From positions 62,001 through 126,000 of the forward strand of contig RYFE02000006.1 of NCBI GenBank assembly GCA_004138175.2: DNA of 64,000 nt. The letters are read 5' to 3'. The notes beneath the pieces were generated by a model that had not been told where the DNA came from, did not search any database, and worked only from the letters and a program-made list of their open reading frames with translations. The translations under genes and the position numbers were made by a program. The DNA comes from Chloroflexales bacterium ZM16-3. GTDB taxonomy: Bacteria; Chloroflexota; Chloroflexia; Chloroflexales; Chloroflexaceae. This document shows positions 1 through 64,000 of this stretch, in pieces (the first letter of the stretch is position 1; each line of letters opens with the position of its first letter).

Positions 1-271
1 CACTGATCTTCACCCGGTCGCCGAGCTGCATCTCGTCAAGGCGTCGCCAGCTCTCGTCGGGTAGCATCAGGCGGTGGTTGAACGAGCCCTCCAGCTCCAG
101 CCCGCGGCGGGTGCGGATCTTCACCGTCTCGTAGTCTTCGAACTTCGCCCAGTCGTAGATCTGCTGGCGCTCTTCGCCATCGCTCACAGAAGTGTCGATT
201 TTTTTATCGACAACTTCACTTATTGTCAAAAAGCCTCTATGCGTCCATATGCGCTGTTTCGAGGAAAGGCA
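1..271 (-). other. Intein N-terminal splicing (Hint) domain inside spoVR
   Basis: The Cys codon at 271-269 follows Ala280 of the extein. The next 90 codons read as an intein start. Block A is [19 protein letters not shown] (Cys1, then T-x-x-G-x-x-x-I). Block B is [14 protein letters not shown], with the His of the usual T-x-x-H motif at intein residue 66 and Ser in place of the Thr. [13 protein letters not shown] matches the L-x-x-G-D-x-V beta strand that closes the N-terminal splicing region. Codons 1-30 are AT-rich (AAA, ATA, AGA, ACA, AGT) unlike the host gene. The endonuclease region, blocks F/G and the C-extein are outside the window, so a full, mini or split intein are all possible. A non-splicing Hint fusion is less likely, because the insertion sits exactly in a catalytic-type conserved motif. 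Confidence 0.88.
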
Positions 272-1111
272 GGCCCATCCTTCGTTGATGACCTTGGTCA
301 TCCCCTGGGGCGCGAAGTAGTAGGCCTCATCGCGGATGATCTCCAGGACGGTGTGCTGCCAGCGGTCGAGGGGCGCGTAGTTCATCAGGAAGAGCAGGAT
401 GTCGCGCTGGGGGTTCTCGGGGAAGCGGCGCAGCTTGGCCCGCTCGTCCTCGATCTTCTTGCGCTGGGCGGCCATGTACTCGGGCGGGTTGATATAGTCG
501 CGCATATAGCCGCGATCAACCTTGAGGCCCTGGGCCGTCTCTTCCTCGACCTCGGCCGCGCCCGCCGCAGGCAGCTGGGACTGAGCCTCGGGCCGCTTGA
601 TGTAGGGCGAGTGGTAGTCGATCAGGTTCTCCAGCGAGAGGCATGTGTCGATAAAGTCCTCGACGACATCGTAGCCGATGCGGTCGATGATGCGCTGGAT
701 GCGCGTGGCGTGGTTGGCCATCGCGTCGAGCATCTTGCGGTTCGTGTGGGAGAACCACATGTTGTTCTTAAAAAAGTCGACGTGGCCGGTGACGTGGGCC
801 ATCACCATCTTCTGGGTCACGTCCTCGTTACCCTCCAGCAGGTAGGCGTACGACGGGTTGGTGTTAATCACCATCTCGTAGATCGTGGAGCCCTGCCAGA
901 TATGGCCCTTCATCAGCTGGTCAAAGTCCATGCCGAAGCGCCAGTGCGGGTAGCGCGTGGGGAACCCGCCCATCGACGCCGTCTCGTAGAGGGTGCGATA
1001 GTCGAGCACCTCGTAGATGATCGGGAAGAAGTCGAGGCCGTAGGCGCGGGCGTGGGCCTCAATCTGCTCACGGGCGGCCTCCAGGTTCGGCGGGATGCGG
1101 GTATTTTTCAT
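1..1111 (-). CDS. spoVR: SpoVR/YcgB family protein, interrupted by an intein, 3' end outside window
   Basis: The frame is open from ATG at 1111 to the window edge. Residues 1-280 match the SpoVR family: an N-terminal region with HVTGHVDFF (about 106-114) and the conserved KVINEGWA ending at Ala280. SpoVR proteins continue from NEGWA with S/T-[FY]-W-H; here Cys281 opens a Hint/intein sequence instead (listed separately). The start has GGGGAG four bases upstream and lies 12 bases after the preceding membrane-protein gene. It is the fourth gene of the prkA operon; prkA, DUF444 and spoVR homologues form a widely conserved stress triad (yeaG, yeaH, ycgB in enterobacteria). SpoVR was named for spore cortex formation in Bacillus, but its biochemical role is not established. 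The rest of the intein and the C-extein are beyond base 1, so whether the protein is spliced cannot be seen here. Confidence 0.9.
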
Positions 1112-1123
1112 GCGGCTCCCCTA

Positions 1124-3373
1124 TCACCACGAGACACGTAGGATGGCTCGAAAGATCAGGCTATGGGCGAAGAGCCCGGCGATCATCAGGGCAGCGAGGG
1201 CGATCTGGCTGCGGCGATCCGTCTCTCTCATGATACCATCGGCCAGAGCCGCCGCAAGAAGAATATGGCTGAAGAGCCAGATCCGCTCGACCTCGCGGTA
1301 GAACAGGCCGGAGAGCAGCATCCCGCCCAGCAGCGCGGCCATCCCGGCCCAGATCGCGTCGGCGGGGCGCGGGCTGCCGGCGACGATCTGGCCGACGCCC
1401 CGCCGCGCGCCGACAAGCAGCCGGTGCAGCGGCCAAGGGCCGAGAAAGCATCCGTAGGCCACGGCGTTCACCGCCAGGAAGAACAGGTAGCTCGACAGGC
1501 CCAGCGGCGAGACGCGCCCGCCGACATCAAGCTTGTTGTTGGCCATGCCCATGAAGAAGGCGGCGAGGCTGTTGTAGCCGCTAAGCAGCCAGACCGCGCC
1601 GAGGGACAGCATCACGGTGCCGGCCACGGCGGCGGCCAGACCTAGCCAGCGCAGCAGGTCGGCCCGGCCGACCGGGCCAGCGCGCAGCCGCCAGAGCGCC
1701 AGGGCTAGGGCCACCAGCCCCAGCATGAGCGTGGTGAAGCTGAGCAGCAGGCCGAGGGCGATGAATAGGCCGGCGAGAAGAGCGAAGAGGCCCTCACCCC
1801 CCCGGCCCCCCTCTCCCGCTGCGGCGGGAGAGGGGGGAGTTGACTCCCCTCTCCCCTTGTGGGAGAGGGGCTGGGGGTGAGGGGGCACAAACGTCGCGTA
1901 CAGCGCCCAGGTGGCCCCGGCCAGAACTGTGGCCAGCAGGGCGTCCATCGAGGTGGCGGCGTAGATCATGGAGGCAGGCAGCAGGGCGTAGATCGCGGCC
2001 GCCAGCACCCCGGCGGGCCAGCCGCTCAGGCGGCGGGCCAGCAGGTAGGTCGGCCAGACGCCCAGGGCGGACAGGGCGATCACCGCCCAGGTGGCGGGCT
2101 GCGGCCCGGCCCCCAGGGTGCGCTCGACGGCCCAGAGGAACAGCGTGTTGCCCGGCGGGTGGGTCTTATTGTGCAGCACCAGGTCGGGCATGGCCGCCAC
2201 GTAGCCGCGCAGGAAGCCCAGCGGGTCGCCGCCGACGCGGGGCACATCGCGGATGTAGTCGCCCTCCTGGAGCGCGAAGGTCTGGAAGAGCGAGTCCCAG
2301 CCGCGAATGGACGTCTTGAGGGTCACGGGCAGGGCGGCGGCGGCCAGCCAGCTCGCGCCGATGACCAGGGCGGCAGGCGGCGGGGTGTCCCGGCGCAGCC
2401 AGGCGACGACGGCGGCGGCGAAGATCGCGAACAGGCCGACGGGCAGGGCGGCGGCCCACGAGATTGCGGTGCCTGCGCGAGCCATCAGCGGGAAGGGCCA
2501 GAAGTAGCCGGGCAGGTTCGCCAGCGCATTCCAGCCGATGCCGAGCAGGGCTGCGGCCAGGGCCACGCCGAGCAACTCGCCCTGCCAGGCGCTCAGGCGC
2601 GGCGCGGCGGACTGGTAGGCGATGAGCGCCCCAAGGGTGAGGGCCAGGGATACGGCGGCGAAGGCGCTCCAGAAGGGCAAGTTGGGGGCCACGCGCATAG
2701 TGCCGCCGAGCAGCCCCGCGCCGACCAGGGCCAGCGGCACGAGCGCGAGCAGAAAGCCCAGCAGCCTCGGCAGGTCGATCCGGCGCAGCAGCCAGTAGCC
2801 GCCGACGGCGAGCCAGAGGTTCACCGCCAGCTGGCCGTAGGGCGGCGCGGCCGGGCCGATCTTCCAGAGCTCAGCCGAGCGCAGGCCGACCCCGACCACC
2901 CGGCCCTGGCCGGGGTCAACCGTCGCGCTGATCAGCGTGAGGCAGACCGGGCCGGGCTGGGGGCCGGGCGGCGTGAGCAGACGGTAGCGGCGGCTCTCTG
3001 GCGCGATCTGGAGCGGCACCGTCAGATCGGCCATGCGCAGGTTAGCCCGGTCGATCCCGGCTACCTCGCTACCGAGAAGATCGAGCTGGAGGATGCCGAC
3101 CGGGCGAGTGGCCCCGGCCGCCGGCAGGCAGACCGTGCCCTCGCCCTTTGTCCAGCGGTAGGGGGCCGGTGTGTCGGCCGCCTCAAGCGACTGAAAGCCG
3201 GAGAAGAGGCCGAGGATGCGGTCGTCGGCGCGCACCTGGGTGTGGTAGGCACCGCCGTAGTAGGCCAGGGTGAGGGCCAGGGCCAGCAGGCCGAGCAGCA
3301 GCGGCGGGGCGACGGCCCAGGGCGTGCGCGCGACCGAGCGGGTTTGGATGGCGGCGAGGGGCAGGCTGCTCAC
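1124..3373 (-). CDS. Large multi-pass membrane protein, GT39/ArnT-like glycosyltransferase fold
   Basis: 749 residues with one N-terminal membrane segment (about 20-45), a roughly 150-residue extracytoplasmic beta-type domain, then about ten further membrane helices. The motif [12 protein letters not shown] (about residues 400-412) is typical of dolichyl-phosphate-mannosyltransferase-like proteins of Chloroflexota; donor and acceptor are unknown. It starts with GTG overlapping the DUF444 stop (GTGA), so it is translationally coupled within the prkA operon, an unusual partner for that set. Residues about 496-529 ([11 protein letters not shown] followed by a Gly/Pro-rich run) are encoded by a dispersed hairpin repeat read in frame. 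The N-terminal pattern F-x-x-F...YRWT...G is shared with the protein at 47674-49728, so the two are probably paralogues. Confidence 0.72.
1786..1886. repeat. Palindromic dispersed repeat inserted in frame in a coding sequence
   Basis: Paired C-rich and G-rich blocks (CCCTCACCCCC ... GGGGGTGAGGG) surround two smaller inverted pairs based on CTCTCCC and GGGAGAG. The same repeat family occurs non-coding at 30104-30150 and 30252-30296. Here it has no stop codon in the gene frame and adds about 33 residues to the membrane protein. Confidence 0.75.
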
Positions 3374-4482
3374 TTCCCCTTGCCCAGGAAATCCTTGATC
3401 GTGTCGTAGACATCATCACGATCAGTGATCTCGCTGACCACGATCCGCTCGTCGCCGCCGAGGTACTCCTCGATATCGTGGGCGAAGCGGCCTGACCCGT
3501 AGAGCGAGCGCACCTGCCCGTAGCAGAACTGGTTCACCTTGGGCAGCAGCTCTTTCTTGAGCAGCTCAACGCACTCGCGGGTATCGCCACCGCCCCAGTT
3601 ATCGCCATCAGAAAAGTGGAAGGGATAGATATTCCACTCGTCGGAGGGGTAGCGCTCATCGATCAGGCGGTTGCAGAGCTTGTAGGCCGAGGAGATCTTC
3701 GTGCCGCCGCCCTCGCGGATATGGTAGAAGGTCTCCTGGTCAACCTCCTTCGCCGCCGCGTCGTGGACGACGTAGCGGATCTCGATCTCCTTATACTGCG
3801 AGCGCAGCCAGGTCTCGATCCAGAAGGCGGTGATGCGGACAAGCTCCTTCTGCTCGGTGCCCATCGAGCCGGAGACATCCATCATATAGATGATCACGGC
3901 ATTGCTCTCGGGGAGCATCGTCTCCTTCCAGGAGCGGTAGCGCATATCATCGCGGATAGGCACGATGATCGGGTCGTCGCTATCGTACTCGCCGGAGGAG
4001 ATCTGGCGGCGCAGGGCCTCGCGGTAGGTGCGCTTAAAGTGGCGCAGCGAGTTGGGGCCGGTGCGGCGGATGCCGCTGTACTTGTCCTTCTCGCTGACCA
4101 GGTTCTTGCGGCCCTTGGGCTGGATGTTGGGCAGCTGGAGCTCCTCGCCGAGGATGGCGGCCAGCTCATCGAGGGTGATGTCCACCTCCAGGGCGTGCTG
4201 GCCGGGCTCAGAGCCGGCCTGGCCCTGGCCGGGCTGCTGTCCGTCGCCCTGGCCCACCGGGTCGCCCACATCGCCATCGCCCTGGCCCACGCCGCCGCCC
4301 TGCTTAGCGCCGTAGCGGAACTGGGGCAGGTCGATCGTGGGCACGGGGACGCTGACGAAGCGCTTCCCCTGGCGACCAATCATCTCGCCGTGGGACATAT
4401 ACTTGCGCAGATCTTTCTTAATCTTGCCGCGGACGATCTGCTTGAATCGGTTCAGATCGCGGTCGACACGTTTCATTGACAT
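3370..4482 (-). CDS. DUF444 (YeaH) family protein with von Willebrand A-like fold
   Basis: 370 residues. A MIDAS-type motif DVSGSMG is at about 202-208, as in YeaH/UPF0229 proteins (around 420 residues in enterobacteria, so this one is slightly short). Residues 60-95 form a Gly/Gln-rich low-complexity linker. Cytoplasmic; the family partners with the PrkA kinase in stress and starvation responses, although its molecular activity is not established. A strong purine-rich ribosome binding site (AGGGGGAGGGG) lies about ten bases before ATG 4482; an in-frame ATG at 4476 is an alternative. The next gene overlaps its stop by four bases. Confidence 0.9.
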
Positions 4483-4499
4483 ACTTGAGTGCCCCTCCC

Positions 4500-4632
4500 C
4501 CTAAAGGCTCGTGCGCGCTCGCCTCCGGCGGGGGTTTGGGGGTGGCTTCGCCACCCCCGTAGATATTTTTGGTGATGCTTGGCGGCTTCGCCGCCAAGCA
4601 TCACCAAAAAGCCAGGTCTGGGGCGCAGCCCC
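4500..4632 (-). repeat. Three-hairpin intercistronic element, copy 1 (prkA to DUF444)
   Basis: Read on the minus strand it starts a few bases after the prkA stop. It contains TCTGGGGCTGCGCCCCAG, a long stem with arms TTTTTGGTGATGCTTGGCGG and its complement around a GCGAAGC loop, then GGGGGTGGCGAAGCCACCCCC split across a short loop, and ends CCGGAGG. The copy at 36936-37050 has the same order, loops and linkers (AAAAATATC) but a different middle stem that is still fully paired. Confidence 0.85.
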
Positions 4633-4638
4633 AGATGT

Positions 4639-6723
<2,085 letters not shown>

Positions 6724-7122
6724 GTAGTATCCTCCTGCTGAGGGTGCCGTCTATGCGCGAAGCATTGTGCGCATAGGAGAAGGTAGACCGCCGCGCTAGG
6801 CGCGCCCGAGGTCTGAGGGGGGGGGACATGTGGACGGTGAGCGAGCGGTGTTGCTAACGTGCAGGTGTGTGATCTCGGTGCTGGATGTATGGCGATCCGG
6901 TTGATACCCGAATGCGAGCGCGAGCGCGATTAAGCGACTACAGCGCGCCATACGTATACAGCTTAGATCTCAGGGAGTCTGTATGAGGAGTACCTGGAAG
7001 ATACAGGCACAAGTATTATAGCAACTGCTCTAGGGTGCGTCAAGGATTTTATGTCGTGTAGTGGCGTACATTTGTACGTATTTTATGCGATGCCAGGAAT
7101 GCTGAGGCCATGCGATTCGGGC
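6724..7122. promoter_or_regulatory. 399-base spacer: leader of the prkA operon
   Basis: No gene is seen. It contains the prkA promoter (7015-7043), a run of nine G (6817-6825) and an inverted repeat CTATGCGC/GCGCATAG (6751-6758 and 6769-6776) that would fold about 28 bases upstream of the prkA start in the transcript. The function of the long leader is unknown. Confidence 0.6.
7015..7043 (-). promoter_or_regulatory. Sigma-70 promoter of the prkA operon
   Basis: On the minus strand: TTGACG (7043-7038), 17-base spacer, TATAAT (7020-7015). Predicted start near 7008. It lies between the end of the upstream glycosyltransferase gene and prkA, both on the minus strand. Confidence 0.8.
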
Positions 7123-8208
7123 CTACCTGACAGAATCGGCGACAGCAGCAAGGAAGATCGAAGCGACGTTATCCCAGTCGTACTGCTCGACGTGGCGCTG
7201 ACCAAAGGCACCGTAGGCGGCGCGCAGGTCGGGGCGCTCAAGCAGCTCGGCGAGGGCGTCTGCGAGGGCGGGGACATCGCCGGGGGGCACGAGGGTGCCA
7301 GCGCTGCGGTGGGGCACCACCTCGGGGATGGCTGCGGCGCTGGTGGCGACAATCGGCAAGCCGGCCGCCATCGCCTCCAGGAAGACGATGCCGAAGCCCT
7401 CCTGAACGCTGGGCAGGCAGAAGATCGCGCTGCGCCGGTACCAGTCGACAACCTCATCGTCGCTGGGGAGGCCGCCGAGGAAGCGGGCATCAGGGCCGAG
7501 GCCAAGCTGGGCGGCGAGGGCGCGCAGAGGCTGGTGCTCGGGGCCATCGCCGATGATCGCCAGGCGAGCGGCGGGGAATCGCGGGCGCAGGAGGGCGAAG
7601 GCGCGCAGCAGGTCGGCGATATGCTTGCGCGGGTACTGGCGGGCCACGCAGAGGATTGTCTGTGCGTCGCGCGCGGGGCCGCCGGGGGCATCCAGACGAG
7701 CGCGCCAGCGGGGCAGGTCGATGCCCTCGGGCACAAGGCGAACCTTCGCGGCGGCCACGCCGTAGTGCTGGCCGATCTTCTGGCGGCAGTAGTCGCTGGT
7801 GGTGAGCACAAGCGGCGCACGGCAGGCATTGATCCGTTCCATGCGCGAGAGCGACCAGAGCAGCAGGCGCACGGCCCCGCGCTCGTGCCGCAACTCCTCG
7901 GCGATCACGCCCTTGACGCTACAGACGTAGGGCGCCGGGGCTCGGGCGGCGACGCAAAACCCGTCAATATCAAATCCGACGATCAGATCATAGTCAAGAC
8001 ATCGGAGCAGCGCCGGGATCTGCACGTTAAAGAACATGCGACGCGCCGTGATCGCTGCGGGCCAGGCGACGGGCGGGCCGATGCGGGCAACATGGTGTCC
8101 ACGGGCGACAAGAGCACGACCGAGGCCGCCGATCGCCGCAGCCGTGCCGCTCCCATCCACCGTCTGCCTAAGCCAAGAGTCAAGAAAGGCAATCCTTAGG
8201 GAGCGCAC
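7123..8208 (-). CDS. GT4-type glycosyltransferase
   Basis: About 361 residues from a GTG at 8208, chosen because GGAGGGG lies five bases upstream; an ATG at 8232 is in frame but has no such site. GT-B fold: a Rossmann-like N-terminal half (RIAFLDSWLRQTVDGSG) and the retaining GT4 E-x7-E signature EGFGIVFLEAMAAGLPIV in the C-terminal half, preceded by VARQYPRKHI. It probably transfers a sugar from a nucleotide donor at the cytoplasmic membrane face; the acceptor is unknown. No neighbouring pathway genes refine this. Confidence 0.85.
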   Translation of the reverse strand: MRSLRIAFLDSWLRQTVDGSGTAAAIGGLGRALVARGHHVARIGPPVAWPAAITARRMFFNVQIPALLRCLDYDLIVGFDIDGFCVAARAPAPYVCSVKGVIAEELRHERGAVRLLLWSLSRMERINACRAPLVLTTSDYCRQKIGQHYGVAAAKVRLVPEGIDLPRWRARLDAPGGPARDAQTILCVARQYPRKHIADLLRAFALLRPRFPAARLAIIGDGPEHQPLRALAAQLGLGPDARFLGGLPSDDEVVDWYRRSAIFCLPSVQEGFGIVFLEAMAAGLPIVATSAAAIPEVVPHRSAGTLVPPGDVPALADALAELLERPDLRAAYGAFGQRHVEQYDWDNVASIFLAAVADSVR

Positions 8209-8540
8209 GGCTACCCCTCCGCTACAAGGCATGTATTCTATGCTAAAGTATAGTCGGTTCCAGATAACACGTACATCGGCAGAGGCAAAGAGTCAGAGCG
8301 CGGGAGCCGGGGACGGCATCCGCATAGAGGCCACTGCTGCCGGTTGACGTTTTTACAGCAAGGGTTCTATTACGAGCCGTATCAATACTGTACGACAACG
8401 TCCTTCCCTTTCCAAGCAGTAGTGAGTGAGAGCCTAAGACGTGATATTGCGCAATATCTCACGATTCCCCAAAGAGCGCGTAACTTTTGTCTATAGCTCG
8501 TCGTTTCTTGTCTGAAGCGTCCTGAGTAGGGGAACTGGCA
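8209..8540. promoter_or_regulatory. Divergent spacer with a perfect palindrome upstream of the sigma gene
   Basis: This 332-base gap holds the 16-base perfect palindrome GATATTGCGCAATATC (8443-8458) about 80 bases upstream of the ECF sigma gene. It is a candidate operator. I see no good -35/-10 pair for either flanking gene. Confidence 0.45.
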
Positions 8541-9128
8541 GTGGCTACTACCTCGAAGGACGATCTCAGTGAGGTGATCAAGCGAGCACAGCAGGGCGAT
8601 CAACGCGCCTTTGATGTGATCTATGATCGTTTCGCTGACCCGCTCTTTCGCTATATCTATGCCCGATGTGGCAACGCCTCAACAGCCGAAGATCTTGTCG
8701 GCGACCTATGGGTGCGCGTCATCGAGCGACTGGAGGGCTTTTGCCTGCCGCCCAGCGGCGGAGAGCAGGCATTTGCCGCCTGGCTCTATCGGATCGCCCA
8801 CAACCTGGTGATCGATAGCTTCCGGCGCAAAGATTCGGGGAATGTCCCACTCGACCCTGACGTCTCGGATCGCGATCCATCTCCCGATGAGCACGCGATC
8901 AGCAGAGACGAGCAGCGCGAGCTACAAGCGGCAATCGAACAGCTCACCCCCGATCAGCGCGAGGTTGTGCTCATGCGCTTCATTGAGGAGCGCAGTAACG
9001 CCGAGGTCGCTGCCCTGACCGGGCGCAGCGAGGGCGCGGTGAAGGTGATGCAGCACAGGGCGCTAGGCGCGCTGGCCCGCCTGCTTGGCGGCAGCCGGGG
9101 GAAGCGGCCCCAGCAGCATCATGATTAG
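8541..9128 (+). CDS. ECF-type RNA polymerase sigma factor
   Basis: 195 residues from GTG 8541. Region 2 is YDRFADPLFRYIYARCGN followed by AEDLVGDLWVRVIERL; region 4 is LTPDQREVVLMRFIEERSN with the HTH AEVAALTGRSEGAVKVMQHR. There is no region 3, which is the extracytoplasmic-function class. The following gene encodes a DUF5667 membrane protein, a common partner of such sigma factors in Chloroflexota and Actinobacteria, so the pair probably forms a signalling unit. The opposite-strand frames here are shadows. Confidence 0.92.
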   Translation: MATTSKDDLSEVIKRAQQGDQRAFDVIYDRFADPLFRYIYARCGNASTAEDLVGDLWVRVIERLEGFCLPPSGGEQAFAAWLYRIAHNLVIDSFRRKDSGNVPLDPDVSDRDPSPDEHAISRDEQRELQAAIEQLTPDQREVVLMRFIEERSNAEVAALTGRSEGAVKVMQHRALGALARLLGGSRGKRPQQHHD

Positions 9129-9137
9129 TACAGCTTT

Positions 9138-9172
9138 CCGGAAGTTCGCACGGATTGTTCCTGAACTTCCGG
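9138..9172. promoter_or_regulatory. Inverted repeat between sigma factor and DUF5667 gene
   Basis: CCGGAAGTTC (9138-9147) and GAACTTCCGG (9163-9172) form a ten-base perfect stem with a 15-base loop, ten bases after the sigma stop codon. It could be an operator or a weak terminator; there is no T run. Confidence 0.5.
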
Positions 9173-9244
9173 GAAACTCAACTACGCACCTCCTGCTTCT
9201 AATGTACATATTCCTATAGCCCGCTATGCGTTGAGCGATCACCC

Positions 9245-10741
9245 ATGACTGACCCGCACTACACCCTTGAGGAAGCCCTAGACAGATGCCTGATCCGCAT
9301 AAGCGCAGGCGATTCTGTCGAGGCATGCCTGCGCGAGTTCCCCGAGCACGCCAGCGATCTCGAACTGCTGCTCGACACAGCCGTAGAGCTACGTAGATGG
9401 CAGCCCCCCGAGATGTCTGCACCGGCGAGGGCGGCGACGCGCAAGCGAGCCAAGGCCGCATTTCAGCAGAACCGCCGCCGCCGCCAACCGGCGTGGGGAT
9501 GGGGCGGATGGGCGATGCGCATGGGGGCCGCCGCGATGTTGGTGGCCGCGCTCCTCAGCAGCGGAGTCGCCTTTGCGAGCACGAGCCTGCCCGGCACGCC
9601 GCTCTATCCGCTCAAGCGGTTTGGCGAGGATGCTCGGCTCACCTTTACGTTCGATAGCGAAGGCCGGGTGGATCAGAACCTGGCGATCACCCAGCACCGA
9701 GTCGATGAGATTATTGCGTTAGCGCGCAGAGATCGCGAGATCGATCCTGAGCTGATCGTCGATCTGGAATCGAGCTACCACGCTGCCGCCAATGAGATCG
9801 CACATGCCGCCCCAGACGAGCAAGACGAGCTGCTGATGCGCTATAGCGCCCAGATCGCCACCCAGCATGATCAGCTCGAAACGTTCCGCACCGCAGGGAT
9901 TCCTGACACAAATGAGATGATCGCCCACGCAGATGAGCTTATATCCAGGCTGAATTCGACTCCGACCCCGACCCCAACTGCTTCCCCCGAGCCGACCATG
10001 CCAGCCGTAAAGGATACGGAGCGTCCTACTGTGACGGCACCTGCTGCGACTGCGACAGAGCGCCCGCAGTCCTTGTTGATACCGACCAGCGCGCCGACCA
10101 GCGCGCCGACTAGCGCGCCGACTAGCGCGCCGACCAGCGCGCCGACCAGCGCGCCGACCAGCGCGCCGACCAGCGCGCCGACGGCAGTATTCCGACCACG
10201 CCCAACGGAGCCGCCCACGGCCGAGCCGCCCACGGCCGAGCCGCCCACGGCCGAGCCGCCCACGGCCGAGCCGCCTACGGCCGAGCCGCCCACGGCCGAG
10301 CCGCCCACGGCCGAGCCGACTGAAACAGACGATGGCGGGCCGCACGGATCATTTAGCTCGCCAACCCCCAATCCGAATGCCACACCGACATCCAAGCCGA
10401 GGGATGACACTCCACCGAGCCGCGACCCGGTCAATCCGCCGTCTGCCACGCCGGGAGTGCCACCGAGAGAGACAGAGACACCAGAGGGCGAACCGACAAA
10501 GGCACCAGAGTCAACTGAGACGCCCCGGCCCATGCCGACTGATGACCATCACCACGATGAGACAAAGACGCCCGAGCCTAAAGAGACTTCCACGTCGAAG
10601 CCGACAGAGGAGCCCGAGCCGACAAAGGAGCCTGAGCCGACAAAGGTTCCAAAGCCGACAAAGGAGCCTGAGCCGACAAAGGTTCCAAAGCCGACAAAGG
10701 AGCCCGAGACCCCGGAGCCGACAGAGAAACCGCATTCATAG
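9245..10741 (+). CDS. DUF5667 membrane protein with long Pro/Thr repeat tail, putative sigma-factor regulator
   Basis: 498 residues. Residues 1-75 are cytoplasmic, with ASDLELLLDTAVELRR resembling the anti-sigma-like start of such proteins. One membrane segment lies at about 91-112. The DUF5667 hallmark LPGTPLYPLKRFGEDARL is at about 115-132, followed by a helical region to about 235. The outer tail is repetitive: about eight APTS units, seven PPTAE units, and PTKEPE/PTKVPK units near the C-terminus. The tail resembles a cell-wall-spanning or glycosylated stalk. Coupled to the preceding ECF sigma gene, it may sense the envelope. It lacks a recognisable zinc-type anti-sigma motif, so the regulatory role is inferred. 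Confidence 0.8.
   Translation: MTDPHYTLEEALDRCLIRISAGDSVEACLREFPEHASDLELLLDTAVELRRWQPPEMSAPARAATRKRAKAAFQQNRRRRQPAWGWGGWAMRMGAAAMLVAALLSSGVAFASTSLPGTPLYPLKRFGEDARLTFTFDSEGRVDQNLAITQHRVDEIIALARRDREIDPELIVDLESSYHAAANEIAHAAPDEQDELLMRYSAQIATQHDQLETFRTAGIPDTNEMIAHADELISRLNSTPTPTPTASPEPTMPAVKDTERPTVTAPAATATERPQSLLIPTSAPTSAPTSAPTSAPTSAPTSAPTSAPTSAPTAVFRPRPTEPPTAEPPTAEPPTAEPPTAEPPTAEPPTAEPPTAEPTETDDGGPHGSFSSPTPNPNATPTSKPRDDTPPSRDPVNPPSATPGVPPRETETPEGEPTKAPESTETPRPMPTDDHHHDETKTPEPKETSTSKPTEEPEPTKEPEPTKVPKPTKEPEPTKVPKPTKEPETPEPTEKPHS
10081..10182 (+). repeat. 12-base coding tandem repeat (APTS units)
   Basis: About eight copies of a unit close to GACCAGCGCGCC, with only C/T differences in some units. 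The near identity suggests recent slippage or unequal exchange. Confidence 0.9.
10207..10320 (+). repeat. 15-base coding tandem repeat (PPTAE units)
   Basis: Seven copies of GAGCCGCCCACGGCC in tandem, one with a single change (CCTACG), encoding E-P-P-T-A. Confidence 0.9.
10605..10727 (+). repeat. 18-base coding repeat (PTKEPE/PTKVPK units)
   Basis: Alternating units GAGCCGACAAAGGAGCCT and CCGACAAAGGTTCCAAAG repeat up to the C-terminal end of the DUF5667 protein. Confidence 0.8.
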
Positions 10742-10938
10742 CGGAGCGATCTCAGGCCGTAACTATTTGCCAGCCGCCCCGTTTGTACAGTAGCTGGATC
10801 ATGAACGAGATGCGCACAAGCGCACAGCTCACACCAGCCGGAGCATCCGCCGCCGTATCTCCCCCGCATGCAGATACAGCGGGCTGCGTTAGCACGCAGC
10901 GCTCAGTAGGGTTTAGCCCGATAAGCGTTCTCGCCTCT

Positions 10939-10965
10939 CGCCCTCTGTCTCCCCCCCAGAGGGCG
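10939..10965. terminator. Hairpin in the DUF5667 downstream region
   Basis: CGCCCTCTG (10939-10947) pairs with CAGAGGGCG (10957-10965) around a C-rich loop. No T run follows. It may work with the stronger hairpin just downstream. Confidence 0.4.
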
Positions 10966-10998
10966 ATAGGGGAGGCAGGCGCTCGGGACAACCCAGCA

Positions 10999-11040
10999 CC
11001 GCCCGCATCCTTCCCCCCCCAGGATGCGGGCGGCGCTGTT
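10999..11040 (+). terminator. Probable terminator after the sigma/DUF5667 unit
   Basis: A 13-base perfect stem, CCGCCCGCATCCT with AGGATGCGGGCGG, around a poly-C loop, followed by GCTGTTTTCT. The 437-base gap 10742-11178 otherwise shows no gene; the dienelactone hydrolase leader occupies its end. Confidence 0.6.
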
Positions 11041-11178
11041 TTCTCCCCGTATCGACCCACAATTCAGTGATAGAATAGATAGACAGCTCACCCCACCGAG
11101 ACACCCCTACACCCACACTCACGGAGCCGACGATACCCGTCGGCCGATCGCGGCTGCCCGCCGTGGAAGGAGACGACC

Positions 11179-11952
11179 TTGTGCTATGACGATAACGCCC
11201 GCCCGCCGCTGCCCCCTGGCGCCACCGGTAGCGCTAAGGGCATTGATGTGGTGCTGACCGCTGACGACGGGAACCGCTTCGCTACCTACATTGCGACCCC
11301 TGAGGCGACGCCCAGCGCTATGGTGCTGGTACTCCCCGATGTGCGCGGCCTCCACCAGTTCTATAAGGAGCTAGCGCTGCGCTTCGCCGAGGTTGGCGTG
11401 ACCGCCATCGCCATGGACTACTTTGGCCGCACCGCTGGGCTTACCCCGCGCGACGACTCCTTCGAGTTCTGGCCCCACGTCTCTCAGCTAACCATGCCTG
11501 GGATCTTCGCCGACGCCCGAGCCTCGCTTATGTATATGCGCGACATGAGCCGCACAGGGGCGAGCAGCTTCACGATAGGCTTCTGTATGGGCGGGACGAT
11601 GTCATTCCACTGTGCTACCCAGAAACAGCTCGACCTCGCTGGTGCGATTGGCTTCTACGCCGGGCTCTCGCGGGATATTGGCGGCGGCGGCACTATGCTT
11701 GTTCGGGCAAAGGAGATCAAGGTTCCGGCCCTTGGCCTCTTCGGCGGGGACGATCCGGGCATCCCGGCGGATCAGATCGCGGCCTTTGACGCGGCTCTGG
11801 GAGAGGCCGGGGTGGACCACACGGTGATCACCTACCCAGGAGCGCCCCACAGCTTCTTTGATCGGCGGGCCACCGACTTCGCTGAGGCATCTACAGACGC
11901 ATGGCAGAAGGTGCTGAAGTTTGTCGCCACCCACGCCAGGGCTGTGATATAG
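11179..11952 (+). CDS. Dienelactone hydrolase family protein
   Basis: 257 residues. TTG at 11179 is taken as the start because GGAAGGAG lies six bases upstream and no better start fits. The alpha/beta-hydrolase of the DLH family has nucleophile Cys in GFCMGG, Asp in GGDDPGIP and His in PGAPHSFFDR, plus the N-terminal VVLPDVRGLHQFYKELALRFAE segment. DLH enzymes hydrolyse cyclic dienelactones, but many members have other small ester substrates and nothing nearby points to an aromatic pathway. Cytoplasmic, no signal peptide. It stands alone and converges on the response-regulator gene. Confidence 0.88.
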   Translation: MCYDDNARPPLPPGATGSAKGIDVVLTADDGNRFATYIATPEATPSAMVLVLPDVRGLHQFYKELALRFAEVGVTAIAMDYFGRTAGLTPRDDSFEFWPHVSQLTMPGIFADARASLMYMRDMSRTGASSFTIGFCMGGTMSFHCATQKQLDLAGAIGFYAGLSRDIGGGGTMLVRAKEIKVPALGLFGGDDPGIPADQIAAFDAALGEAGVDHTVITYPGAPHSFFDRRATDFAEASTDAWQKVLKFVATHARAVI

Positions 11953-11957
11953 GCGTT

Positions 11958-12911
11958 CTACCGCAGGGCGGCGCGTAGCTCAGGGAGGCTCAGGCAGAGG
12001 CCAGCCCGGTCGTCGGCGTGACGCAGGGAGAGCTGAATGGCGGGGGTGAGAGAGAGGCGGGCGTGGGAGAGGCGGGCGAGCCGCTCGATAAGCAGCGGCT
12101 CGGCAGAGGCGAGCCTGTCGGCGGGGCCGAGGATCAGCAGTCCCAGATCGAACCCGGTGTGGCCCACCAGCAGGTCGGGGCCAGCGATTCGGCGTAGGGT
12201 CGCGCCCACCTGACCGGCCAGCCCATCCACCATCGCGCGCCCGTAGGCACCGATCAGCTCGGCGTGATTCGCGAACGACACCTCAAGGGCTGCCCAGCCG
12301 GGGCGGGCGCTGCGCGTGGGCAGCGCAGACGCGACCTGGTGCAGGCTAGGCAGGCCGGTGATCGGGTGGTGCGGGTCGTAGCAGGGAAGATCGAGGGCAC
12401 GCTCCACCAGATCATCGTGGGCATAGCCATCCATATCAATCATCGTCGTGATGCGGTAGAGCAGATCATCGAAGGGGAAGGGCTTAACAATGTAGTCATC
12501 CGTCGGCAAGAGGCCGGGCTGCCGGGCGCTGCCTCGCTGATCCATAGCCGTCACCATCAGCAGCGGGATACGTGCGGTGCGCGGGTCGGCCCGCAGGGCG
12601 GATGCGAGGGCGTGTCCGTCCATGGTCGGCTTATTGATGTCGGTGATCAGCAGCTGCGGGCTCATGCTCTGGGCCAGGTCGAGGGTCAGCGCGCCATCGC
12701 CATTGGGCACGCAGATCAGCTCAAATCCGTGGTCTGGAAGCAGACGGCTATAGATGCGCTGGATGCCGGGGTTATCCTCGCTGATCAGGATGCGCGCGAC
12801 GGGGGCGGGTGCGGCGCAGACTGCAGCCAGCACCGGGCCGCGCACGTCGGACCCCGACATGCGGAGGAGCTGCTGCGTGGCCGCTGATTGAGCCTGTATC
12901 CCCGCCGTCAT
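11958..12911 (-). CDS. Response regulator with degenerate GGDEF-like output domain
   Basis: 317 residues. A receiver domain runs from about residue 38 to 155: acidic ED in ILISEDN, phospho-acceptor Asp in LLITDINKPTMDG and Lys in IVKPFPFDDLL. After a linker with HHPITGLPSLHQVASAL (cf. the DPLTGLPNR start of GGDEF domains), the output half keeps that fold, but the catalytic GGEEF position reads GHTGFDLG, so cyclase activity is unlikely. Similar REC plus degenerate GGDEF proteins may act by protein contacts. No histidine kinase is adjacent. The stop is five bases from the convergent hydrolase stop. Confidence 0.75.
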   Translation of the reverse strand: MTAGIQAQSAATQQLLRMSGSDVRGPVLAAVCAAPAPVARILISEDNPGIQRIYSRLLPDHGFELICVPNGDGALTLDLAQSMSPQLLITDINKPTMDGHALASALRADPRTARIPLLMVTAMDQRGSARQPGLLPTDDYIVKPFPFDDLLYRITTMIDMDGYAHDDLVERALDLPCYDPHHPITGLPSLHQVASALPTRSARPGWAALEVSFANHAELIGAYGRAMVDGLAGQVGATLRRIAGPDLLVGHTGFDLGLLILGPADRLASAEPLLIERLARLSHARLSLTPAIQLSLRHADDRAGLCLSLPELRAALR

Positions 12912-13100
12912 CCTCTGTCCTGCGTAACATCCTTGCGATCACAAGGTGATGTGTACCATTATGAACGCACCTTGTAACAGTTCAGGTACGCGCAGGTTTG
13001 TAGTAAATGACGAAATCGCCACCTGTGGACAGGGGATAGAGAAACCGCAGGAGAGAATATCTCCTGCGGCTGCCACGGGGCAAATAATCAACGCCGTGCG

Positions 13101-14219
13101 CTACGCCGCGTGGCGGCGCTGCACCCGCTGGTAGTGGCCCATCAGCTCGGACATAACGATGGGCCAGGAGCGCCCCTCGGCGGCGAGACGGCCAGCCCGG
13201 CCGAGGGCGACCCGCGCCTCGTCGTTGTGCAGCAGCTCGCGCAGGCGGGCGCGCATATCGCTGGCGACGCCGGGGGCGAAGAGGTGGCCGGTTCTCCCCT
13301 CCTGCACCAGGTCGAGGGTGCCGCCGCTGCGGGCGCCCACCACCGGCAGGCCCGAGGCCATGGCCTCCTGGATCACCTGGCCGAAGGTGTCGGTGTCGGA
13401 CGGGAAGACGAAGGCGTCGGCGCTGGCATAGGCGGTGGCCAGATCCTGGCCCTTCAGGTAGCCGGTGAAGTGGACGGGCATGCCCTGGCTGCGGCGCTGG
13501 AGCTCGGCGCGGTAGGGGCCATCGCCCACGAGCACCAGCCGGGTGTTTGGCAGGCCGCGAACCGCCTCGGGCAGCAGGTCGACGCGCTTCTCGGCGGCCA
13601 GGCGGCCAACATAGAGCAGGGCGCGCTCGCCGGGATGGAGGCCGACCGACTCGCGCCACGCCTGGCTGTAGTTGCGCGGGTGGAAGCGCTCGGTGTCCAC
13701 GCCACGGCCCCAGATGCGCAGGCGGCGGAAGCCGAACGAGCGCAGCGAGCTGAGGGTGTAGGTGGAGGGGCAGAGGTTGAGCAGGCAGCGGTTGTGGATC
13801 CAGCGCAGCCAGCCGTTCACCGCGCTCTGCATAAAGCCCAGGCCGTAGTGCCGGCTGTATGCGCCGAAGTCGGTGTGATAGGATGCCACCACCGGAAGGC
13901 GCAGGTTGCGGGCAATGAAGGGAACCGCCGCACCCATCACCGCCGGGCCTGCGAGGTGGACGAGGTCGGGCTTGAATGCCCGCAGGCGCGCCGTGAGGCC
14001 CGGCTGCGGTGGGGTCAGCTTAACCTCGGGGTACATCGGGAGGGGCATGCCGCCAAGGGGTACCACCGGCGTGCCGACATACTCCTCGGGCGCGCCCTGC
14101 GGCGCGAACAGCAGCGCCTCGTGGCCCTCGCGCCGCAGGTGCTCCAGCAGCCGGCAGAGGGTGGTCGTCACGCCATTCACATCGGGCAGGAAGGTCTCGC
14201 AGATCAGAGCGATACGCAT
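13101..14219 (-). CDS. GT4 glycosyltransferase, mannosyl/SqdX-like
   Basis: About 372 residues from ATG 14219 (GAGGT six bases upstream). It begins MRIALICETFLPDVNGVTTT, the typical donor-side start of GDP-mannose or UDP-sulfoquinovose-type GT4 enzymes. It contains SYHTDFGAYSRHYGLG, GRGVDTERFHP and YVGRLAAEKRVDLL, plus the E-x7-E region DTFGQVIQEAMASGLPVV. Such enzymes add hexoses to glycolipids or phosphatidyl-inositol at the membrane; the exact acceptor is unknown. It is a single-gene unit. Confidence 0.86.
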   Translation of the reverse strand: MRIALICETFLPDVNGVTTTLCRLLEHLRREGHEALLFAPQGAPEEYVGTPVVPLGGMPLPMYPEVKLTPPQPGLTARLRAFKPDLVHLAGPAVMGAAVPFIARNLRLPVVASYHTDFGAYSRHYGLGFMQSAVNGWLRWIHNRCLLNLCPSTYTLSSLRSFGFRRLRIWGRGVDTERFHPRNYSQAWRESVGLHPGERALLYVGRLAAEKRVDLLPEAVRGLPNTRLVLVGDGPYRAELQRRSQGMPVHFTGYLKGQDLATAYASADAFVFPSDTDTFGQVIQEAMASGLPVVGARSGGTLDLVQEGRTGHLFAPGVASDMRARLRELLHNDEARVALGRAGRLAAEGRSWPIVMSELMGHYQRVQRRHAA

Positions 14220-14534
14220 AATAGACCTCGCTACGCGCAGTTCACTGTCTGGCAAGTGTAGCGGGGGCCTGTTAGGGCGAGGTTATGGGCGGTTTAACAC
14301 CGAGCTAAGGTCAGGTTGTCGTTCTATGGTGACAATACTGTAGCCTGATCGGGCGGCCTTTAACCTCGCCCACGCAGACACGGCGGTGCTATAATGGGGA
14401 TGGGGGGCTGCACTATGCCTAGATGACTGTCGAGCTTCGGAGAAACCCCAAGGCGTCTTTGCCTATCCCCAGCTGTCTGTCCCCTGGCCCCTGCCCCCAG
14501 CGCAAGAGCGCACGAGTTTGCTTGTAGGAGCAGC
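14220..14534. promoter_or_regulatory. Divergent spacer with operator-like repeat and -10 box
   Basis: The 315-base gap contains TTGTC (14316-14320) and GACAA (14331-14335) as a spaced palindrome, and TATAAT (14390-14395) on the plus strand without a convincing -35. It probably carries the promoter of the small ORF-CcdA-Nudix operon. Confidence 0.4.
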
Positions 14535-14825
14535 ATGAGCAGCCCGCAGCCCATCGCCGATAATACGCAAGAGAGCCTCGACGTATGCATGCGCGCCCTG
14601 TCCGTCATCTTCCAGCCCGGCGAGATCGTGTGGATCACCGAGGCGGTATACGAGGATAACGGCCCGACGTGGCGCGTGACCCTGCTGTGCCCCGGCGAGC
14701 GGGGCGGCTGGGCGTGTCGGCGCTACCACTACGACATCCCAAGCGGGACGCTGTACTTCGCCGGGGCGACGCCTGTCGGCGAAGACGAACTGGCCGCCGT
14801 GCGCAGGAGCGGGCGGCGGCTCTAG
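14535..14825 (+). CDS. Small conserved-looking protein of unknown function
   Basis: 96 residues with a ribosome binding site GGAGCAGC close to the ATG, and 19 bases to the next gene. Predicted soluble alpha/beta, with EIVWITEAVYEDNGPTWRV and YHYDIPSGTLYFAG. I recognise no family. Position and spacing make it the first gene of an operon with the CcdA-like and Nudix genes. Confidence 0.6.
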   Translation: MSSPQPIADNTQESLDVCMRALSVIFQPGEIVWITEAVYEDNGPTWRVTLLCPGERGGWACRRYHYDIPSGTLYFAGATPVGEDELAAVRRSGRRL

Positions 14826-14844
14826 CCAGGCCAAGGAGTACCCG

Positions 14845-15780
14845 ATGTCGTCTCCGCCCGTTGATGTCTCGTCCACCACTGATACCCAGGCTGATAAGCG
14901 CGAAACATCGCGCCGGCTGCTGTTCGCGGTCGGCGCGATCGCCGTGCTTGTGATCCTCGTTATGCTCTCGCTGAGCAGCGGTCAGGATGTGAGCTACCTG
15001 ACCGGCGGATCGAGCGTGCTGGTGCTGGCGGTGCCGGCCTTCCTGGCCGGGGTGCTGAGCTTCCTCTCGCCCTGCACCCTGCCCATCCTGCCGGCCTACT
15101 TCGCCTTCACCTTCCAGGCCGGTCGGCGCGGCGTCTTTATGATGAGCGTGGCCTTCTTCCTCGGCCTGGCCACCACGATCACGCTGCTGGGTGCCAGCGC
15201 GACGGCCCTGAGCGGGCTGATCTTCGACAACCGTCAGGCGCTGACCTTCTGGGGCGGGATCGTGATCATCGCCTTCGGGGTGATGGGCATGCTTGGCAAG
15301 GGCTTCGCCGGCCCACAGATCCAGGAGCGCCCGGCGGCGACGGTGCTTGGCTCCTATGTCTATGGAGCCACCTTCGCCCTGGGATGGACAGCCTGCGTCG
15401 GGCCGATCCTGGGCGCCCTGCTGACCCTGCTGGCCACCACGAGCGGCGTCGCCATCCTCCAGGGCGCGGTGCTGGCCTTCATCTACGCGCTGGGGCTAGG
15501 CACACCGCTGATCTTGCTCTCGACCTTCTTCAACCGGCTGGGCAGCGGCTCGGCCTTCTGGAAGGTGATCCGCGGCAAGGGCTTCGAGGTCAACATGTTT
15601 GGGCGAAGCCTCTTCCTGCATACAACCAGCCTGCTCAGCGGCCTGCTGATGGTGGCCATGGGCGTGCTGCTCGCCAGCGGCCAGCTTGAGGCGATCTCGC
15701 GGGTGACGAACAGCAGCGGCTTTGCCCAGTGGTGGGTGCAGCTTGAGAGCGGCGTTGGCCGCCTGTTTGGGCTCCAGTGA
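14845..15780 (+). CDS. CcdA/DsbD-type thiol-disulfide transport membrane protein
   Basis: 311 residues. One N-terminal helix is followed by six helices of the DsbD transmembrane family. The two redox cysteines sit in the expected places, FLSPCTLPILPAYFAF in the first core helix and GWTACVGPILGALL in the fourth. The family carries electrons from cytoplasmic thioredoxin across the membrane, usually for cytochrome c maturation or periplasmic reductases. No cytochrome genes are nearby. The Nudix start overlaps the stop by four bases. Confidence 0.88.
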   Translation: MSSPPVDVSSTTDTQADKRETSRRLLFAVGAIAVLVILVMLSLSSGQDVSYLTGGSSVLVLAVPAFLAGVLSFLSPCTLPILPAYFAFTFQAGRRGVFMMSVAFFLGLATTITLLGASATALSGLIFDNRQALTFWGGIVIIAFGVMGMLGKGFAGPQIQERPAATVLGSYVYGATFALGWTACVGPILGALLTLLATTSGVAILQGAVLAFIYALGLGTPLILLSTFFNRLGSGSAFWKVIRGKGFEVNMFGRSLFLHTTSLLSGLLMVAMGVLLASGQLEAISRVTNSSGFAQWWVQLESGVGRLFGLQ

Positions 15781-16205
15781 GCGGCGGGCCGATCCGCGCC
15801 GCCGGGGGCGTCGTCTTCTGCGATGGGCCTGACGGCAAGCCGCTGCTGCTGCTGATCCGCGATAAGTACGGCGTCTGGACGCTGCCCAAGGGCCACCTTG
15901 AGGCTGGCGAGGATGAGGCCGATGCGGCCCTCCGCGAGATCGCCGAGGAGACGGGCATCGACTGCGAGCTGGGCGACCTGCTGCACCGCATGGTCTACCC
16001 AGTGTTCAAGCGCGGTGCCTGGCGCGACAAGCAGGTGGCCTACTTCCTGGCCCGCGCCGACCACACCACGCCCACCCCGCGCCTCGACGAGGGGATCGTT
16101 GATGCCTGCTGGCTCCCGCCCGGCGAGGCGCTCTCCCGGCTGAGCTACGCCCAGGTGCGCGACGTGGTGCGCCGAGCGCTGGCCCGCATCGACAGGGCGC
16201 GGTGA
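15777..16205 (+). CDS. Nudix hydrolase
   Basis: 142 residues from GTG 15777, which overlaps the CcdA stop (GTGA), so translation is coupled. The Nudix box is complete: GHLEAGEDEADAALREIAEETGI fits G-x5-E-x7-REUXEEXGU. Preceding WTLPKG resembles the Ap4A/MutT-like group that hydrolyses dinucleoside polyphosphates or diphosphoinositols; the substrate is unproven. Cytoplasmic. Confidence 0.9.
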   Translation: MSGGPIRAAGGVVFCDGPDGKPLLLLIRDKYGVWTLPKGHLEAGEDEADAALREIAEETGIDCELGDLLHRMVYPVFKRGAWRDKQVAYFLARADHTTPTPRLDEGIVDACWLPPGEALSRLSYAQVRDVVRRALARIDRAR

Positions 16206-16217
16206 TCATGGTCCCTG

Positions 16218-16336
16218 CGCCCGGCACCCGGCGGCTGAAGCCGCGGGCTCTTGTCTACGAAGGCCGCCTACGCGGCCTCAGTCAGGCCGCGTAGGCGGCC
16301 TTCGTAAAAGACCAGCCGAGGGCTTCAGCCCCACGA
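16218..16336. repeat. Dispersed GC-rich hairpin repeat, family E copy 1
   Basis: It has the pattern CCCGGCGGCTGAAGCCGCGGG, then a long stem AAGGCCGCCTACGCGGCCT/AGGCCGCGTAGGCGGCCTT, then GGGCTTCAGCCCC. Related copies lie at 24885-25035, 33626-33737, 39081-39178 and 49787-49925. Confidence 0.8.
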
Positions 16337-16385
16337 CGGCGGCGCTGGACGACAACGATGTAGCCCTCGTATGAACCTGCGGAGC

Positions 16386-16415
16386 TTGACCGAATCCTAG
16401 CCCCACCCGTATAAT
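16386..16415 (+). promoter_or_regulatory. Sigma-70 promoter upstream of the glycosidase gene
   Basis: TTGACC (16386-16391), 18-base spacer, TATAAT (16410-16415). Predicted start near 16422. Confidence 0.7.
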
Positions 16416-16745
16416 GCGCGCTGTTTACTAGGTTGTGCTGCTCTGACGGCGTGGGCACCGTGGCCCGCCCGCCGCCCCGCATGTCTCACTCGCCTGACCC
16501 GAAGTTCACATCCGCCCATTGGCACCCGGTTGGTCGCCGTTTGCGGCAGCAGCGCCGGGCATGCGCTGACGAACGGCCTAGCCGAAGAGGCGGGTCGGCT
16601 TCTGGCTGCCCGCAGGGCGACACGGCCCGGTAATCGAATAGTAACCGGCCCATCAGCGGCGATCCAGAGCCCTCTCAGCCGCCGCTGCTACAATCGCGCA
16701 TAGGAAGCCCGTATCTACCGACAGCAAACCCTGAGGAGAGAGAGA

Positions 16746-18545
16746 ATGGCGAAGCGTATCCTGCTCGTCCTGGCCCTCGTCTCGACCATCGCTACACTGG
16801 CGGCATGGCCGAAGGCGAGCGCGGCCCAGTCCGGCGTGGCCGACACCTACCCGCCGTATCAGGCGCGCTACTTTGGCGAGACCGGCCACTCGGCGGTGAA
16901 CTGGTTCCTGGAGTTCTGGAAGAACACGCCAAACGCGCTGTTCGTGCTCGGCTACCCGATCTCGGAGCCCTTCGTCGAGGAGAGCTTCACCAACCCTGGC
17001 CAGTACTACCGGGTGCAGTACTTTGAGCGGGCGGTGCTTGAGGAACACCCCGAGAACTTCGGCCAGCAGGGGAATAAGTACTACGTGCTCGGGCGCCTGA
17101 TGGGCAGCCGCCTGGCCCAGGGCCGCACCGAGTCAGCCTTCCAGCGGGTTGGCGACCCCGGCGACGGGACCTACGACGCGTCCACCGGCCACACCCTGCG
17201 CAACAGCCCGGCACCGTTCAGGGACTACTGGAACAGCAACGGCGGCCTGAGCGTCTTCGGCCTGCCGCTGTCCGAGCAGTTCCAGGAGGTCAACGCGGCC
17301 GATGGGCAGACCTACTGGGTGCAGTACTTCGAGCGCCAGCGCATGGAGTGGCACCCCAACGAGTCGAACCCGCAGTACCGCATCCTGCTCGGCCTGCTGG
17401 GCAACGAGTACCGCGACCGCTTCCAGGGCGGCAACAGCGCCTTTGGCTACAAAGGTGCCGACAACGCCCTGCCGCGCCAGTTCGCCTACGGCTACAACGC
17501 CAACCTCTACAACCAGGGCAGCGCCTGGCAGGATCGCCCCCGCGTGATGCAGGTCACCAAGAACTCGGGCGTGAACTGGCTGCGCCAGCAGGTGCGCTGG
17601 ATGGATCTGCACGACCGCTCGGGCGCGATCTACTGGGCCGAGCTAGATAATATCGTCAGCGACGCCAGCGCCAACGGGGTGAACCTGCTGCTGAGCATCG
17701 TGGCCGCGCCAAGCTGGGCGACGAGCAATGGCAGCCACGGCATGCCGAGCCGCGATCACTTTGGCGACTTCTCCTACTTTATGGGCCAGATGGCCGCGCG
17801 CTACAAGGGCCGCGTCCAGGCATATGAGATCTGGAACGAGCAGAACCGGGCCTGCGAGAATGGCGGCGACTGCGCCACCAACGGCGGTGTCGGCGGCACC
17901 GTGGCCGGGGCCGACTACTATGTCGATATGCTCGCTGGTGCCTACGAGGCGATTAAGGCCAGCGACCCCTACGCGATCGTGATCAGCGGCGGGCCGACCT
18001 CGACCGAGACGAACCGCACTGACATCGCCCTAAGCGACACCTCCTACATGGCCTCGATGGCCAGCAACCCGAAGTTCCGCACCCACGTGGACGCGATCGG
18101 CGTCCACCCAGGCGGCCAGTACAACTCGCCCGACCAGATGTGGCCGGACAACCCCGGCCCCGGCCCGAACTGGCGGACGAGCCGCGAGTTCTACTTCCGG
18201 CGCGTCGAGGATATCCGCAACACGCTGGTGCAGAACGGCATGGCCGACAAGCAGATCTGGATCACCGAGTTCGGCTGGGCCACGCAGAACAACACCCCCG
18301 GCTATGAGTATGGCAACAGCATCTCATTCCAGACCCAGTCCGACTGGATCGTGCGGGCCTTCCAGAAGGGTCGCCACGACTACGCGCCGTGGGTGGGCGG
18401 GATGTTCGTCTGGAACCTGAACTTCGCGGTCTCCTGGCAGGCCAGCGGCAATCCGCTGCACGAGCAGGCATCGTTCGGCGTGCTGAATGGCGACTGGACC
18501 CCGCGACCGGCATGGTACGGCATCCAGGCCATGCCGAAGAACTAG
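16746..18545 (+). CDS. Secreted glycoside-hydrolase-like protein with FW/QYFER repeat domains
   Basis: 599 residues. A signal peptide (MAKRILLVLALVSTIATLAA, cleavage near ASA-AQ) is followed by two repeats of about 80-95 residues, each with F-x-x-[FY]W...FG-[LY]-P-[IL]-SE...VQYFER, a module common in Chloroflexota exoproteins. From about 240 a TIM-barrel catalytic domain follows, with the acid/base Glu in AYEIWNEQN (about 364) and the nucleophile Glu in WITEFGWAT (about 506), as in clan GH-A (GH5/GH39-like). The polysaccharide substrate is unknown. GAGGAGAG lies before the ATG. The next gene is a paralogue of the catalytic part. Confidence 0.83.
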   Translation: MAKRILLVLALVSTIATLAAWPKASAAQSGVADTYPPYQARYFGETGHSAVNWFLEFWKNTPNALFVLGYPISEPFVEESFTNPGQYYRVQYFERAVLEEHPENFGQQGNKYYVLGRLMGSRLAQGRTESAFQRVGDPGDGTYDASTGHTLRNSPAPFRDYWNSNGGLSVFGLPLSEQFQEVNAADGQTYWVQYFERQRMEWHPNESNPQYRILLGLLGNEYRDRFQGGNSAFGYKGADNALPRQFAYGYNANLYNQGSAWQDRPRVMQVTKNSGVNWLRQQVRWMDLHDRSGAIYWAELDNIVSDASANGVNLLLSIVAAPSWATSNGSHGMPSRDHFGDFSYFMGQMAARYKGRVQAYEIWNEQNRACENGGDCATNGGVGGTVAGADYYVDMLAGAYEAIKASDPYAIVISGGPTSTETNRTDIALSDTSYMASMASNPKFRTHVDAIGVHPGGQYNSPDQMWPDNPGPGPNWRTSREFYFRRVEDIRNTLVQNGMADKQIWITEFGWATQNNTPGYEYGNSISFQTQSDWIVRAFQKGRHDYAPWVGGMFVWNLNFAVSWQASGNPLHEQASFGVLNGDWTPRPAWYGIQAMPKN

Positions 18546-18554
18546 CATCCTCTG

Positions 18555-18597
18555 TGCTCGTGGTGATCGGCGGTACATCCACCGATCACCACGAGCA
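18555..18597. terminator. Perfect 16-base stem-loop between the two glycosidase genes
   Basis: TGCTCGTGGTGATCGG (18555-18570) pairs with CCGATCACCACGAGCA (18582-18597). There is no T run, so it may terminate weakly or stabilise mRNA ends. Confidence 0.5.
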
Positions 18598-18619
18598 TCT
18601 ATCATTTGGAGCGGATCTT

Positions 18620-19936
18620 ATGAACCTATCTGCCCGTGTGCGAAGCAGCCTCATGCTGCTTTTTCTGCTTGTGCCGCTGCTTGCGGCCTGCGGCGGCAGC
18701 GCGCCTACAGCTGATGTGCCGACGGCGGCGGTGATCGCCACCCCCGATACGTTATCCCCCGAGGCGACGGCTGTGCCCACTGTGGCTCCGGCCACAGACG
18801 TGCCGACGGCAGAGACTCCCAGTGACTCGCCCACCGCCGCCGCCGACACGCCGGTTCCCGAGACCCCCACCGATGCGCCCGTCAGCCCGGATACGCTCCA
18901 GTTCGGCGTGGTGGGCCACCTCTACTACACCGACCGCGACCGGGTGCTCCAGCTGGTGCAGAACGCTGGCTTCGACTGGGTGCGCCAGCAGGTTGTCTGG
19001 CGCGATATCGAGGACCCCTCCGCCGGCATCTACGGCTGGGAGGAGCTCGACCAGATCGTGAACACGGTAAACGCCTACGGGCGCAAGCTGCTGGTGAACA
19101 TCGTCCAGTCGCCAAGCGCCTACAACCCGACGAACGGGCTGCCCGCCGACCCGGCGACCCTGGGGAACTTTGTGGAGCTGATGGCGCAGCGCTACGGCGA
19201 CAAGATCCAGGCGTATGAGATCTGGAACGAGCCGAACCTGGCCCACGAGAACGGCGGCAATATTGTGCCCGAGGATGTGGGGCACTACGTGGAGGTGCTC
19301 AAGGTTGCCTACACGCGGATCAAGGCGGTCAGCCCCAACGCGATCGTCCTTGCGGCGGCCTCGTCGTCTAGCGGCGTGACCGACCCGGCCATCGCGCTCT
19401 CCGACGAGGCGTTCTACCAGGCGATGTACACCTATAACGGCGGCGAGGTGCGGAACTACTTCGATATACAGGCGGTTCACCCCGGCGGATCGGCCAACCC
19501 GCCGGACACCTTCTGGCCGGATAACCCGAGCACGGCCGACGGCTGGACGACTGACACAACCTTCTACTTCCGCCACGTCGAGGATGTGCGGCGCTGGATG
19601 GAGCAGTACGGCATGGCCGACAAGAAGATGTGGATCACCGAGTACGGCTGGGCCACGCCGAACGACACGCCGGGCTACGAGTTCGGCAACCAGGTGAGCC
19701 TCGACCAGCAGGCAGACTATATTACCGGGGCGATCCGGCGCACCTTCGAGCAGTACCCCTGGGTGAGCAACATGTTCCTCTGGAATATTAACTTCGCGAT
19801 ACTCTGGGGCGAGCGCGGCGACCCGCTGCACGAACAGGCGTCCTTCGCCATCCTCAACCCGGACTGGAGCCCGCGCCCCGCGTATCTGGCGGTGCAGAGC
19901 TTGATCGCCGAGCTGAAGCAGAAAGAGGGGCGGTAG
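18620..19936 (+). CDS. Lipoprotein glycoside-hydrolase-like protein
   Basis: 438 residues from ATG 18620 (GGAG eight bases upstream); the upstream in-frame extension overlaps the preceding gene and is not used. Lipobox LLAAC gives Cys24, so it is membrane-anchored. A Thr/Pro/Ala-rich linker (about 30-85) precedes a clan GH-A-like domain with QAYEIWNEPNLAHENGG (acid/base Glu) and MWITEYGWATPNDTPG (nucleophile Glu). The catalytic half is closely similar to that of the gene upstream, including EQASFxxLNxDWxPRPA at the end, so the two arose by duplication and then acquired different anchors. Confidence 0.85.
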   Translation: MNLSARVRSSLMLLFLLVPLLAACGGSAPTADVPTAAVIATPDTLSPEATAVPTVAPATDVPTAETPSDSPTAAADTPVPETPTDAPVSPDTLQFGVVGHLYYTDRDRVLQLVQNAGFDWVRQQVVWRDIEDPSAGIYGWEELDQIVNTVNAYGRKLLVNIVQSPSAYNPTNGLPADPATLGNFVELMAQRYGDKIQAYEIWNEPNLAHENGGNIVPEDVGHYVEVLKVAYTRIKAVSPNAIVLAAASSSSGVTDPAIALSDEAFYQAMYTYNGGEVRNYFDIQAVHPGGSANPPDTFWPDNPSTADGWTTDTTFYFRHVEDVRRWMEQYGMADKKMWITEYGWATPNDTPGYEFGNQVSLDQQADYITGAIRRTFEQYPWVSNMFLWNINFAILWGERGDPLHEQASFAILNPDWSPRPAYLAVQSLIAELKQKEGR

Positions 19937-19990
19937 GGGCGGCCCCCTGTGGCCGCCCACACAGGGGCACCCACAGGGGGTGCCCCTACA
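19934..19990. repeat. GTAGGGGC palindromic repeat, family B copy 1
   Basis: GTAGGGGC and GCCCCTAC form the ends; inner CCCTGTG/CACAGGG pairs extend the stem. It lies between convergent genes and includes the TAG stop of the lipoprotein gene. Confidence 0.75.
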
Positions 19991-19994
19991 AGGT

Positions 19995-20678
19995 CTACAA
20001 GGTCACGGTGATCCCCAGGCGGGCCAGGATGGCGGCGGCGGCGGGGATGCCCTCCGGCGGCACAAGCCAACCCTGGGGGCTATGGGCGGCGACGCGCCCG
20101 AGGAGCCGCTGGTGGGCTGCGGGCAGAGGCAGGTCGGGCAGAAGGTGCCCACCCTCGGCGGGCGTGGCAGTGATCGGCGGGGCACCGGCGAGCGCAGCCT
20201 GGGCGTAGCCGATACGCAGGGCGGCGTCCTCATCGCACGGGGCGAGCGCGCCGCCTATGAACTGGTGGTAGCTGAATGCCCCGCGCGAGCGGCGTCGGCG
20301 CAGCGCCCAGCCATCGCGCAGGCTCACCGCGCCCGGCCCGGCCTCGGGGGCTGGCACCCAGCCGAGAGGCTCGGCGGCAAAGTAGCTCACGCGCTCGCCG
20401 GCCGCGAGCTGGCGTGAATGTGGCTCGCCGGGCAGATCGACGGCGGGGAGTCCAGGCAGCGCGTCGGCCTGGTCGATCAGAGTGAACACCCTAAAGCCGC
20501 GAGCGCGCAGGCGAGCGATCAGGCCATCGCCGCGCTGCGAGGTGAGGGTGAAGCGGTCGCCCTCGCGGTCGCCCTCGCCGCGCAGGATCGGGCCGAGGGC
20601 GGGATTATGGATAATGAAGAGGCCGGGCCGCAGCTCCTCGAAGTCGCAGGGCGCGCCCGACCGTCGGCGTGATGACAT
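19995..20678 (-). CDS. Uncharacterised protein
   Basis: 227 residues, soluble, no motif I recognise. The N-terminal half contains GLFIIHNPALGPILRG and RGFRVFTLIDQADALPG; the rest is Ala/Pro/Leu-rich with a GG-x-LAPCDEDAALRIGYAQAAL segment. It lies on the minus strand after ruvC, 58 bases away with a palindromic repeat between, so co-transcription is possible but not certain. Confidence 0.55.
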   Translation of the reverse strand: MSSRRRSGAPCDFEELRPGLFIIHNPALGPILRGEGDREGDRFTLTSQRGDGLIARLRARGFRVFTLIDQADALPGLPAVDLPGEPHSRQLAAGERVSYFAAEPLGWVPAPEAGPGAVSLRDGWALRRRRSRGAFSYHQFIGGALAPCDEDAALRIGYAQAALAGAPPITATPAEGGHLLPDLPLPAAHQRLLGRVAAHSPQGWLVPPEGIPAAAAILARLGITVTL

Positions 20679-20700
20679 ATATTCCTGTCGGCGATAGCCC

Positions 20701-20740
20701 GTAGGGGCGACTCGCGAGCCTCCCTACGGGCCGCCCCTAC
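20701..20740. repeat. GTAGGGGC palindromic repeat, family B copy 2
   Basis: GTAGGGGCG (20701-20709) and CGCCCCTAC (20732-20740) flank CCCTACGGG, which can also pair with the left arm. Confidence 0.75.
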
Positions 20741-21231
20741 GCCCCCCCGATTCGTCGCAGGGTTGGCGCGGTGTAGGCGTGGCAGATCGCAATGGCCAGG
20801 GCGTCGGCGGCGTCGTCGGGGTGGGGGGCGACAGCCAGGCCCAGGGTGATCCGCACCATCTCCTGCATCTGGCGCTTGTCGGCGCCGCCGTACCCGGTGA
20901 GCGCCTGCTTAACTGAGGTGGGCTTATACTCGTGGATGGCGGCACCGGCCTGGTGCAGGGCGAGCAGCGCCACGCCACGGGCCTGGCCGACAGTGATGGC
21001 CGTGTTGACGTTCTTGCCGAAGAAGAGCTCCTCGACGGCGGCGTAGGTAGGCTGGTGGCGACCGAGGATCTCGCTGAGGCCATCGTAGATGCGATGCAGG
21101 CGCTCGGCCTGGGCCATACCGGCGGGCGTCGTCAGCACGCCGAACTCTACCAGGCGAATCTGGCCGCCCTGCTCATCCACCACGCCCCAGCCCATGCGCG
21201 CAGTGCCTGGGTCGATGCCAATCGTCTTCAT
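20737..21231 (-). CDS. ruvC: Holliday junction endonuclease RuvC
   Basis: About 164 residues from ATG 21231 (a GTG at 21237 adds two residues). It starts MKTIGIDPGTARMGWG with the first catalytic Asp; the second acid is in AVEELFFGKNVNTAITVGQARG, and the C-terminal pair is in HPDDAADALAIAICHA. RuvC resolves Holliday junctions with RuvAB, which are not in this window. It follows yebC on the same strand, the usual bacterial order yebC-ruvC. Confidence 0.95.
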   Translation of the reverse strand: MKTIGIDPGTARMGWGVVDEQGGQIRLVEFGVLTTPAGMAQAERLHRIYDGLSEILGRHQPTYAAVEELFFGKNVNTAITVGQARGVALLALHQAGAAIHEYKPTSVKQALTGYGGADKRQMQEMVRITLGLAVAPHPDDAADALAIAICHAYTAPTLRRIGGA

Positions 21232-21240
21232 AAGCACGCC

Positions 21241-21281
21241 GTGAGGCTCAGGGCAGAGCGAAGCTCTGCCCTGAGCCTCAC
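21241..21281. repeat. Perfect 19-base stem-loop between yebC and ruvC
   Basis: GTGAGGCTCAGGGCAGAGC pairs with its exact complement around a GAA loop. It lies only a few bases after the yebC stop and ten bases before the ruvC start. Its GCGAAGC apex matches the apices of the three-hairpin elements. Confidence 0.75.
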
Positions 21282-21285
21282 AAAA

Positions 21286-22044
21286 CTACTCATCAAACTT
21301 GGCCGCGATCTCGTCGGTGATGTCGAGGTTGGAGTAGACCTTCTGGACATCGTCGAGGTCCTCCAGCTTCTCGATCAGGCGCAGGACGGAGAGCGCTTCC
21401 TTCTCGTCGGGCTGCACGAGCGTATTGGGGCGCATCGTCTTCTCGGCGCCGGTGACGGGTAGGCCCTGGTCGAGCAGCGCCTGTTGCACGCTGTGCAGGC
21501 TTGTCCAGTCGCAGTAGATCTCCAGCGCATCATCGGAGACCTCGACATCGTCGGCGCCGGCGTCGATCGCCTGGAGCTGCACCTCGTCTGGGTCGAGCTT
21601 GGTGCCGGTGAGTTCGATCGTGATCAGGCCCTTCGTCTCGAACATCCAGGCCACCGAGCCAGGCTCGCCGGGGTTGCCGCCAGCCTTATTGATCGCCGAG
21701 CGGACATCGGAGCTGGTGCGGTTACGGTTATCGGTGGCCGTCTCGATGATCAGGGCGATCCCGCCGGGAGCGTAGCCCTCGTAGTAGATCTCCTCAAGGG
21801 CCGCCTCACCGCCCTTGCCCACCCCGCGGTCCGCAGCCCGCTGGATGTTCTCGTTGGGCATGTTACTGGCGCGCGCCTTATCGACGGCCAGGCGCAGCCG
21901 GAAGTTCTGATCCGGGTCGGCGCTACCGCCCTCGCGGGCCGCGATGGTGATATCGCGAGCCAGTTTGGTGAAGAGCTGGCCGCGACGCTGATCCGTGACG
22001 CCCTTCGAGCGCCGGATGCTGTGCCATTTCGAATGGCCGGACAT
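21286..22044 (-). CDS. yebC: YebC/TACO1 family protein
   Basis: 252 residues, full length. It starts [20 protein letters not shown] as in all YebC proteins, with the middle motif [14 protein letters not shown] and the C-terminal acidic [16 protein letters not shown]. The family was long annotated as a transcription regulator; recent work on family members shows ribosome association and relief of stalling at proline-rich stretches. It is transcribed towards ruvC. Confidence 0.95.
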
Positions 22045-22117
22045 AGCAGTGTGCCTCCCACATGGTTATAGCTTGGCTCATTATAACAGAACCTGCGGCA
22101 GGGTTGAGGAATCCCAC

Positions 22118-23167
22118 TCAGATGCGGCCCACGATCTCGATCACGTCGCGCAGCATGGCCTGGGTCGATCCCATCGGCCCATCCTCCAGGCTAGCCACCG
22201 TCGTGCGGCCAATGATGTCGCTATAGAAGACCGCGCCCATCTCGCCTTTGCGTAGGCGGGCCAGGGGGTGATCGGGGCCGAGGGCGACCGGGGCCACGCT
22301 GAGCGTATAGCTGCCGTCGTTCTGCCGATCAGCCACGCCTAGCACCGAGATCCGCCCACCGGCACCCCACGCCGCCCGTAGTTCCTCATGCGAGACATCG
22401 CGGATCCCGGCGACATGTAGGTCGGCCAGGGTTGTCGGCTGGGCCAGCACCGCGTTGGCGAAGATCACCAGCTTGTTGGCCGCGTCCCAGCCATCCACAT
22501 CAAGCGCGGGGTCGGGCTCGACAATGCCCTGGGCCTGGGCTGCGGCCAGAGCCTGATCGAAGCTCATTCCGGTCGCCATCTCCTCCAGAATCACCTGGGT
22601 TGTCCCATTTACTATAAGCTCAGCGCGATTGATCGTGGCCCCGGCCAGGTCGCGCCGACCAACATTGATCGTCGGCAGGGCGCCGCCGACCGCGCCGGAG
22701 AAACGCAGGGCCGGGGCACCATGCGGGCCAGCCAGGTCGCTCATGCCCGCCAGCTCAGCGTAGGCCAGCACCAGCGGCCCCTTGCTGGCCAGCACGGCGT
22801 GACTGCCGCCGCGCAGAGCAGCCCGTACAATATCCAGGCCGGGCTGGGCGTCCTGTAGGTTCGTCGGCGTGGCCTCCAGAAGAAACTCGGCCCCGGCCTG
22901 CTCCACCATACGCGCCGAGCTCAGGTCGGGGCGGTGCTGGGGCAAGGCAGAGACCCTATCACCGCCGCGCTTGAGGGCTACAATCGCCGCAATATCTAAC
23001 CCGTCCGGGTCATAGGCGACGCCGCTCGAGTCTGAAACGCCGACGCAGCGCAGGTCGAACCCGTAGCGTCGGCGCAGGCTATCGCCCCGCGAGATCAGGA
23101 TCTCAAGGAAGGTGCGGCCAATATTGCCCAGCCCGGTGAGGACAAATCGGTGTGTATGCTCGTTCAT
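22118..23167 (-). CDS. hom: Homoserine dehydrogenase (no ACT domain)
   Basis: About 349 residues from ATG 23167. It has an NAD(P)-binding start FVLTGLGNIGRTFLEIL and the homoserine dehydrogenase core: VSDSSG, EATPTNLQDAQPG, SKGPLVLAY, GAVGGALPTIN, NGTTQVILEEMATGMSFDQAL and GWDAANKLVI. The short form lacks the C-terminal ACT domain. It reduces aspartate semialdehyde to homoserine for Thr/Met synthesis. The start region is tandemly duplicated: a 48-base unit carrying the ribosome binding site and ATG occurs twice in frame, so ATG 23215 could add 16 residues. Confidence 0.88.
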   Translation of the reverse strand: MNEHTHRFVLTGLGNIGRTFLEILISRGDSLRRRYGFDLRCVGVSDSSGVAYDPDGLDIAAIVALKRGGDRVSALPQHRPDLSSARMVEQAGAEFLLEATPTNLQDAQPGLDIVRAALRGGSHAVLASKGPLVLAYAELAGMSDLAGPHGAPALRFSGAVGGALPTINVGRRDLAGATINRAELIVNGTTQVILEEMATGMSFDQALAAAQAQGIVEPDPALDVDGWDAANKLVIFANAVLAQPTTLADLHVAGIRDVSHEELRAAWGAGGRISVLGVADRQNDGSYTLSVAPVALGPDHPLARLRKGEMGAVFYSDIIGRTTVASLEDGPMGSTQAMLRDVIEIVGRI

Positions 23168-23243
23168 GCTATCCCTACCTAATTCTTGTGCAGTTCGGTG
23201 TGTATGCTCGTTCATGTTATCCCTACCTAATTCTTGTGCAGTA
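23148..23243. repeat. 48-base tandem duplication over the hom start region
   Basis: Two near-identical 48-base units begin at 23148 and 23196. On the minus strand each contains AGGTAGGGATA, ATG and MNEHTHR codons. 48 is a multiple of three, so both starts share the frame. Confidence 0.9.
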
Positions 23244-23298
23244 TAGTATAATGATTGATCCAACCCTCAGAACCCGAACCGTATATGGGATTGTTGCA

Positions 23299-24048
23299 AT
23301 GAAACAGTGTAGCCATCCTTGTGCGATCATCGCCTTCAACCATAAGAATATAGAGAAACTGCGAGCTCACCTGCTCGACGGTTATCAGTGCCTCGACTCC
23401 TGGCTCGCCATGAGCCAGCTGGTGAATGACCCACGGCAGCGCAAGGACTGTCTGGAGCGGGCGGCGGTACTGGCCCCCGAGAATGAGCAGATCCAGATCG
23501 CCTACCTAGAAGCATACCTGGAGGTTGAGCCGAACGACATTGCCGTGCAGCGACGGCTCGCCGAGATCCGCACCATGCAGCTGCTTTCAGACGTGAAGAC
23601 GGTTCACTTTCATGATAAGCCGCGCGCCCGCCTGCTGGGCGATATCTTGATCTCGATCAGCGCGATCTCTAGCGACGAGCTACAGGAGGTGCTGCGCACC
23701 CAGAACAGCGGCAGTGTGATCACGACGGACCGCAGGCTCGGCCAGCTGCTGATCAAGAAGGGGCTGATATCGCCGAGCAAGCTGGCCAAGGCGTTGATCA
23801 TCCAACAGCAGGAGCGCAGCCAGCTGCGCATCGCCCCCCAGGTGCTCGGCGAGTACCTGGTGGAGCAGAGCTACATCACCCCGCAGCAGCTTGAGCTGGC
23901 CCTCGCCGAGCAGTTGCGCCTCGACCAGAAGGATCAGCGGCTCAGCCTCGGCCAGATCCTCGTCCGCCTGAACATGGTCAGCCAGGCCCGCATCGACCAG
24001 GCAGCCCACGAGCACGAGATTACTTTCTGGTCGAAGTTCGGCTACTAG
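23299..24048 (+). CDS. Protein with three GspE/MshE N-terminal-type repeats
   Basis: About 249 residues from ATG 23299; ATG 23251 is an alternative, but it overlaps a TATAAT and has no ribosome site. Residues about 1-100 form a short helical, TPR-like part (DSWLAMSQLVNDPRQRKDCLERAAVLAPENEQ). Three repeats follow of the kind found at the N-terminus of type II secretion/type IV pilus ATPases: LGQLLIKKGLISPSKLAKAL, LGEYLVEQSYITPQQLELAL and LGQILVRLNMVSQARIDQAA. Those modules bind c-di-GMP in MshE, but the key residues cannot be judged here. No ATPase domain is present. Confidence 0.75.
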   Translation: MKQCSHPCAIIAFNHKNIEKLRAHLLDGYQCLDSWLAMSQLVNDPRQRKDCLERAAVLAPENEQIQIAYLEAYLEVEPNDIAVQRRLAEIRTMQLLSDVKTVHFHDKPRARLLGDILISISAISSDELQEVLRTQNSGSVITTDRRLGQLLIKKGLISPSKLAKALIIQQQERSQLRIAPQVLGEYLVEQSYITPQQLELALAEQLRLDQKDQRLSLGQILVRLNMVSQARIDQAAHEHEITFWSKFGY

Positions 24049-24100
24049 CGCGCTGAAGGGAAGGATCGGACTCCTGAAGCTCGTGTGCTTCAGATACATG

Positions 24101-24133
24101 ATGGGCCGTGCCAGCGACGCTGGCACGGCCCAT
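24101..24133. terminator. Bidirectional terminator-type hairpin between convergent genes
   Basis: ATGGGCCGTGCCAGC pairs perfectly with GCTGGCACGGCCCAT around GAC; TTGTTT follows on the plus side. Confidence 0.7.
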
Positions 24134-24152
24134 TGTTTACCCCACAGCGTGG

Positions 24153-24302
24153 CTAGCGGATGCCGAGCGTCCAGAAGACGACGGCAATCAGGCTCCGGCG
24201 GAAGGCGTGGCGGCGACGCTGGCGGAGGGCGCGGTTAAGCATGTGCCACTCGGCATCGCGCTGATCGGCGCGGTAGAGATCCTCGTAGTAGCTGCGGTTC
24301 AT
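24153..24302 (-). CDS. 49-residue basic protein coupled to the Lrp gene
   Basis: The ORF starts at ATG 24302 inside the Lrp stop (ATGA overlap), with AGGAGG five bases upstream, an excellent coupled start. The product begins MNRSYYEDLYRADQRDAEWH, continues with an Arg-rich stretch (ALRQRRRHAFRRS) and ends with a short hydrophobic segment LIAVVFWTLGIR. The family is unknown to me. The hydrophobic end after a basic stretch suggests a small membrane-associated protein. Confidence 0.65.
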   Translation of the reverse strand: MNRSYYEDLYRADQRDAEWHMLNRALRQRRRHAFRRSLIAVVFWTLGIR

Positions 24303-24805
24303 AGTTGCCTCCTTATATAGTCCTCTTCGCCCGCAACGCCGTCAGGCTCTGGCAGCGGCAGGCGAGTTGTCTCAAAGGCCGATGAGGTCGCCAGCGTGCT
24401 CTGGGTGCGCCGCACGTCTGGGTGGCGACGCAGATCCTGGTAGATCAGGCGCTCTAGCGACTGCGGGCTTGCGGTGCGCACCTTCAAGAGGAAGCACCAC
24501 TCGCCGATCATGCGGTTCAGCTCCTGGACGCCCGGCAGGTCGCTGAGGAATGCCTCTAGCTCCTCTAGGTTCCCCCCAGAGCGCGACTCGATGAAGACGT
24601 ATGCCGTCGTCGTCAGCCCGAGGGCGATCGGGTCGAGCAGGGCTGCGTAGCCACGGATATAGCCGCGCTCCTCAAGCAGCCGCACTCGCCGCTGCACGGT
24701 CGGCGGGGTTAGCCCCACCTGCTGCGCCAGCTCAACGTGGGTCATTCGCCCGTCGTTCTGGAGCAGGTCGAGGATCTGGATGTCAATAGAATTTAAGTTA
24801 TTCAT
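24299..24805 (-). CDS. Lrp/AsnC family transcriptional regulator
   Basis: 168 residues. The N-terminal winged HTH (IDIQILDLLQNDGRMTHVELAQQVGLTPPTVQRRVRLLEERG, split here as family signature) is followed by a RAM ligand-binding domain (TTAYVFIESRSG ... VQELNRMIGEWCFLLKVRT). Such regulators bind amino acids and usually autoregulate. A TATAAT on the minus strand at 24841-24836 lies in an AT-rich region just upstream. Divergent serC, an amino-acid biosynthesis gene, is a plausible target. Confidence 0.9.
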   Translation of the reverse strand: MNNLNSIDIQILDLLQNDGRMTHVELAQQVGLTPPTVQRRVRLLEERGYIRGYAALLDPIALGLTTTAYVFIESRSGGNLEELEAFLSDLPGVQELNRMIGEWCFLLKVRTASPQSLERLIYQDLRRHPDVRRTQSTLATSSAFETTRLPLPEPDGVAGEEDYIRRQL

Positions 24806-25128
24806 CGCTATTCTTCTTTTTTTATAAGCACTGAGATTATATCACTCTTCTTAATTTAGAACATCAGCCATGAGGCGGACGAGGGGCTGTTGCATTGTCG
24901 CTGGCGGCTGAAGCCGCATCACGGGAGCCTGCGGCCAGCCGCCCGCTTGCGCGGGTGGTTCCGGCATCGGCGCAGGCCGACGCCCGGCGCGACTTCCCAT
25001 CGCCAGCCGGGGGCGCTCAAGACATTGCAACAGCCCGCGCCATTTTTGTGCTGCACGGCACATGGCAAAAGGCGATTATACTAGGATCACGATACATATG
25101 GCCCATAAGGGCAGTGGAGGGCATACCA
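24806..25128. promoter_or_regulatory. Lrp-serC divergent spacer with inserted repeat element
   Basis: The 323-base gap holds the lrp -10 box (24836-24841), a 151-base terminal-inverted-repeat element (24885-25035), and TATACT (25077-25082) upstream of serC with no good -35. Confidence 0.5.
24885..25035. repeat. MITE-like element with 15-base terminal inverted repeats, family E copy 2
   Basis: The ends are GGCTGTTGCATTGTC (24885-24899) and GACATTGCAACAGCC (25021-25035), complementary with one mismatch. The interior carries CTGGCGGCTGAAGCCGC and GCCAGCCG blocks shared with other copies. No ORF for a transposase. Confidence 0.75.
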
Positions 25129-26214
25129 ATGAGCAAGGTTCATAACTTCAATGCCGGCCCGGCTGTGCTGCCCCAGGCGGTGCTCACACAGGCCCAGGCC
25201 GAGCTGCTCGACTACCAGGGGCGCGGGATGTCGATCCTGGAGATGAGCCACCGTTCAAAAGAGTACGAGGCGGTGAACACCCAGGCCGAGGCGCGCATGA
25301 AGCAGCTGCTCGGCCTGGGCGAGGGCTACCGGGCGCTCTTCCTTCAGGGCGGCGCCAGCTTCCAGTTCGCCATGATCCCGCTGAACTTCCTGCCGCCCGG
25401 CGCGGTGGCCGACTACATCGTCACCGGGGCGTGGGGAGAGAAGGCCGTTGAGGAGGCCCGTCGCGTTGGCGAGGCGAATGTGGCCGCCAGCACCGCCGAT
25501 GGTGGATTCCGCCGCACCCCCGCCGCAGCGGAGATCCAGCTAAGCCACGATGCGGCCTACCTCCACCTCACCACCAACGAGACGATCCAGGGCGTGCAGT
25601 GGGCCGATATGCCCGATCTCGGCGACGCCCCGCTGATCGCCGACATGAGCAGCGATATTATGTCGCGCCCCTTCGACGCGGGCCGTTTCTCCATGATCTA
25701 CGCCGGTGCCCAGAAGAATATCGGGCCGGCCGGCGTCACCGCTGTGATCATCCGCGAGGATATGATCGACCGGGGGCGCAGGGATCTGCCGACGATCATG
25801 CGCTACGGCACCTTCGCCAAGAACAGCTCGCTCTACAACACCCCGCCAGCCTTCTCGGTCTACCTGCTGAACCTGGTGCTGGGCTGGATCACCGACCTCG
25901 GCGGGCTTACGGCGATGGAGGCGCGCAACCGGCGCAAGGCCGAGCTAGTCTACGGGGCGATCGACGGCAGCGGCGGCTTCTACCGGGGCCACGCCGCGCC
26001 CGAGGCCCGCTCGCTGATGAACGTGACCTTCCGGCTGCCCGATGAGGCGCTGGAGAAGCAGTTTGTGGCCGAGGCCCTGGCCAGCAGCATGATTGGGCTG
26101 GGCGGGCACCGCTCGGTGGGCGGCATCCGCGCCTCGATCTACAACGCCCTTGAGGAGGATTCCTGCGCGGCCCTGGCCAGCTTTATGGGCGAGTTCCTGC
26201 GCAAGAACGGGTAG
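25129..26214 (+). CDS. serC: Phosphoserine aminotransferase
   Basis: 361 residues from ATG 25129 with GGAGG nine bases upstream; the long in-frame extension upstream is repeat sequence. It starts VHNFNAGPAVLPQAVLTQAQ, with LFLQGGASFQFAMIPLN, TNETIQGVQW and the PLP-binding Lys in YAGAQKNIGPAGVT. It ends with the RASIYNA segment typical of SerC. It converts 3-phosphohydroxypyruvate and glutamate to phosphoserine in serine synthesis (and acts in PLP synthesis in some bacteria). It is divergent from the Lrp-type regulator. Confidence 0.96.
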   Translation: MSKVHNFNAGPAVLPQAVLTQAQAELLDYQGRGMSILEMSHRSKEYEAVNTQAEARMKQLLGLGEGYRALFLQGGASFQFAMIPLNFLPPGAVADYIVTGAWGEKAVEEARRVGEANVAASTADGGFRRTPAAAEIQLSHDAAYLHLTTNETIQGVQWADMPDLGDAPLIADMSSDIMSRPFDAGRFSMIYAGAQKNIGPAGVTAVIIREDMIDRGRRDLPTIMRYGTFAKNSSLYNTPPAFSVYLLNLVLGWITDLGGLTAMEARNRRKAELVYGAIDGSGGFYRGHAAPEARSLMNVTFRLPDEALEKQFVAEALASSMIGLGGHRSVGGIRASIYNALEEDSCAALASFMGEFLRKNG

Positions 26215-26228
26215 CCTGTAAGGGTGCT

Positions 26229-26256
26229 GTAGGGGCGGCTCGCGAGCCGCCCCTAC
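26229..26256. repeat. GTAGGGGC palindromic repeat, family B copy 3
   Basis: A 28-base perfect palindrome with half-site GTAGGGGCGGCTCG, between serC and the glycosyltransferase gene. Confidence 0.85.
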
Positions 26257-26274
26257 GTGCCCTATATAAAGATC

Positions 26275-27435
26275 ATGCGCGTCGTCATCCTCTCGAAGGC
26301 CCTGGTGGCCGGTGCCTACCAGCGCAAGCTGGAGGAGATCGCGCGGCTGGGCGTGGAGCTGACCGCCCTGGTGCCGCCGAGCTGGCGCGAGCCGAGGGTG
26401 GGCGAGCAGCGCCTTGAGCGCCGCTTCACCAAGGGCTACCGCCTAGAGGCGCTGCCGATCGCCCTGAACGGCCGCCACCATCTGCACTTCTACCCCGCCC
26501 TCGGGCGCGCCCTGCGCCGCCTGCGCCCCGATGTGCTGCACATCGACGAGGAGAGCTTCAACCTGGCCACCTTCCTGGCCATGCGCGCCGGGCTGGCGGT
26601 GGGCGCGCGCTGCTGCTTCTATAACTGGGCGAACATCGACCGGCGCTACCCGCCGCCCTTCAGCCTCTTCGAGCGCCACAGCTTCCGCCACGCCGCCCAC
26701 GCCATCGCAGGGAATCAGGAGGCCGCCGCGATCATCCGCAGCCACGGCTATCGCGGGCCGCTCACGGTCATCCCGCAGTTCGGCGTGGACCCGGAGATGT
26801 TCTCTCAGGAGTCAGGGATCAGGAGTCGGGAGTCAGAGTCGACCGGCCCCGAATCCCGACTCCTGCCCCCTGACTCCTTCATCGTTGGCTACCTCGGTCG
26901 CATGGTGCCCGAGAAGGGCGTGCTCGACCTGGTCGAGGCGCTGCCCGGCCTGCCCGATCATATCCGGCTGCGCCTGATCGGCGACGGCGCACAGCGCCCG
27001 CAGATCCTGGCCCGCGCCGAGGCGCTGGGCGTGGCGAGTCGAGTGGAGCTGCGTCCGGCCGTCGGCAGCACCGATGTGCCCGCCGCCATGGCCGAGATCG
27101 ACCTGCTCGCCCTGCCCTCGCGCACCACGCCAAACTGGAAGGAGCAGTTCGGCCGCGTGCTGATCGAGGCCATGAGCTGCGGGGTGCCAGTGCTCGGCTC
27201 AAGCTCCGGCGAGATCCCGCATGTGATCGGCGACGCCGGGCTGATCTTCCCCGAGGGCGACACGGTCGCCCTGCGCCGAGAGATCGCCCGCCTCGCCGCC
27301 GACGAGCCCCTGCGAGCAGATCTCGCCCGCCGAGGGCGCACGCGCGCCCTGGCCGAGTTCACCCAGGCCGCCGTCGCCCGCCGCTATGTCGAAGTCTACG
27401 CCGCCATGCTGGGGCAGGGGAAGGATATCGTTTGA
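26275..27435 (+). CDS. GT4-type glycosyltransferase with repeat-encoded insert
   Basis: 386 residues from ATG 26275. GT-B fold: RVVILSKALVAGAYQRKLEE at the N-terminus, FGVDPEMF, YLGRMVPEKGVLDLVEALP and LPSRTTPNWKEQFGRVLIEA with the E-x7-E-like pair. Between FGVDPEMF and the GRMVPEKG strand lie about 24 residues (SQESGIRSRESES...LLPPDS) encoded by a tandem GGAGTC-type hairpin repeat. The insert falls in the linker between the two Rossmann domains, so it is probably tolerated. Substrate unknown. There is no clear ribosome site, and the family B palindrome lies just upstream. Confidence 0.83.
   Translation: MRVVILSKALVAGAYQRKLEEIARLGVELTALVPPSWREPRVGEQRLERRFTKGYRLEALPIALNGRHHLHFYPALGRALRRLRPDVLHIDEESFNLATFLAMRAGLAVGARCCFYNWANIDRRYPPPFSLFERHSFRHAAHAIAGNQEAAAIIRSHGYRGPLTVIPQFGVDPEMFSQESGIRSRESESTGPESRLLPPDSFIVGYLGRMVPEKGVLDLVEALPGLPDHIRLRLIGDGAQRPQILARAEALGVASRVELRPAVGSTDVPAAMAEIDLLALPSRTTPNWKEQFGRVLIEAMSCGVPVLGSSSGEIPHVIGDAGLIFPEGDTVALRREIARLAADEPLRADLARRGRTRALAEFTQAAVARRYVEVYAAMLGQGKDIV
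26811..26880. repeat. Tandem-repeat hairpin inside a coding sequence, family C
   Basis: Units related to CAGGAGT/GGGAGTC on the left are complementary to GACTCCTG/TGACTCC on the right. It is read through in frame by the glycosyltransferase. Confidence 0.8.
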
Positions 27436-27439
27436 GTCA

Positions 27440-27470
27440 TTATCCACAGGTTATCCACAGATCTGGATAA
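27440..27470. promoter_or_regulatory. Cluster of DnaA boxes
   Basis: Two perfect TTATCCACA boxes (27440-27448 and 27451-27459) lie head to tail at 11-base spacing, followed by TTATCCAGA on the minus strand (27470-27462), one mismatch. They lie just after the glycosyltransferase stop, between convergent genes. There is no dnaA or dnaN nearby, so this is more likely a DnaA-binding or regulatory site than the origin. Confidence 0.65.
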
Positions 27471-27526
27471 CATAACGAGGAGCGGGATGGGACGCCCTAT
27501 TCGGGGCCTCTGTATCATTACAAATG

Positions 27527-27591
27527 GCGGATGGCAGATGGTAGATGACCGCCTAATCTGCCATCTACCATCTGCCATCTACAATCATCAA
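27527..27591. repeat. Heptamer-type hairpin repeat, family C
   Basis: Left-arm units GGCAGAT and GGTAGAT match right-arm units ATCTGCC and ATCTACC, forming a long stem in the spacer upstream of the RsbR-like gene stop. Confidence 0.8.
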
Positions 27592-28445
27592 GAGGCGGTG
27601 ATCTTATAGCCGAGCTGGCCAAGGGCGTAGCTAATCCCGGCCTGAAGGTTCGCATAGACCTTGAGCTGGCTGAGGTTCACGCCGAGCTGCACCAGGGTCT
27701 GGGCGATCTCGGCGCCGATGCCGACCAGCACCACCTGGGCACCGATTAGCTGAGCGGCGCGGGCCGTCTGGAGCAGATAGTTGGCCACGCCGGTGTCCAC
27801 CACCGGCACGCCGGTGATGTCGAGGATGACGATATCGGCCTGCTTCTCGCTGATCGCCTCCAGGAGCCGCTCAAGCACCTGGGTAGCCCGGTAGCTGTCG
27901 ATAGCGCCCACCAGCGGCAGGGCGATCACGCCCGCGTAGAGCGGCAGGATAGGCGTGCCCAGCTCGCGGATGGTGAAGCGCTGGGCCTCAATCTCGGCGG
28001 CCTGCTGAGCCACCGCCTGCATCGTCTGCTGGAAGGTCTGGCTGTAGCCGACCATCATCGTGCGGCTCAGCATGTGCAGCAGATCCTCCAGGGCGCGCGC
28101 GTCGGCGGGCAGCAGCACGCCCCCCCCGGCAATAAACCGCTCGATATGCCCCCAGATGAGATCACGGACATACTCGATCACCAGCAGGACGTCCTCGATA
28201 TGGAATCCATCCTGAGCACGGTCAGCCCCGGCGTTGGTGAGCCGGGACACAATCGTGTCGGTTGATCCGGTGATGAGAGCGTCGCAGATCAGCAACACGG
28301 TTCCGCGAAACATCTGATGAATGTGCTCTCGGCCCTGGATCCGATACGACTCGCTCTCCTGGTACACCCGATCAACAAGAGTGTCAAAGTCGTCATCGAG
28401 GTGATCACGCAGATAGGCGCCGAAGGCGGCTGTAGTGTCGGTCAT
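27588..28445 (-). CDS. RsbR-like STAS domain protein (putative stressosome component)
   Basis: 285 residues. The N-terminal about 150 residues form a helical sensor-like domain (YLRDHLDDDFDTLVDRVYQE). The C-terminal STAS domain runs from RELGTPILPLYAGVIALPLVGAID through VILDITGVPVVDTGVANYLL to AQVVLVGIGAEIAQTLVQLG. RsbR paralogues build stressosomes that sequester RsbT and control sigma-B or other outputs. The phosphorylatable positions are Thr in DITGVP and the Thr in VDTGVA. No RsbS/RsbT genes are in the window. Confidence 0.85.
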   Translation of the reverse strand: MTDTTAAFGAYLRDHLDDDFDTLVDRVYQESESYRIQGREHIHQMFRGTVLLICDALITGSTDTIVSRLTNAGADRAQDGFHIEDVLLVIEYVRDLIWGHIERFIAGGGVLLPADARALEDLLHMLSRTMMVGYSQTFQQTMQAVAQQAAEIEAQRFTIRELGTPILPLYAGVIALPLVGAIDSYRATQVLERLLEAISEKQADIVILDITGVPVVDTGVANYLLQTARAAQLIGAQVVLVGIGAEIAQTLVQLGVNLSQLKVYANLQAGISYALGQLGYKITAS

Positions 28446-28465
28446 TGATCTGCTCCGTGATGGGC

Positions 28466-28493
28466 GTAAGGACGCAGCGCGCTGCGTCCTTAC
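28466..28493. terminator. 28-base perfect palindrome after proS
   Basis: Half-site GTAAGGACGCAGCG. It lies between the proS stop and the RsbR-like start, both on the minus strand. No T run. Confidence 0.5.
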
Positions 28494-28510
28494 AGATATG
28501 CTGAGACGAT

Positions 28511-29953
28511 CTAGTACGCCCTAGCGAAGATCACCAGCTGGGTGGTCTCCTTGCCGGTATAAACGCAGGTTCCGGCGGTGCCGGGCTGATCGAGGGGGAT
28601 GCAGCGGATAGTGGCCCGCGTCTCGTCCTGGATGCGCTTCTCATCATCGGTGCTACCGGCCCAGTAGGCTCGGGCGAAACCGCGCTCGATCTGGGCCTTC
28701 AGCTCGTCGTAGGTGGCCACATCGGCGGTGTGATCCTCGCGGAACTGCAGCGCGCGGGCGAAGAGCCCGCTCTGGATCTCCTCTAGCAGGGCCAGGATAC
28801 GCGCGGTGAGACCATCCTGCGGGACAAAGCTCTTGCCCTCGCGGCCGGGCACATCGCGGCGGGCCATGGCCACGCTGCCCTTCTCCACATCCTTCGGGCC
28901 GACCTCGATCCGCACTGGGACGCCCTTCATCTCCCACTCGTTATACTTGAAGCCGGGCGACAGGTTCTCGCGGTCGTCCACCTTAAAGCGCAGGACGCCC
29001 TTCCATCCGGCGGTGATCGCGGCCACGGTGGCCATCACCTTCTCGCGCTCGGCGTCATTCTTGTAGATCGGCACGACGATAACCTGGGTGGGCGCGAGGC
29101 GCGGCGGCAACACCAGGCCCTCGTCGTCCGAGTGGGTCATGATCAGCGCGCCGATCATGCGCGTGCTCACGCCCCAGCTGGTTGTCCATGCGTGCTGGAC
29201 GGTGTTGTTCTGGTCGGTGAAGGTGATGTCGAAGGCGTGGGCGAAGTTCTGGCCGAGGTTGTGCGAGGTGCCGGCCTGGAGCGCGCGCCCGTCCTGCATC
29301 ATGGCCTCAATGCAGTAGGAGCGCAGGGCACCGGGGAACTTCTCCTTCTCGGTCTTCAGCCCACGGATCACCGGCATGGCCATCACCTGCTCGGCGAAGT
29401 CGGCGTAAACATCATACAATATTTTGAGCGTTTCCGCTTCAGCTTCAGCTTCTGTGGCGTGCGCTGTATGGCCTTCCTGCCACCAAAACTCCGATGTGCG
29501 CAGGAAGGGGCGGGTGCGCATCTCCCAGCGCATCACATTTGCCCACTGGTTATAGAGCAGGGGCAGGTCGCGGTAGGAGCGGATCCACTTGCTGTAGAAG
29601 TAGCCGATGATCGTCTCGCTGGTGGGGCGGATCACATAGGGCTCGGTCAGCTCCTCGCCGCCAGCGCGGGTGACCTCGGCCACCTCGGGGGCGAAGCCCT
29701 CGACGTGATCGGCCTCCTTCATAATGAAGCTCTTGGGGATGAGCAGGGGAAACTGCACATTGCTGTGCCCGGTCTCCTTGATCCGGTCGTCCATCTCGCG
29801 CTGCATCAGCTCCCAGATCGCCCAGCCGTTCGCCTTCACAACAATACAGCCGCGCACCACCTCAGCCACCTCGGCCATATCCGCCTCGCGGACAATATCG
29901 AGATACCACTGGTTATAGTCTTTCGCCCTGGTGGTGATCACTTCCTTCGGCAT
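28511..29953 (-). CDS. proS: Prolyl-tRNA synthetase, archaeal/eukaryal type
   Basis: 480 residues. It is a class II synthetase of the short type without the bacterial editing insertion: motif 1 region GWAIWELMQREMD, RPTSETIIGYFYSKW, motif 2 LRTSEFWWQEGHTAH and motif 3 GALIMTHSDDEGLVLPPRLAP. An anticodon-binding domain and the C-terminal extension ending FARAY (conserved C-terminal Tyr) follow. It charges tRNA-Pro. A -10 TATAAT lies on the minus strand at 30030-30025. Codons for about residues 152-183, starting at motif 2, are strikingly AT-ending. Confidence 0.96.
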   Translation of the reverse strand: MPKEVITTRAKDYNQWYLDIVREADMAEVAEVVRGCIVVKANGWAIWELMQREMDDRIKETGHSNVQFPLLIPKSFIMKEADHVEGFAPEVAEVTRAGGEELTEPYVIRPTSETIIGYFYSKWIRSYRDLPLLYNQWANVMRWEMRTRPFLRTSEFWWQEGHTAHATEAEAEAETLKILYDVYADFAEQVMAMPVIRGLKTEKEKFPGALRSYCIEAMMQDGRALQAGTSHNLGQNFAHAFDITFTDQNNTVQHAWTTSWGVSTRMIGALIMTHSDDEGLVLPPRLAPTQVIVVPIYKNDAEREKVMATVAAITAGWKGVLRFKVDDRENLSPGFKYNEWEMKGVPVRIEVGPKDVEKGSVAMARRDVPGREGKSFVPQDGLTARILALLEEIQSGLFARALQFREDHTADVATYDELKAQIERGFARAYWAGSTDDEKRIQDETRATIRCIPLDQPGTAGTCVYTGKETTQLVIFARAY

Positions 29954-30394
29954 GGTCGCTCCTGGAACAATTACAGATCATCGATAGCAGATCGAATCGG
30001 GCACCTATGGCACCTACTCTAGCTATTATACCCGCATCCACAGAGTTAGGGTTCATAAAAGGCACTAGACATGGTTCGTAGGTGCTTGACATTTTGCCGC
30101 CGGACACCCCTCACCCCCAGCCCCTCTCCCTCAAGGGGGAGAGGGGAGTATATCGCTTCCTGGTGTGGAATACCCCCTTCTCCCGATCAGGGTTTAGGGG
30201 CGGACAGAAAAAGTGTTTCACGCAACCATTCACCGCATCAGCAAAGGATCGCCCCCCCTCGCCCGCCGCAGCGGGAGAGGGGGCTGGGGGGTGAGGGCCA
30301 AAAGCCGCCCCAACGCCATGAATCGCCTCGTCACCCAAACGTTCTGTCCGCCCCTAAACCCGCTCAGGGAGAGGGGGCTGGAGGCCGTGTGGGC
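29954..30394. repeat. 441-base spacer built mostly from repeats
   Basis: No gene. The proS -10 (30025-30030) is followed by two copies of the LTPSPSP-type palindromic repeat (30104-30150, 30252-30296) nested within or beside a 172-base inverted-repeat element (30190-30361). Confidence 0.7.
30190..30361. repeat. Element bounded by perfect 20-base inverted repeats
   Basis: The ends are GGGTTTAGGGGCGGACAGAA (30190-30209) and its exact complement (30342-30361), 132 bases apart. It encloses one copy of the LTPSPSP-type repeat. No transposase; MITE-like in shape. Confidence 0.7.
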
Positions 30395-31015
30395 TCACAG
30401 CTCTTTGCGCATCAGCTCGGTGGGCGAGGCGATCCAGTCGAGGGCGGCGGGCGTGCGAGAGACGAAGCGGTAGCCGAGGCGGGTGTAGAGGCGGCGGGCG
30501 GTCTCGTTGCGGACCAGGACGCGCAAGAGGGCGGCGCGGGCGCCCATCTGGCGAGCTGCGTCCTCTAGCTGAGCCATCATCGCCTCACCGACCCCGCGCC
30601 CGCGAGCGGACGCGTCCACCACAACGCTGTAGACATAGCACTCGCCGGGGCGCAGGCTGACATCGGTGGTGAGCGAAGCGCGCATGGCGCTGAGGAAGAG
30701 GCGCAGGGTGTCGCCGATGCCGATCATGGAGATGGCGGCCTGTAGGGTGCCGGGGGGCAGCATGCCATCGCCGGAGATGGCGGGGCTGCGCAGGCTGGCG
30801 CTGCCCACAATCTGGCCGGATGCGTCGGCGGCGACATAGCGACCGCCGCCGACCAGCTCATGCTCAACGAGGTAGCGAAACAGGCACACATGGTCGGCTA
30901 CAGGGCCGCGCAGCACGCCGGGCGCCTCGGAGTTGAAGAGCTGCACGAGCAGATCGGCAAGCACACCGGCGTCCTCCAGGGCCGCCGGCCGCAGGGTGAT
31001 TGCGTCAGCTATCAT
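30395..31015 (-). CDS. GNAT family acetyltransferase
   Basis: About 206 residues from ATG 31015; upstream in-frame codons come from a heptamer repeat. A GNAT fold starts MIADAITLRPAALEDAGVLADL. The acetyl-CoA motif A is YVYSVVVDASARGRGVGEAMMAQ (split here: VVVDASARGRGVG), ending with LVRNETARRLYTRLGYRFVSR. Acceptor unknown. It overlaps nothing, and it follows the biotin carboxylase gene on the same strand, with the repeat between. Confidence 0.85.
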   Translation of the reverse strand: MIADAITLRPAALEDAGVLADLLVQLFNSEAPGVLRGPVADHVCLFRYLVEHELVGGGRYVAADASGQIVGSASLRSPAISGDGMLPPGTLQAAISMIGIGDTLRLFLSAMRASLTTDVSLRPGECYVYSVVVDASARGRGVGEAMMAQLEDAARQMGARAALLRVLVRNETARRLYTRLGYRFVSRTPAALDWIASPTELMRKEL

Positions 31016-31029
31016 CAGTCTCGCACAAC

Positions 31030-31082
31030 TACAGATTGCAGATTGCAGAGCATCTGCAATCTGCAATCTGCAATCTGCAATC
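31030..31082. repeat. Heptamer hairpin repeat, family C
   Basis: CAGATTG units on the left and CAATCTG units on the right form a hairpin between the carboxylase stop and the GNAT start. Confidence 0.85.
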
Positions 31083-32848
31083 TAGTGCTTGTAGGTTGCC
31101 AGTACAGCTCCGGACTCCACGGTGGTGCCCTCCTGGGCGAGGACATCGCCGATGATGCCGGCGTGGGGCGCGGTGATCTCGTTCTCCATCTTCATGGCCT
31201 CGATGATGAAGAGCACCTGGCCTGACTCGACCTCCTGGCCTGCGGTGACGCGCACCGCCGCCAGGCGGCCCTGGATCGGGCTGCTCACCCCATCGACCTT
31301 GGCGGCCATCTGGCTAGAGTTGCGGGCACGGGCGCGGCGCGGCTCCTTTGCGGTTGCGGCGGGCTGCTCGCCGCCGCCGGAGGGCACGCCGAAGAGTCGC
31401 ACCCCGAAGCGCTTGCCGTTTACCTCGACGGTGATATTGCGTGCCTCGGAGGGCTCCTCGGCTGCGGCAGGCTCGGGCGGGGGCGGGGCGAAAGCGCGAG
31501 TGGCATCCAGCAGCTCGGGGTGCTGGCCAATAAAGTTCACGCTCAGATCGCCGCCGATAAAGGTCGGGTGAGCCATCGCCGCCTGATGGAAGGGGATGGT
31601 GGTGATCACCCCGCCGATCTCGTACTCGGCCAGGGCGCGGCGCATGCGGGCGATCGCCTCGGGGCGGGTCTCGGCCCAGGAGACCAGCTTAGACAGCAGC
31701 GAGTCATAGAACTGCGGGATGGCGTAGTTCGCGCGGATGCCGCTGTCCACCCGCACACCGAGGCCGGTCGGCTCGCGGTAGCTGCCCACGGTACCGAGGG
31801 CCGGGCGGAAGTTGGCCAGCGCGTCCTCGGCGTTGATCCGGCACTCGATGGCGTGCCCGCGCGGCCGCAGGTCGGCCTGGCGCATCCAGAGAACCTCGCC
31901 CTGGGCGATGCGCAGCTGGGCCTTCACCAGATCGACGCCGTAGACCATCTCGGTGACGGTGTGCTCGACCTGGATGCGGGTGTTCATCTCTAGGAAGTAG
32001 TAGCGACCGTCCTCAAAGAGAAACTCCAGGGTGCCGGCACCCACATAGCCCACCAGGGTGGCCAGGCGCACGGCGGAGGCACCCATCTCGGCGCGCAGCT
32101 GGGGGGTAAGGGCGGGCGAGGGGCACTCCTCGATCAGCTTCTGGTGCCGCCGCTGGATCGAGCAGTCGCGCTCGCCCAGCGCAACGGCGTTGCCGTGGGT
32201 GTCGGCGAGGATCTGGATCTCGATATGGCGCGGGTTGGTGAGGTACTTCTCAACATAGAGCGCGTCGTTCTTAAATGAGACGACAGCCTCACGGCGAGCG
32301 CTGGCGAAGGCGTCGGCGATCTCGTCGGGGGCGCGCACCACGCGCAGGCCGCGACCGCCGCCGCCGCCCACCGCCTTGATCGCGATCGGATAGCCGTAAG
32401 CATCGCCGAGGCGGCGGATCTCATCAAGCGAGTCGAGCGGCTCCAGGGTGCCGGGCACCAGCGGCACGCCGGCCTGCGTGGCCTCGCGGCGGGCGGCCGT
32501 CTTCCCCCCCATGCGCTCCATAGCCTCGGGGGACGGGCCGATGAAGATCAGGCCAGCGGCGGCCACGGCGCGGGCGAAGTCGGCGTTCTCGGCCAGAAAG
32601 CCGTAGCCGGGGTGGATGGCCCCGGCGCCAGCCTGGCGGGCCACCTCGATGATGCGCGGGATGTTCAGGTAGCTCTCGGACGAGGGCGCCGGCCCGAGCA
32701 GATAGGCCGCGTCGGCGTAGGCAACATGGGGAGCCTCGCGGTCGGCCTCAGAGTAGACGGCGACGCTGCGCAGGCCCAGCTCGCGGCAGGCTCGCATCAC
32801 CCGCAGCGCAATCTCGCCGCGATTTGCGATCAGTACGGTGTCAAACAT
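31082..32848 (-). CDS. Biotin carboxylase-BCCP fusion subunit of acyl-CoA carboxylase
   Basis: 588 residues from ATG 32848 (the longer frame upstream lacks similarity). The biotin carboxylase domain (1-450) begins MFDTVLIANRGEIALRVMRA, with GGGGGRGLRVV, the ERDCSIQRRHQKLIEE segment and FLEMNTRIQVEH. A linker of about 70 residues precedes the biotinyl domain (about 520-588), with the biotin Lys in EAMKMENEI. This fused alpha subunit is typical of acetyl-/propionyl-CoA carboxylases. The carboxyltransferase partner is not in the window, so the acyl-CoA substrate is open. Confidence 0.93.
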   Translation of the reverse strand: MFDTVLIANRGEIALRVMRACRELGLRSVAVYSEADREAPHVAYADAAYLLGPAPSSESYLNIPRIIEVARQAGAGAIHPGYGFLAENADFARAVAAAGLIFIGPSPEAMERMGGKTAARREATQAGVPLVPGTLEPLDSLDEIRRLGDAYGYPIAIKAVGGGGGRGLRVVRAPDEIADAFASARREAVVSFKNDALYVEKYLTNPRHIEIQILADTHGNAVALGERDCSIQRRHQKLIEECPSPALTPQLRAEMGASAVRLATLVGYVGAGTLEFLFEDGRYYFLEMNTRIQVEHTVTEMVYGVDLVKAQLRIAQGEVLWMRQADLRPRGHAIECRINAEDALANFRPALGTVGSYREPTGLGVRVDSGIRANYAIPQFYDSLLSKLVSWAETRPEAIARMRRALAEYEIGGVITTIPFHQAAMAHPTFIGGDLSVNFIGQHPELLDATRAFAPPPPEPAAAEEPSEARNITVEVNGKRFGVRLFGVPSGGGEQPAATAKEPRRARARNSSQMAAKVDGVSSPIQGRLAAVRVTAGQEVESGQVLFIIEAMKMENEITAPHAGIIGDVLAQEGTTVESGAVLATYKH

Positions 32849-33031
32849 AGCAACCTTGCTACTTTTCAGTGTGGCGGACATAACAAAGACACGTGCGTTT
32901 TGGTGCAAATTTCAGGATAGCGCGGGGAGATACATGGCGCGCCCCCAAAAAGGCTTCAGCGTAGGTTACACGCTGGCAGTGCGAATCGCTTGCTCGTGCA
33001 GCATAATCCCCCTTCTGCTTCCTCCCTAACC

Positions 33032-33613
33032 TCAACCTCCCGGCTCGCAATCAAATGCCAGAATGTCGATCCGCGAGCGCAGCAGCTCGACCCAGTCGCC
33101 GGGGGCGATGCGCGCTGCGCCGACCGAGGTGACCATGTTCTCAGCGGTGAGGCTGGTGCGCATGCCCACCACGCCCGCCCCGACGTCGATCGCCAGCTCG
33201 GTGTAGAGGGTCTGGTAGGGCAGCTGCGCGCCGCCCTCCTCCCATGCCGACACCGCCGTGACCTGGCCAAAGAGTGCGGGGGCCGTGCTGGCCCCGCCTG
33301 GCGACCACCCATCCTCGGGGACGAGGCCGACACGGTAGGGCGGCCACTGGAGGCGCAGCGAGCTGAGGGCAAAAACCAGCCGGGCCACCCCGGCCCTCCC
33401 GACGGCCGCCTCGTCCACCTGGTGGTGCCTGTCTACCACGCCGAGCAGCAGTCCATCGGGGGTGACTGCGCCGGGGGAGAGCGGCGCGGTGAGGCGCAGC
33501 ACGATCAGCGGCAGGTAGCGCCGCCCGTCGGGGTGGAGCCTGCCGGGAACAAGCCGCTCGAAGACACAGGGGAGCGTGAGTTTATCGATCAGTGGAAACC
33601 GCACGTTAGGCAT
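33032..33613 (-). CDS. Uncharacterised protein
   Basis: About 193 residues from ATG 33613; GTG 33604 is also possible because AGGGAG lies about ten bases before it. The longer frame runs into a repeat element and is not used. It contains VRFPLIDKLTLPCVFERL and RYLPLIVLRLTAPL, and ends GDWVELLRSRIDILAFD. Predicted soluble and beta-rich. No family recognised. It lies upstream of the carboxylase on the same strand. Confidence 0.55.
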   Translation of the reverse strand: MPNVRFPLIDKLTLPCVFERLVPGRLHPDGRRYLPLIVLRLTAPLSPGAVTPDGLLLGVVDRHHQVDEAAVGRAGVARLVFALSSLRLQWPPYRVGLVPEDGWSPGGASTAPALFGQVTAVSAWEEGGAQLPYQTLYTELAIDVGAGVVGMRTSLTAENMVTSVGAARIAPGDWVELLRSRIDILAFDCEPGG

Positions 33614-33625
33614 TCTCCCTCTGAG

Positions 33626-33737
33626 CGCCCGGCCCGTAAACGGGCGGGCTACGGATCGACAAAGGCCGCCTGCGCGGCCTCGGCCAGCCCGCGCAGGCGG
33701 GCTTCGCAGACCATAGCCCGCGGCTTCAGCCGCCGGG
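33626..33737. repeat. Dispersed GC-rich hairpin repeat, family E copy 3
   Basis: GCCCGGCCCGTAAACGGGC, then a long stem AAGGCCGCCTGCGCGGCCT with its partner, then CGCGGCTTCAGCCGCCGGG. Confidence 0.8.
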
Positions 33738-33774
33738 TGATGCCACATAGGGCGAGTTTTGCGGTATTGCCCTA

Positions 33775-34338
33775 TCACCTTGTCGCCTCATCTCCGACAG
33801 CAAGCTCGCGTATGGCGGCCTGGGCGCGCCGCTCGTTCAGCGCCTCGACAAACTGACGCGGGCGGGTTGGGCTGAGGATCAGCGGAGGGAGGCCGACGCG
33901 GGCAACTGAGATAAGCCGGGAGCGGTCGGTTGCCAGGAAGAATGTCTCGCCGTAGGGCTGAAGGCGGAAGGGGCCGAGATAGCCGAAGACGCCCGGGTTA
34001 AAGGCGAAGCGCAGCCCGCGGCGGGGCACATCGGCCAGGAAGGTGGCCGCCGAAGCTCCGGTGACTATGTCGAGAGGAACACGCAGAGGCCGCCACCAGC
34101 GCCGCCGCACCACCAGGTCGGCCTCCTCGATCAGGTAGGCGCTAGGCTGGGCGGCGTAGCTGAGCAGCAGGAACAGCGCCAGGGGCAGCGCCAGGGCCGG
34201 CGGGATCAGCAGGCCACCCCAGCGCAGATTGGCCAGGTAGGCGAAGAGCAGCGGCAGCATCAGCAGGCCGCCCAGGTAGGCCAGCCCAATCGTGACCCGG
34301 CTCGCATAAGCATCTAGCGGCGCGACCTCAAAGCGCAT
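33775..34338 (-). CDS. Membrane protein with bacterial PH-like domain
   Basis: 187 residues. Two membrane helices (about 17-65: TIGLAYLGGLLMLPLLFAYL and PPALALPLALFLLLSYAA) are followed by a beta-rich domain typical of YdbT/bPH proteins, with an arginine cluster LVVRRRWWRPLRVPL and LATDRSRLISVARVG. Function unknown. The start is ATG 34338 with no strong ribosome site. Confidence 0.68.
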   Translation of the reverse strand: MRFEVAPLDAYASRVTIGLAYLGGLLMLPLLFAYLANLRWGGLLIPPALALPLALFLLLSYAAQPSAYLIEEADLVVRRRWWRPLRVPLDIVTGASAATFLADVPRRGLRFAFNPGVFGYLGPFRLQPYGETFFLATDRSRLISVARVGLPPLILSPTRPRQFVEALNERRAQAAIRELAVGDEATR

Positions 34339-34461
34339 CGTGTGATCCCCCAGCGATTGACGTATGCCTAACAGAGTTATTATAATCCCTCATGCGTCGG
34401 CCTGTGCCGACGCACGGGATCCCGCCACACCGGCGGGCACCTCCCAGCGCAGGAACGACCA

Positions 34462-35322
34462 ATGAACACAGCCTCAACCTTGCCCCTCCTCCCCGTCCCA
34501 CCCGAGTACGTCACGTGGCGCGGCCACCAGATCGCAACCTACCGCGCCGGGGTCGGGCGGCCCGTGCTGCTCGTCCACAGCATCAACGCGGCGGCCTCGG
34601 CCTTCGAGATGCGCGGCCCCTTCGCGCAGCTCCAGGGCGATAGCGAGGTCCACGCCTTCGACCTGCTGGGCTACGGGAACTCCGACCGACCGGCCCGCCG
34701 CTACAGCGCGGAGGACTATATCGACCAGATCGGCGCTCAGCTGGAGCGCATCGGCGAGCCCACCGCCGTGGTGGCCAGCTCGCTGGGCGCCGCCTACGCC
34801 GTGGCCGCCGCCGACCGCTGGCCCGAGCGGGTGCGCGCCCTCGTGCTCGCCTGCCCGGTGGGCATCTCACAGCTCGCCAAGCCAGCCGGCCCGCTGGGGT
34901 GGGCGATCTACCGCATCCTGCGCGGCCCCGTCGGACGCCAGATCTTCCGCTGGCTCACCAGCGAGGCGGGCACGCGATACTTCCTTGGCAGGCAGGCATA
35001 CCACAACCCGGCCAGCCTCACGCCCGAGACGGTGGCCAGCTTCTCGACGGCGGCGCAGCGGCCGGGTGGCTACTACGCGCCGATCTGCTTCCTGAGCGGG
35101 CTGCTCAACTGCGACATCGCCGCCGCCTACGGGCGGCTGCGCCAGCCCATCCTGATCATCTGGGGGAAGCAGGCCACCACCACCCCGGCGAGCAAGGCGA
35201 AGGAGTTCCTCGCCGCCAACGCGCGCGCCCGCCTTGAGCTGATCGACGGCACCGGGATGCTGGTGCAGGACGAGCGCCCCGCCGAGTTCGCCCGGCTCGT
35301 GCGCGACTTCGTCTCTCAATAG
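34462..35322 (+). CDS. Alpha/beta-fold hydrolase-like protein with altered catalytic triad
   Basis: 286 residues. The alpha/beta hydrolase core has the oxyanion region PVLLVHSINAAASAF and the nucleophile elbow VVASSLGAAYAVAAA (Ser in S-S-L-G). The usual acid position after the IIWG strand reads KQATTTPA, with no Asp. The usual His near the end (GH-x-x-x-x-E-x-P) reads GTGMLVQDERP. So two of three canonical triad residues seem absent, and the protein may use a different mechanism or be non-enzymatic. It stands alone. Confidence 0.78.
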   Translation: MNTASTLPLLPVPPEYVTWRGHQIATYRAGVGRPVLLVHSINAAASAFEMRGPFAQLQGDSEVHAFDLLGYGNSDRPARRYSAEDYIDQIGAQLERIGEPTAVVASSLGAAYAVAAADRWPERVRALVLACPVGISQLAKPAGPLGWAIYRILRGPVGRQIFRWLTSEAGTRYFLGRQAYHNPASLTPETVASFSTAAQRPGGYYAPICFLSGLLNCDIAAAYGRLRQPILIIWGKQATTTPASKAKEFLAANARARLELIDGTGMLVQDERPAEFARLVRDFVSQ

Positions 35323-35326
35323 CCGA

Positions 35327-35400
35327 TAGCCGATGACGAACGACCAATGACGAAGGCCGGGGCGTGATTGGTCGTTGGTCGTTGGTCGTTCGTCATCGGA
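35327..35400. repeat. Heptamer hairpin repeat, family C
   Basis: TTGGTCG units (three tandem) on the right pair with CGACCAA/CGAACGA units on the left. Confidence 0.8.
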
Positions 35401-35426
35401 AGGCGCGAGCGCAGCGAGCCACCAGA

Positions 35427-35455
35427 TTCAGTGACTCAGTGACTCAAGCATTCTG
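35427..35455. repeat. Octamer CAGTGACT tandem repeat
   Basis: Direct tandem units CAGTGACT in the spacer before the fabF-like gene; related to the CAGTGCCT array at 47637-47672. Confidence 0.6.
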
Positions 35456-35482
35456 CTCAGTGCTATAGGCTGTGCGCCGTGA

Positions 35483-35488
35483 TATAAT
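35483..35488 (+). promoter_or_regulatory. Putative -10 box of the fabF-like gene
   Basis: TATAAT about 38 bases upstream of the start; no convincing -35. Confidence 0.45.
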
Positions 35489-35525
35489 TCTCGCTTGAAT
35501 CTGGGGATAGCTCAAGGTGAATCCT

Positions 35526-36935
35526 ATGGCGCGAACTTCGATACATCGACGGGCGACCTTGCGCGCCGAGCTGCTGGCCCTCTTCCAGTACGCCACCGAG
35601 GCCGACATCGACGCCCAGATCGACCATCTCCTCGCCGAGGTGCTAGAGGACGACCCGCTCGCCGCGCCGCTGCCGCTTATCCCCGATGACCAGAGCGAGG
35701 ACGAGCGCATTGTCGTCACCGGCATCGGCGTCGTCACGCCTTTCGGCGTCGGCGTCGAGCCGTTCTGGGATGGCCTCACTGCCGGGCGCAGCGCCATTGG
35801 TCGGATCACCCGCTTCGACACGAGCGCCTTCCCAAGTCAGATCGGCGGCGAGGTGGTCGACTTCGCCCCCCAGACATTCATGGACGCCAAGGAGGCGCGG
35901 CGCATGTCGCGCGCCAGCCAGTTCGCCGTGGCCGCCGCGCGCATGGCCGTCGAGGCGGCCGGGCTGCGCATCGATGCGGGCAACCGCGACGAGATCGGCA
36001 CCCTGATCGCCTGCGGCACGATCTCGATGCCCGACGTGGAGCAGGCCGTCATCACCATGATGCAGCGCGGCCCGATGAAGATTAGCCCCTTCTTCATCCC
36101 GGCGGCCGTGCCGAACATGCCCTCCAGCCAGGTGGCCATCCAGCTCGGCCTGCGCGGCCACATCTCGGCGATTAGCACCGCCTGCGCCGCCAGCTCCCAG
36201 GCTATCGGCGAGGCCGCCGAGGTGATCCGCCGAGGCGACGCCGAGATCATGGTGGCCGGTGGTGCCGAGGCGCCGATCACCGCCCTCAGCCTCGGCTCCT
36301 TCTGCGTGATCCGCGCCCTCAGCACCGGCTATAACGACGACCCGGCCCGCGCATCGCGGCCTTTCGACCTCCGCCGCGATGGGTTTGTCTCCGGCGAGGG
36401 GTCCGGCGTCTTCGTCCTAGAGCGGCTCTCCAGCGCCCGCCGACGCGGCGCGCCCATCCTCGCCGAGCTGATCGGCTACGCGGCCACCGCCGACGCCTAC
36501 CACGTCACCTCGCCCGACCCGGATGGCCACGGGGCCACCCGCGCCATGCGCCGCGCCCTCCAGCGCGCCCGGATCGACCCGCAGCAGGTGGACTATATCA
36601 ACGCCCACGCCACCTCCACCCCGCTCGGCGATGTGGCCGAGACAAAGGCGATCAAGCAGGTCTTTGGCGAGTACGCCCATAGCGTCCCGGTCAGCTCGAT
36701 CAAGTCGATGATCGGCCACCTCACCGGGGCCGCCGGGGCCGTCGAGGCCGCCGCCACCGTCCTGGCCCTCCGGCACGGCATCATCCCGCCCACGATCAAC
36801 CAGGAGGAGCCCGACCCCGAGTGCGACCTGGACTATGTGCCCAACGTCGCTCGCCCCGCCGACCTCCAGGTGGCGATCTCGAACTCCTTCGGCTTCGGCG
36901 GAGTCAACTCCGTCCTCGCCTTCAGGAAGCTGTAG
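35526..36935 (+). CDS. fabF: Beta-ketoacyl-ACP synthase II type enzyme with N-terminal extension
   Basis: About 469 residues from ATG 35526 (AAGGTG six bases upstream). The KAS domain begins at IVVTGIGVVTPFGVGVE (about residue 62) and has active-site Cys in STACAASSQAIGEA, first His in INAHATSTPLGD and second His in SMIGHLTGAAGAVEA. The first about 60 residues (RRATLRAELLALFQYATEAD) are an extra helical segment not found in ordinary FabF. It condenses malonyl-ACP with acyl-ACP in fatty acid elongation. A three-hairpin element separates it from holB. Confidence 0.92.
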   Translation: MARTSIHRRATLRAELLALFQYATEADIDAQIDHLLAEVLEDDPLAAPLPLIPDDQSEDERIVVTGIGVVTPFGVGVEPFWDGLTAGRSAIGRITRFDTSAFPSQIGGEVVDFAPQTFMDAKEARRMSRASQFAVAAARMAVEAAGLRIDAGNRDEIGTLIACGTISMPDVEQAVITMMQRGPMKISPFFIPAAVPNMPSSQVAIQLGLRGHISAISTACAASSQAIGEAAEVIRRGDAEIMVAGGAEAPITALSLGSFCVIRALSTGYNDDPARASRPFDLRRDGFVSGEGSGVFVLERLSSARRRGAPILAELIGYAATADAYHVTSPDPDGHGATRAMRRALQRARIDPQQVDYINAHATSTPLGDVAETKAIKQVFGEYAHSVPVSSIKSMIGHLTGAAGAVEAAATVLALRHGIIPPTINQEEPDPECDLDYVPNVARPADLQVAISNSFGFGGVNSVLAFRKL

Positions 36936-37050
36936 ACTCTGGGGCTACGCCCCAGGCCCGCTTTTGTTGGGGTTGGGCGGCTTTGCCGCCCAACCCCAAC
37001 AAAAATATCCTGTGGGGGTGGCGAAGCCACCCCCACCCCCCACCGGAGGT
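36936..37050 (+). repeat. Three-hairpin intercistronic element, copy 2 (fabF-like to holB)
   Basis: It begins right after the stop codon: TCTGGGGCTACGCCCCAG, then a long stem with TTTTGTTGGGGTTGGGCGGC and its complement, linker AAAAATATC, then GGGGGTGGC/GCCACCCCC, ending CCGGAGG, which is the ribosome binding site of holB. Confidence 0.85.
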
Positions 37051-37057
37051 GGTGCAG

Positions 37058-38074
37058 GTGAGCTGGAACATCGTCGGCCACGAGTGGGCGGTCGAGCAGC
37101 TGCGGCGCAGCATCCTCGCCGGCAGCGACGCCCAAGCCTACCTCTTCAGCGGGCCGCCTGGCCTCGGCAAGGCCGCCATCGCCCTCCAGATGGCCCAGGC
37201 GCTCAACTGCGAGCGCAGCCCCGGCGACCCCTGCCAGGAGTGTCGGGCCTGCCGGCGGATCGCGCGCGGCAACCACCCCGACGTGCGCGTGGCCGGCATG
37301 GCCACCCAGGCCGCAGGGCTCAAGCCCGATGAGGCCGCCCGCCAGAAGGAGCTGAAGATCGCCACCGTCCGCGAGTGGCAGCGCGACATCAGCCTGCGCC
37401 CCTACGAGGGCCGCCGCCGCGTCCTCATCCTCCACGACGCCGAGCGCCTCAACGAGGAGTCATCCAACGCGATGCTCAAGACCCTGGAGGAGCCGCCCGA
37501 CTACGCCACGATCATTCTGGTGGCCAACAGCTCCGAGCTGCTGCCTACGATCGTCTCGCGCTGCCGGGTGCTGCGCCTGCGCCCCCTGCCCCGCCGCCAA
37601 GTCGCCGAGGCGCTGACGGCCCGCAACATCGCCGCCGAGGACGCTGATCTCCTGGCCGCCTGGAGCGGCGGGAGGGTTGGCTGGGCGCTCCAGGCCGCCG
37701 CCAACCCCGAGAGGATCACCGCCCGCCAGGAGCACCTCGACGCCCTGATGGAGCTGGGCGAACAGGGCCGTGCGGCGATCTTCCGCTGGGCCGAGCAGCG
37801 CGCCAAAGAGTACCGTGGCGGCGAGCAGGAGGTTGTCTTCGCCTGGCTCGACCTCTGGCAGGGCTGGTGGCGCGACGTGCTGCTGGTGACGGCAGGCTGT
37901 CCCGACAGCATCGTCAACATCGACCGGCGCGAGGATCTGGCCCGCCTGGCCGCCCGCCACCCCCTGCCCGCCATCCACACCTTCGTCGGCCGGATCGGCG
38001 CCGCCGCCCAGCAGCTCCGCGAGAACGGCAACCCCCAGCTTGTGCTAGAGAATATGCTCCTGCACATGCCGTAG
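37058..38074 (+). CDS. holB: DNA polymerase III clamp-loader delta' subunit
   Basis: 338 residues from GTG 37058, eight bases after GGAGG; the longer upstream frame is the hairpin element. The AAA+ clamp-loader fold has NIVGHEWAVEQLRRSI, Walker A-like GPPGLGKAAIA, the four-cysteine zinc module CERSPGDPCQECRACRR, LILHDAERLNEESSNAMLKT and the sensor region LPTIVSRCRVLRLRPL. It acts in loading the beta clamp at replication forks. Cotranscription with the upstream KAS gene is likely. Confidence 0.92.
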   Translation: MSWNIVGHEWAVEQLRRSILAGSDAQAYLFSGPPGLGKAAIALQMAQALNCERSPGDPCQECRACRRIARGNHPDVRVAGMATQAAGLKPDEAARQKELKIATVREWQRDISLRPYEGRRRVLILHDAERLNEESSNAMLKTLEEPPDYATIILVANSSELLPTIVSRCRVLRLRPLPRRQVAEALTARNIAAEDADLLAAWSGGRVGWALQAAANPERITARQEHLDALMELGEQGRAAIFRWAEQRAKEYRGGEQEVVFAWLDLWQGWWRDVLLVTAGCPDSIVNIDRREDLARLAARHPLPAIHTFVGRIGAAAQQLRENGNPQLVLENMLLHMP

Positions 38075-38128
38075 GGGCGACCCAACGTGGTCGCCCCACG
38101 GCACCCCCACGGCCCTCGAAAGAAGATG

Positions 38129-38177
38129 CTTGCATATACGAAATGGCCAGCTTCGCTGGCCATTTCGTATATGCAAG
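38129..38177. terminator. Perfect 23-base stem-loop between convergent holB and GIDE genes
   Basis: Arms start CTTGCATATACGAAATGG and close around TTC. It is a strong bidirectional hairpin, without a marked T run. Flanking GTAGGGGCGAC and CACCCCTAC pieces resemble family B. Confidence 0.65.
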
Positions 38178-38199
38178 TGAGGGTTCTCGGGCGGCACCC

Positions 38200-38952
38200 C
38201 TACTCCACGAGCAGCCCCAGGACGAGTACAATCAGCCCGATCACACCGCTGCCAGCGGCGGCGTAGTACATATTGCGCGACCAGGTCGCCGCCGAGCCCG
38301 CCAGCTCGCGCTCGCTCTTGCGGCTCACCAGAAAGCGCTGCTTGGAGTTGCTCGGGTGGCGGGCGATCGCCGGCTCCCCCTGGTGATCCACCGCCGTGCC
38401 CAGCACATAGACCCGCGTGCCGGGGGCCAGGCTGCTCTCGCTGTGGCGCTGGCCCAGCGTGCGGGTCGCCCCCGTCCAGGGCTGCTCAGCCGCGTCGAAG
38501 CGCGACCCGCTCTCCGCCAGGTCGAGATCGGCGCCCTCGGGCAGCACCAGCGTGCGCCCGGTGGCGTCGCGCACGTAGAAGTTCACCTGCCGCTCCTCGC
38601 TCTTGAGCGTGTCGCTGCGCCGCTCCACCGTCGTCTCGCGCTTGCTGTTCTCGTCGGTCTTGGTCACCCGCTCCTCGTACTCACGGGTCTGGCTGTAGCT
38701 GTAGGCCACGCAGGGCTGCTTGGAGACCGGGCCGTGCAGGGGCTTTTCACACTCGATCACGCCCTCAACTTCGCAGGGCTGGGCCAGGGCGTCCGCGCCG
38801 AGGCTTCCTGTGATCTTGCGGTGAACCTCGCCGAGCAGCTGGGCCGTGTAGGTCTCCGCCGCGTTCATAGCGGTCAGGGAGCTGGCGTTCGAGCGGGCGA
38901 CGAAAAAGAAGATCACGGCGAGGATGATGAGGATGATGCCGCCGATAACCAT
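38200..38952 (-). CDS. GIDE-domain (E3 ubiquitin-ligase-like) membrane protein
   Basis: 250 residues from the ATG at 38952 that begins MVIGGIILIILAVIFFFVAR, a membrane helix. The middle has the GIDE domain seen in mitochondrial MUL1 and bacterial relatives: VEGVIECEKPLHGPVSKQPCVAYSYSQTREYEE, RSDTLKSEERQVNFYVRDATGRTLVLPEGA. A second helix lies at the C-terminus (MYYAAAGSGVIGLIVLVLGLL). There is no RING finger, so it is not a ligase by itself. Function in bacteria unknown. Confidence 0.82.
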   Translation of the reverse strand: MVIGGIILIILAVIFFFVARSNASSLTAMNAAETYTAQLLGEVHRKITGSLGADALAQPCEVEGVIECEKPLHGPVSKQPCVAYSYSQTREYEERVTKTDENSKRETTVERRSDTLKSEERQVNFYVRDATGRTLVLPEGADLDLAESGSRFDAAEQPWTGATRTLGQRHSESSLAPGTRVYVLGTAVDHQGEPAIARHPSNSKQRFLVSRKSERELAGSAATWSRNMYYAAAGSGVIGLIVLVLGLLVE

Positions 38953-39080
38953 GGGTTTGCTCCGTACTATGTGTGCTTCGCTGATGCCCGACGACCAACA
39001 CGGATGATGGCGGTCGGTCGTCGGACAGCGAACCACAAGTCTTGAATGCGAAACTACGCAATACCACAAAACTCTCCCTG

Positions 39081-39178
39081 TGCAACGTCGCCCGGCGGCT
39101 GAAGCCGCCTGCTACGATCTGCACAGGCTGCCTGTGCGGTCTCGGCAAGCCTGTGCAGGCAGGCGGTTGGCCGCGCCG
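39081..39178. repeat. Dispersed GC-rich hairpin repeat, family E copy 4
   Basis: TGCAACGTCGCCCGGCGGCT at the left, as in copy 5, then a stem GCACAGGCTGCCTGTG-type with AAGCCTGTGCAGGC. It is more diverged than the others. Confidence 0.65.
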
Positions 39179-39204
39179 ATTCGGGAACCTGTAGCGGCGA
39201 CTTC

Positions 39205-39597
39205 TCACCGGGATGGGTTCTTCCGCATGGCCAGCGCCGTCAGCCCCGCGCTGATCGCCATGCCGAGTAAAGAGAGCTTCCCGGCCCCGTGAGCCGCCGC
39301 GACGCCAAGGAACATCGTGCCGGCCGGGTTCGCCGCCCGGCTCATCCCCCGCGCGGTGGCGTCGCCGCTCTGCACCCGGGCGATGTTGAGCATGCCCAGA
39401 AAGGCCAGCGCCAGCCCGGAGCCCGCGAACCAGGCCCGGTTCAGCGCGCTCTCGTGACGGTAGATGACCGGCGTGAGCAGCGTGTGGCCGACGCCCCCAG
39501 CCGTGAGCCCTGCGGCGAGGACAAGGTCAAGCGCGGTGAGCGGATCTGGTGGGAGTCCAAAAACATCCGGCGTAAACGGGTTGCGAGCTGAGTGCAT
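39205..39597 (-). CDS. Small multi-pass membrane protein
   Basis: About 130 residues from ATG 39597, with AGGAG six bases upstream. Four hydrophobic segments: ALDLVLAAGLTAGGVGHTLL, AWFAGSGLALAFLGMLNIA, PAGTMFLGVAAAHGAGKL and LLGMAISAGLTALAM. Possibly DUF4267-like, but I cannot assign it firmly. It is a single-gene unit. Confidence 0.6.
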   Translation of the reverse strand: MHSARNPFTPDVFGLPPDPLTALDLVLAAGLTAGGVGHTLLTPVIYRHESALNRAWFAGSGLALAFLGMLNIARVQSGDATARGMSRAANPAGTMFLGVAAAHGAGKLSLLGMAISAGLTALAMRKNPSR

Positions 39598-39813
39598 ACC
39601 TAACTCCTGTGCGTGTGTGCCTCGCTCGATCATACCACGTTAGACAAGGTTCATAAGCACTTGATAGTTTGGCGTCACGGATCGCTTTCTGGTGGGTTCG
39701 GCCTGTACCCTGTACCCTTGTCTTAGGCGCTGTGTGGGTGTGCCCCATAGCACAGCGAGCAGGGCTGCGCACAATTGCCGAGTTCGCCTACCGTAACACA
39801 CAACTCCAGATGG

Positions 39814-39842
39814 TTGACAATCGGTTAGCGCGTAGGTACGAT
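39814..39842 (+). promoter_or_regulatory. Sigma-70 promoter of the amidohydrolase gene
   Basis: TTGACA (39814-39819), 17-base spacer, TACGAT (39837-39842). Start predicted near 39849, giving a leader of about 46 bases. It lies in the 297-base gap 39598-39894, which otherwise shows no gene. Confidence 0.8.
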
Positions 39843-39894
39843 CTCATGACCGCCTGGCACATGTGTCGCCCGGCGCGCACGCGAGGGGTTGCCT

Positions 39895-41502
39895 ATGTCA
39901 ACGCTGATACTCTACAATGGCCCGATCTATACCCTCGACCCGCAGCACCCGGTGGCGCGGGCCGTGGCTATCCGTGACGGGCGCATCGTCGCGGTGGGTA
40001 GCGAGGGCCATGTGCGGGCCGTTACCGCATCTTCGGGTCGCAGCGAGGGCATCAACCTTCAGGGCCGCGCCGTGGTGCCCGGCCTCACCGACGCCCACGT
40101 CCACATCACGTTCCAGGGCCTCGCCAGCCAGGAGGTGCGCCTGGGCGGGGCCTCCAGCATCGCCGAGGCCGTTGGCCGGGTGGCCGACCGCGCACGCGGC
40201 CTGCTGCCCGGCGCCTGGCTGCATGGCGGCGGGTGGAACCACGCGGCATGGGGCGGCCAGTGGCCCTCGCGCAACGACCTGGACGCCGTCTGCCCCGCCA
40301 CCCCGGTGATCCTCTCGCGCAAGGACGGCCACTCGCTCTGGGTGAACAGCGCGGCCCTGGCGGAGGCCGGGATCACCGCCGCCACGCCCGACCCATCCGG
40401 CGGCCAGATCCAGCGCGACCGCGACGGCGAGCCCACCGGGATCTTGCTGGAGGCGGCCATGGAACTAGTGCGCGTCGTCGAGCCGCCGCAGAGCCAGGAG
40501 GAGCGACAGGCCGCCATGCGCCTCGCCATGCGCGAGGCTCTGAGCTACGGCATCACCAGCATCCATATCCCCTGTGGCATCGGCCCGAACGATGGCCGCG
40601 AGACCCTGTCCGACCTACAGGATCTGCGCGGGCGCGGCGAGCTGAGCTTGCGATGTCTCTCCTCTATCTCGGTGGGCGACCTGGACGCGGCCATCGCCCT
40701 GGGGGTGAAGAGCGGCCTGGGCGATGCCTGGCTGCGCGTCGGCGGCCTGAAGATCTTCGCCGACGGCTCGCTCGGCTCAGAGAGCGCCGAGATGCTCAGC
40801 CACTATGAGGGCCGCCGCCACCTCGGCATCGCCACCATCGAGCGCGAGCTGCTAGAGGAGACGGTAGCCCGCGCCAACGCCAGAGGCATCAGCGTGATGC
40901 TCCACGCCATCGGCGACGCGGCCAACCGCAAGGTGCTCGATGCGATCGAGCTAGCCCGTGGCGACGGCGAACCGCCAGTCCTGGCGATGCCCAACCGTAT
41001 CGAGCACTGCCAGGTGCTCCACCCCAAAGACATCGGCCGCCTCGCCGAGCTGGGCGTGATCGCCTCCATGCAGCCCATCCACTGCACCAGCGATATGGAG
41101 ACCGCCGACGAGCTGTGGGGGACGCGCTGCGCGCACGCCTACGCCTGGCGCGAGCTGCGCGACAGCGGGGCAACCCTGGCCTTCGGCTCCGACGCGCCCG
41201 TCGAGACCATGAACCCCTGGCCCGGCGTCCACGCCGCCGTCACCCGGCAGCGGCCCGGCGGCTCCCCCGAGGGCGGCTGGCACCCCGCGCAGCGCCTCAC
41301 CGTCGCCGAGGCGCTAGAGGCATACTGCGTCGGCCCGGCCATCGCCAGCGGCGAGGGGCATATGAAGGGCCGCCTCGCCGAAGGCATGCTGGCCGACATG
41401 GCCGTCCTCACCGGCGACCCGTTCCGCAGCGCGCCCGGCGAGCTGCACGCGATCACCGCTGCCATGACCCTCATCGAGGGCAAGGTTATATTCGGCCGGT
41501 AG
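39895..41502 (+). CDS. YtcJ-like metal-dependent amidohydrolase
   Basis: 535 residues from ATG 39895, with GAGGGG upstream; a TTG two codons earlier is less likely. Amidohydrolase_3 family: the N-terminal beta sandwich (LILYNGPIYTLDPQHPVARA), metal ligands in VPGLTDAHVHITFQGL, later His in VMLHAIGDAANRKVLDA and RIEHCQVLHPKDI, and Asp in LAFGSDAPVETMNPW. It is predicted to hydrolyse an amide or carbamate, substrate unknown. Cytoplasmic. Its stop codon lies inside a hairpin. Confidence 0.9.
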   Translation: MSTLILYNGPIYTLDPQHPVARAVAIRDGRIVAVGSEGHVRAVTASSGRSEGINLQGRAVVPGLTDAHVHITFQGLASQEVRLGGASSIAEAVGRVADRARGLLPGAWLHGGGWNHAAWGGQWPSRNDLDAVCPATPVILSRKDGHSLWVNSAALAEAGITAATPDPSGGQIQRDRDGEPTGILLEAAMELVRVVEPPQSQEERQAAMRLAMREALSYGITSIHIPCGIGPNDGRETLSDLQDLRGRGELSLRCLSSISVGDLDAAIALGVKSGLGDAWLRVGGLKIFADGSLGSESAEMLSHYEGRRHLGIATIERELLEETVARANARGISVMLHAIGDAANRKVLDAIELARGDGEPPVLAMPNRIEHCQVLHPKDIGRLAELGVIASMQPIHCTSDMETADELWGTRCAHAYAWRELRDSGATLAFGSDAPVETMNPWPGVHAAVTRQRPGGSPEGGWHPAQRLTVAEALEAYCVGPAIASGEGHMKGRLAEGMLADMAVLTGDPFRSAPGELHAITAAMTLIEGKVIFGR

Positions 41503-41527
41503 AGACGCCCCGGCGGGGCGTCTCTAC
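41499..41527. repeat. GAGACGCCCC palindrome containing the amidohydrolase stop codon
   Basis: GTAGAGACGCCCC (41499-41511) pairs with GGGGCGTCTCTAC (41515-41527). A related GTAGAGACGCCCC sequence occurs inside the membrane-protein gene near 49036. Confidence 0.75.
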
Positions 41528-41529
41528 GG

Positions 41530-41605
41530 TGTGGGAGAGCGAAACTCTCCCACAAAAAAACTGATTGTGCTGCGGCGCGGCGTAGCCACCCCACAGCACA
41601 ATCAG
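41530..41605. repeat. Two further stem-loops in the amidohydrolase-MFS spacer
   Basis: TGTGGGAGAG/CTCTCCCACA around CGAAA (41530-41554), then seven A, then CTGATTGTGCTG (41561-41572) with CAGCACAATCAG (41594-41605). The layout resembles the three-hairpin elements, but identity is not clear. Confidence 0.6.
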
Positions 41606-41684
41606 TGCAGCATATGCCTGCTGGGCACACAATGCAGGTTTTTTGGGCGACAGCCCTAACGTTAGAGAAGAGAGAGAGAGAGAC

Positions 41685-42875
41685 ATGTTTCGCAACCGCC
41701 AGCTGATGGCCGTAGTGAGCGGCCACTTCATGATCGACGTGCTCAACAGCACCGGCGCGGTGCTGCTCGCCGTGCTGGCCGTGCCGCTCGGCCTGTCCAA
41801 CGGGCAGATCGCCGCCGCCCTAACGGCCTACCTGCTCATCGGCTCGCTCTCGCAGCCGCTCTTCGGCCTGCTGGCCGACCACCTCCACGGGAAATCGATG
41901 CTGCTGGCCGCCATCGCCGTGTCATGGATGGGCGTCTGCTACATGCTGGTGGCCATCGCGCCGAGCTGGTCGCTGCTGCTGCCAGTCTTCCTGCTGGCAC
42001 CCCTGGGCAGCGGCCTCTTCCACCCGGTCGGCACTGCCTCGGCGGCCCTGGCCGAGCCGGAGCGGGCCAGCAGCGCCACGGCGATCTTCTTCTTTGGCGG
42101 GCAGGCCGGGCTGGCCTTCGGCCCGTTTATGGTCGGCTACCTGACCGGCCAGTTCCACAGCCTCGGGATCATCCCGCTGGCCCTGCTGGCGATCATCCCC
42201 GCCACCCTGCTCTTCCTCGCCGGAGGCTCACAGTCTGGCTACGCCCAGCGCGCCGCGAGGCCGGCCCGTCCCCAGGCCCCCCGCAAGCAGATCGCCCTCA
42301 GCCTGATCATCGCCTTCGTCGCCCTGGTGGCCGTCCGCTCGTCCATCCAGCAGACCTACCAGGCTTTCCTGCCCAAGCTGTTCAGCGACCGTGGCTGGGA
42401 CCCGACGATGTTCGGGCTGCTGGCCGGCGTGTTTATGGGCGCTGGCGCGATCGGCCAGGTGATCAACGGCGGACTAGCTGACCGCTTCGGCATGCGCGTG
42501 ATGGTGATCTGGCCGCTGCTGCTGAGTGTGCCGGTCGGCATACTCTGTTTCGTGTCGCCGTCCACCTGGGTCATCTTTGCCACCTGCGCCGCCGCCGGCA
42601 TGCTGGTCGGCGGCCAGCACAGCGTGCTGGTGGTGTACGCCCAGCGTCTCCTCCCGGTGAAGCAGGGCTTCGCCGCCGGTCTGATCCTCGGCTTCACCTT
42701 CGCCAGCGGCGCGATCGGCACATGGATGGCCGGCCTCCTCGCCGATGTCGTCGGCCTCCAGACGGTGATGGCCTACCTGCCGCTGCTCGGCGTGGCGGCG
42801 GCCCTGCTCGGCGTGGCCCTTCCCGGCCGCGACCGTCCCGTCGCCGCGACCGTCGCCGTCCCGGCCGGAGACTAG
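41685..42875 (+). CDS. Major facilitator superfamily transporter
   Basis: 396 residues from ATG 41685 after a GA-rich ribosome site. Twelve predicted helices; it resembles fosmidomycin-resistance (Fsr)-type MFS carriers: HFMIDVLNSTGAVLLAVL, the loop LFGLLADHLHGKSMLL (motif A-like), GSGLFHPVGTASAALAEP and FGLLAGVFMGAGAIGQVI. An inner-membrane drug or metabolite exporter is likely; substrate unknown. Hairpins separate it from the amidohydrolase upstream. Confidence 0.88.
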   Translation: MFRNRQLMAVVSGHFMIDVLNSTGAVLLAVLAVPLGLSNGQIAAALTAYLLIGSLSQPLFGLLADHLHGKSMLLAAIAVSWMGVCYMLVAIAPSWSLLLPVFLLAPLGSGLFHPVGTASAALAEPERASSATAIFFFGGQAGLAFGPFMVGYLTGQFHSLGIIPLALLAIIPATLLFLAGGSQSGYAQRAARPARPQAPRKQIALSLIIAFVALVAVRSSIQQTYQAFLPKLFSDRGWDPTMFGLLAGVFMGAGAIGQVINGGLADRFGMRVMVIWPLLLSVPVGILCFVSPSTWVIFATCAAAGMLVGGQHSVLVVYAQRLLPVKQGFAAGLILGFTFASGAIGTWMAGLLADVVGLQTVMAYLPLLGVAAALLGVALPGRDRPVAATVAVPAGD

Positions 42876-42879
42876 GTGA

Positions 42880-42918
42880 TTGCAGATTGCCGGGCAATCT
42901 GCAATCTGCAATCTGCAA
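42880..42918. repeat. Heptamer hairpin repeat, family C
   Basis: ATTGCAGATTGC on the left, with three CAATCTG units on the right. A companion run of CAATCTA/CAATCTG units lies at 43058-43082. Confidence 0.8.
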
Positions 42919-42946
42919 GGGATTTTAAACATCCCATCGCTCATGA

Positions 42947-43025
42947 CATGTCACGCTGAGCGAGGCGAAGCGTCCCGCCCATGTTATGGGCTGCCGGGAC
43001 GCTTCGCCTCGCTCAGCGTGACATG
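42947..43025. repeat. 31-base-arm perfect stem-loop with nested palindrome
   Basis: The left arm (42947-42977) starts CATGTCACGCTGAGCGAGGC and the right arm (42995-43025) is its exact complement. The loop carries GCCCAT/ATGGGC. It resembles the widespread CTGAGCGAAGCGAAGC-type bacterial repeat. Confidence 0.9.
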
Positions 43026-43083
43026 AGGCCGGGGTATTTAAAAATTCCCACGTCCCCAATTTGCAATCTACAATCTGCAATCA

Positions 43084-43851
43084 TCACTGGCTGAGCGCAC
43101 GCACAGCCCGCAGGCTAGCCGTCGCATCCATGCGTGGAACATAGTCTAGGCCGACGAAGCCCTTATAGCCCAGCTCTTGCAGCAGCCCGAAGATATGCTC
43201 GTAGTTGATCTCGCCGCTGCCCGGCTCGTGACGACCCGGCACATCAGCCACCTTAATATGGCCGATCAGGTCGAGGTTCTCGGTCAGGCGGTGGGTGAGG
43301 TCGCCCTCGCTGATCTGCTGGTGGTAGGTGTTAAAGCAGAGGCGGACATTGGGGCTGCCCACAGCGCGCACCACCGCGAAGCCCTCGTCCGAGGAGCTGA
43401 GGAAGGTGCCTGGGTGGTCACGCTGGTTAAGCGGCTCCAGCACCAGGGTGAGATCGGCGTCGGCCGCCGTCTCGGCGGCGGCCTGGAGCGCCTCGACCAT
43501 ATGAGCGATCTGCTCGTCGCGGGGCACGCCGGGCATAGCCGGGCCGCTGGAGACGATCAGGTTCGCGCAGGAGAGATCGAAGGCCAGGGCGGCGGCGCGG
43601 TTGATATCGGTGAGGAACTGCTGGCGCTGGGCCGGGTCCACCAGCGATGAGGTGCTGCCCACAAAGGCGCTCACCTCCAGGCGCAGGGCCAGCTTCAGGG
43701 CGAGGGTGATGTTCATATCCTTGCCCTGGCGGCTCCAGAACTCGAAGGCGGAGAAGCCGAGGTCGTGAACGTACTCTAGGCGCTGCTCGAAGGGCTTCTC
43801 GTTAAAGAGCGTCTCCACGCAGACCGAGAAGCGCAGTAGTGGGGTCGCCAT
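43084..43851 (-). CDS. Sugar phosphate isomerase/epimerase-like TIM barrel (hydroxypyruvate isomerase-like)
   Basis: 255 residues. AP-endonuclease-2/Hyi family: RFSVCVETLFNEKPFEQRLEYV, ANLIVSSGPAMPGVPRDEQ, LTLVLEPLNQRDHPGTFLSS (metal Glu), VRLCFNTYHQQISEGDL, IGHIKVADVPGRHEPGSGEI (metal Asp/His/Glu) and a C-terminal Gly/Leu-rich end. It probably isomerises a short keto acid or sugar. Cofactor and pathway unknown. Single gene between repeats. Confidence 0.87.
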   Translation of the reverse strand: MATPLLRFSVCVETLFNEKPFEQRLEYVHDLGFSAFEFWSRQGKDMNITLALKLALRLEVSAFVGSTSSLVDPAQRQQFLTDINRAAALAFDLSCANLIVSSGPAMPGVPRDEQIAHMVEALQAAAETAADADLTLVLEPLNQRDHPGTFLSSSDEGFAVVRAVGSPNVRLCFNTYHQQISEGDLTHRLTENLDLIGHIKVADVPGRHEPGSGEINYEHIFGLLQELGYKGFVGLDYVPRMDATASLRAVRALSQ

Positions 43852-43988
43852 AGTCGCACCTCATCAATCCAGCTGATCCCTGGAAGCCCGCGATGCCCAG
43901 ACCTGACGGGCACACCGTACCGATGGCAGAGGGAGAATTGCTGCCCCTATTGTATCGCACATCGACAATTTCGCCATCCGCCGTGATG

Positions 43989-44030
43989 AAAACCAGTAGG
44001 GGCGTGGCGCGCCGCACCCCTACTGGTTTT
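43989..44030 (-). terminator. Terminator-like palindrome that includes the SDR stop codon, family B-related
   Basis: AAAACCAGTAGGGG and CCCCTACTGGTTTT are perfect arms. On the minus strand the stem ends in TTTT just after the SDR stop TAG, so it looks like an intrinsic terminator. Confidence 0.65.
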
Positions 44031-44802
44031 CCCAGCCGATGGCGCGGGCGAGGGCGGCCTCGACGATGCCAGGGGCGAGGCGGGCGGCCAGCAGGGTCAG
44101 CCTATCGCCGAGGGTGACATAGGCCAAGCGCGGCTCGCGGCGGGCCACGCGCAGCAAAGCCAGGGCCACCGCCTCGGGCGGCACGCCTCTGGGGGCCACG
44201 CGGCGGCGCTCGCTGCCCCGGCCGAGCCGACGCCGGCTGAACTCGGTACGGGTGGTGCCGGGGCGCAGCACGCTCACCGCAACCCCCGTGCCGCGCAGCT
44301 CCATGCGCAGCGCCTCGCTCACCCGCTCCAGGGCGGCCTTGGCGGCGGCGTAGCCGCCCAGGTAAGGCAGGGTCTGCTCAGCCAGCACCGACGAGACGTT
44401 GATGATCTGGCCCCGGCCCTGGCGGCGCATGATCGGCACGGCGGCCTGGGCTAGGCGCAGCGGCCCAAGCAGATCCACGGCCAGCGCCCGCTCCAGGTCG
44501 CCCACATCCAGCTCGGCCACCGGCCCGGCCAGGCCCACCCCGGCATTGTTGATCAGGATATCCACCCGCCCGCAGGCAGCGGCGGCCCGCTCGACCAGCG
44601 CGCGGCACTGCTCCGGGTCGCCCACATCTGTGGGCACCACCACGGGCGCGCCCGGCAGCGTGGCGGCCAGCCGCCCCAGCGCCTCGGCCGAGCGGGCCGC
44701 CAGCACCACCCGCGCCCCCGCCCCGGCGAAGGCCCGCGCCGCAGCCGCGCCTATCCCCGCCGAGGCCCCGGTGATGATCACGACGCGGTTGTGTGGATCC
44801 AT
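44020..44802 (-). CDS. Short-chain dehydrogenase/reductase
   Basis: 260 residues from ATG 44802. Classical SDR: VVIITGASAGIGAAAARAF, NNAGVGLAGPVAEL, catalytic Ser in INVSSVLAEQTLP and YxxxK in YAAAKAALERV. The C-terminal part is hydrophobic. Substrate unknown. The start codon is immediately preceded by a heptamer hairpin and lacks a ribosome site, so translation may depend on coupling or be weak. Confidence 0.88.
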   Translation of the reverse strand: MDPHNRVVIITGASAGIGAAAARAFAGAGARVVLAARSAEALGRLAATLPGAPVVVPTDVGDPEQCRALVERAAAACGRVDILINNAGVGLAGPVAELDVGDLERALAVDLLGPLRLAQAAVPIMRRQGRGQIINVSSVLAEQTLPYLGGYAAAKAALERVSEALRMELRGTGVAVSVLRPGTTRTEFSRRRLGRGSERRRVAPRGVPPEAVALALLRVARREPRLAYVTLGDRLTLLAARLAPGIVEAALARAIGWENQ

Positions 44803-44805
44803 AGT

Positions 44806-44853
44806 GAATGTTGAATGTTGAATGCTGAATGCTCGGACATTCAACATTAAGCA
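44806..44853. repeat. Heptamer hairpin repeat abutting the SDR start codon, family C
   Basis: Units TGAATGT and TGAATGC on the left, ACATTCA and AGCATTA on the right; it fills the spacer between the lyase stop and the SDR start. Confidence 0.85.
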
Positions 44854-45788
44854 TTATCAGTGATGTGCTTACAGATCCCGGCCTTGATCGTCTGCGAGGG
44901 AACCTCGTGGCCGATCATCTCCTCAAGCATGCGCGCCGTCGCCATCAGGCCCGGCAGATCCAGCCCGGTGGCGATGCCCATCTCGTGCAGCATATGCACC
45001 AGGTCCTCGGTGCAGAGGTTGCCGGGCGCGCCGGGGGCGAAGGGGCAGCCGCCGATCCCGCCCACGCTGCTGTCGAAGGCGCTGACGCCGACCTGCATAG
45101 CGGCCAGAATGTTCGCAAGCCCGGCGCCCCTGGCGCTGTGCAGGTGCAGGCGCAGCGGGTGGCGCGGGAAGCGCTCCTGGAAGGCCAGCACCACCTGCTG
45201 CACCAGCACCGGGTGAGCCATACCCGTCGTGTCGCCCAGGGTCAGCTGCTCGGCCCCCAGGTCGAGCAGGCGCCCGCAGAGATCCAGCACCCGCGAGATC
45301 GGCACGTCGCCCTCGAAGGGGCAGCCGAAGGACACCGAGAGCACCGCGTCGAAGGGCCTGCCCGCGCCGCGCATGATCGCGGCCATGTTGGCGACATGGG
45401 CCAGCGACTGCTCAATGCCCATGTTCACGTTGCTCTGGTTGTGGCTCTCCGATGCGCTGAGGAAGACCTGCACCATATCGACGCCGGCGGCCACCGCTCG
45501 GCGTGCGCCAACCTCGTTCGGTGCGATCGCGCTATAGATCACCCCCGGCCGCCGGCTAATCTGCGCGAAGACCTCGGCACTATCGGCCATCTGCGGCACG
45601 TTCTGTGGGCGCACAAAAGAGCCTGACTCGATCTGATCGAGGCCGGTTGCGCCCAGGGCGTCGATCAGCTGTAGCTTCTGCGCCGTGCTGAGCGTGATGC
45701 TCTCGTTCTGTAGCCCGTCGCGCGGGCCGACCTCGCGGATGTGGACGCGACCGGGTAGGATCGGCATCCCGGGGATTATTGTCGCCAC
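44847..45788 (-). CDS. Hydroxymethylglutaryl-CoA lyase family protein
   Basis: About 313 residues from GTG 45788 (GAGGTG upstream); a GTG at 45794 is nearer to that site and less likely. HMGL-like TIM barrel: IREVGPRDGLQNESITL with metal Asp, VSFGCPFEGDVP, LGDTTGMAHP, LHLHSARGAGLANI (metal His pair) and the active-site loop GGIGGCPFAPGAPGN with the catalytic Cys. It is expected to cleave HMG-CoA to acetyl-CoA and acetoacetate in leucine breakdown. The downstream SDR is separated by a repeat. Confidence 0.9.
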   Translation of the reverse strand: MATIIPGMPILPGRVHIREVGPRDGLQNESITLSTAQKLQLIDALGATGLDQIESGSFVRPQNVPQMADSAEVFAQISRRPGVIYSAIAPNEVGARRAVAAGVDMVQVFLSASESHNQSNVNMGIEQSLAHVANMAAIMRGAGRPFDAVLSVSFGCPFEGDVPISRVLDLCGRLLDLGAEQLTLGDTTGMAHPVLVQQVVLAFQERFPRHPLRLHLHSARGAGLANILAAMQVGVSAFDSSVGGIGGCPFAPGAPGNLCTEDLVHMLHEMGIATGLDLPGLMATARMLEEMIGHEVPSQTIKAGICKHITDNA

Positions 45789-45994
45789 TGACACACCTCT
45801 TGGCCCAGCCCATCATAGAAGGCCCGTGCCTGCTCTGTTCTGACTATCTGCGGAACCATCGGCGCATTGTAACACTATTGCCACCACAAGACGTAACTCC
45901 GCTGTAACCTGTCAAGCTACTCTCAGATCAGACGCCGGGCAGACGGCGCATCAGGGAACGATAAACGAAGAGCATATATACCAAGGAGAACCCC

Positions 45995-46549
45995 ATGGAC
46001 TGGACAAAGCAGGCGAACGATATGGTCAAGACCTGGACGGGCACGCAGCAGAAGGTGTGGGATACCTGGCTTAGCTCGATGCAGCTTATGTCATCCCCGC
46101 AGAGCCCCGAGACCTGGCAGAAGATGGTCGAGACATGGCGCGGCACCGTCAAGCAGGCGCTCGAGTCGCAGCTACAGGTGACGCAGATGTGGGCCGAGGG
46201 CGTCGCCGCCGCGTCGGTGAACACACCTAGCATCCCAGGGATGCCGGCCATGCCGGCCATGCCCAGCATCCCGGGCGTGCCCGGCACCGCCGTCGAGTGG
46301 ACCCGCCAGATGCTCGATATGACCCGCGCCTGGACGGACACGCAGGTTCGCTTCTCCGAGAACTGGTTCGACCTGCTGAAGAAGGCTGACCCGTCGGCGA
46401 TCGCTCAGGGCTGGGACATGGGCCAGGCCCAGAAGATGATGGCCACCTGGCAGGATGCCGCCCAGAAGGCTCTCGACGCCCAGAACGAGTTCAGCCGCAT
46501 GGTGGTGAACGTCACCGGATCTGCCGCCAACACCCCCCCCAAGAAGTAG
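45995..46549 (+). CDS. Phasin-like protein
   Basis: 184 residues, start ATG 45995 with AGGAG seven bases upstream. Trp/Gln-rich amphipathic helices (DWTKQANDMVKTWTGTQQKV, WTRQMLDMTRAWTDTQVRF) flank a short low-complexity hinge (GMPAMPAMPSIPGVPG). This resembles granule-associated phasins or PhaE-like subunits of polyhydroxyalkanoate synthesis, but the similarity is by character only. No PHA synthase is in the window. Confidence 0.6.
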   Translation: MDWTKQANDMVKTWTGTQQKVWDTWLSSMQLMSSPQSPETWQKMVETWRGTVKQALESQLQVTQMWAEGVAAASVNTPSIPGMPAMPAMPSIPGVPGTAVEWTRQMLDMTRAWTDTQVRFSENWFDLLKKADPSAIAQGWDMGQAQKMMATWQDAAQKALDAQNEFSRMVVNVTGSAANTPPKK

Positions 46550-46570
46550 CTCGCTCGGCCCGCATCAAGA

Positions 46571-46607
46571 GGGAGGGGCGCGGAGGCATTGCCTCCGCGC
46601 CCCTCCC
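46571..46607. terminator. Bidirectional terminator between phasin-like and ssb genes
   Basis: A 17-base perfect stem, GGGAGGGGCGCGGAGGC with its complement, around ATT, between convergent stops. Confidence 0.8.
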
Positions 46608-46651
46608 CTATTTCCCGGCTCAGTGTCTCAGTCCTTCACCATCCTCGGTGA

Positions 46652-47200
46652 TTAAAACGGAATGTCGTCGTCGCTATCGATATTCTCGATCGGCTGGGGC
46701 GTGTTGCGCGTGGTCGCACGTGACGGCGCGCGGCTGCCGCTGGGCGGGGTCGGGGCGCGACCGCTGGACGGGGTCGGGCTCCGCCTCGCGGGGGCGCTGG
46801 GCGCTCCATGCGCATCGCCCGGCTCCTCGTAGCTCTCCTCGGCATCGGGGACTGGCCCGCGCTCGCCGCGGGGCGACAGGATGATCATGTCCTGGGCGAT
46901 CACCTCGCTGGTGTAGCGATCCACGCCGTCGCGGTCAGTGTACTTGCGTGTCTGTAGGCGACCCTCGACATACACCCGCGTGCCCTTGGTGAGGTACTGG
47001 TTGCAGATCTCGCCCAGCTTGTCCCAGGCGACGATGCGGAACCACTCGGTGTCATCGTGCTGAGTGCCCTCTTTATCCTTCCAGGTGCGGCTGCTGGCGA
47101 CGCGGAAGTTCGTAACCGCGCTGCCGGTGGACGTGTAGCGCATCTCTGGATCTGCGCCCAGATACCCCGTCATCTGCACCTTGTTTAGGTCCTTGGCCAT
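46652..47200 (-). CDS. ssb: Single-stranded DNA-binding protein
   Basis: 182 residues. The OB fold starts LNKVQMTGYLGADPEMRYT, with FRVASSRTWKDKEG, WFRIVAWDKLGEICNQYL and RVYVEGRLQTRKYTD. A Pro/Ser/Arg-rich linker (about 115-170) precedes the acidic tip DSDDDIPF, the partner-binding tail. A strong promoter lies at 47302-47274 with an inverted repeat across the start site. Confidence 0.96.
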   Translation of the reverse strand: MAKDLNKVQMTGYLGADPEMRYTSTGSAVTNFRVASSRTWKDKEGTQHDDTEWFRIVAWDKLGEICNQYLTKGTRVYVEGRLQTRKYTDRDGVDRYTSEVIAQDMIILSPRGERGPVPDAEESYEEPGDAHGAPSAPARRSPTPSSGRAPTPPSGSRAPSRATTRNTPQPIENIDSDDDIPF

Positions 47201-47233
47201 GGGTTGCCTCCCCGTTCATGTAGATGCTCATTT

Positions 47234-47268
47234 CAATAGTTACAGCCGTCCTTGCGACCGAACTATTG
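47234..47268. promoter_or_regulatory. Inverted repeat at the ssb transcription start
   Basis: CAATAGTT (47234-47241) and AACTATTG (47261-47268) flank the predicted start near 47267; a candidate operator. Confidence 0.5.
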
Positions 47269-47273
47269 TGCGT

Positions 47274-47302
47274 ATTCTAGCATGAAAAAGCTTGCTCGTC
47301 AA
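47274..47302 (-). promoter_or_regulatory. Sigma-70 promoter of ssb
   Basis: On the minus strand: TTGACG (47302-47297), 17-base spacer, TAGAAT (47279-47274). Confidence 0.8.
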
Positions 47303-47340
47303 GAGGTCTGTTTCCCCGTTGTGACGGTCAGATCGTGCGA

Positions 47341-47619
47341 TCAGGAGAGGCCAATATCGAACCCGGCCTCAAGGTCGCGCCTAGCGTAGCGCCGGAAGGC
47401 CAGCACCGTCCGCGTGCCGATCACGCCGGGGATCTGGGCCACCCCGCCCGGCACCGAATCATCGAGCGAGTCATAGTCGCTCACCCGCAGCAGGGCAATA
47501 ATGTCAACCTCGCCCGTCACCGAGTAGACCTCGGCCACATTGGGCAGCTCGGCCACGGCCTGGGCCACCTCGCTGATCCGCCGCGACTCGCACGAGATCA
47601 GCACAAATGCTGTGAGCAT
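47341..47619 (-). CDS. Stand-alone Lrp/AsnC RAM-domain protein
   Basis: 92 residues with no HTH: TAFVLISCESRRISEVAQAV, VAEVYSVTGEVDIIALLRVSDYD, and a C-terminal TRTVLAF strand. Stand-alone RAM (SMMR) proteins bind amino acids and can assemble with full-length Lrp proteins. It lies between the large membrane protein and ssb on the same strand. Confidence 0.9.
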   Translation of the reverse strand: MLTAFVLISCESRRISEVAQAVAELPNVAEVYSVTGEVDIIALLRVSDYDSLDDSVPGGVAQIPGVIGTRTVLAFRRYARRDLEAGFDIGLS

Positions 47620-47636
47620 GAATTCCTCCTTATTTC

Positions 47637-47672
47637 AGTGCCTCAGTGCCTCAGTGCCTCAGTGCCTCAGTG
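47637..47672. repeat. Octamer CAGTGCCT tandem repeat
   Basis: Four to five direct units in the spacer between the membrane-protein stop and the RAM gene. Confidence 0.8.
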
Positions 47673-47673
47673 T

Positions 47674-49728
47674 TCAAAATGGCTCGGGCGGGCGGATGCG
47701 CCAGAGCATGGGCGACAGCCAGATCCACGCGGTGTTGGCTATCACCACCGCGCCCATGGCGAGGACGGCGATCCGCCCCATCCTCCCGCGCCTCCAGAGC
47801 GCCTCGGTGGCCACCGCCGCCCCGATGGCTACCACCCAGGCCAGGAACATCAGCCAGCGCGGGCTGTTGGTGGCCAGTGTGATGAACGGCATCACGGCAA
47901 AGCAGAGGGCCACCGCGAGGCTGCCAAGCATCAGGGCCAGCGCAACCTGCCGTCGGCTCAGCCACTCGTCCCCCGCGCTCTCGCGGGCCAGCATCCAGAC
48001 CCCAACACTAGCCAGCGGGATGGGGAATACCCCAAAGTGCGTGATCAGCCCGATCCGCCAGAGCGTATCCCACATCACCGCCCGGCTCACCGGAGCTCGC
48101 TCGGCCACCGCGCTCATCCCGCCCGCCCTGGCTATCTCCAGCTGGCTCAGGAAGAGCGGGATGTAGGCGCTGTAGAAGAAGGCTCCGGCGAAGATCACCG
48201 CGCCGCTGAAGGCGAGGCTCAGGGGCCAGCGGGCCGCCCGCGCCCACGCCGCGCCGCGCCAGCTCATGATCCAGGTGAGCGCCGCGATCAGCCCCACGAG
48301 CAGCGTCGTGTTGATCAGAAACCCGAAGTGGCCGAGGAAGACCAGACTCATCAGGATGAAGGCCGCCGCGCCCCAGATCAGCCGCTGTCGCCGGTCATCC
48401 CCTTGCCATGCCTCCAGCGCCCAGCAGAGCGTCGCCACCGTCAGCAGGTGAAAGAATTGGCTATAGATGTGGGTGTCGAACGACCACCAGGTTGTCATAA
48501 ACGTGGCCGCTGTAAACACGTAGATCGCCGCCGCCAGCAGGGCGGCCCGCGCGCTCATGATCCGGCTGCCAATTGCGTAGATCAGCGCCGCGCTGGCGGC
48601 GTCCACCAGGGCCGCGCCGATCTGTAGGACGGTGCCGGAGCTCAGGCCGAGCAGCGTGAATGGCGCGACCAGCAGGTACGGCCCCGGCGGGTAGGGGAAG
48701 TCAACCCCGCGATTCTTCGAGAGGATAAAGATCAGCCCCAAGATTGCGTCGTTGAAGCGGTTGATGTGAAACCCAATATCGCCGTGCATTGAGTTTGGGT
48801 AGAGCCGACCGCCGTAGCGCATCGCAAAGGCGATCACACAGAAAACACTCAGCCATCCCAGGCCGAAGCTATCCAGCGGCACGCCGAAATGTCGGGCCAG
48901 GGGCGTCAGCCCTGCGCGCACGCCGATGGCCAGCGGGTAGGCCAGCGCCGCCGCCAGCAGGGCGGCATCGGCGCCAGCAGCCCAACGCGGCGGGTCGAGG
49001 ATCGCCGCCAACCCAACCAGCCCGACGCACACCCCGTAGAGACGCCCCAGCGGGGCGTCTGCGCCCAGTGCGTGCCGCAGCGCCATCCAGGCCAAGGTCG
49101 CCGCGCCAAGCCAGCCTAGCGCCGATGGCCAGTCTGGGGACGCCGGGCCGTTAGGCAGTGCGACGATCTCAACCATAGCGAGCGGCGTGCCCAGCCTGCG
49201 CGGGTCGCCCGGCGGGCTGAAGGTTTCCGTGCGCAGGCTAATCATCAGGCTCCCGTTCGTCGGCGGGGGCACCAGGATGCTCTGTATCGAGCCTGCGGCG
49301 ATCACTGGCAGGCTCGCCAGGGGTTGGCCATCGGACAAGATCTCGATCACATGCGGGCCGACCGCCATCACATCGGCACCCACGGGGAAGAAGCTCAGCC
49401 GCAGCGCCAGGGGACGTTGGCCCACGCCCGGCACGCGGATCGTCGCGCCGTCGTCCGTCCAGCGGTAGGTGCCGTGCGAGTCCCGCTCGGCGGTGTTGAA
49501 GCCATTGAGGAAGGGCAGGTCGCTGCCGAGGCCCTCCTCATACCCGGCGTCGATGGTGTAGCGCAGGGGCAGCTGTGGGGCGATCAAAAAGGTAACTAGC
49601 AGGGCACTCAGGGCAAGCCAGAGCGCGGGGCTGGCCAGCCCGCGCAGCTCGTCGCCCAGGGCGAGCACCAGGCGGGCGCGGCGCGCCGTCGGTGATGTGC
49701 CTGCTTTGATAGACTCGTTGGTGCCCAT
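47674..49728 (-). CDS. Large multi-pass membrane protein, glycosyltransferase-like
   Basis: About 684 residues from ATG 49728. One N-terminal helix, an extracytoplasmic domain (to about 175) and about eleven further helices. The N-terminal FNTAERDSHGTYRWTDDGATIRV segment matches the corresponding part of the 1124-3373 protein (YRWT, G-x-x-x-x-P), and NRGVDFPYPPGPYLLVAPF corresponds to its HPPG segment, so both belong to the same family of lipid-linked sugar transferase-like proteins. Substrate unknown. It follows rpoC on the same strand with repeats between. Confidence 0.7.
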   Translation of the reverse strand: MGTNESIKAGTSPTARRARLVLALGDELRGLASPALWLALSALLVTFLIAPQLPLRYTIDAGYEEGLGSDLPFLNGFNTAERDSHGTYRWTDDGATIRVPGVGQRPLALRLSFFPVGADVMAVGPHVIEILSDGQPLASLPVIAAGSIQSILVPPPTNGSLMISLRTETFSPPGDPRRLGTPLAMVEIVALPNGPASPDWPSALGWLGAATLAWMALRHALGADAPLGRLYGVCVGLVGLAAILDPPRWAAGADAALLAAALAYPLAIGVRAGLTPLARHFGVPLDSFGLGWLSVFCVIAFAMRYGGRLYPNSMHGDIGFHINRFNDAILGLIFILSKNRGVDFPYPPGPYLLVAPFTLLGLSSGTVLQIGAALVDAASAALIYAIGSRIMSARAALLAAAIYVFTAATFMTTWWSFDTHIYSQFFHLLTVATLCWALEAWQGDDRRQRLIWGAAAFILMSLVFLGHFGFLINTTLLVGLIAALTWIMSWRGAAWARAARWPLSLAFSGAVIFAGAFFYSAYIPLFLSQLEIARAGGMSAVAERAPVSRAVMWDTLWRIGLITHFGVFPIPLASVGVWMLARESAGDEWLSRRQVALALMLGSLAVALCFAVMPFITLATNSPRWLMFLAWVVAIGAAVATEALWRRGRMGRIAVLAMGAVVIANTAWIWLSPMLWRIRPPEPF

Positions 49729-49743
49729 AGCGGCCTGATTATA

Positions 49744-49784
49744 GTACACAACGACGCCCCGCAATGCGGGGCGTCGTTGTGTAC
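49744..49784. terminator. Perfect 19-base stem-loop downstream of rpoC
   Basis: GTACACAACGACGCCCCGC pairs with its complement around AAT. It lies between rpoC and the next gene on the minus strand. No T run. Confidence 0.6.
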
Positions 49785-49786
49785 CA

Positions 49787-49925
49787 GGGCTGTTGCAACG
49801 TCACGCGCCCGGCCCGTAAACGGGCGGGCTCTCGTGCTACGAAGGCCGCCTGCGCGGCCTCCGGTAGGCCGCGCAGGCGGCCTTCGTAGACAAAGAGCCC
49901 GCGACTTCAGTCGCCGGGCGGCGGC
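49787..49925. repeat. Dispersed GC-rich hairpin repeat, family E copy 5
   Basis: It starts GGCTGTTGCAACGTC, like the terminal repeat of the 24885-25035 element. Then GCCCGGCCCGTAAACGGGC, a long stem AAGGCCGCCTGCGCGGCCT with its partner, and GCGACTTCAGTCGCCGGGC. Confidence 0.85.
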
Positions 49926-49936
49926 ATCCGCCGGAC

Positions 49937-54535
<4,599 letters not shown>

Positions 54536-54541
54536 TGAGGC

Positions 54542-55246
54542 TCACTCCTCTGGAGGTAAATAATCTGCAAAGCGCAGACGCATTACCTCTGTGATAGTGC
54601 CGCTATGGGGCCGTTTACGCGGCTGCCAGTCCAGAAACATAGCTGCGATGGCAGCCTTGCGGTCAAGGGCGAGACCTGGATTTTCCACATAGAGCCATGC
54701 GGCCAGGCACTTCGCCCGTATAGTGCTCCACTTCAGGTACCAGAGCGCACGATTTGCGACAACATTGGGTGCCGGAATACCTGTCTGTTTCTCAATTGCT
54801 ACGGCCATATCTGTGAGAAGTTGCCGTGATCCCGAGTAGATCTGAAGAACTGGTCGATCACCATTCCAGGCTAGTGTTCCATCGCCATCGACGAAGCCAC
54901 GGACAAAGTGGACGAGTAGATCTGTTGGCACGGTTGGGAAGCCGATCACGTTCGACTTATTCGGAATTCCGCCCAGGGCTAACAGATCGTAGTACATCTC
55001 CTTGCTACAGAACTCAATCCCGTAGCACTCGCTCTTTGCAGTAATCCGCCGATAGTCGAACTTTTCCCCGATGGCTTCGGCGATCAGACCTAGATGATCA
55101 CGGTCGATGCTGGCTATTTCGATATTGTGGGCACCGGTGTTGCGCTTGATACGCATATACCCATCAGCCCACCAGTACCCAAGCACATAGGCCATCTCAG
55201 CCGACCAGACCCGGAAGAACTCGACGGTGCGTGCGACGCGGGGCAT
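54542..55246 (-). CDS. Free-standing LAGLIDADG homing endonuclease
   Basis: 234 residues from ATG 55246, chosen because GGGGAG lies five bases upstream; ATG 55309 would add 21 residues. Two LAGLIDADG helices are visible, VLGYWWADGYM (about 18-28) and HFVRGFVDGDGTL (about 113-125), each with the metal-binding Asp, separated by about 95 residues. This is the single-chain two-motif architecture. Base composition is clearly more AT-rich than rpoB and rpoC. It lies in the rpoB-rpoC spacer on the operon strand, and its final codons (CCAGAGGAGTGA) provide the rpoC ribosome site, six bases between stop and rpoC ATG. The cleavage target is unknown; no intron or intein surrounds it. Confidence 0.9.
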   Translation of the reverse strand: MPRVARTVEFFRVWSAEMAYVLGYWWADGYMRIKRNTGAHNIEIASIDRDHLGLIAEAIGEKFDYRRITAKSECYGIEFCSKEMYYDLLALGGIPNKSNVIGFPTVPTDLLVHFVRGFVDGDGTLAWNGDRPVLQIYSGSRQLLTDMAVAIEKQTGIPAPNVVANRALWYLKWSTIRAKCLAAWLYVENPGLALDRKAAIAAMFLDWQPRKRPHSGTITEVMRLRFADYLPPEE

Positions 55247-55282
55247 GGCGTCTCCCCAGTAGAACGTGTGTACTGGAGAGAT

Positions 55283-55317
55283 GATACCCGGTTTCAGGTT
55301 GTCTGTCAACCGGTATC
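55283..55317. promoter_or_regulatory. Inverted repeat upstream of the homing endonuclease
   Basis: GATACCCGGTT (55283-55293) pairs with AACCGGTATC (55308-55317) with one bulge, about 40 bases before the preferred start. Possible translational control or end of the inserted segment. Confidence 0.5.
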
Positions 55318-55359
55318 GGATATATTAGTAGTCCGTCGGGCGACCACTTTTCAAAGGGA

Positions 55360-55384
55360 GGGGCGGATTCGCGTCTTCCGCCCC
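55360..55384 (-). terminator. Hairpin just after rpoB
   Basis: GGGGCGGA (55360-55367) pairs with TCCGCCCC (55377-55384), about 20 bases after the rpoB stop in transcript sense. Only TCCCTTTG follows, so at most a partial terminator inside the operon. Confidence 0.5.
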
Positions 55385-55402
55385 GCTCTGCGTCCTTCGC
55401 GA

Positions 55403-59089
<3,687 letters not shown>

Positions 59090-59257
59090 ACGCACCTCTC
59101 CTCAGTCGTTGCAACCAGAGACGGCGGCCGCTGGCCGCTATTTTCTGGCGCGTACAGGCTTCCGGCAGGCGGAAAACAGAAATCGCCGGTCATCGGCGCT
59201 CGCCCTTCGGGGGCGGCCTCAGAACTGGCGGGGGGGCAGAGTGAAACGGATATTCGC

Positions 59258-59280
59258 AAAAAATGCGCCGGACGGCGCAT
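59258..59280 (-). terminator. Intrinsic terminator/attenuator in the rpoB leader
   Basis: On the minus strand ATGCGCC (59280-59274) and GGCGCAT (59269-59263) form a GC-rich stem with a four-base loop, followed by six T (59263-59258 in sense). It lies about 100 bases after the predicted start and about 170 before rpoB. Confidence 0.7.
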
Positions 59281-59383
59281 GGCGGGCTACTTGACGATCA
59301 CGTTGCTCTTCGGACACACGATGAAGATCATAGAGTTGAAACAATGGTTATGTCTGGACTATTTCTAGTAACTGCGAAAGGAG

Positions 59384-59412
59384 ATAATACCATCTTTTCG
59401 CGATGATGTCAA
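59384..59412 (-). promoter_or_regulatory. Sigma-70 promoter of the rpoB-rpoC operon
   Basis: On the minus strand: TTGACA (59412-59407), 17-base spacer, TATTAT (59389-59384). Start predicted near 59377; leader about 290 bases. Confidence 0.85.
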
Positions 59413-59525
59413 GCGAGATAAAACCAGAATGGAAAAGCGTAACCTTTCCACCGCTCGCATGGTATCATGGGTAGCACGGCGGAATCGTGAGAATGGCGTG
59501 AGAGTTGCGCCGATCAACCTGTCTA

Positions 59526-62330
59526 ATGACTGCCACCACATCAACCAACCCAATCCTCGACATCGCGCCGGCCGCCCTGAGCCTGATCGCCGGGGACGCG
59601 CGGCGACGCCTGGTGAGCTACCTCAACCGCTGGGGCCACAGCGACACGCTGCTGCGCTACCTGGAGGCATGGCTGACCGAGCAGCCCGCCAGCGTGACCC
59701 TGCGCGAAGGCCGGGCGCGGGTGCTGGCCGACATCGGCCGTGGCGATGAAACCCTGGCCATCCTCGCCGAGATCGACGCCGAGCGGCCCACCAGCGTCAC
59801 CCGCCGCCAGCTACGCCTGCGGGCCATGCTGGCCGCCGGGCGCTACGCCGAGCTGGACATGGCCCTCGACGCGCTGGCCGAGGACCCGGCCCAGGAGCTG
59901 GCCGCCTGGCTGCTGCGCGGCGACTCGCTGCGCGCCCAGGGCCGACCCGACGAGGCCGCCGACCAGTACAGCGCCGTGGCCTTGCGCGACCCGAGCGGAC
60001 TGGCCGCCGTGCGCCGCCTGGCCGAGCTGGCCCTAGAGCAGGGCGACCCCGAGGCCGCCCGAGGCCAGATCGACGCGCTGATGCTGCGCCCTGACTTCGC
60101 CCCCAGCATCGCCGACCTCCAGATCCTCCAGCGCGCCGCCGAGCTGTCCGAGGACCGCACCGCCGCCGAGGCGCTGCGCGCCCAGCTCGCCGATCACGAG
60201 TCGCTCGACCGGGCCAGCCTGCTAACTGAGCTGGGCGTGCGCTTCGACCGGGTCAAGGCCGACGTACCCGACCTGCCCGAGCCGCCGCCGCCCGCCGCGC
60301 CCCTGCTCCCCGACGAGGCATACCGCACCCTGCGCGAATCGTTCGGCCTGCAGGAGTTCCGGCCCAACCAGGCCAGAGTCATCCACAACGTGCTCAGCGG
60401 CGTGCGCACGATGGCCGTGATGCCCACCGGCGCAGGCAAGTCGCTGACCTACCAGCTACCGGCCATGCTGCTGCCCCAGGCCACGGTCGTCGTCAGCCCG
60501 CTGATCGCCCTGATGAAAGACCAGCTCGATGGGATGTCTGAGGCCGTGCGCGAGCGCTCGACCCTGATCAACTCGACCCTGAGCACCCGCGAGCTGACCA
60601 CACGCCTGCGGGAGATCGCCGCCGGCGCGTACAAGCTGGTCTACATCGCCCCCGAGCGGCTGCGCCAGCGGGCCTTCCTGCACGCTCTCAAGCGCTGCGG
60701 GGTCTCGCTGTTTGTAGTGGACGAGGTGCACTGCCTGAGCCTGTGGGGCCTGAGCTTCCGCCCCGACTACCTCTTTATTGGCCAGGCTCTGGACGAGCTG
60801 GGCCGCCCGCCGCTGCTGGCCCTGACCGCCACCGCCTCGCAGGAGACTCAGGCCGAGGTGGCCCAGGTGCTCGGCGAGAGCGAGGCGGTGCTGGCCTCAG
60901 TCTTCCGGCCAAACCTCTACTTCCAGGTGATGCGGGCCTCCAGCCGCGACGAGAAGCAGCAGGCGCTCGTCGGGCTCTGCCGTGAGATCGCAGGGCCGAT
61001 CATCGTCTACGCCCGGGCGCGTCAGGCGTGCGAAGAGCTGGCCGAGGTGCTGCGCCGCGCCGGAGTCTCGGCCGACCACTACCACGCCCAGGTGGCCGAC
61101 CGCGCCGCCGCCCAGGAGCGCTTTATGCGCGGCCAGACGCGGGTGCTGGTGGCCACGGTGGCCTTCGGCATGGGCATCGACAAGGCCGACATCCGGGCGA
61201 TCATCCACTATAACCTGCCGCAGTCGGTGGAGTCGTACTACCAGGAGGCCGGGCGGGCCGGGCGCGACGGCCAGCCGGCACGCTGCGTTCTGCTCTACGC
61301 CGCCAGCGACAAGGCTCGCCTGACGACATGGCTCCAGGAGGAGGCGATCACCCGCGACCAGCTGCGAGCGCTGTACAAGGCGCTGCGCAAGCAGATGCGC
61401 GGGGCCTTCGATGTAGTCGACCTAGAGCGGGTTCAGCGGGCGCTCTCGGGCGATGACGACACGCTGGTGCGGGTGGGGCTGAGCATGCTGGAGCGGGTGG
61501 GCCTCGTGCGGCGGCACTTCGACATCCCGGAGACGGCGAGCCTGAGCCTGACCGGCGGGCCGCCGCCCGATGATGACGCGGCGCGGGTGGCGGAGCTGGC
61601 CGGGCTTGAGCCGGGGCTGTGGCAGGAGACCAACCTGCTAACCTTGGCCGAGCAGGTCGGCTGGCCGCCCGCCGACCTGGAGGGGGCCATGCTGCGCTGG
61701 CACGACGCGGGCTACCTGCGCTACCGGGGCGGCCCGCGCCAGGTGCTGATCGAGCTGCTCAGCGCGCCGGCCGACGTGGCCGCGCGGATCGACACGCTGC
61801 TGGCCGACTACCAGGATCGCCAGATCCAGCGGGTGGACGCGGTGGCCGCCTACGCCAAGGCCAGCGAGTGCCGCCACCGCAGCATCGCCTCCCACTTCGG
61901 CCAGCGCCTGGCCCGCTGCAAGACGGGCTGCGACATCTGCGCGCCGCAGCTCGGGCTGCGCTCGGGGATCACCCGCGCGAGCAGGGCCGCGCCGCAGCCC
62001 ATCCCCTCGCGTGATGATGAGGATCCGCGCAGCGACGCGCAGCGCGCCCTGGACGGGCTGAGCAACCTGCCCTTCCCCATGGGCCGCAGCGGCCTAGCCC
62101 GCGTACTCAAGGGCGCCGCCAGCAGCCCGGTCGAGCCCGAGCGCTGCCCGGAGTTCGGCGCGCTGCGCCACCTGGCCCAGAGCGCCATTGATGACCTCGT
62201 CGAGCGGCTGGTCGCCGATGGCTACATCCAGCGCGACGAGCAAGACGAGTACCGCCGGCTCTCGCTCTCGCTGCTGGGCAAGAAGGCCCGCCGCGACCCG
62301 GCCTACCTGCCGGAGTGGGCTGGCGGGTAG
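59526..62330 (+). CDS. recQ: RecQ-type DNA helicase with N-terminal TPR domain
   Basis: About 934 residues from ATG 59526. Residues 1-245 form a TPR-like helical array (GDETLAILAEIDAERPTSVT, RGDSLRAQGRPDEAADQYSA). The RecQ core follows: FRPNQARVIHNVLSG, Walker A MPTGAGKSLTYQLPA, helicase box DEVHCLSLWG (usually DEAHCxSxWG), ALTATASQETQ, ATVAFGMGIDKADIR and YYQEAGRAGRDGQPA. The four-cysteine zinc site is C-RHRS...ARCKTGCDIC. The C-terminal winged-helix/RQC-like part ends RRLSLSLLGKKARR; no HRDC domain is evident. A 3'-5' unwinding role in recombination repair is known for the family; the TPR arm suggests a protein partner. Confidence 0.92.
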   Translation: MTATTSTNPILDIAPAALSLIAGDARRRLVSYLNRWGHSDTLLRYLEAWLTEQPASVTLREGRARVLADIGRGDETLAILAEIDAERPTSVTRRQLRLRAMLAAGRYAELDMALDALAEDPAQELAAWLLRGDSLRAQGRPDEAADQYSAVALRDPSGLAAVRRLAELALEQGDPEAARGQIDALMLRPDFAPSIADLQILQRAAELSEDRTAAEALRAQLADHESLDRASLLTELGVRFDRVKADVPDLPEPPPPAAPLLPDEAYRTLRESFGLQEFRPNQARVIHNVLSGVRTMAVMPTGAGKSLTYQLPAMLLPQATVVVSPLIALMKDQLDGMSEAVRERSTLINSTLSTRELTTRLREIAAGAYKLVYIAPERLRQRAFLHALKRCGVSLFVVDEVHCLSLWGLSFRPDYLFIGQALDELGRPPLLALTATASQETQAEVAQVLGESEAVLASVFRPNLYFQVMRASSRDEKQQALVGLCREIAGPIIVYARARQACEELAEVLRRAGVSADHYHAQVADRAAAQERFMRGQTRVLVATVAFGMGIDKADIRAIIHYNLPQSVESYYQEAGRAGRDGQPARCVLLYAASDKARLTTWLQEEAITRDQLRALYKALRKQMRGAFDVVDLERVQRALSGDDDTLVRVGLSMLERVGLVRRHFDIPETASLSLTGGPPPDDDAARVAELAGLEPGLWQETNLLTLAEQVGWPPADLEGAMLRWHDAGYLRYRGGPRQVLIELLSAPADVAARIDTLLADYQDRQIQRVDAVAAYAKASECRHRSIASHFGQRLARCKTGCDICAPQLGLRSGITRASRAAPQPIPSRDDEDPRSDAQRALDGLSNLPFPMGRSGLARVLKGAASSPVEPERCPEFGALRHLAQSAIDDLVERLVADGYIQRDEQDEYRRLSLSLLGKKARRDPAYLPEWAGG

Positions 62331-62354
62331 GGGCGATTCGCGAATCGCCCCTAC
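62327..62354. repeat. GTAGGGGC palindrome forming the stop codons of two convergent genes, family B copy
   Basis: A 28-base perfect palindrome with half-site GTAGGGGCGATTCG. Its first TAG is the recQ stop (62328-62330), and the TAG on the other strand (62353-62351) is the stop of the TPR gene. Confidence 0.9.
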
Positions 62355-64000
62355 GATGCGATCCTCCCCAGCAGCTCGCGCACCGCGGCGATCTTATGGT
62401 GCCCCGGGTGGAGCAGCTCGGTGTAGATGGCCAGCGCCCTCTCCAGATAGCCTCTGGCGGCGGCATCGCCCTGGGCGAGCAGCAGATCGCCCAGGCTCTC
62501 CAGCTTCCATGCCGTCTCGATGTGCCGCTCGCCCAGGGTGGACACACAGATAGTGAGCGCACGTTCCAGGTATGTGTGCGCCGCCGCGAGGTCGCCCTGG
62601 GCCTGGAGCACGTGGGCTAGGCTGCGCATGCTCTCTGCCGCGTGGAAGTGGTTGGGGCCAAACACCGTGTTGCGCATGGCGAGCGCCCGCTCGTGGTAGC
62701 GGCGAGCGCCAACGTAGTCGCCCTGCGCGAAGAGCACCTCGCCGAGGTTGTTGAGGGTCTGAGCCGTAGCTGGGTTGTTGGCTGGCAGCACCTGCTCGCG
62801 TATCGCCAGGGCCAGCTTGAGGTAGCGCCGTGCCCTAGCATGCTCGCCGCGATGCAAGAGGACATAGCCCAGATTACTCAGCGTGCGGGCCACCCCGGCA
62901 TCTTTCAGGCCAAAGTTCTGTCGGCGGATCAGCAGCGCCCGCCGCAGGTGAGCGCATGCAGCGGCGTGCTCGTCGAGGTGGAACAGTAGGTAGCCCAGGT
63001 TGTTGCAGTCAGTCGCCGTCTCGATGTGGTCGGGGCCGAGCGCCCGCTCGTGAATGGCCAGGGCCCGCTCGAAGGGCGCGCGCGCCGCCGCAAAGGAGCC
63101 CTGAAACTGGTAGGCCAGCCCGAGCAGGCTCAGGCTCGTCGCGACATCGGGGTGGTCGGGGCCGCGCAGCGCCTCGTGGATGGCCAGGGACTGGGCGATC
63201 ACACGCTGGGCCTCGCTGAACATGTCGAGCAGGATCAGCTGCCAGCCAAGCTCGGCGCACAGATCGGCGGCGAGCGCGTCCGTGCGCGGAGCGGCTGTGC
63301 TAGTCACCGCACGCAGGTGTGGCTGGAGGACGCGCATAGGTATCGGCAGCCGATCCTCGTTCAGGCGCTGGGCCTCGGCGAGCACGACGCGCTCGACCGC
63401 CGTCTGGGCCTCGGCGTCGTCGGCCACGGCGCGCACAAAGCCGGCGACCAGCCGATGCATGCGCAGCGCGCCGCCCTCCCGCGACTCGATCAGGCCCAGG
63501 TCGCCGACCAGTCGGGTGAGCGCATCCTCGCCCAGGGCGTGCGGATCTGCATCAGGGGCCGTGACGGTCGCCAGGAGCAGGGCGCACGGCAGCGTCTCAC
63601 CAGGCGCAAAGCAAGCCGCACGGGCCAGCAGCCGCAGGGCCAGCAGGTCGGTGGGAACCTCGGGGCGCAGCCGACGGTAGCTGAGCGCGAAGGCGCGGGC
63701 GATGTGCTGATCATGGCGGGTCGGGGAGAAGTCGCCGCCTTGGAGTGAGCTGTGCGTGTGCGCCTGATCCTGAGCCCCGCGCAGCTCGTCCAGGTAGCTG
63801 GCCGGGCTCAGGCTGAGGTAGCGGTGGGCCATGTAGCTTCCGGCCATGTGCAGGGCCAGCGGCAGGTCGCCCAACTCGGCGGCGATCGCGTCGAGGTCGG
63901 CCAGGGCCGCCGGGCTGGCAAAGACCGACTCGGCGTCGGGCAGGTTGGCGCAGTAGGCGCGCAGCAGGGCCAGGCTCTCGGCGCGCTCAAGGGCGTGCAG
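62351..64000 (-). CDS. NB-ARC/TPR (kinesin-light-chain-like repeat) protein, 5' end outside window
   Basis: The frame is open to the window end, 549 codons visible. The first visible part is the end of a STAND/NB-ARC ATPase module: LGDLPLALHMAGSYM (GLPLAL motif), then a winged-helix-like segment (LLARAACFAPGETLPCALLL, MHRLVAGFVRA). From about residue 230 of the visible part there are about seven TPR repeats of the tetratricopeptide_10/12 kind, each about 42 residues: HPDVATSLSLLGLAYQFQGS, HIETATDCNNLGYLLFHLDE, NPATAQTLNNLGEVLFAQGD and so on. The nucleotide-binding loop and any effector domain lie upstream, outside the window. STAND proteins are signal-induced switches, including antiphage types; the role here is open. 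Confidence 0.85.
   Translation of the reverse strand: MHALERAESLALLRAYCANLPDAESVFASPAALADLDAIAAELGDLPLALHMAGSYMAHRYLSLSPASYLDELRGAQDQAHTHSSLQGGDFSPTRHDQHIARAFALSYRRLRPEVPTDLLALRLLARAACFAPGETLPCALLLATVTAPDADPHALGEDALTRLVGDLGLIESREGGALRMHRLVAGFVRAVADDAEAQTAVERVVLAEAQRLNEDRLPIPMRVLQPHLRAVTSTAAPRTDALAADLCAELGWQLILLDMFSEAQRVIAQSLAIHEALRGPDHPDVATSLSLLGLAYQFQGSFAAARAPFERALAIHERALGPDHIETATDCNNLGYLLFHLDEHAAACAHLRRALLIRRQNFGLKDAGVARTLSNLGYVLLHRGEHARARRYLKLALAIREQVLPANNPATAQTLNNLGEVLFAQGDYVGARRYHERALAMRNTVFGPNHFHAAESMRSLAHVLQAQGDLAAAHTYLERALTICVSTLGERHIETAWKLESLGDLLLAQGDAAARGYLERALAIYTELLHPGHHKIAAVRELLGRIAS

Follow-up and report, generated by a model that had tools for sequence, protein, structure and literature searches.

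A probable homing intein at the NEGWA motif of SpoVR in Chloroflexales

SpoVR is a stress protein of unknown function. In Chloroflexales bacterium ZM16-3, its reading frame follows the family as far as the NEGWA motif and then continues with a different sequence. Is SpoVR interrupted by an intein, as proposed in a preliminary description of this DNA? And if so, is the insert a mobile element, a regulatory switch or the sign of a broken gene? The window that we have analyzed is a stretch of 64,000 nt, bases 62001-126000 of contig 84 of this genome (G000).

The interrupted SpoVR precursor

The spoVR gene is a single open frame of 900 amino acids, without any stop codon or frameshift. It runs on past window base 1: The full gene is found in contig 84 at L002:8409-11111, minus strand, and residues 1-370 are encoded by window positions 2-1111. 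Residues 1-280 are the N-extein, residues 281-680 a 400-residue intein and residues 681-900 the C-extein. The A280 codon (272-274) is the last one before Cys1 of the intein, which starts with C1LSSKQ and ends with GFINHN; the downstream junction is GFINHN/SYWHSTIM (a slash marks the junctions). The intein spans L002:9072-10271, reaching from window base 271 across the window's first base and 929 bases further.

Profile matches to SpoVR and to inteins are well beyond chance. PF04293 (SpoVR) matches both sides of the insert, in two stretches (9.7e-121, 403.7 bits), and PF24755 (SpoVR_C) is also found in the precursor (1.3e-8, 35.2 bits). The insert matches LAGLIDADG_3 (PF14528) in two stretches (1.5e-17) and Intein_splicing (PF14890; 5.7e-10, 39.6 bits, cut-off 35.8). 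The intein_Cterm profile (TIGR01443) is above its cut-off, while intein_Nterm (TIGR01445), which starts at residue 281, is below. The pattern of block A, GSFNHRLML (block B) and LGDRVKIS which had been read after NEGWA is indeed present on the minus strand of the window. The elements that the preliminary description expected before base 1 are also found: two LAGLIDADG motifs (FLGYLCGDG and FLRALYDCDG), block F (VYDISVTETHRY), block G (GFINHN), and a C-extein with the predicted [ST]-[FY]-W-H start, which begins with S-Y-W-H. SpoVR proteins of the same genus without intein fuse NEGWA straight to [ST]-[YF]-W-H. With one frame, SpoVR on both sides, and splicing and LAGLIDADG profiles above their cut-offs, the interruption of SpoVR by an intein at NEGWA is confirmed. 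The features are listed in Table 1.

Table 1. Coordinates of spoVR, its intein and the neighboring genes (window positions unless L002 is given).
Feature	Position	Strand	Remarks
SpoVR C-extein plus stop	L002:8409-9071		Outside the window, before base 1
First 90 of 400 intein residues	1..271	-	Rest of intein upstream of base 1
Intein block B (S-x-x-H)	62..88	-	47-intein alignment
AT-rich, fast-diverging 5' intein patch, first 35 codons	167..271	-	GC3 0.49
Intein block A with Cys1	212..271	-	TIGR01445 from residue 281, below its cut-off
SpoVR N-extein, residues 1-280, ends TKVINEGWA	272..1111	-	PF04293 residues 9-283
NEGWA codons AACGAAGGATGGGCC	272..286	-	Donor-like flank, read as probably co-converted extein DNA
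E277 codon, putative third metal ligand	281-283	-	Structural prediction
H106-V-T-G-H110 motif of SpoVR, putative metal ligands	782..796	-	Sequence; alignments; gluzincin-like model
yeaH (DUF444, VWA)	3370..4482	-	Intein-free in window; relatives carry inteins at DVSG/S
prkA	4639..6723	-	Intein-free in window; relatives carry inteins at three sites
AT-rich synonymous patch in intein-free prkA	5650..5710	-	Centered on prkA-c site, junction GH/TN between 5679 and 5680

All class-1 splicing residues are present in the window copy: Cys1, the block-B His, the Asp and His of block F, the terminal His-Asn and Ser+1. In an alignment of same-site inteins, Cys1 and the block-B His are kept in 47 of 47 sequences, and the block-F Asp and His, the terminal His-Asn and a Ser or Cys at +1 are kept across the alignment. 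On the other hand, block A of the window copy does not have the usual Thr, and its block B is S-F-N-H, with Ser instead of the common Thr. These atypical residues and the very fast divergence of the first 31 codons make efficient splicing of this copy less sure. Both LAGLIDADG motifs retain their acidic residues. Judged by its sequence, the insert is a class-1 intein with an embedded DOD (two-motif LAGLIDADG) homing endonuclease, and we infer that the intein splices and the endonuclease cuts today.

The endonuclease half is closest by sequence to the solved TliVMA and PhoVMA inteins (E 8.5e-19). Using an AlphaFold model of a relative, the Chloroflexaceae precursor L150 (pLDDT 68 for the whole model, higher over most of the intein), the TliVMA intein is the best Foldseek match (1.4e-20), followed by PI-PfuI, PI-SceI, I-DmoI and the RecA and DnaB mini-inteins, so that the insert, as seen in this relative, appears to have a Hint fold. 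TliVMA and PhoVMA (Thermococcales V-ATPase subunit A; PDB 7qsu, 7qss, 7qst), the best structural and sequence match to the SpoVR intein family, also consist of Hint with an embedded two-motif LAGLIDADG, but host protein and insertion site are different and identity is only about 20%. GyrA, DnaB and RecA-type inteins (GyrA_w_intein, PRK07773; PDB 2imz, 6frg) have the class-1 architecture and a similar endonuclease region or Hint fold, but their hosts are proteins of replication and recombination.

We consider it very probable that this is a class-1 DOD-endonuclease intein, inserted in frame at NEGWA/SYWH, which splices out and homes between spoVR alleles. The precursor would be translated as a single chain, Cys1 would attack the Ala-Cys bond, the N-extein would be passed to Ser+1 and Asn400 would cyclise, releasing the 400 amino acid intein and leaving a normal SpoVR of 500 amino acids. 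The endonuclease would cut intein-free spoVR at the conserved NEGWA/SYWH codons, and repair would copy the intein into the cut allele together with a short flank. In this way the intein would be maintained through homing among related alleles, for which spoVR copies carried by phages are a plausible route, while decaying in some lineages and being lost in others.

Flanks, distribution and decay

The preliminary description noted a switch to AT-rich codons at the junction. The switch is real, but it is confined to the first 31–35 or so codons of the intein: GC3 is 0.49 there and rises to 0.91 over the 55 codons that follow; the N-extein has 0.92. Over its full length the intein has 62.9% GC, similar to the exteins with 62.0% and 59.8%. 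Among Chloroflexales copies, the 5' AT-rich pattern is common to G000, G238, G288, G370 and G375. An origin from repeats was rejected, as there are no notable repeats in the patch. Outside two patches, the G000 and G238 inteins have about 96% DNA identity; inside them, in codons 1-31 and approximately 101-163, identity is about 50-70%. These patches correspond to window 167-271, over block A, and to L002:9780-9970, a helix-turn-helix-like stretch preceding the endonuclease. Synonymous divergence is also far higher within both patches. They look like mosaic recombination with divergent inteins, local hypermutation being an alternative that these data allow. As an observation apart, a palindromic GC-rich repeat is found at window positions 1795-1890, approximately, translated in frame within a membrane-protein gene (1124-3373).

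The last extein codons, GAA GGA, are atypical, as had been noted, and common to intein-bearing relatives; the five closest carriers have the identical flank GAAGGATGGGCC/AGCTACTGGCA. The sister pair G288 (with intein) and G024 (without intein) allows a comparison: Up to 18 bp from the junction, a distance which was chosen afterwards, 9 of 9 informative sites of G288 match intein-bearing G000, while beyond 18 bp 44 sites match G000 and 84 of 128 match the sister (Fisher p = 1.2e-4). These donor-like flanks, of some 18 bp on each side, look like co-conversion, and a short co-converted flank would explain the GAA GGA codons.

SpoVR is found in 114 of the 400 Chloroflexota genomes analyzed, and 35 of these 114 have an intein at the same site, mostly in frames of about 780-930 amino acids; the 35 carriers include G212, whose frame is broken within the intein, and G251, where the gene is split over two contigs. 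In the genus of the window genome, the intein is present in G000, G238 and G288 and absent from G012 and G024. The empty NEGWA site is seen in the intein-free SpoVRs of G012, G024, G086, G190 and G347. Presence and absence require at least 16 changes on an extein tree with 77 tips, and even sisters differ, as in the case of G288 and G024. This distribution is as expected of a selfish homing element.

A wider survey used a DNA pattern for NEGWAC across GTDB genomes. Among the matches listed, same-site inteins are found in Myxococcota (including MAGs labelled Deltaproteobacteria), a planctomycete, Bipolaricaulota, Armatimonadota, Acidobacteria, beta- and gammaproteobacteria and haloarchaea; most of the gammaproteobacterial matches listed are intein-free NEGWACFWH. 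Proteobacterial inteins end in HN/C, in keeping with their Cys at +1. In one order of haloarchaea, about 11 out of 121 SpoVR genes are interrupted at the NEGWA site. In their deep branches, the intein and extein trees are broadly congruent: In both, Chloroflexales group with Myxococcota, haloarchaea and the planctomycete, against f24 and f43 with Fimbriimonadales. This agreement suggests that long-range spread of the intein may have been together with the spoVR gene rather than alone.

In several genomes (G052, G078, G110, G206, G214, G334 and others) the endonuclease is reduced or mutated and the splicing residues are intact. Decay is recurrent: Inteins are shortened to 274-287 amino acids and acidic motifs are lost, with the splicing residues kept, which is the usual homing cycle. 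We have also seen frames broken inside the intein in L225 (yeaH of G124), L057 (spoVR of G212) and L175 (Acidobacteria spoVR), due to either sequencing error or decay. The window genome has two other Intein_splicing matches (G000:C84:39795-40898 and G000:C41:23018-23992), one of them about 20 kb from spoVR.

Same-site inteins are also found on viral contigs. A scan of IMG/VR detected 308 viral contigs with a SpoVR relative. The same-site intein is complete in L238, L245, L254, L269, L277 and L281, and truncated where the locus ends in L251, L253, L259, L262, L268 and L272. Phage SpoVR inteins occur at two further sites, VIN/T and directly after HxxxH; the IMG/VR contigs with inteins at extra sites are L238, L253, L338, L340, L342, L343 and L251, and L238, L253 and L251 have two inteins within one SpoVR. 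The 636-kb phage LR756504.1 has a mini-intein of 129 amino acids two codons upstream of the NEGWA site, at NEG/. Two viral rows cluster with betaproteobacterial inteins in the tree (99/99), and in Thermus phage MN1 spoVR adjoins a serine protein kinase gene. From these sequences phages are plausible carriers of the spoVR intein. A close phage or plasmid donor of the window intein was rejected: INPHARED and PLSDB gave distant inteins, with identity of about 34% at most.

The stress operon and a possible switch

In M1 enzymes, the zinc ligands come from HExxH and from the Glu of a NEG motif. SpoVR has H106-x3-H110 and N276-E277-G278, both His being invariant in alignments. A structure search found no solved SpoVR structure, and Foldseek gave no significant match with a model of intein-free SpoVR (pLDDT 70, pTM 0.67). 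A second look at this model with VIA-align, the one source of the gluzincin resemblance, gave M1 metallopeptidases as best matches (Z 10-12), followed by other gluzincins. Since HVTGH does not have the catalytic Glu of the HExxH motif, the resemblance does not imply peptidase activity. We infer a putative metal site, and the intein follows its presumed zinc ligand E277 at a distance of three residues.

Unspliced SpoVR should therefore be inactive, and the intein might have been co-opted as a post-translational switch which frees active SpoVR, and in some lineages also PrkA and YeaH, under redox, heat or starvation. Conditional splicing is reported for other inteins (PMC8557812, for example), and splicing residues persist in SpoVR inteins whose endonuclease is ruined. 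But any host which needs SpoVR must keep splicing, so retained splicing is no evidence of regulation, and the patchy presence of the intein, absent from close sisters, also speaks against a switch.

The same cluster offers a further argument for a switch: In two genomes, G116 and G188, every one of the three proteins of this stress operon (SpoVR, PrkA and YeaH) is intein-bearing. The operon accounts for 3 of the approximately 6 intein-bearing frames in G116 and 3 of about 8 in G188. PrkA inteins, found in 23 of the 114 genomes in our tally, occupy three sites in relatives of the window genome: DPK/C...HN/SQD, LK/C...HN/CDEKF and GH/S...HN/TNEPEY. The PrkA of G084 carries two inteins. In YeaH the intein is located in the MIDAS motif of the VWA domain, DVSG/C...HN/SMGE, as verified by sequence in G116, G188 and G041. 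PrkA and YeaH inteins are found in loci L219 (G116), L220 (G188), L209 and L221 (G084), L222 (G041), L196 (G288), L197 (G024) and L198 (G012). SpoVR and PrkA inteins are found together in 6 genomes, against a chance expectation of about 7, given 35 carriers of the former and 23 of the latter in 114 genomes. Coupled inheritance is rejected and both inteins look independent, which argues against a coordinated switch. We consider the switch unlikely, and stress-conditional splicing of SpoVR is speculation. Even less probable is a broader proposal, in which the prkA-yeaH-spoVR stress operon (one machine, phage-borne) is a preferred intein target, with inteins at the putative SpoVR metal-site motifs, the YeaH MIDAS and the PrkA AAA+ core blocking function until a stress-dependent signal for splicing.

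The AT-rich patch of prkA in the window is absent from its closest relatives; it could be the scar of a conversion or of a lost intein. We should also note a hairpin-like repeat of about 115 bp in the intergenic region at window 4519-4634, approximately, which is found scattered, in dozens of copies, in G024, G012, G238 and G375.

A degenerate intein unable to splice, which would leave SpoVR as a pseudogene in progress, might account for the unusual block A and the fast-evolving N-terminal patch. This is very improbable: The 900 codons contain no stop or frameshift and all the catalytic residues are kept, extein dN/dS between G000 and G238 is 0.06-0.07, which indicates strong purifying selection, and the larger intein segments have values of 0.07-0.22 (in the last 40 codons changes are too scarce to tell). 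An assembly chimera or mis-binning which fused an intein fragment to SpoVR, suggested by the composition shift at the junction, has a negligible probability, since the same structure is found in dozens of independent assemblies, including the single-contig genomes G110, G126, G230 and G352. We therefore reject both a broken SpoVR and an assembly artefact.

A new host protein for inteins

The SpoVR insert is most likely an ordinary homing intein, at a host site which seems undescribed. No paper linking inteins with SpoVR or PrkA appeared in our search of openly accessible literature; within that scope the insertion site appears undescribed, in line with the earlier suggestion that it might be new. 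A search of NCBIfam profiles showed an intein exception model for GyrA and none for SpoVR. A survey of haloarchaeal inteins (PMC4071816) describes 24 sites in 13 genes, whose alleles are like the SpoVR intein site-specific, patchy and horizontally spread, and include mini-inteins. The word 'sporulation' is absent from that survey, and the haloarchaeal SpoVR allele appears to be additional to those described there. We are apparently dealing with a canonical LAGLIDADG intein at an unreported host site.

This host protein and site are common to bacteria, archaea and phages, and go beyond the usual hosts in replication and nucleotide metabolism. In Chloroflexota alone, one conserved stress operon has at least five insertion sites. 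The many close pairs of genomes with and without intein are natural material for tests of homing and conditional splicing. Finally, inteins tend to be found at residues which are critical for function, and the insertion site together with the gluzincin-like fold model provides a testable clue to the activity of SpoVR.

Follow-up and report, generated by a model that had tools for sequence, protein, structure and literature searches.

The control of free-standing homing endonuclease genes has been detailed for T4-like phages, and that account describes the T4 genes for I-TevI, I-TevII, and I-TevIII, T4 segB, and mobE of Aeh1 as having their own promoter, with a hairpin that hides the Shine-Dalgarno sequence (SD) on long transcripts (PMC2988022). 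It also states that T4 endonuclease genes embed promoters of essential genes, an arrangement said to favor their retention (PMC2988022).

Here we analyze a 64,000-nt stretch of the genome of Chloroflexales bacterium ZM16-3 (contig RYFE02000006.1, positions 62,001 to 126,000; hereafter the window), in which a LAGLIDADG gene lies between rpoB and rpoC. Our literature search on LAGLIDADG or homing endonucleases at rpoB-rpoC in Chloroflexi, which covered titles and abstract openings and few subscription journals, returned no description of this locus. Our overall reading, to which we assign a probability of about 0.68, is that the spacer holds an old free-standing homing endonuclease gene that has its own promoter, is silenced by a hairpin on readthrough RNA, overlaps the rpoC SD, and exchanges its core.

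A LAGLIDADG gene in the rpoB-rpoC spacer

The gene occupies positions 54542 to 55246 of the minus strand, running from an ATG to a TGA and encoding 234 aa; the assignment draws on the conserved ATG, a Pfam PF14528 match, the predicted fold, and purifying selection. It is flanked by rpoC (49937 to 54535) and rpoB (55403 to 59095), both identified from the open reading frame list and Pfam. All three genes are on the minus strand, so that the endonuclease gene follows the operon direction, as an earlier note on this DNA had described. That note had placed the start at a TTG at 55309 (ORF 54542-55309), which is wrong. The ATG at 55246 is common to the relatives, with most of the predicted promoter upstream of it in the leader comparison, and the TTG is the first half of TTGACA, the -35 box of that promoter (55304 to 55309, minus strand), which was found by the promoter scan and is conserved in relatives. 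Codons 1-21 of the longer frame are thus promoter and leader.

The gene is single-copy in the window's genome. Rfam gave 0 matches within the 64-kb window, and Pfam reported no intein or splicing domain for the endonuclease ORF, rpoB, or rpoC. An intron- or intein-encoded endonuclease is rejected on these grounds, and the earlier statement that the gene has neither around it stands. Intact homologues at the identical junction in three families, together with dN/dS values of 0.09-0.19 for the four closely related Herpetosiphon pairs examined, which indicate purifying selection, establish that this is a real gene and more than a chance ORF.

The protein resembles a two-unit homing endonuclease

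The protein carries the motifs YVLGYWWADG and FVRGFVDGDG and matches Pfam LAGLIDADG_3 (PF14528; E 3e-9), as do all 17 aligned copies. Asp28, Asp120, and Asp122 are invariant in these 17 copies, the catalytic pair being Asp28 and Asp122. Modeling of both motif helices, which the earlier note had proposed as a check, gave an AlphaFold2 structure (pLDDT 86.5) with two LAGLIDADG units, each predicted to be alpha-beta-beta-alpha-beta-beta-alpha. The best PDB matches from Foldseek are homing endonucleases (I-Tsp061I, intein endonucleases, and I-DmoI), and WhiA is also among the matches. A profile search of PDB sequences returned only I-Tsp061I, matched weakly (E 0.047), and one other, unrelated-looking chain (E 0.46); NCBIfam returned no family for the endonuclease. 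With its own start and stop codons, the gene fits the earlier description of a free-standing, two-motif LAGLIDADG endonuclease. Judged by sequence and model, the protein is a two-unit LAGLIDADG homing endonuclease, which would be expected to cleave DNA and to home. No cleavage site could be placed in the rpoB-rpoC spacers compared, whose variability prevents the 5′ edge of the insertion from being defined at single-base resolution.

The gene is also more AT-rich than its neighbors, as had been noted, with a GC content of 54.4% compared to 64.7% for the rpoC part and 64.9% for the rpoB part. The corresponding GC3 values are 59.4, 91.4, and 89.4, and GC3 is lower in the endonuclease gene than in both neighbors in 18/18 genomes with an intact copy.

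We considered the hypothesis that the protein has ceased to act as a mobile endonuclease and now serves the host, for instance by binding DNA to regulate rpoC or rpoBC, much as WhiA arose from the LAGLIDADG fold. The strong purifying selection, the appearance of WhiA in the Foldseek list, and the fixed position in the RNA polymerase operon fit such a role. However, the catalytic Asp residues are invariant, Pfam finds only LAGLIDADG_3 with no WhiA match or added domain, the gene has been lost repeatedly in healthy lineages, and the DNA-recognition half is highly variable. We regard recruitment as very improbable and continue to read the protein as a homing endonuclease.

Intact, decaying, and empty junctions among relatives

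We sampled 61 genomes, namely the window's own and 60 relatives from its order, three of which (G004, G002, and G005) are assigned to the same genus. The rpoB-rpoC junction was readable in 58; in G003 and G015 the rpoC hits were incomplete and lay close to or at the end of a contig, and no proper rpoC hit was obtained for G012. These 58 junctions comprise 18 intact copies, 1 interrupted copy (G021), 11 clear remnants, 4 probable tail remnants, and 24 clean spacers, the last being the empty sites that the earlier note had suggested looking for in relatives. Intact copies are found at this junction in three families (f1, f3, and f4).

Remnants in seven genomes are recognizable at the protein level (G027, G016, G023, G030, G008, G051, and G022), scoring 20-111 bits compared to 6.6 for the best of 20 shuffles per spacer. 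In four more (G009, G024, G031, and G036), a frame-broken tail scores 31-37 with the SD masked; the clean spacers of the order that were scored reach -15 or less, G011, G058, and G059 having been left out of tail scoring for want of a GGAG. We note that the tail score suits f1-type tails only: the interrupted G021 scores -12.7 and the remnant G016 -12.5, and among the f3 and f4 copies G057 scores 12.6, G044 1.8, and the others below -19. Genus g9, which we take to be Chloroflexus, has a probable tail in four genomes and in 7/7 after the addition of three more (masked tail scores -4.0 to 7.0; shuffle p 1.5e-4 to 2.4e-3 in all seven), with an SD-to-ATG spacing of 9 nt. On this sequence evidence, the g9 spacers probably hold tail remnants of the endonuclease gene.

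A search of 82 genomes of the order, in which junctions were read for only part of the newly included genomes, added one intact copy at the same junction (G405). In a phylum-wide sample of 301 genomes, no match from outside the order was stronger than E 1.1e-20. Phage and viral-contig relatives of the endonuclease are only 24-35% identical among the matches listed, and we rejected a phage source for this reason.

One relative of the endonuclease, at approximately 39-43% identity, stands alone at another locus in G060 (L099:2144-2917, also L149), where it adjoins a 632-aa, 5′-nucleotidase-like gene; the rpoB-rpoC spacer of that genome is clean. On contig C10 of G039 (L076, L077; family f4, genus g21), two rpoC-like genes lie approximately 11 kb apart, one of them directly after rpoB. 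Many clean spacers contain a strong hairpin just after rpoB, conserved in place and not in sequence, and the endonuclease gene lies downstream of this hairpin.

History of insertion and loss

On a host tree built from rpoB and rpoC (77 taxa, rooted with other orders, some inner branches weak), empty, decaying, and intact alleles are found side by side. Within the clade containing g9, g1, g4, g5, g6, g12, g13, G026, and G021, every member carries the gene or some vestige of it. The gene is also found in f3, beside the clean G059, and in f4 (G045 and G405, with a trace in G051), and G022 has a separate trace. What remains differs between lineages: approximately 12 first and 62 last codons in G027, 36 first codons followed by AGGAGTGAGCCCA before the ATG in G016, and 33-47 last codons in g4. 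At least five losses are separate (g4, g5, g12, G022, and G051), or six if g9 is included.

We propose that an early member of the Chloroflexales acquired the LAGLIDADG endonuclease gene in its rpoB-rpoC spacer, directly upstream of the rpoC SD. The distribution can be explained by one old insertion with many losses or by a few insertions at the same position, and we favor the first. Clean lineages lie between carriers (G059 in f3, g23 in f4, and 6/6 readable f2 junctions), which makes several independent insertions in f1, f3, and f4 possible. The f3 leaders differ, and the G057 copy is 73% identical to the window's compared to 61-64% for the other f3 copies. A single f3 clade is rejected in the core (p 0.0016) and even in the flank tree (p-AU 0.033), a hint of whole-gene transfer between families. 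However, f1, f3, and f4 share a YLP-(x)-stop-GAG terminus adjacent to rpoC, f1 and f4 have promoter residues in common, and the traces in G022 and G051 extend the earlier range of the gene. Repeated insertion or whole-gene transfer seems to us somewhat unlikely, and we retain one old insertion as the favored history.

The insertion would then be ancient. The earlier note had set its invader against an ORF conserved vertically with normal composition; the gene does appear old, with ends that look vertical, but its composition is abnormal and its core has passed laterally.

A predicted promoter and leader hairpin

The endonuclease gene is predicted to carry its own promoter. In the promoter scan, the TTGACA -35 box and a TATCAT -10 box (55281 to 55286, minus strand; also supported by comparison of relatives) match the consensus at 11 of 12 positions with 17-nt spacing. 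Genome-wide, this is the only site with fewer than 3 mismatches to the motif, and three other sites have 3. The promoter is present in 13 of the 21 leaders compared, and eight f3 leaders are without the element.

RNA folding predicts a leader hairpin (55251 to 55281, minus strand) that includes the SD of the gene, GGGGAG (55252 to 55257, minus strand), as identified by leader comparison and folding. On readthrough RNA, the probability that this SD is unpaired does not exceed 0.004 in 11 of the 13 promoter-bearing leaders; the G010 and G045 leaders do not hide it. Shuffling the stretch from the -10 box to the SD reaches the observed value in at most 2.5% of 200 shuffles for each of the 11 leaders. 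The stem letters vary by lineage with pairing kept (CTCCAGTA/TACTGGAG, CTCCATAGAAC/GTTCTATGGAG, and CTCCCAGCACA/TGTGCTGGGAG), as seen without a formal covariation count.

The canonical spacing from the -10 hexamer to the transcription start is 7 nt, and a +1 taken at this distance falls near 55274, inside the hairpin. When folding begins at the inferred +1, the probability of an unpaired SD is 0.26-0.71 in 10 of the 11 leaders, the SD of G021 being mostly paired (0.07). Starts placed 5-9 nt after the -10 box give a similar picture, with the exception of G034 (0.20 at 5 nt). The predicted pattern of an SD that is hidden and then freed holds in 10 of the 13 promoter-bearing leaders, the exceptions being G010, G045, and G021.

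These predictions suggest that on the long rpoB-rpoC transcript the SD would fold into the hairpin, leaving the gene nearly silent there. We hypothesize that the gene's own transcript, by starting inside the 5′ arm of the hairpin, would free the SD, such that most of the protein would derive from that transcript.

A near-palindrome surrounds the promoter (55285-55322 in the window, also in L050 and L064, and TATCCGGTTTCGGT...ACCGGAACCGGATA in G010) and is a possible operator; because G002 and G005 do not have its left arm, we do not press this interpretation. Separately, G027 (L065) and G016 (L054) have lost most of the gene and kept the promoter and leader hairpin upstream of rpoC, and the promoter might now serve rpoC.

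Overlap with the rpoC Shine-Dalgarno sequence

The sequence GAGGAG at 54545 to 54550 (minus strand) supplies the final two sense codons of the endonuclease gene, and no other GGAG-type site lies immediately ahead of rpoC. The earlier note was right to see the rpoC ribosome site here, and it had further proposed that the gene was fixed by capturing this initiation signal.

In the nine intact f1 copies, the last codons contain the rpoC SD; one of these, G026, no longer has the TGA and terminates at a TAA overlapping the rpoC ATG. The other ends are arranged differently: G044 and G057 have TAG GAG at the equivalent place with the stop over the signal, and in G045, G405, and Herpetosiphon the stop comes before the signal. 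The window's clade has CAG or GAG in place of the TAG, followed by GAG TGA, and a change from TAG to CAG or GAG in the f1 clade would explain the overlap, pointing to a signal that is rpoC's own. The endonuclease stop may first have overlapped the rpoC SD (TAGGAG), with the TAG-to-CAG/GAG change in the Oscillochloris-like clade then drawing the signal into the reading frame.

The earlier note had also asked whether rpoC at empty sites has its own SD. An SD-like word is present in 25/25 empty spacers, 22 of which have GGAG, placed 6 nt before the ATG in 19 of the 22. Spacing is likewise 6 nt in G044, G045, G022, and G051.

According to the alternative, the invader captured or brought the rpoC initiation signal, and the overlap keeps the gene fixed in the operon. 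The location of GAGGAG within the gene's last codons is consistent with this, as are the GGAG kept before rpoC in 11/11 clear remnants and 7/7 g9 genomes and the G016 deletion, which ends right at the rpoC signal. Its best argument, which we do not explain away, is that spacing is 7-9 nt in 26/26 of the clade of g9 and the Oscillochloris-like genomes compared to 6 nt in most empty spacers with GGAG; this is compatible with a signal that came with the gene. On the other side, the stop lies before or over the signal in f3, f4, and G022, the 6-nt spacing is found in the four genomes named above, and the at least five separate losses, by deletion or decay that spared the signal, mean that the gene is not locked in. 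Capture thus appears distinctly unlikely, and the SD is probably rpoC's own. The overlap limits the end-points of deletions, and deletions of the gene would survive if the rpoC signal is spared.

A mosaic DNA-recognition core

Compared to G041 and G055, the copy in Herpetosiphon G038 is 84-96% identical over the first 100 nt and 90-98% over the last 200 nt; in the middle of the gene, identity is 42-82% (50-nt windows). RNA polymerase is nearly identical among these species. Between the window and G004, identity is 82-100% in rpoB and rpoC windows compared to 44-84% in endonuclease core windows, and rpoC dS is 0.11 whereas core dS is saturated.

Trees of the core and the flanks conflict. In the core tree, G001, G041, G055, G044, and G045, which share the motif PRKS, form one group (support 98/97) that is rejected in the flank tree (p-AU 5e-5). 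The flank tree unites Herpetosiphon (g20; 100/99), whereas the core rejects its monophyly (p 0.025). For genus g1, too, monophyly is rejected by the core (p 2e-5), but the flank does not reject it (p 0.21). Such conflict is what exchange with divergent copies would produce, and not what divergence in place would produce.

The most variable residues, approximately 33-80, correspond in the model to strands and a helix of the first unit, and LAGLIDADG enzymes touch DNA at this region. Purifying selection is found within both core types. We conclude from these alignments and trees that the DNA-recognition core has been exchanged between lineages, the gene ends staying with the host. The gene would then persist through selection on the protein and core exchange with divergent copies, rather than through lock-in.

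Implications and comparison with known systems

The locus points to a homing endonuclease gene long resident in the operon of two essential bacterial genes. Because intact, decaying, and empty alleles coexist in one order, which includes cultured Herpetosiphon, the invasion-decay-loss cycle, the burden on the essential operon, and a possible repeated origin of the T4 promoter-hairpin switch can all be tested directly. The mosaic core provides natural enzyme pairs with the same ends and different DNA-contact parts. Tentatively, and at rather less than even odds, we suggest that a long-resident endonuclease evolved a promoter-in-hairpin switch independently of T4-like phages, together with a swappable core of at least two divergent types that passes between species and families while the ends, bound to the leader and to the rpoC SD, remain with the host. 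If true, the target specificity of the enzyme would keep shifting without the gene leaving its site.

The window's genome (G000) also encodes inteins. A SpoVR-like gene has an in-frame insert (contig C84, 61261-61461; L119), approximately 540 bases ahead of the window's first position; the insert has both Intein_splicing and LAGLIDADG_3 matches and is an intein. An insert in a ribonucleotide reductase gene (contig C41, 23519-23806; L118) matches LAGLIDADG_3, with a sub-threshold Intein_splicing match, and is likely an intein. Both share LAGLIDADG_3 with the endonuclease gene, but they sit in frame in host proteins with clear or weak splicing matches, whereas the endonuclease gene has its own start, stop, and predicted promoter.

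The monomeric LAGLIDADG enzymes I-DmoI and I-Tsp061I share the two-unit fold and both motif acids with the modeled protein. In contrast to these archaeal, intron-encoded enzymes, the gene is free-standing, and identity is approximately 14-19% in the Foldseek alignments. LAGLIDADG endonucleases of Brevibacillus, Staphylococcus, and other phages are distant full-length relatives (26.7-31.2% identity among the matches listed); none of the matches listed is close, and they show no sign of a recent phage source.

The T4 and Aeromonas phage endonucleases belong to other families (GIY-YIG or HNH), and the likeness to them would be one of mechanism, by analogy and not homology. Unlike the phage genes, this is a LAGLIDADG gene on a bacterial chromosome, its embedded signal is an SD and not a promoter, and its control is predicted. 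The likeness extends to a position inside an essential transcription unit and in the same direction, to signals of essential neighbors embedded in the endonuclease gene, and, here by prediction, to an own transcript that lacks the 5′ arm of the SD-hiding hairpin (PMC2988022).
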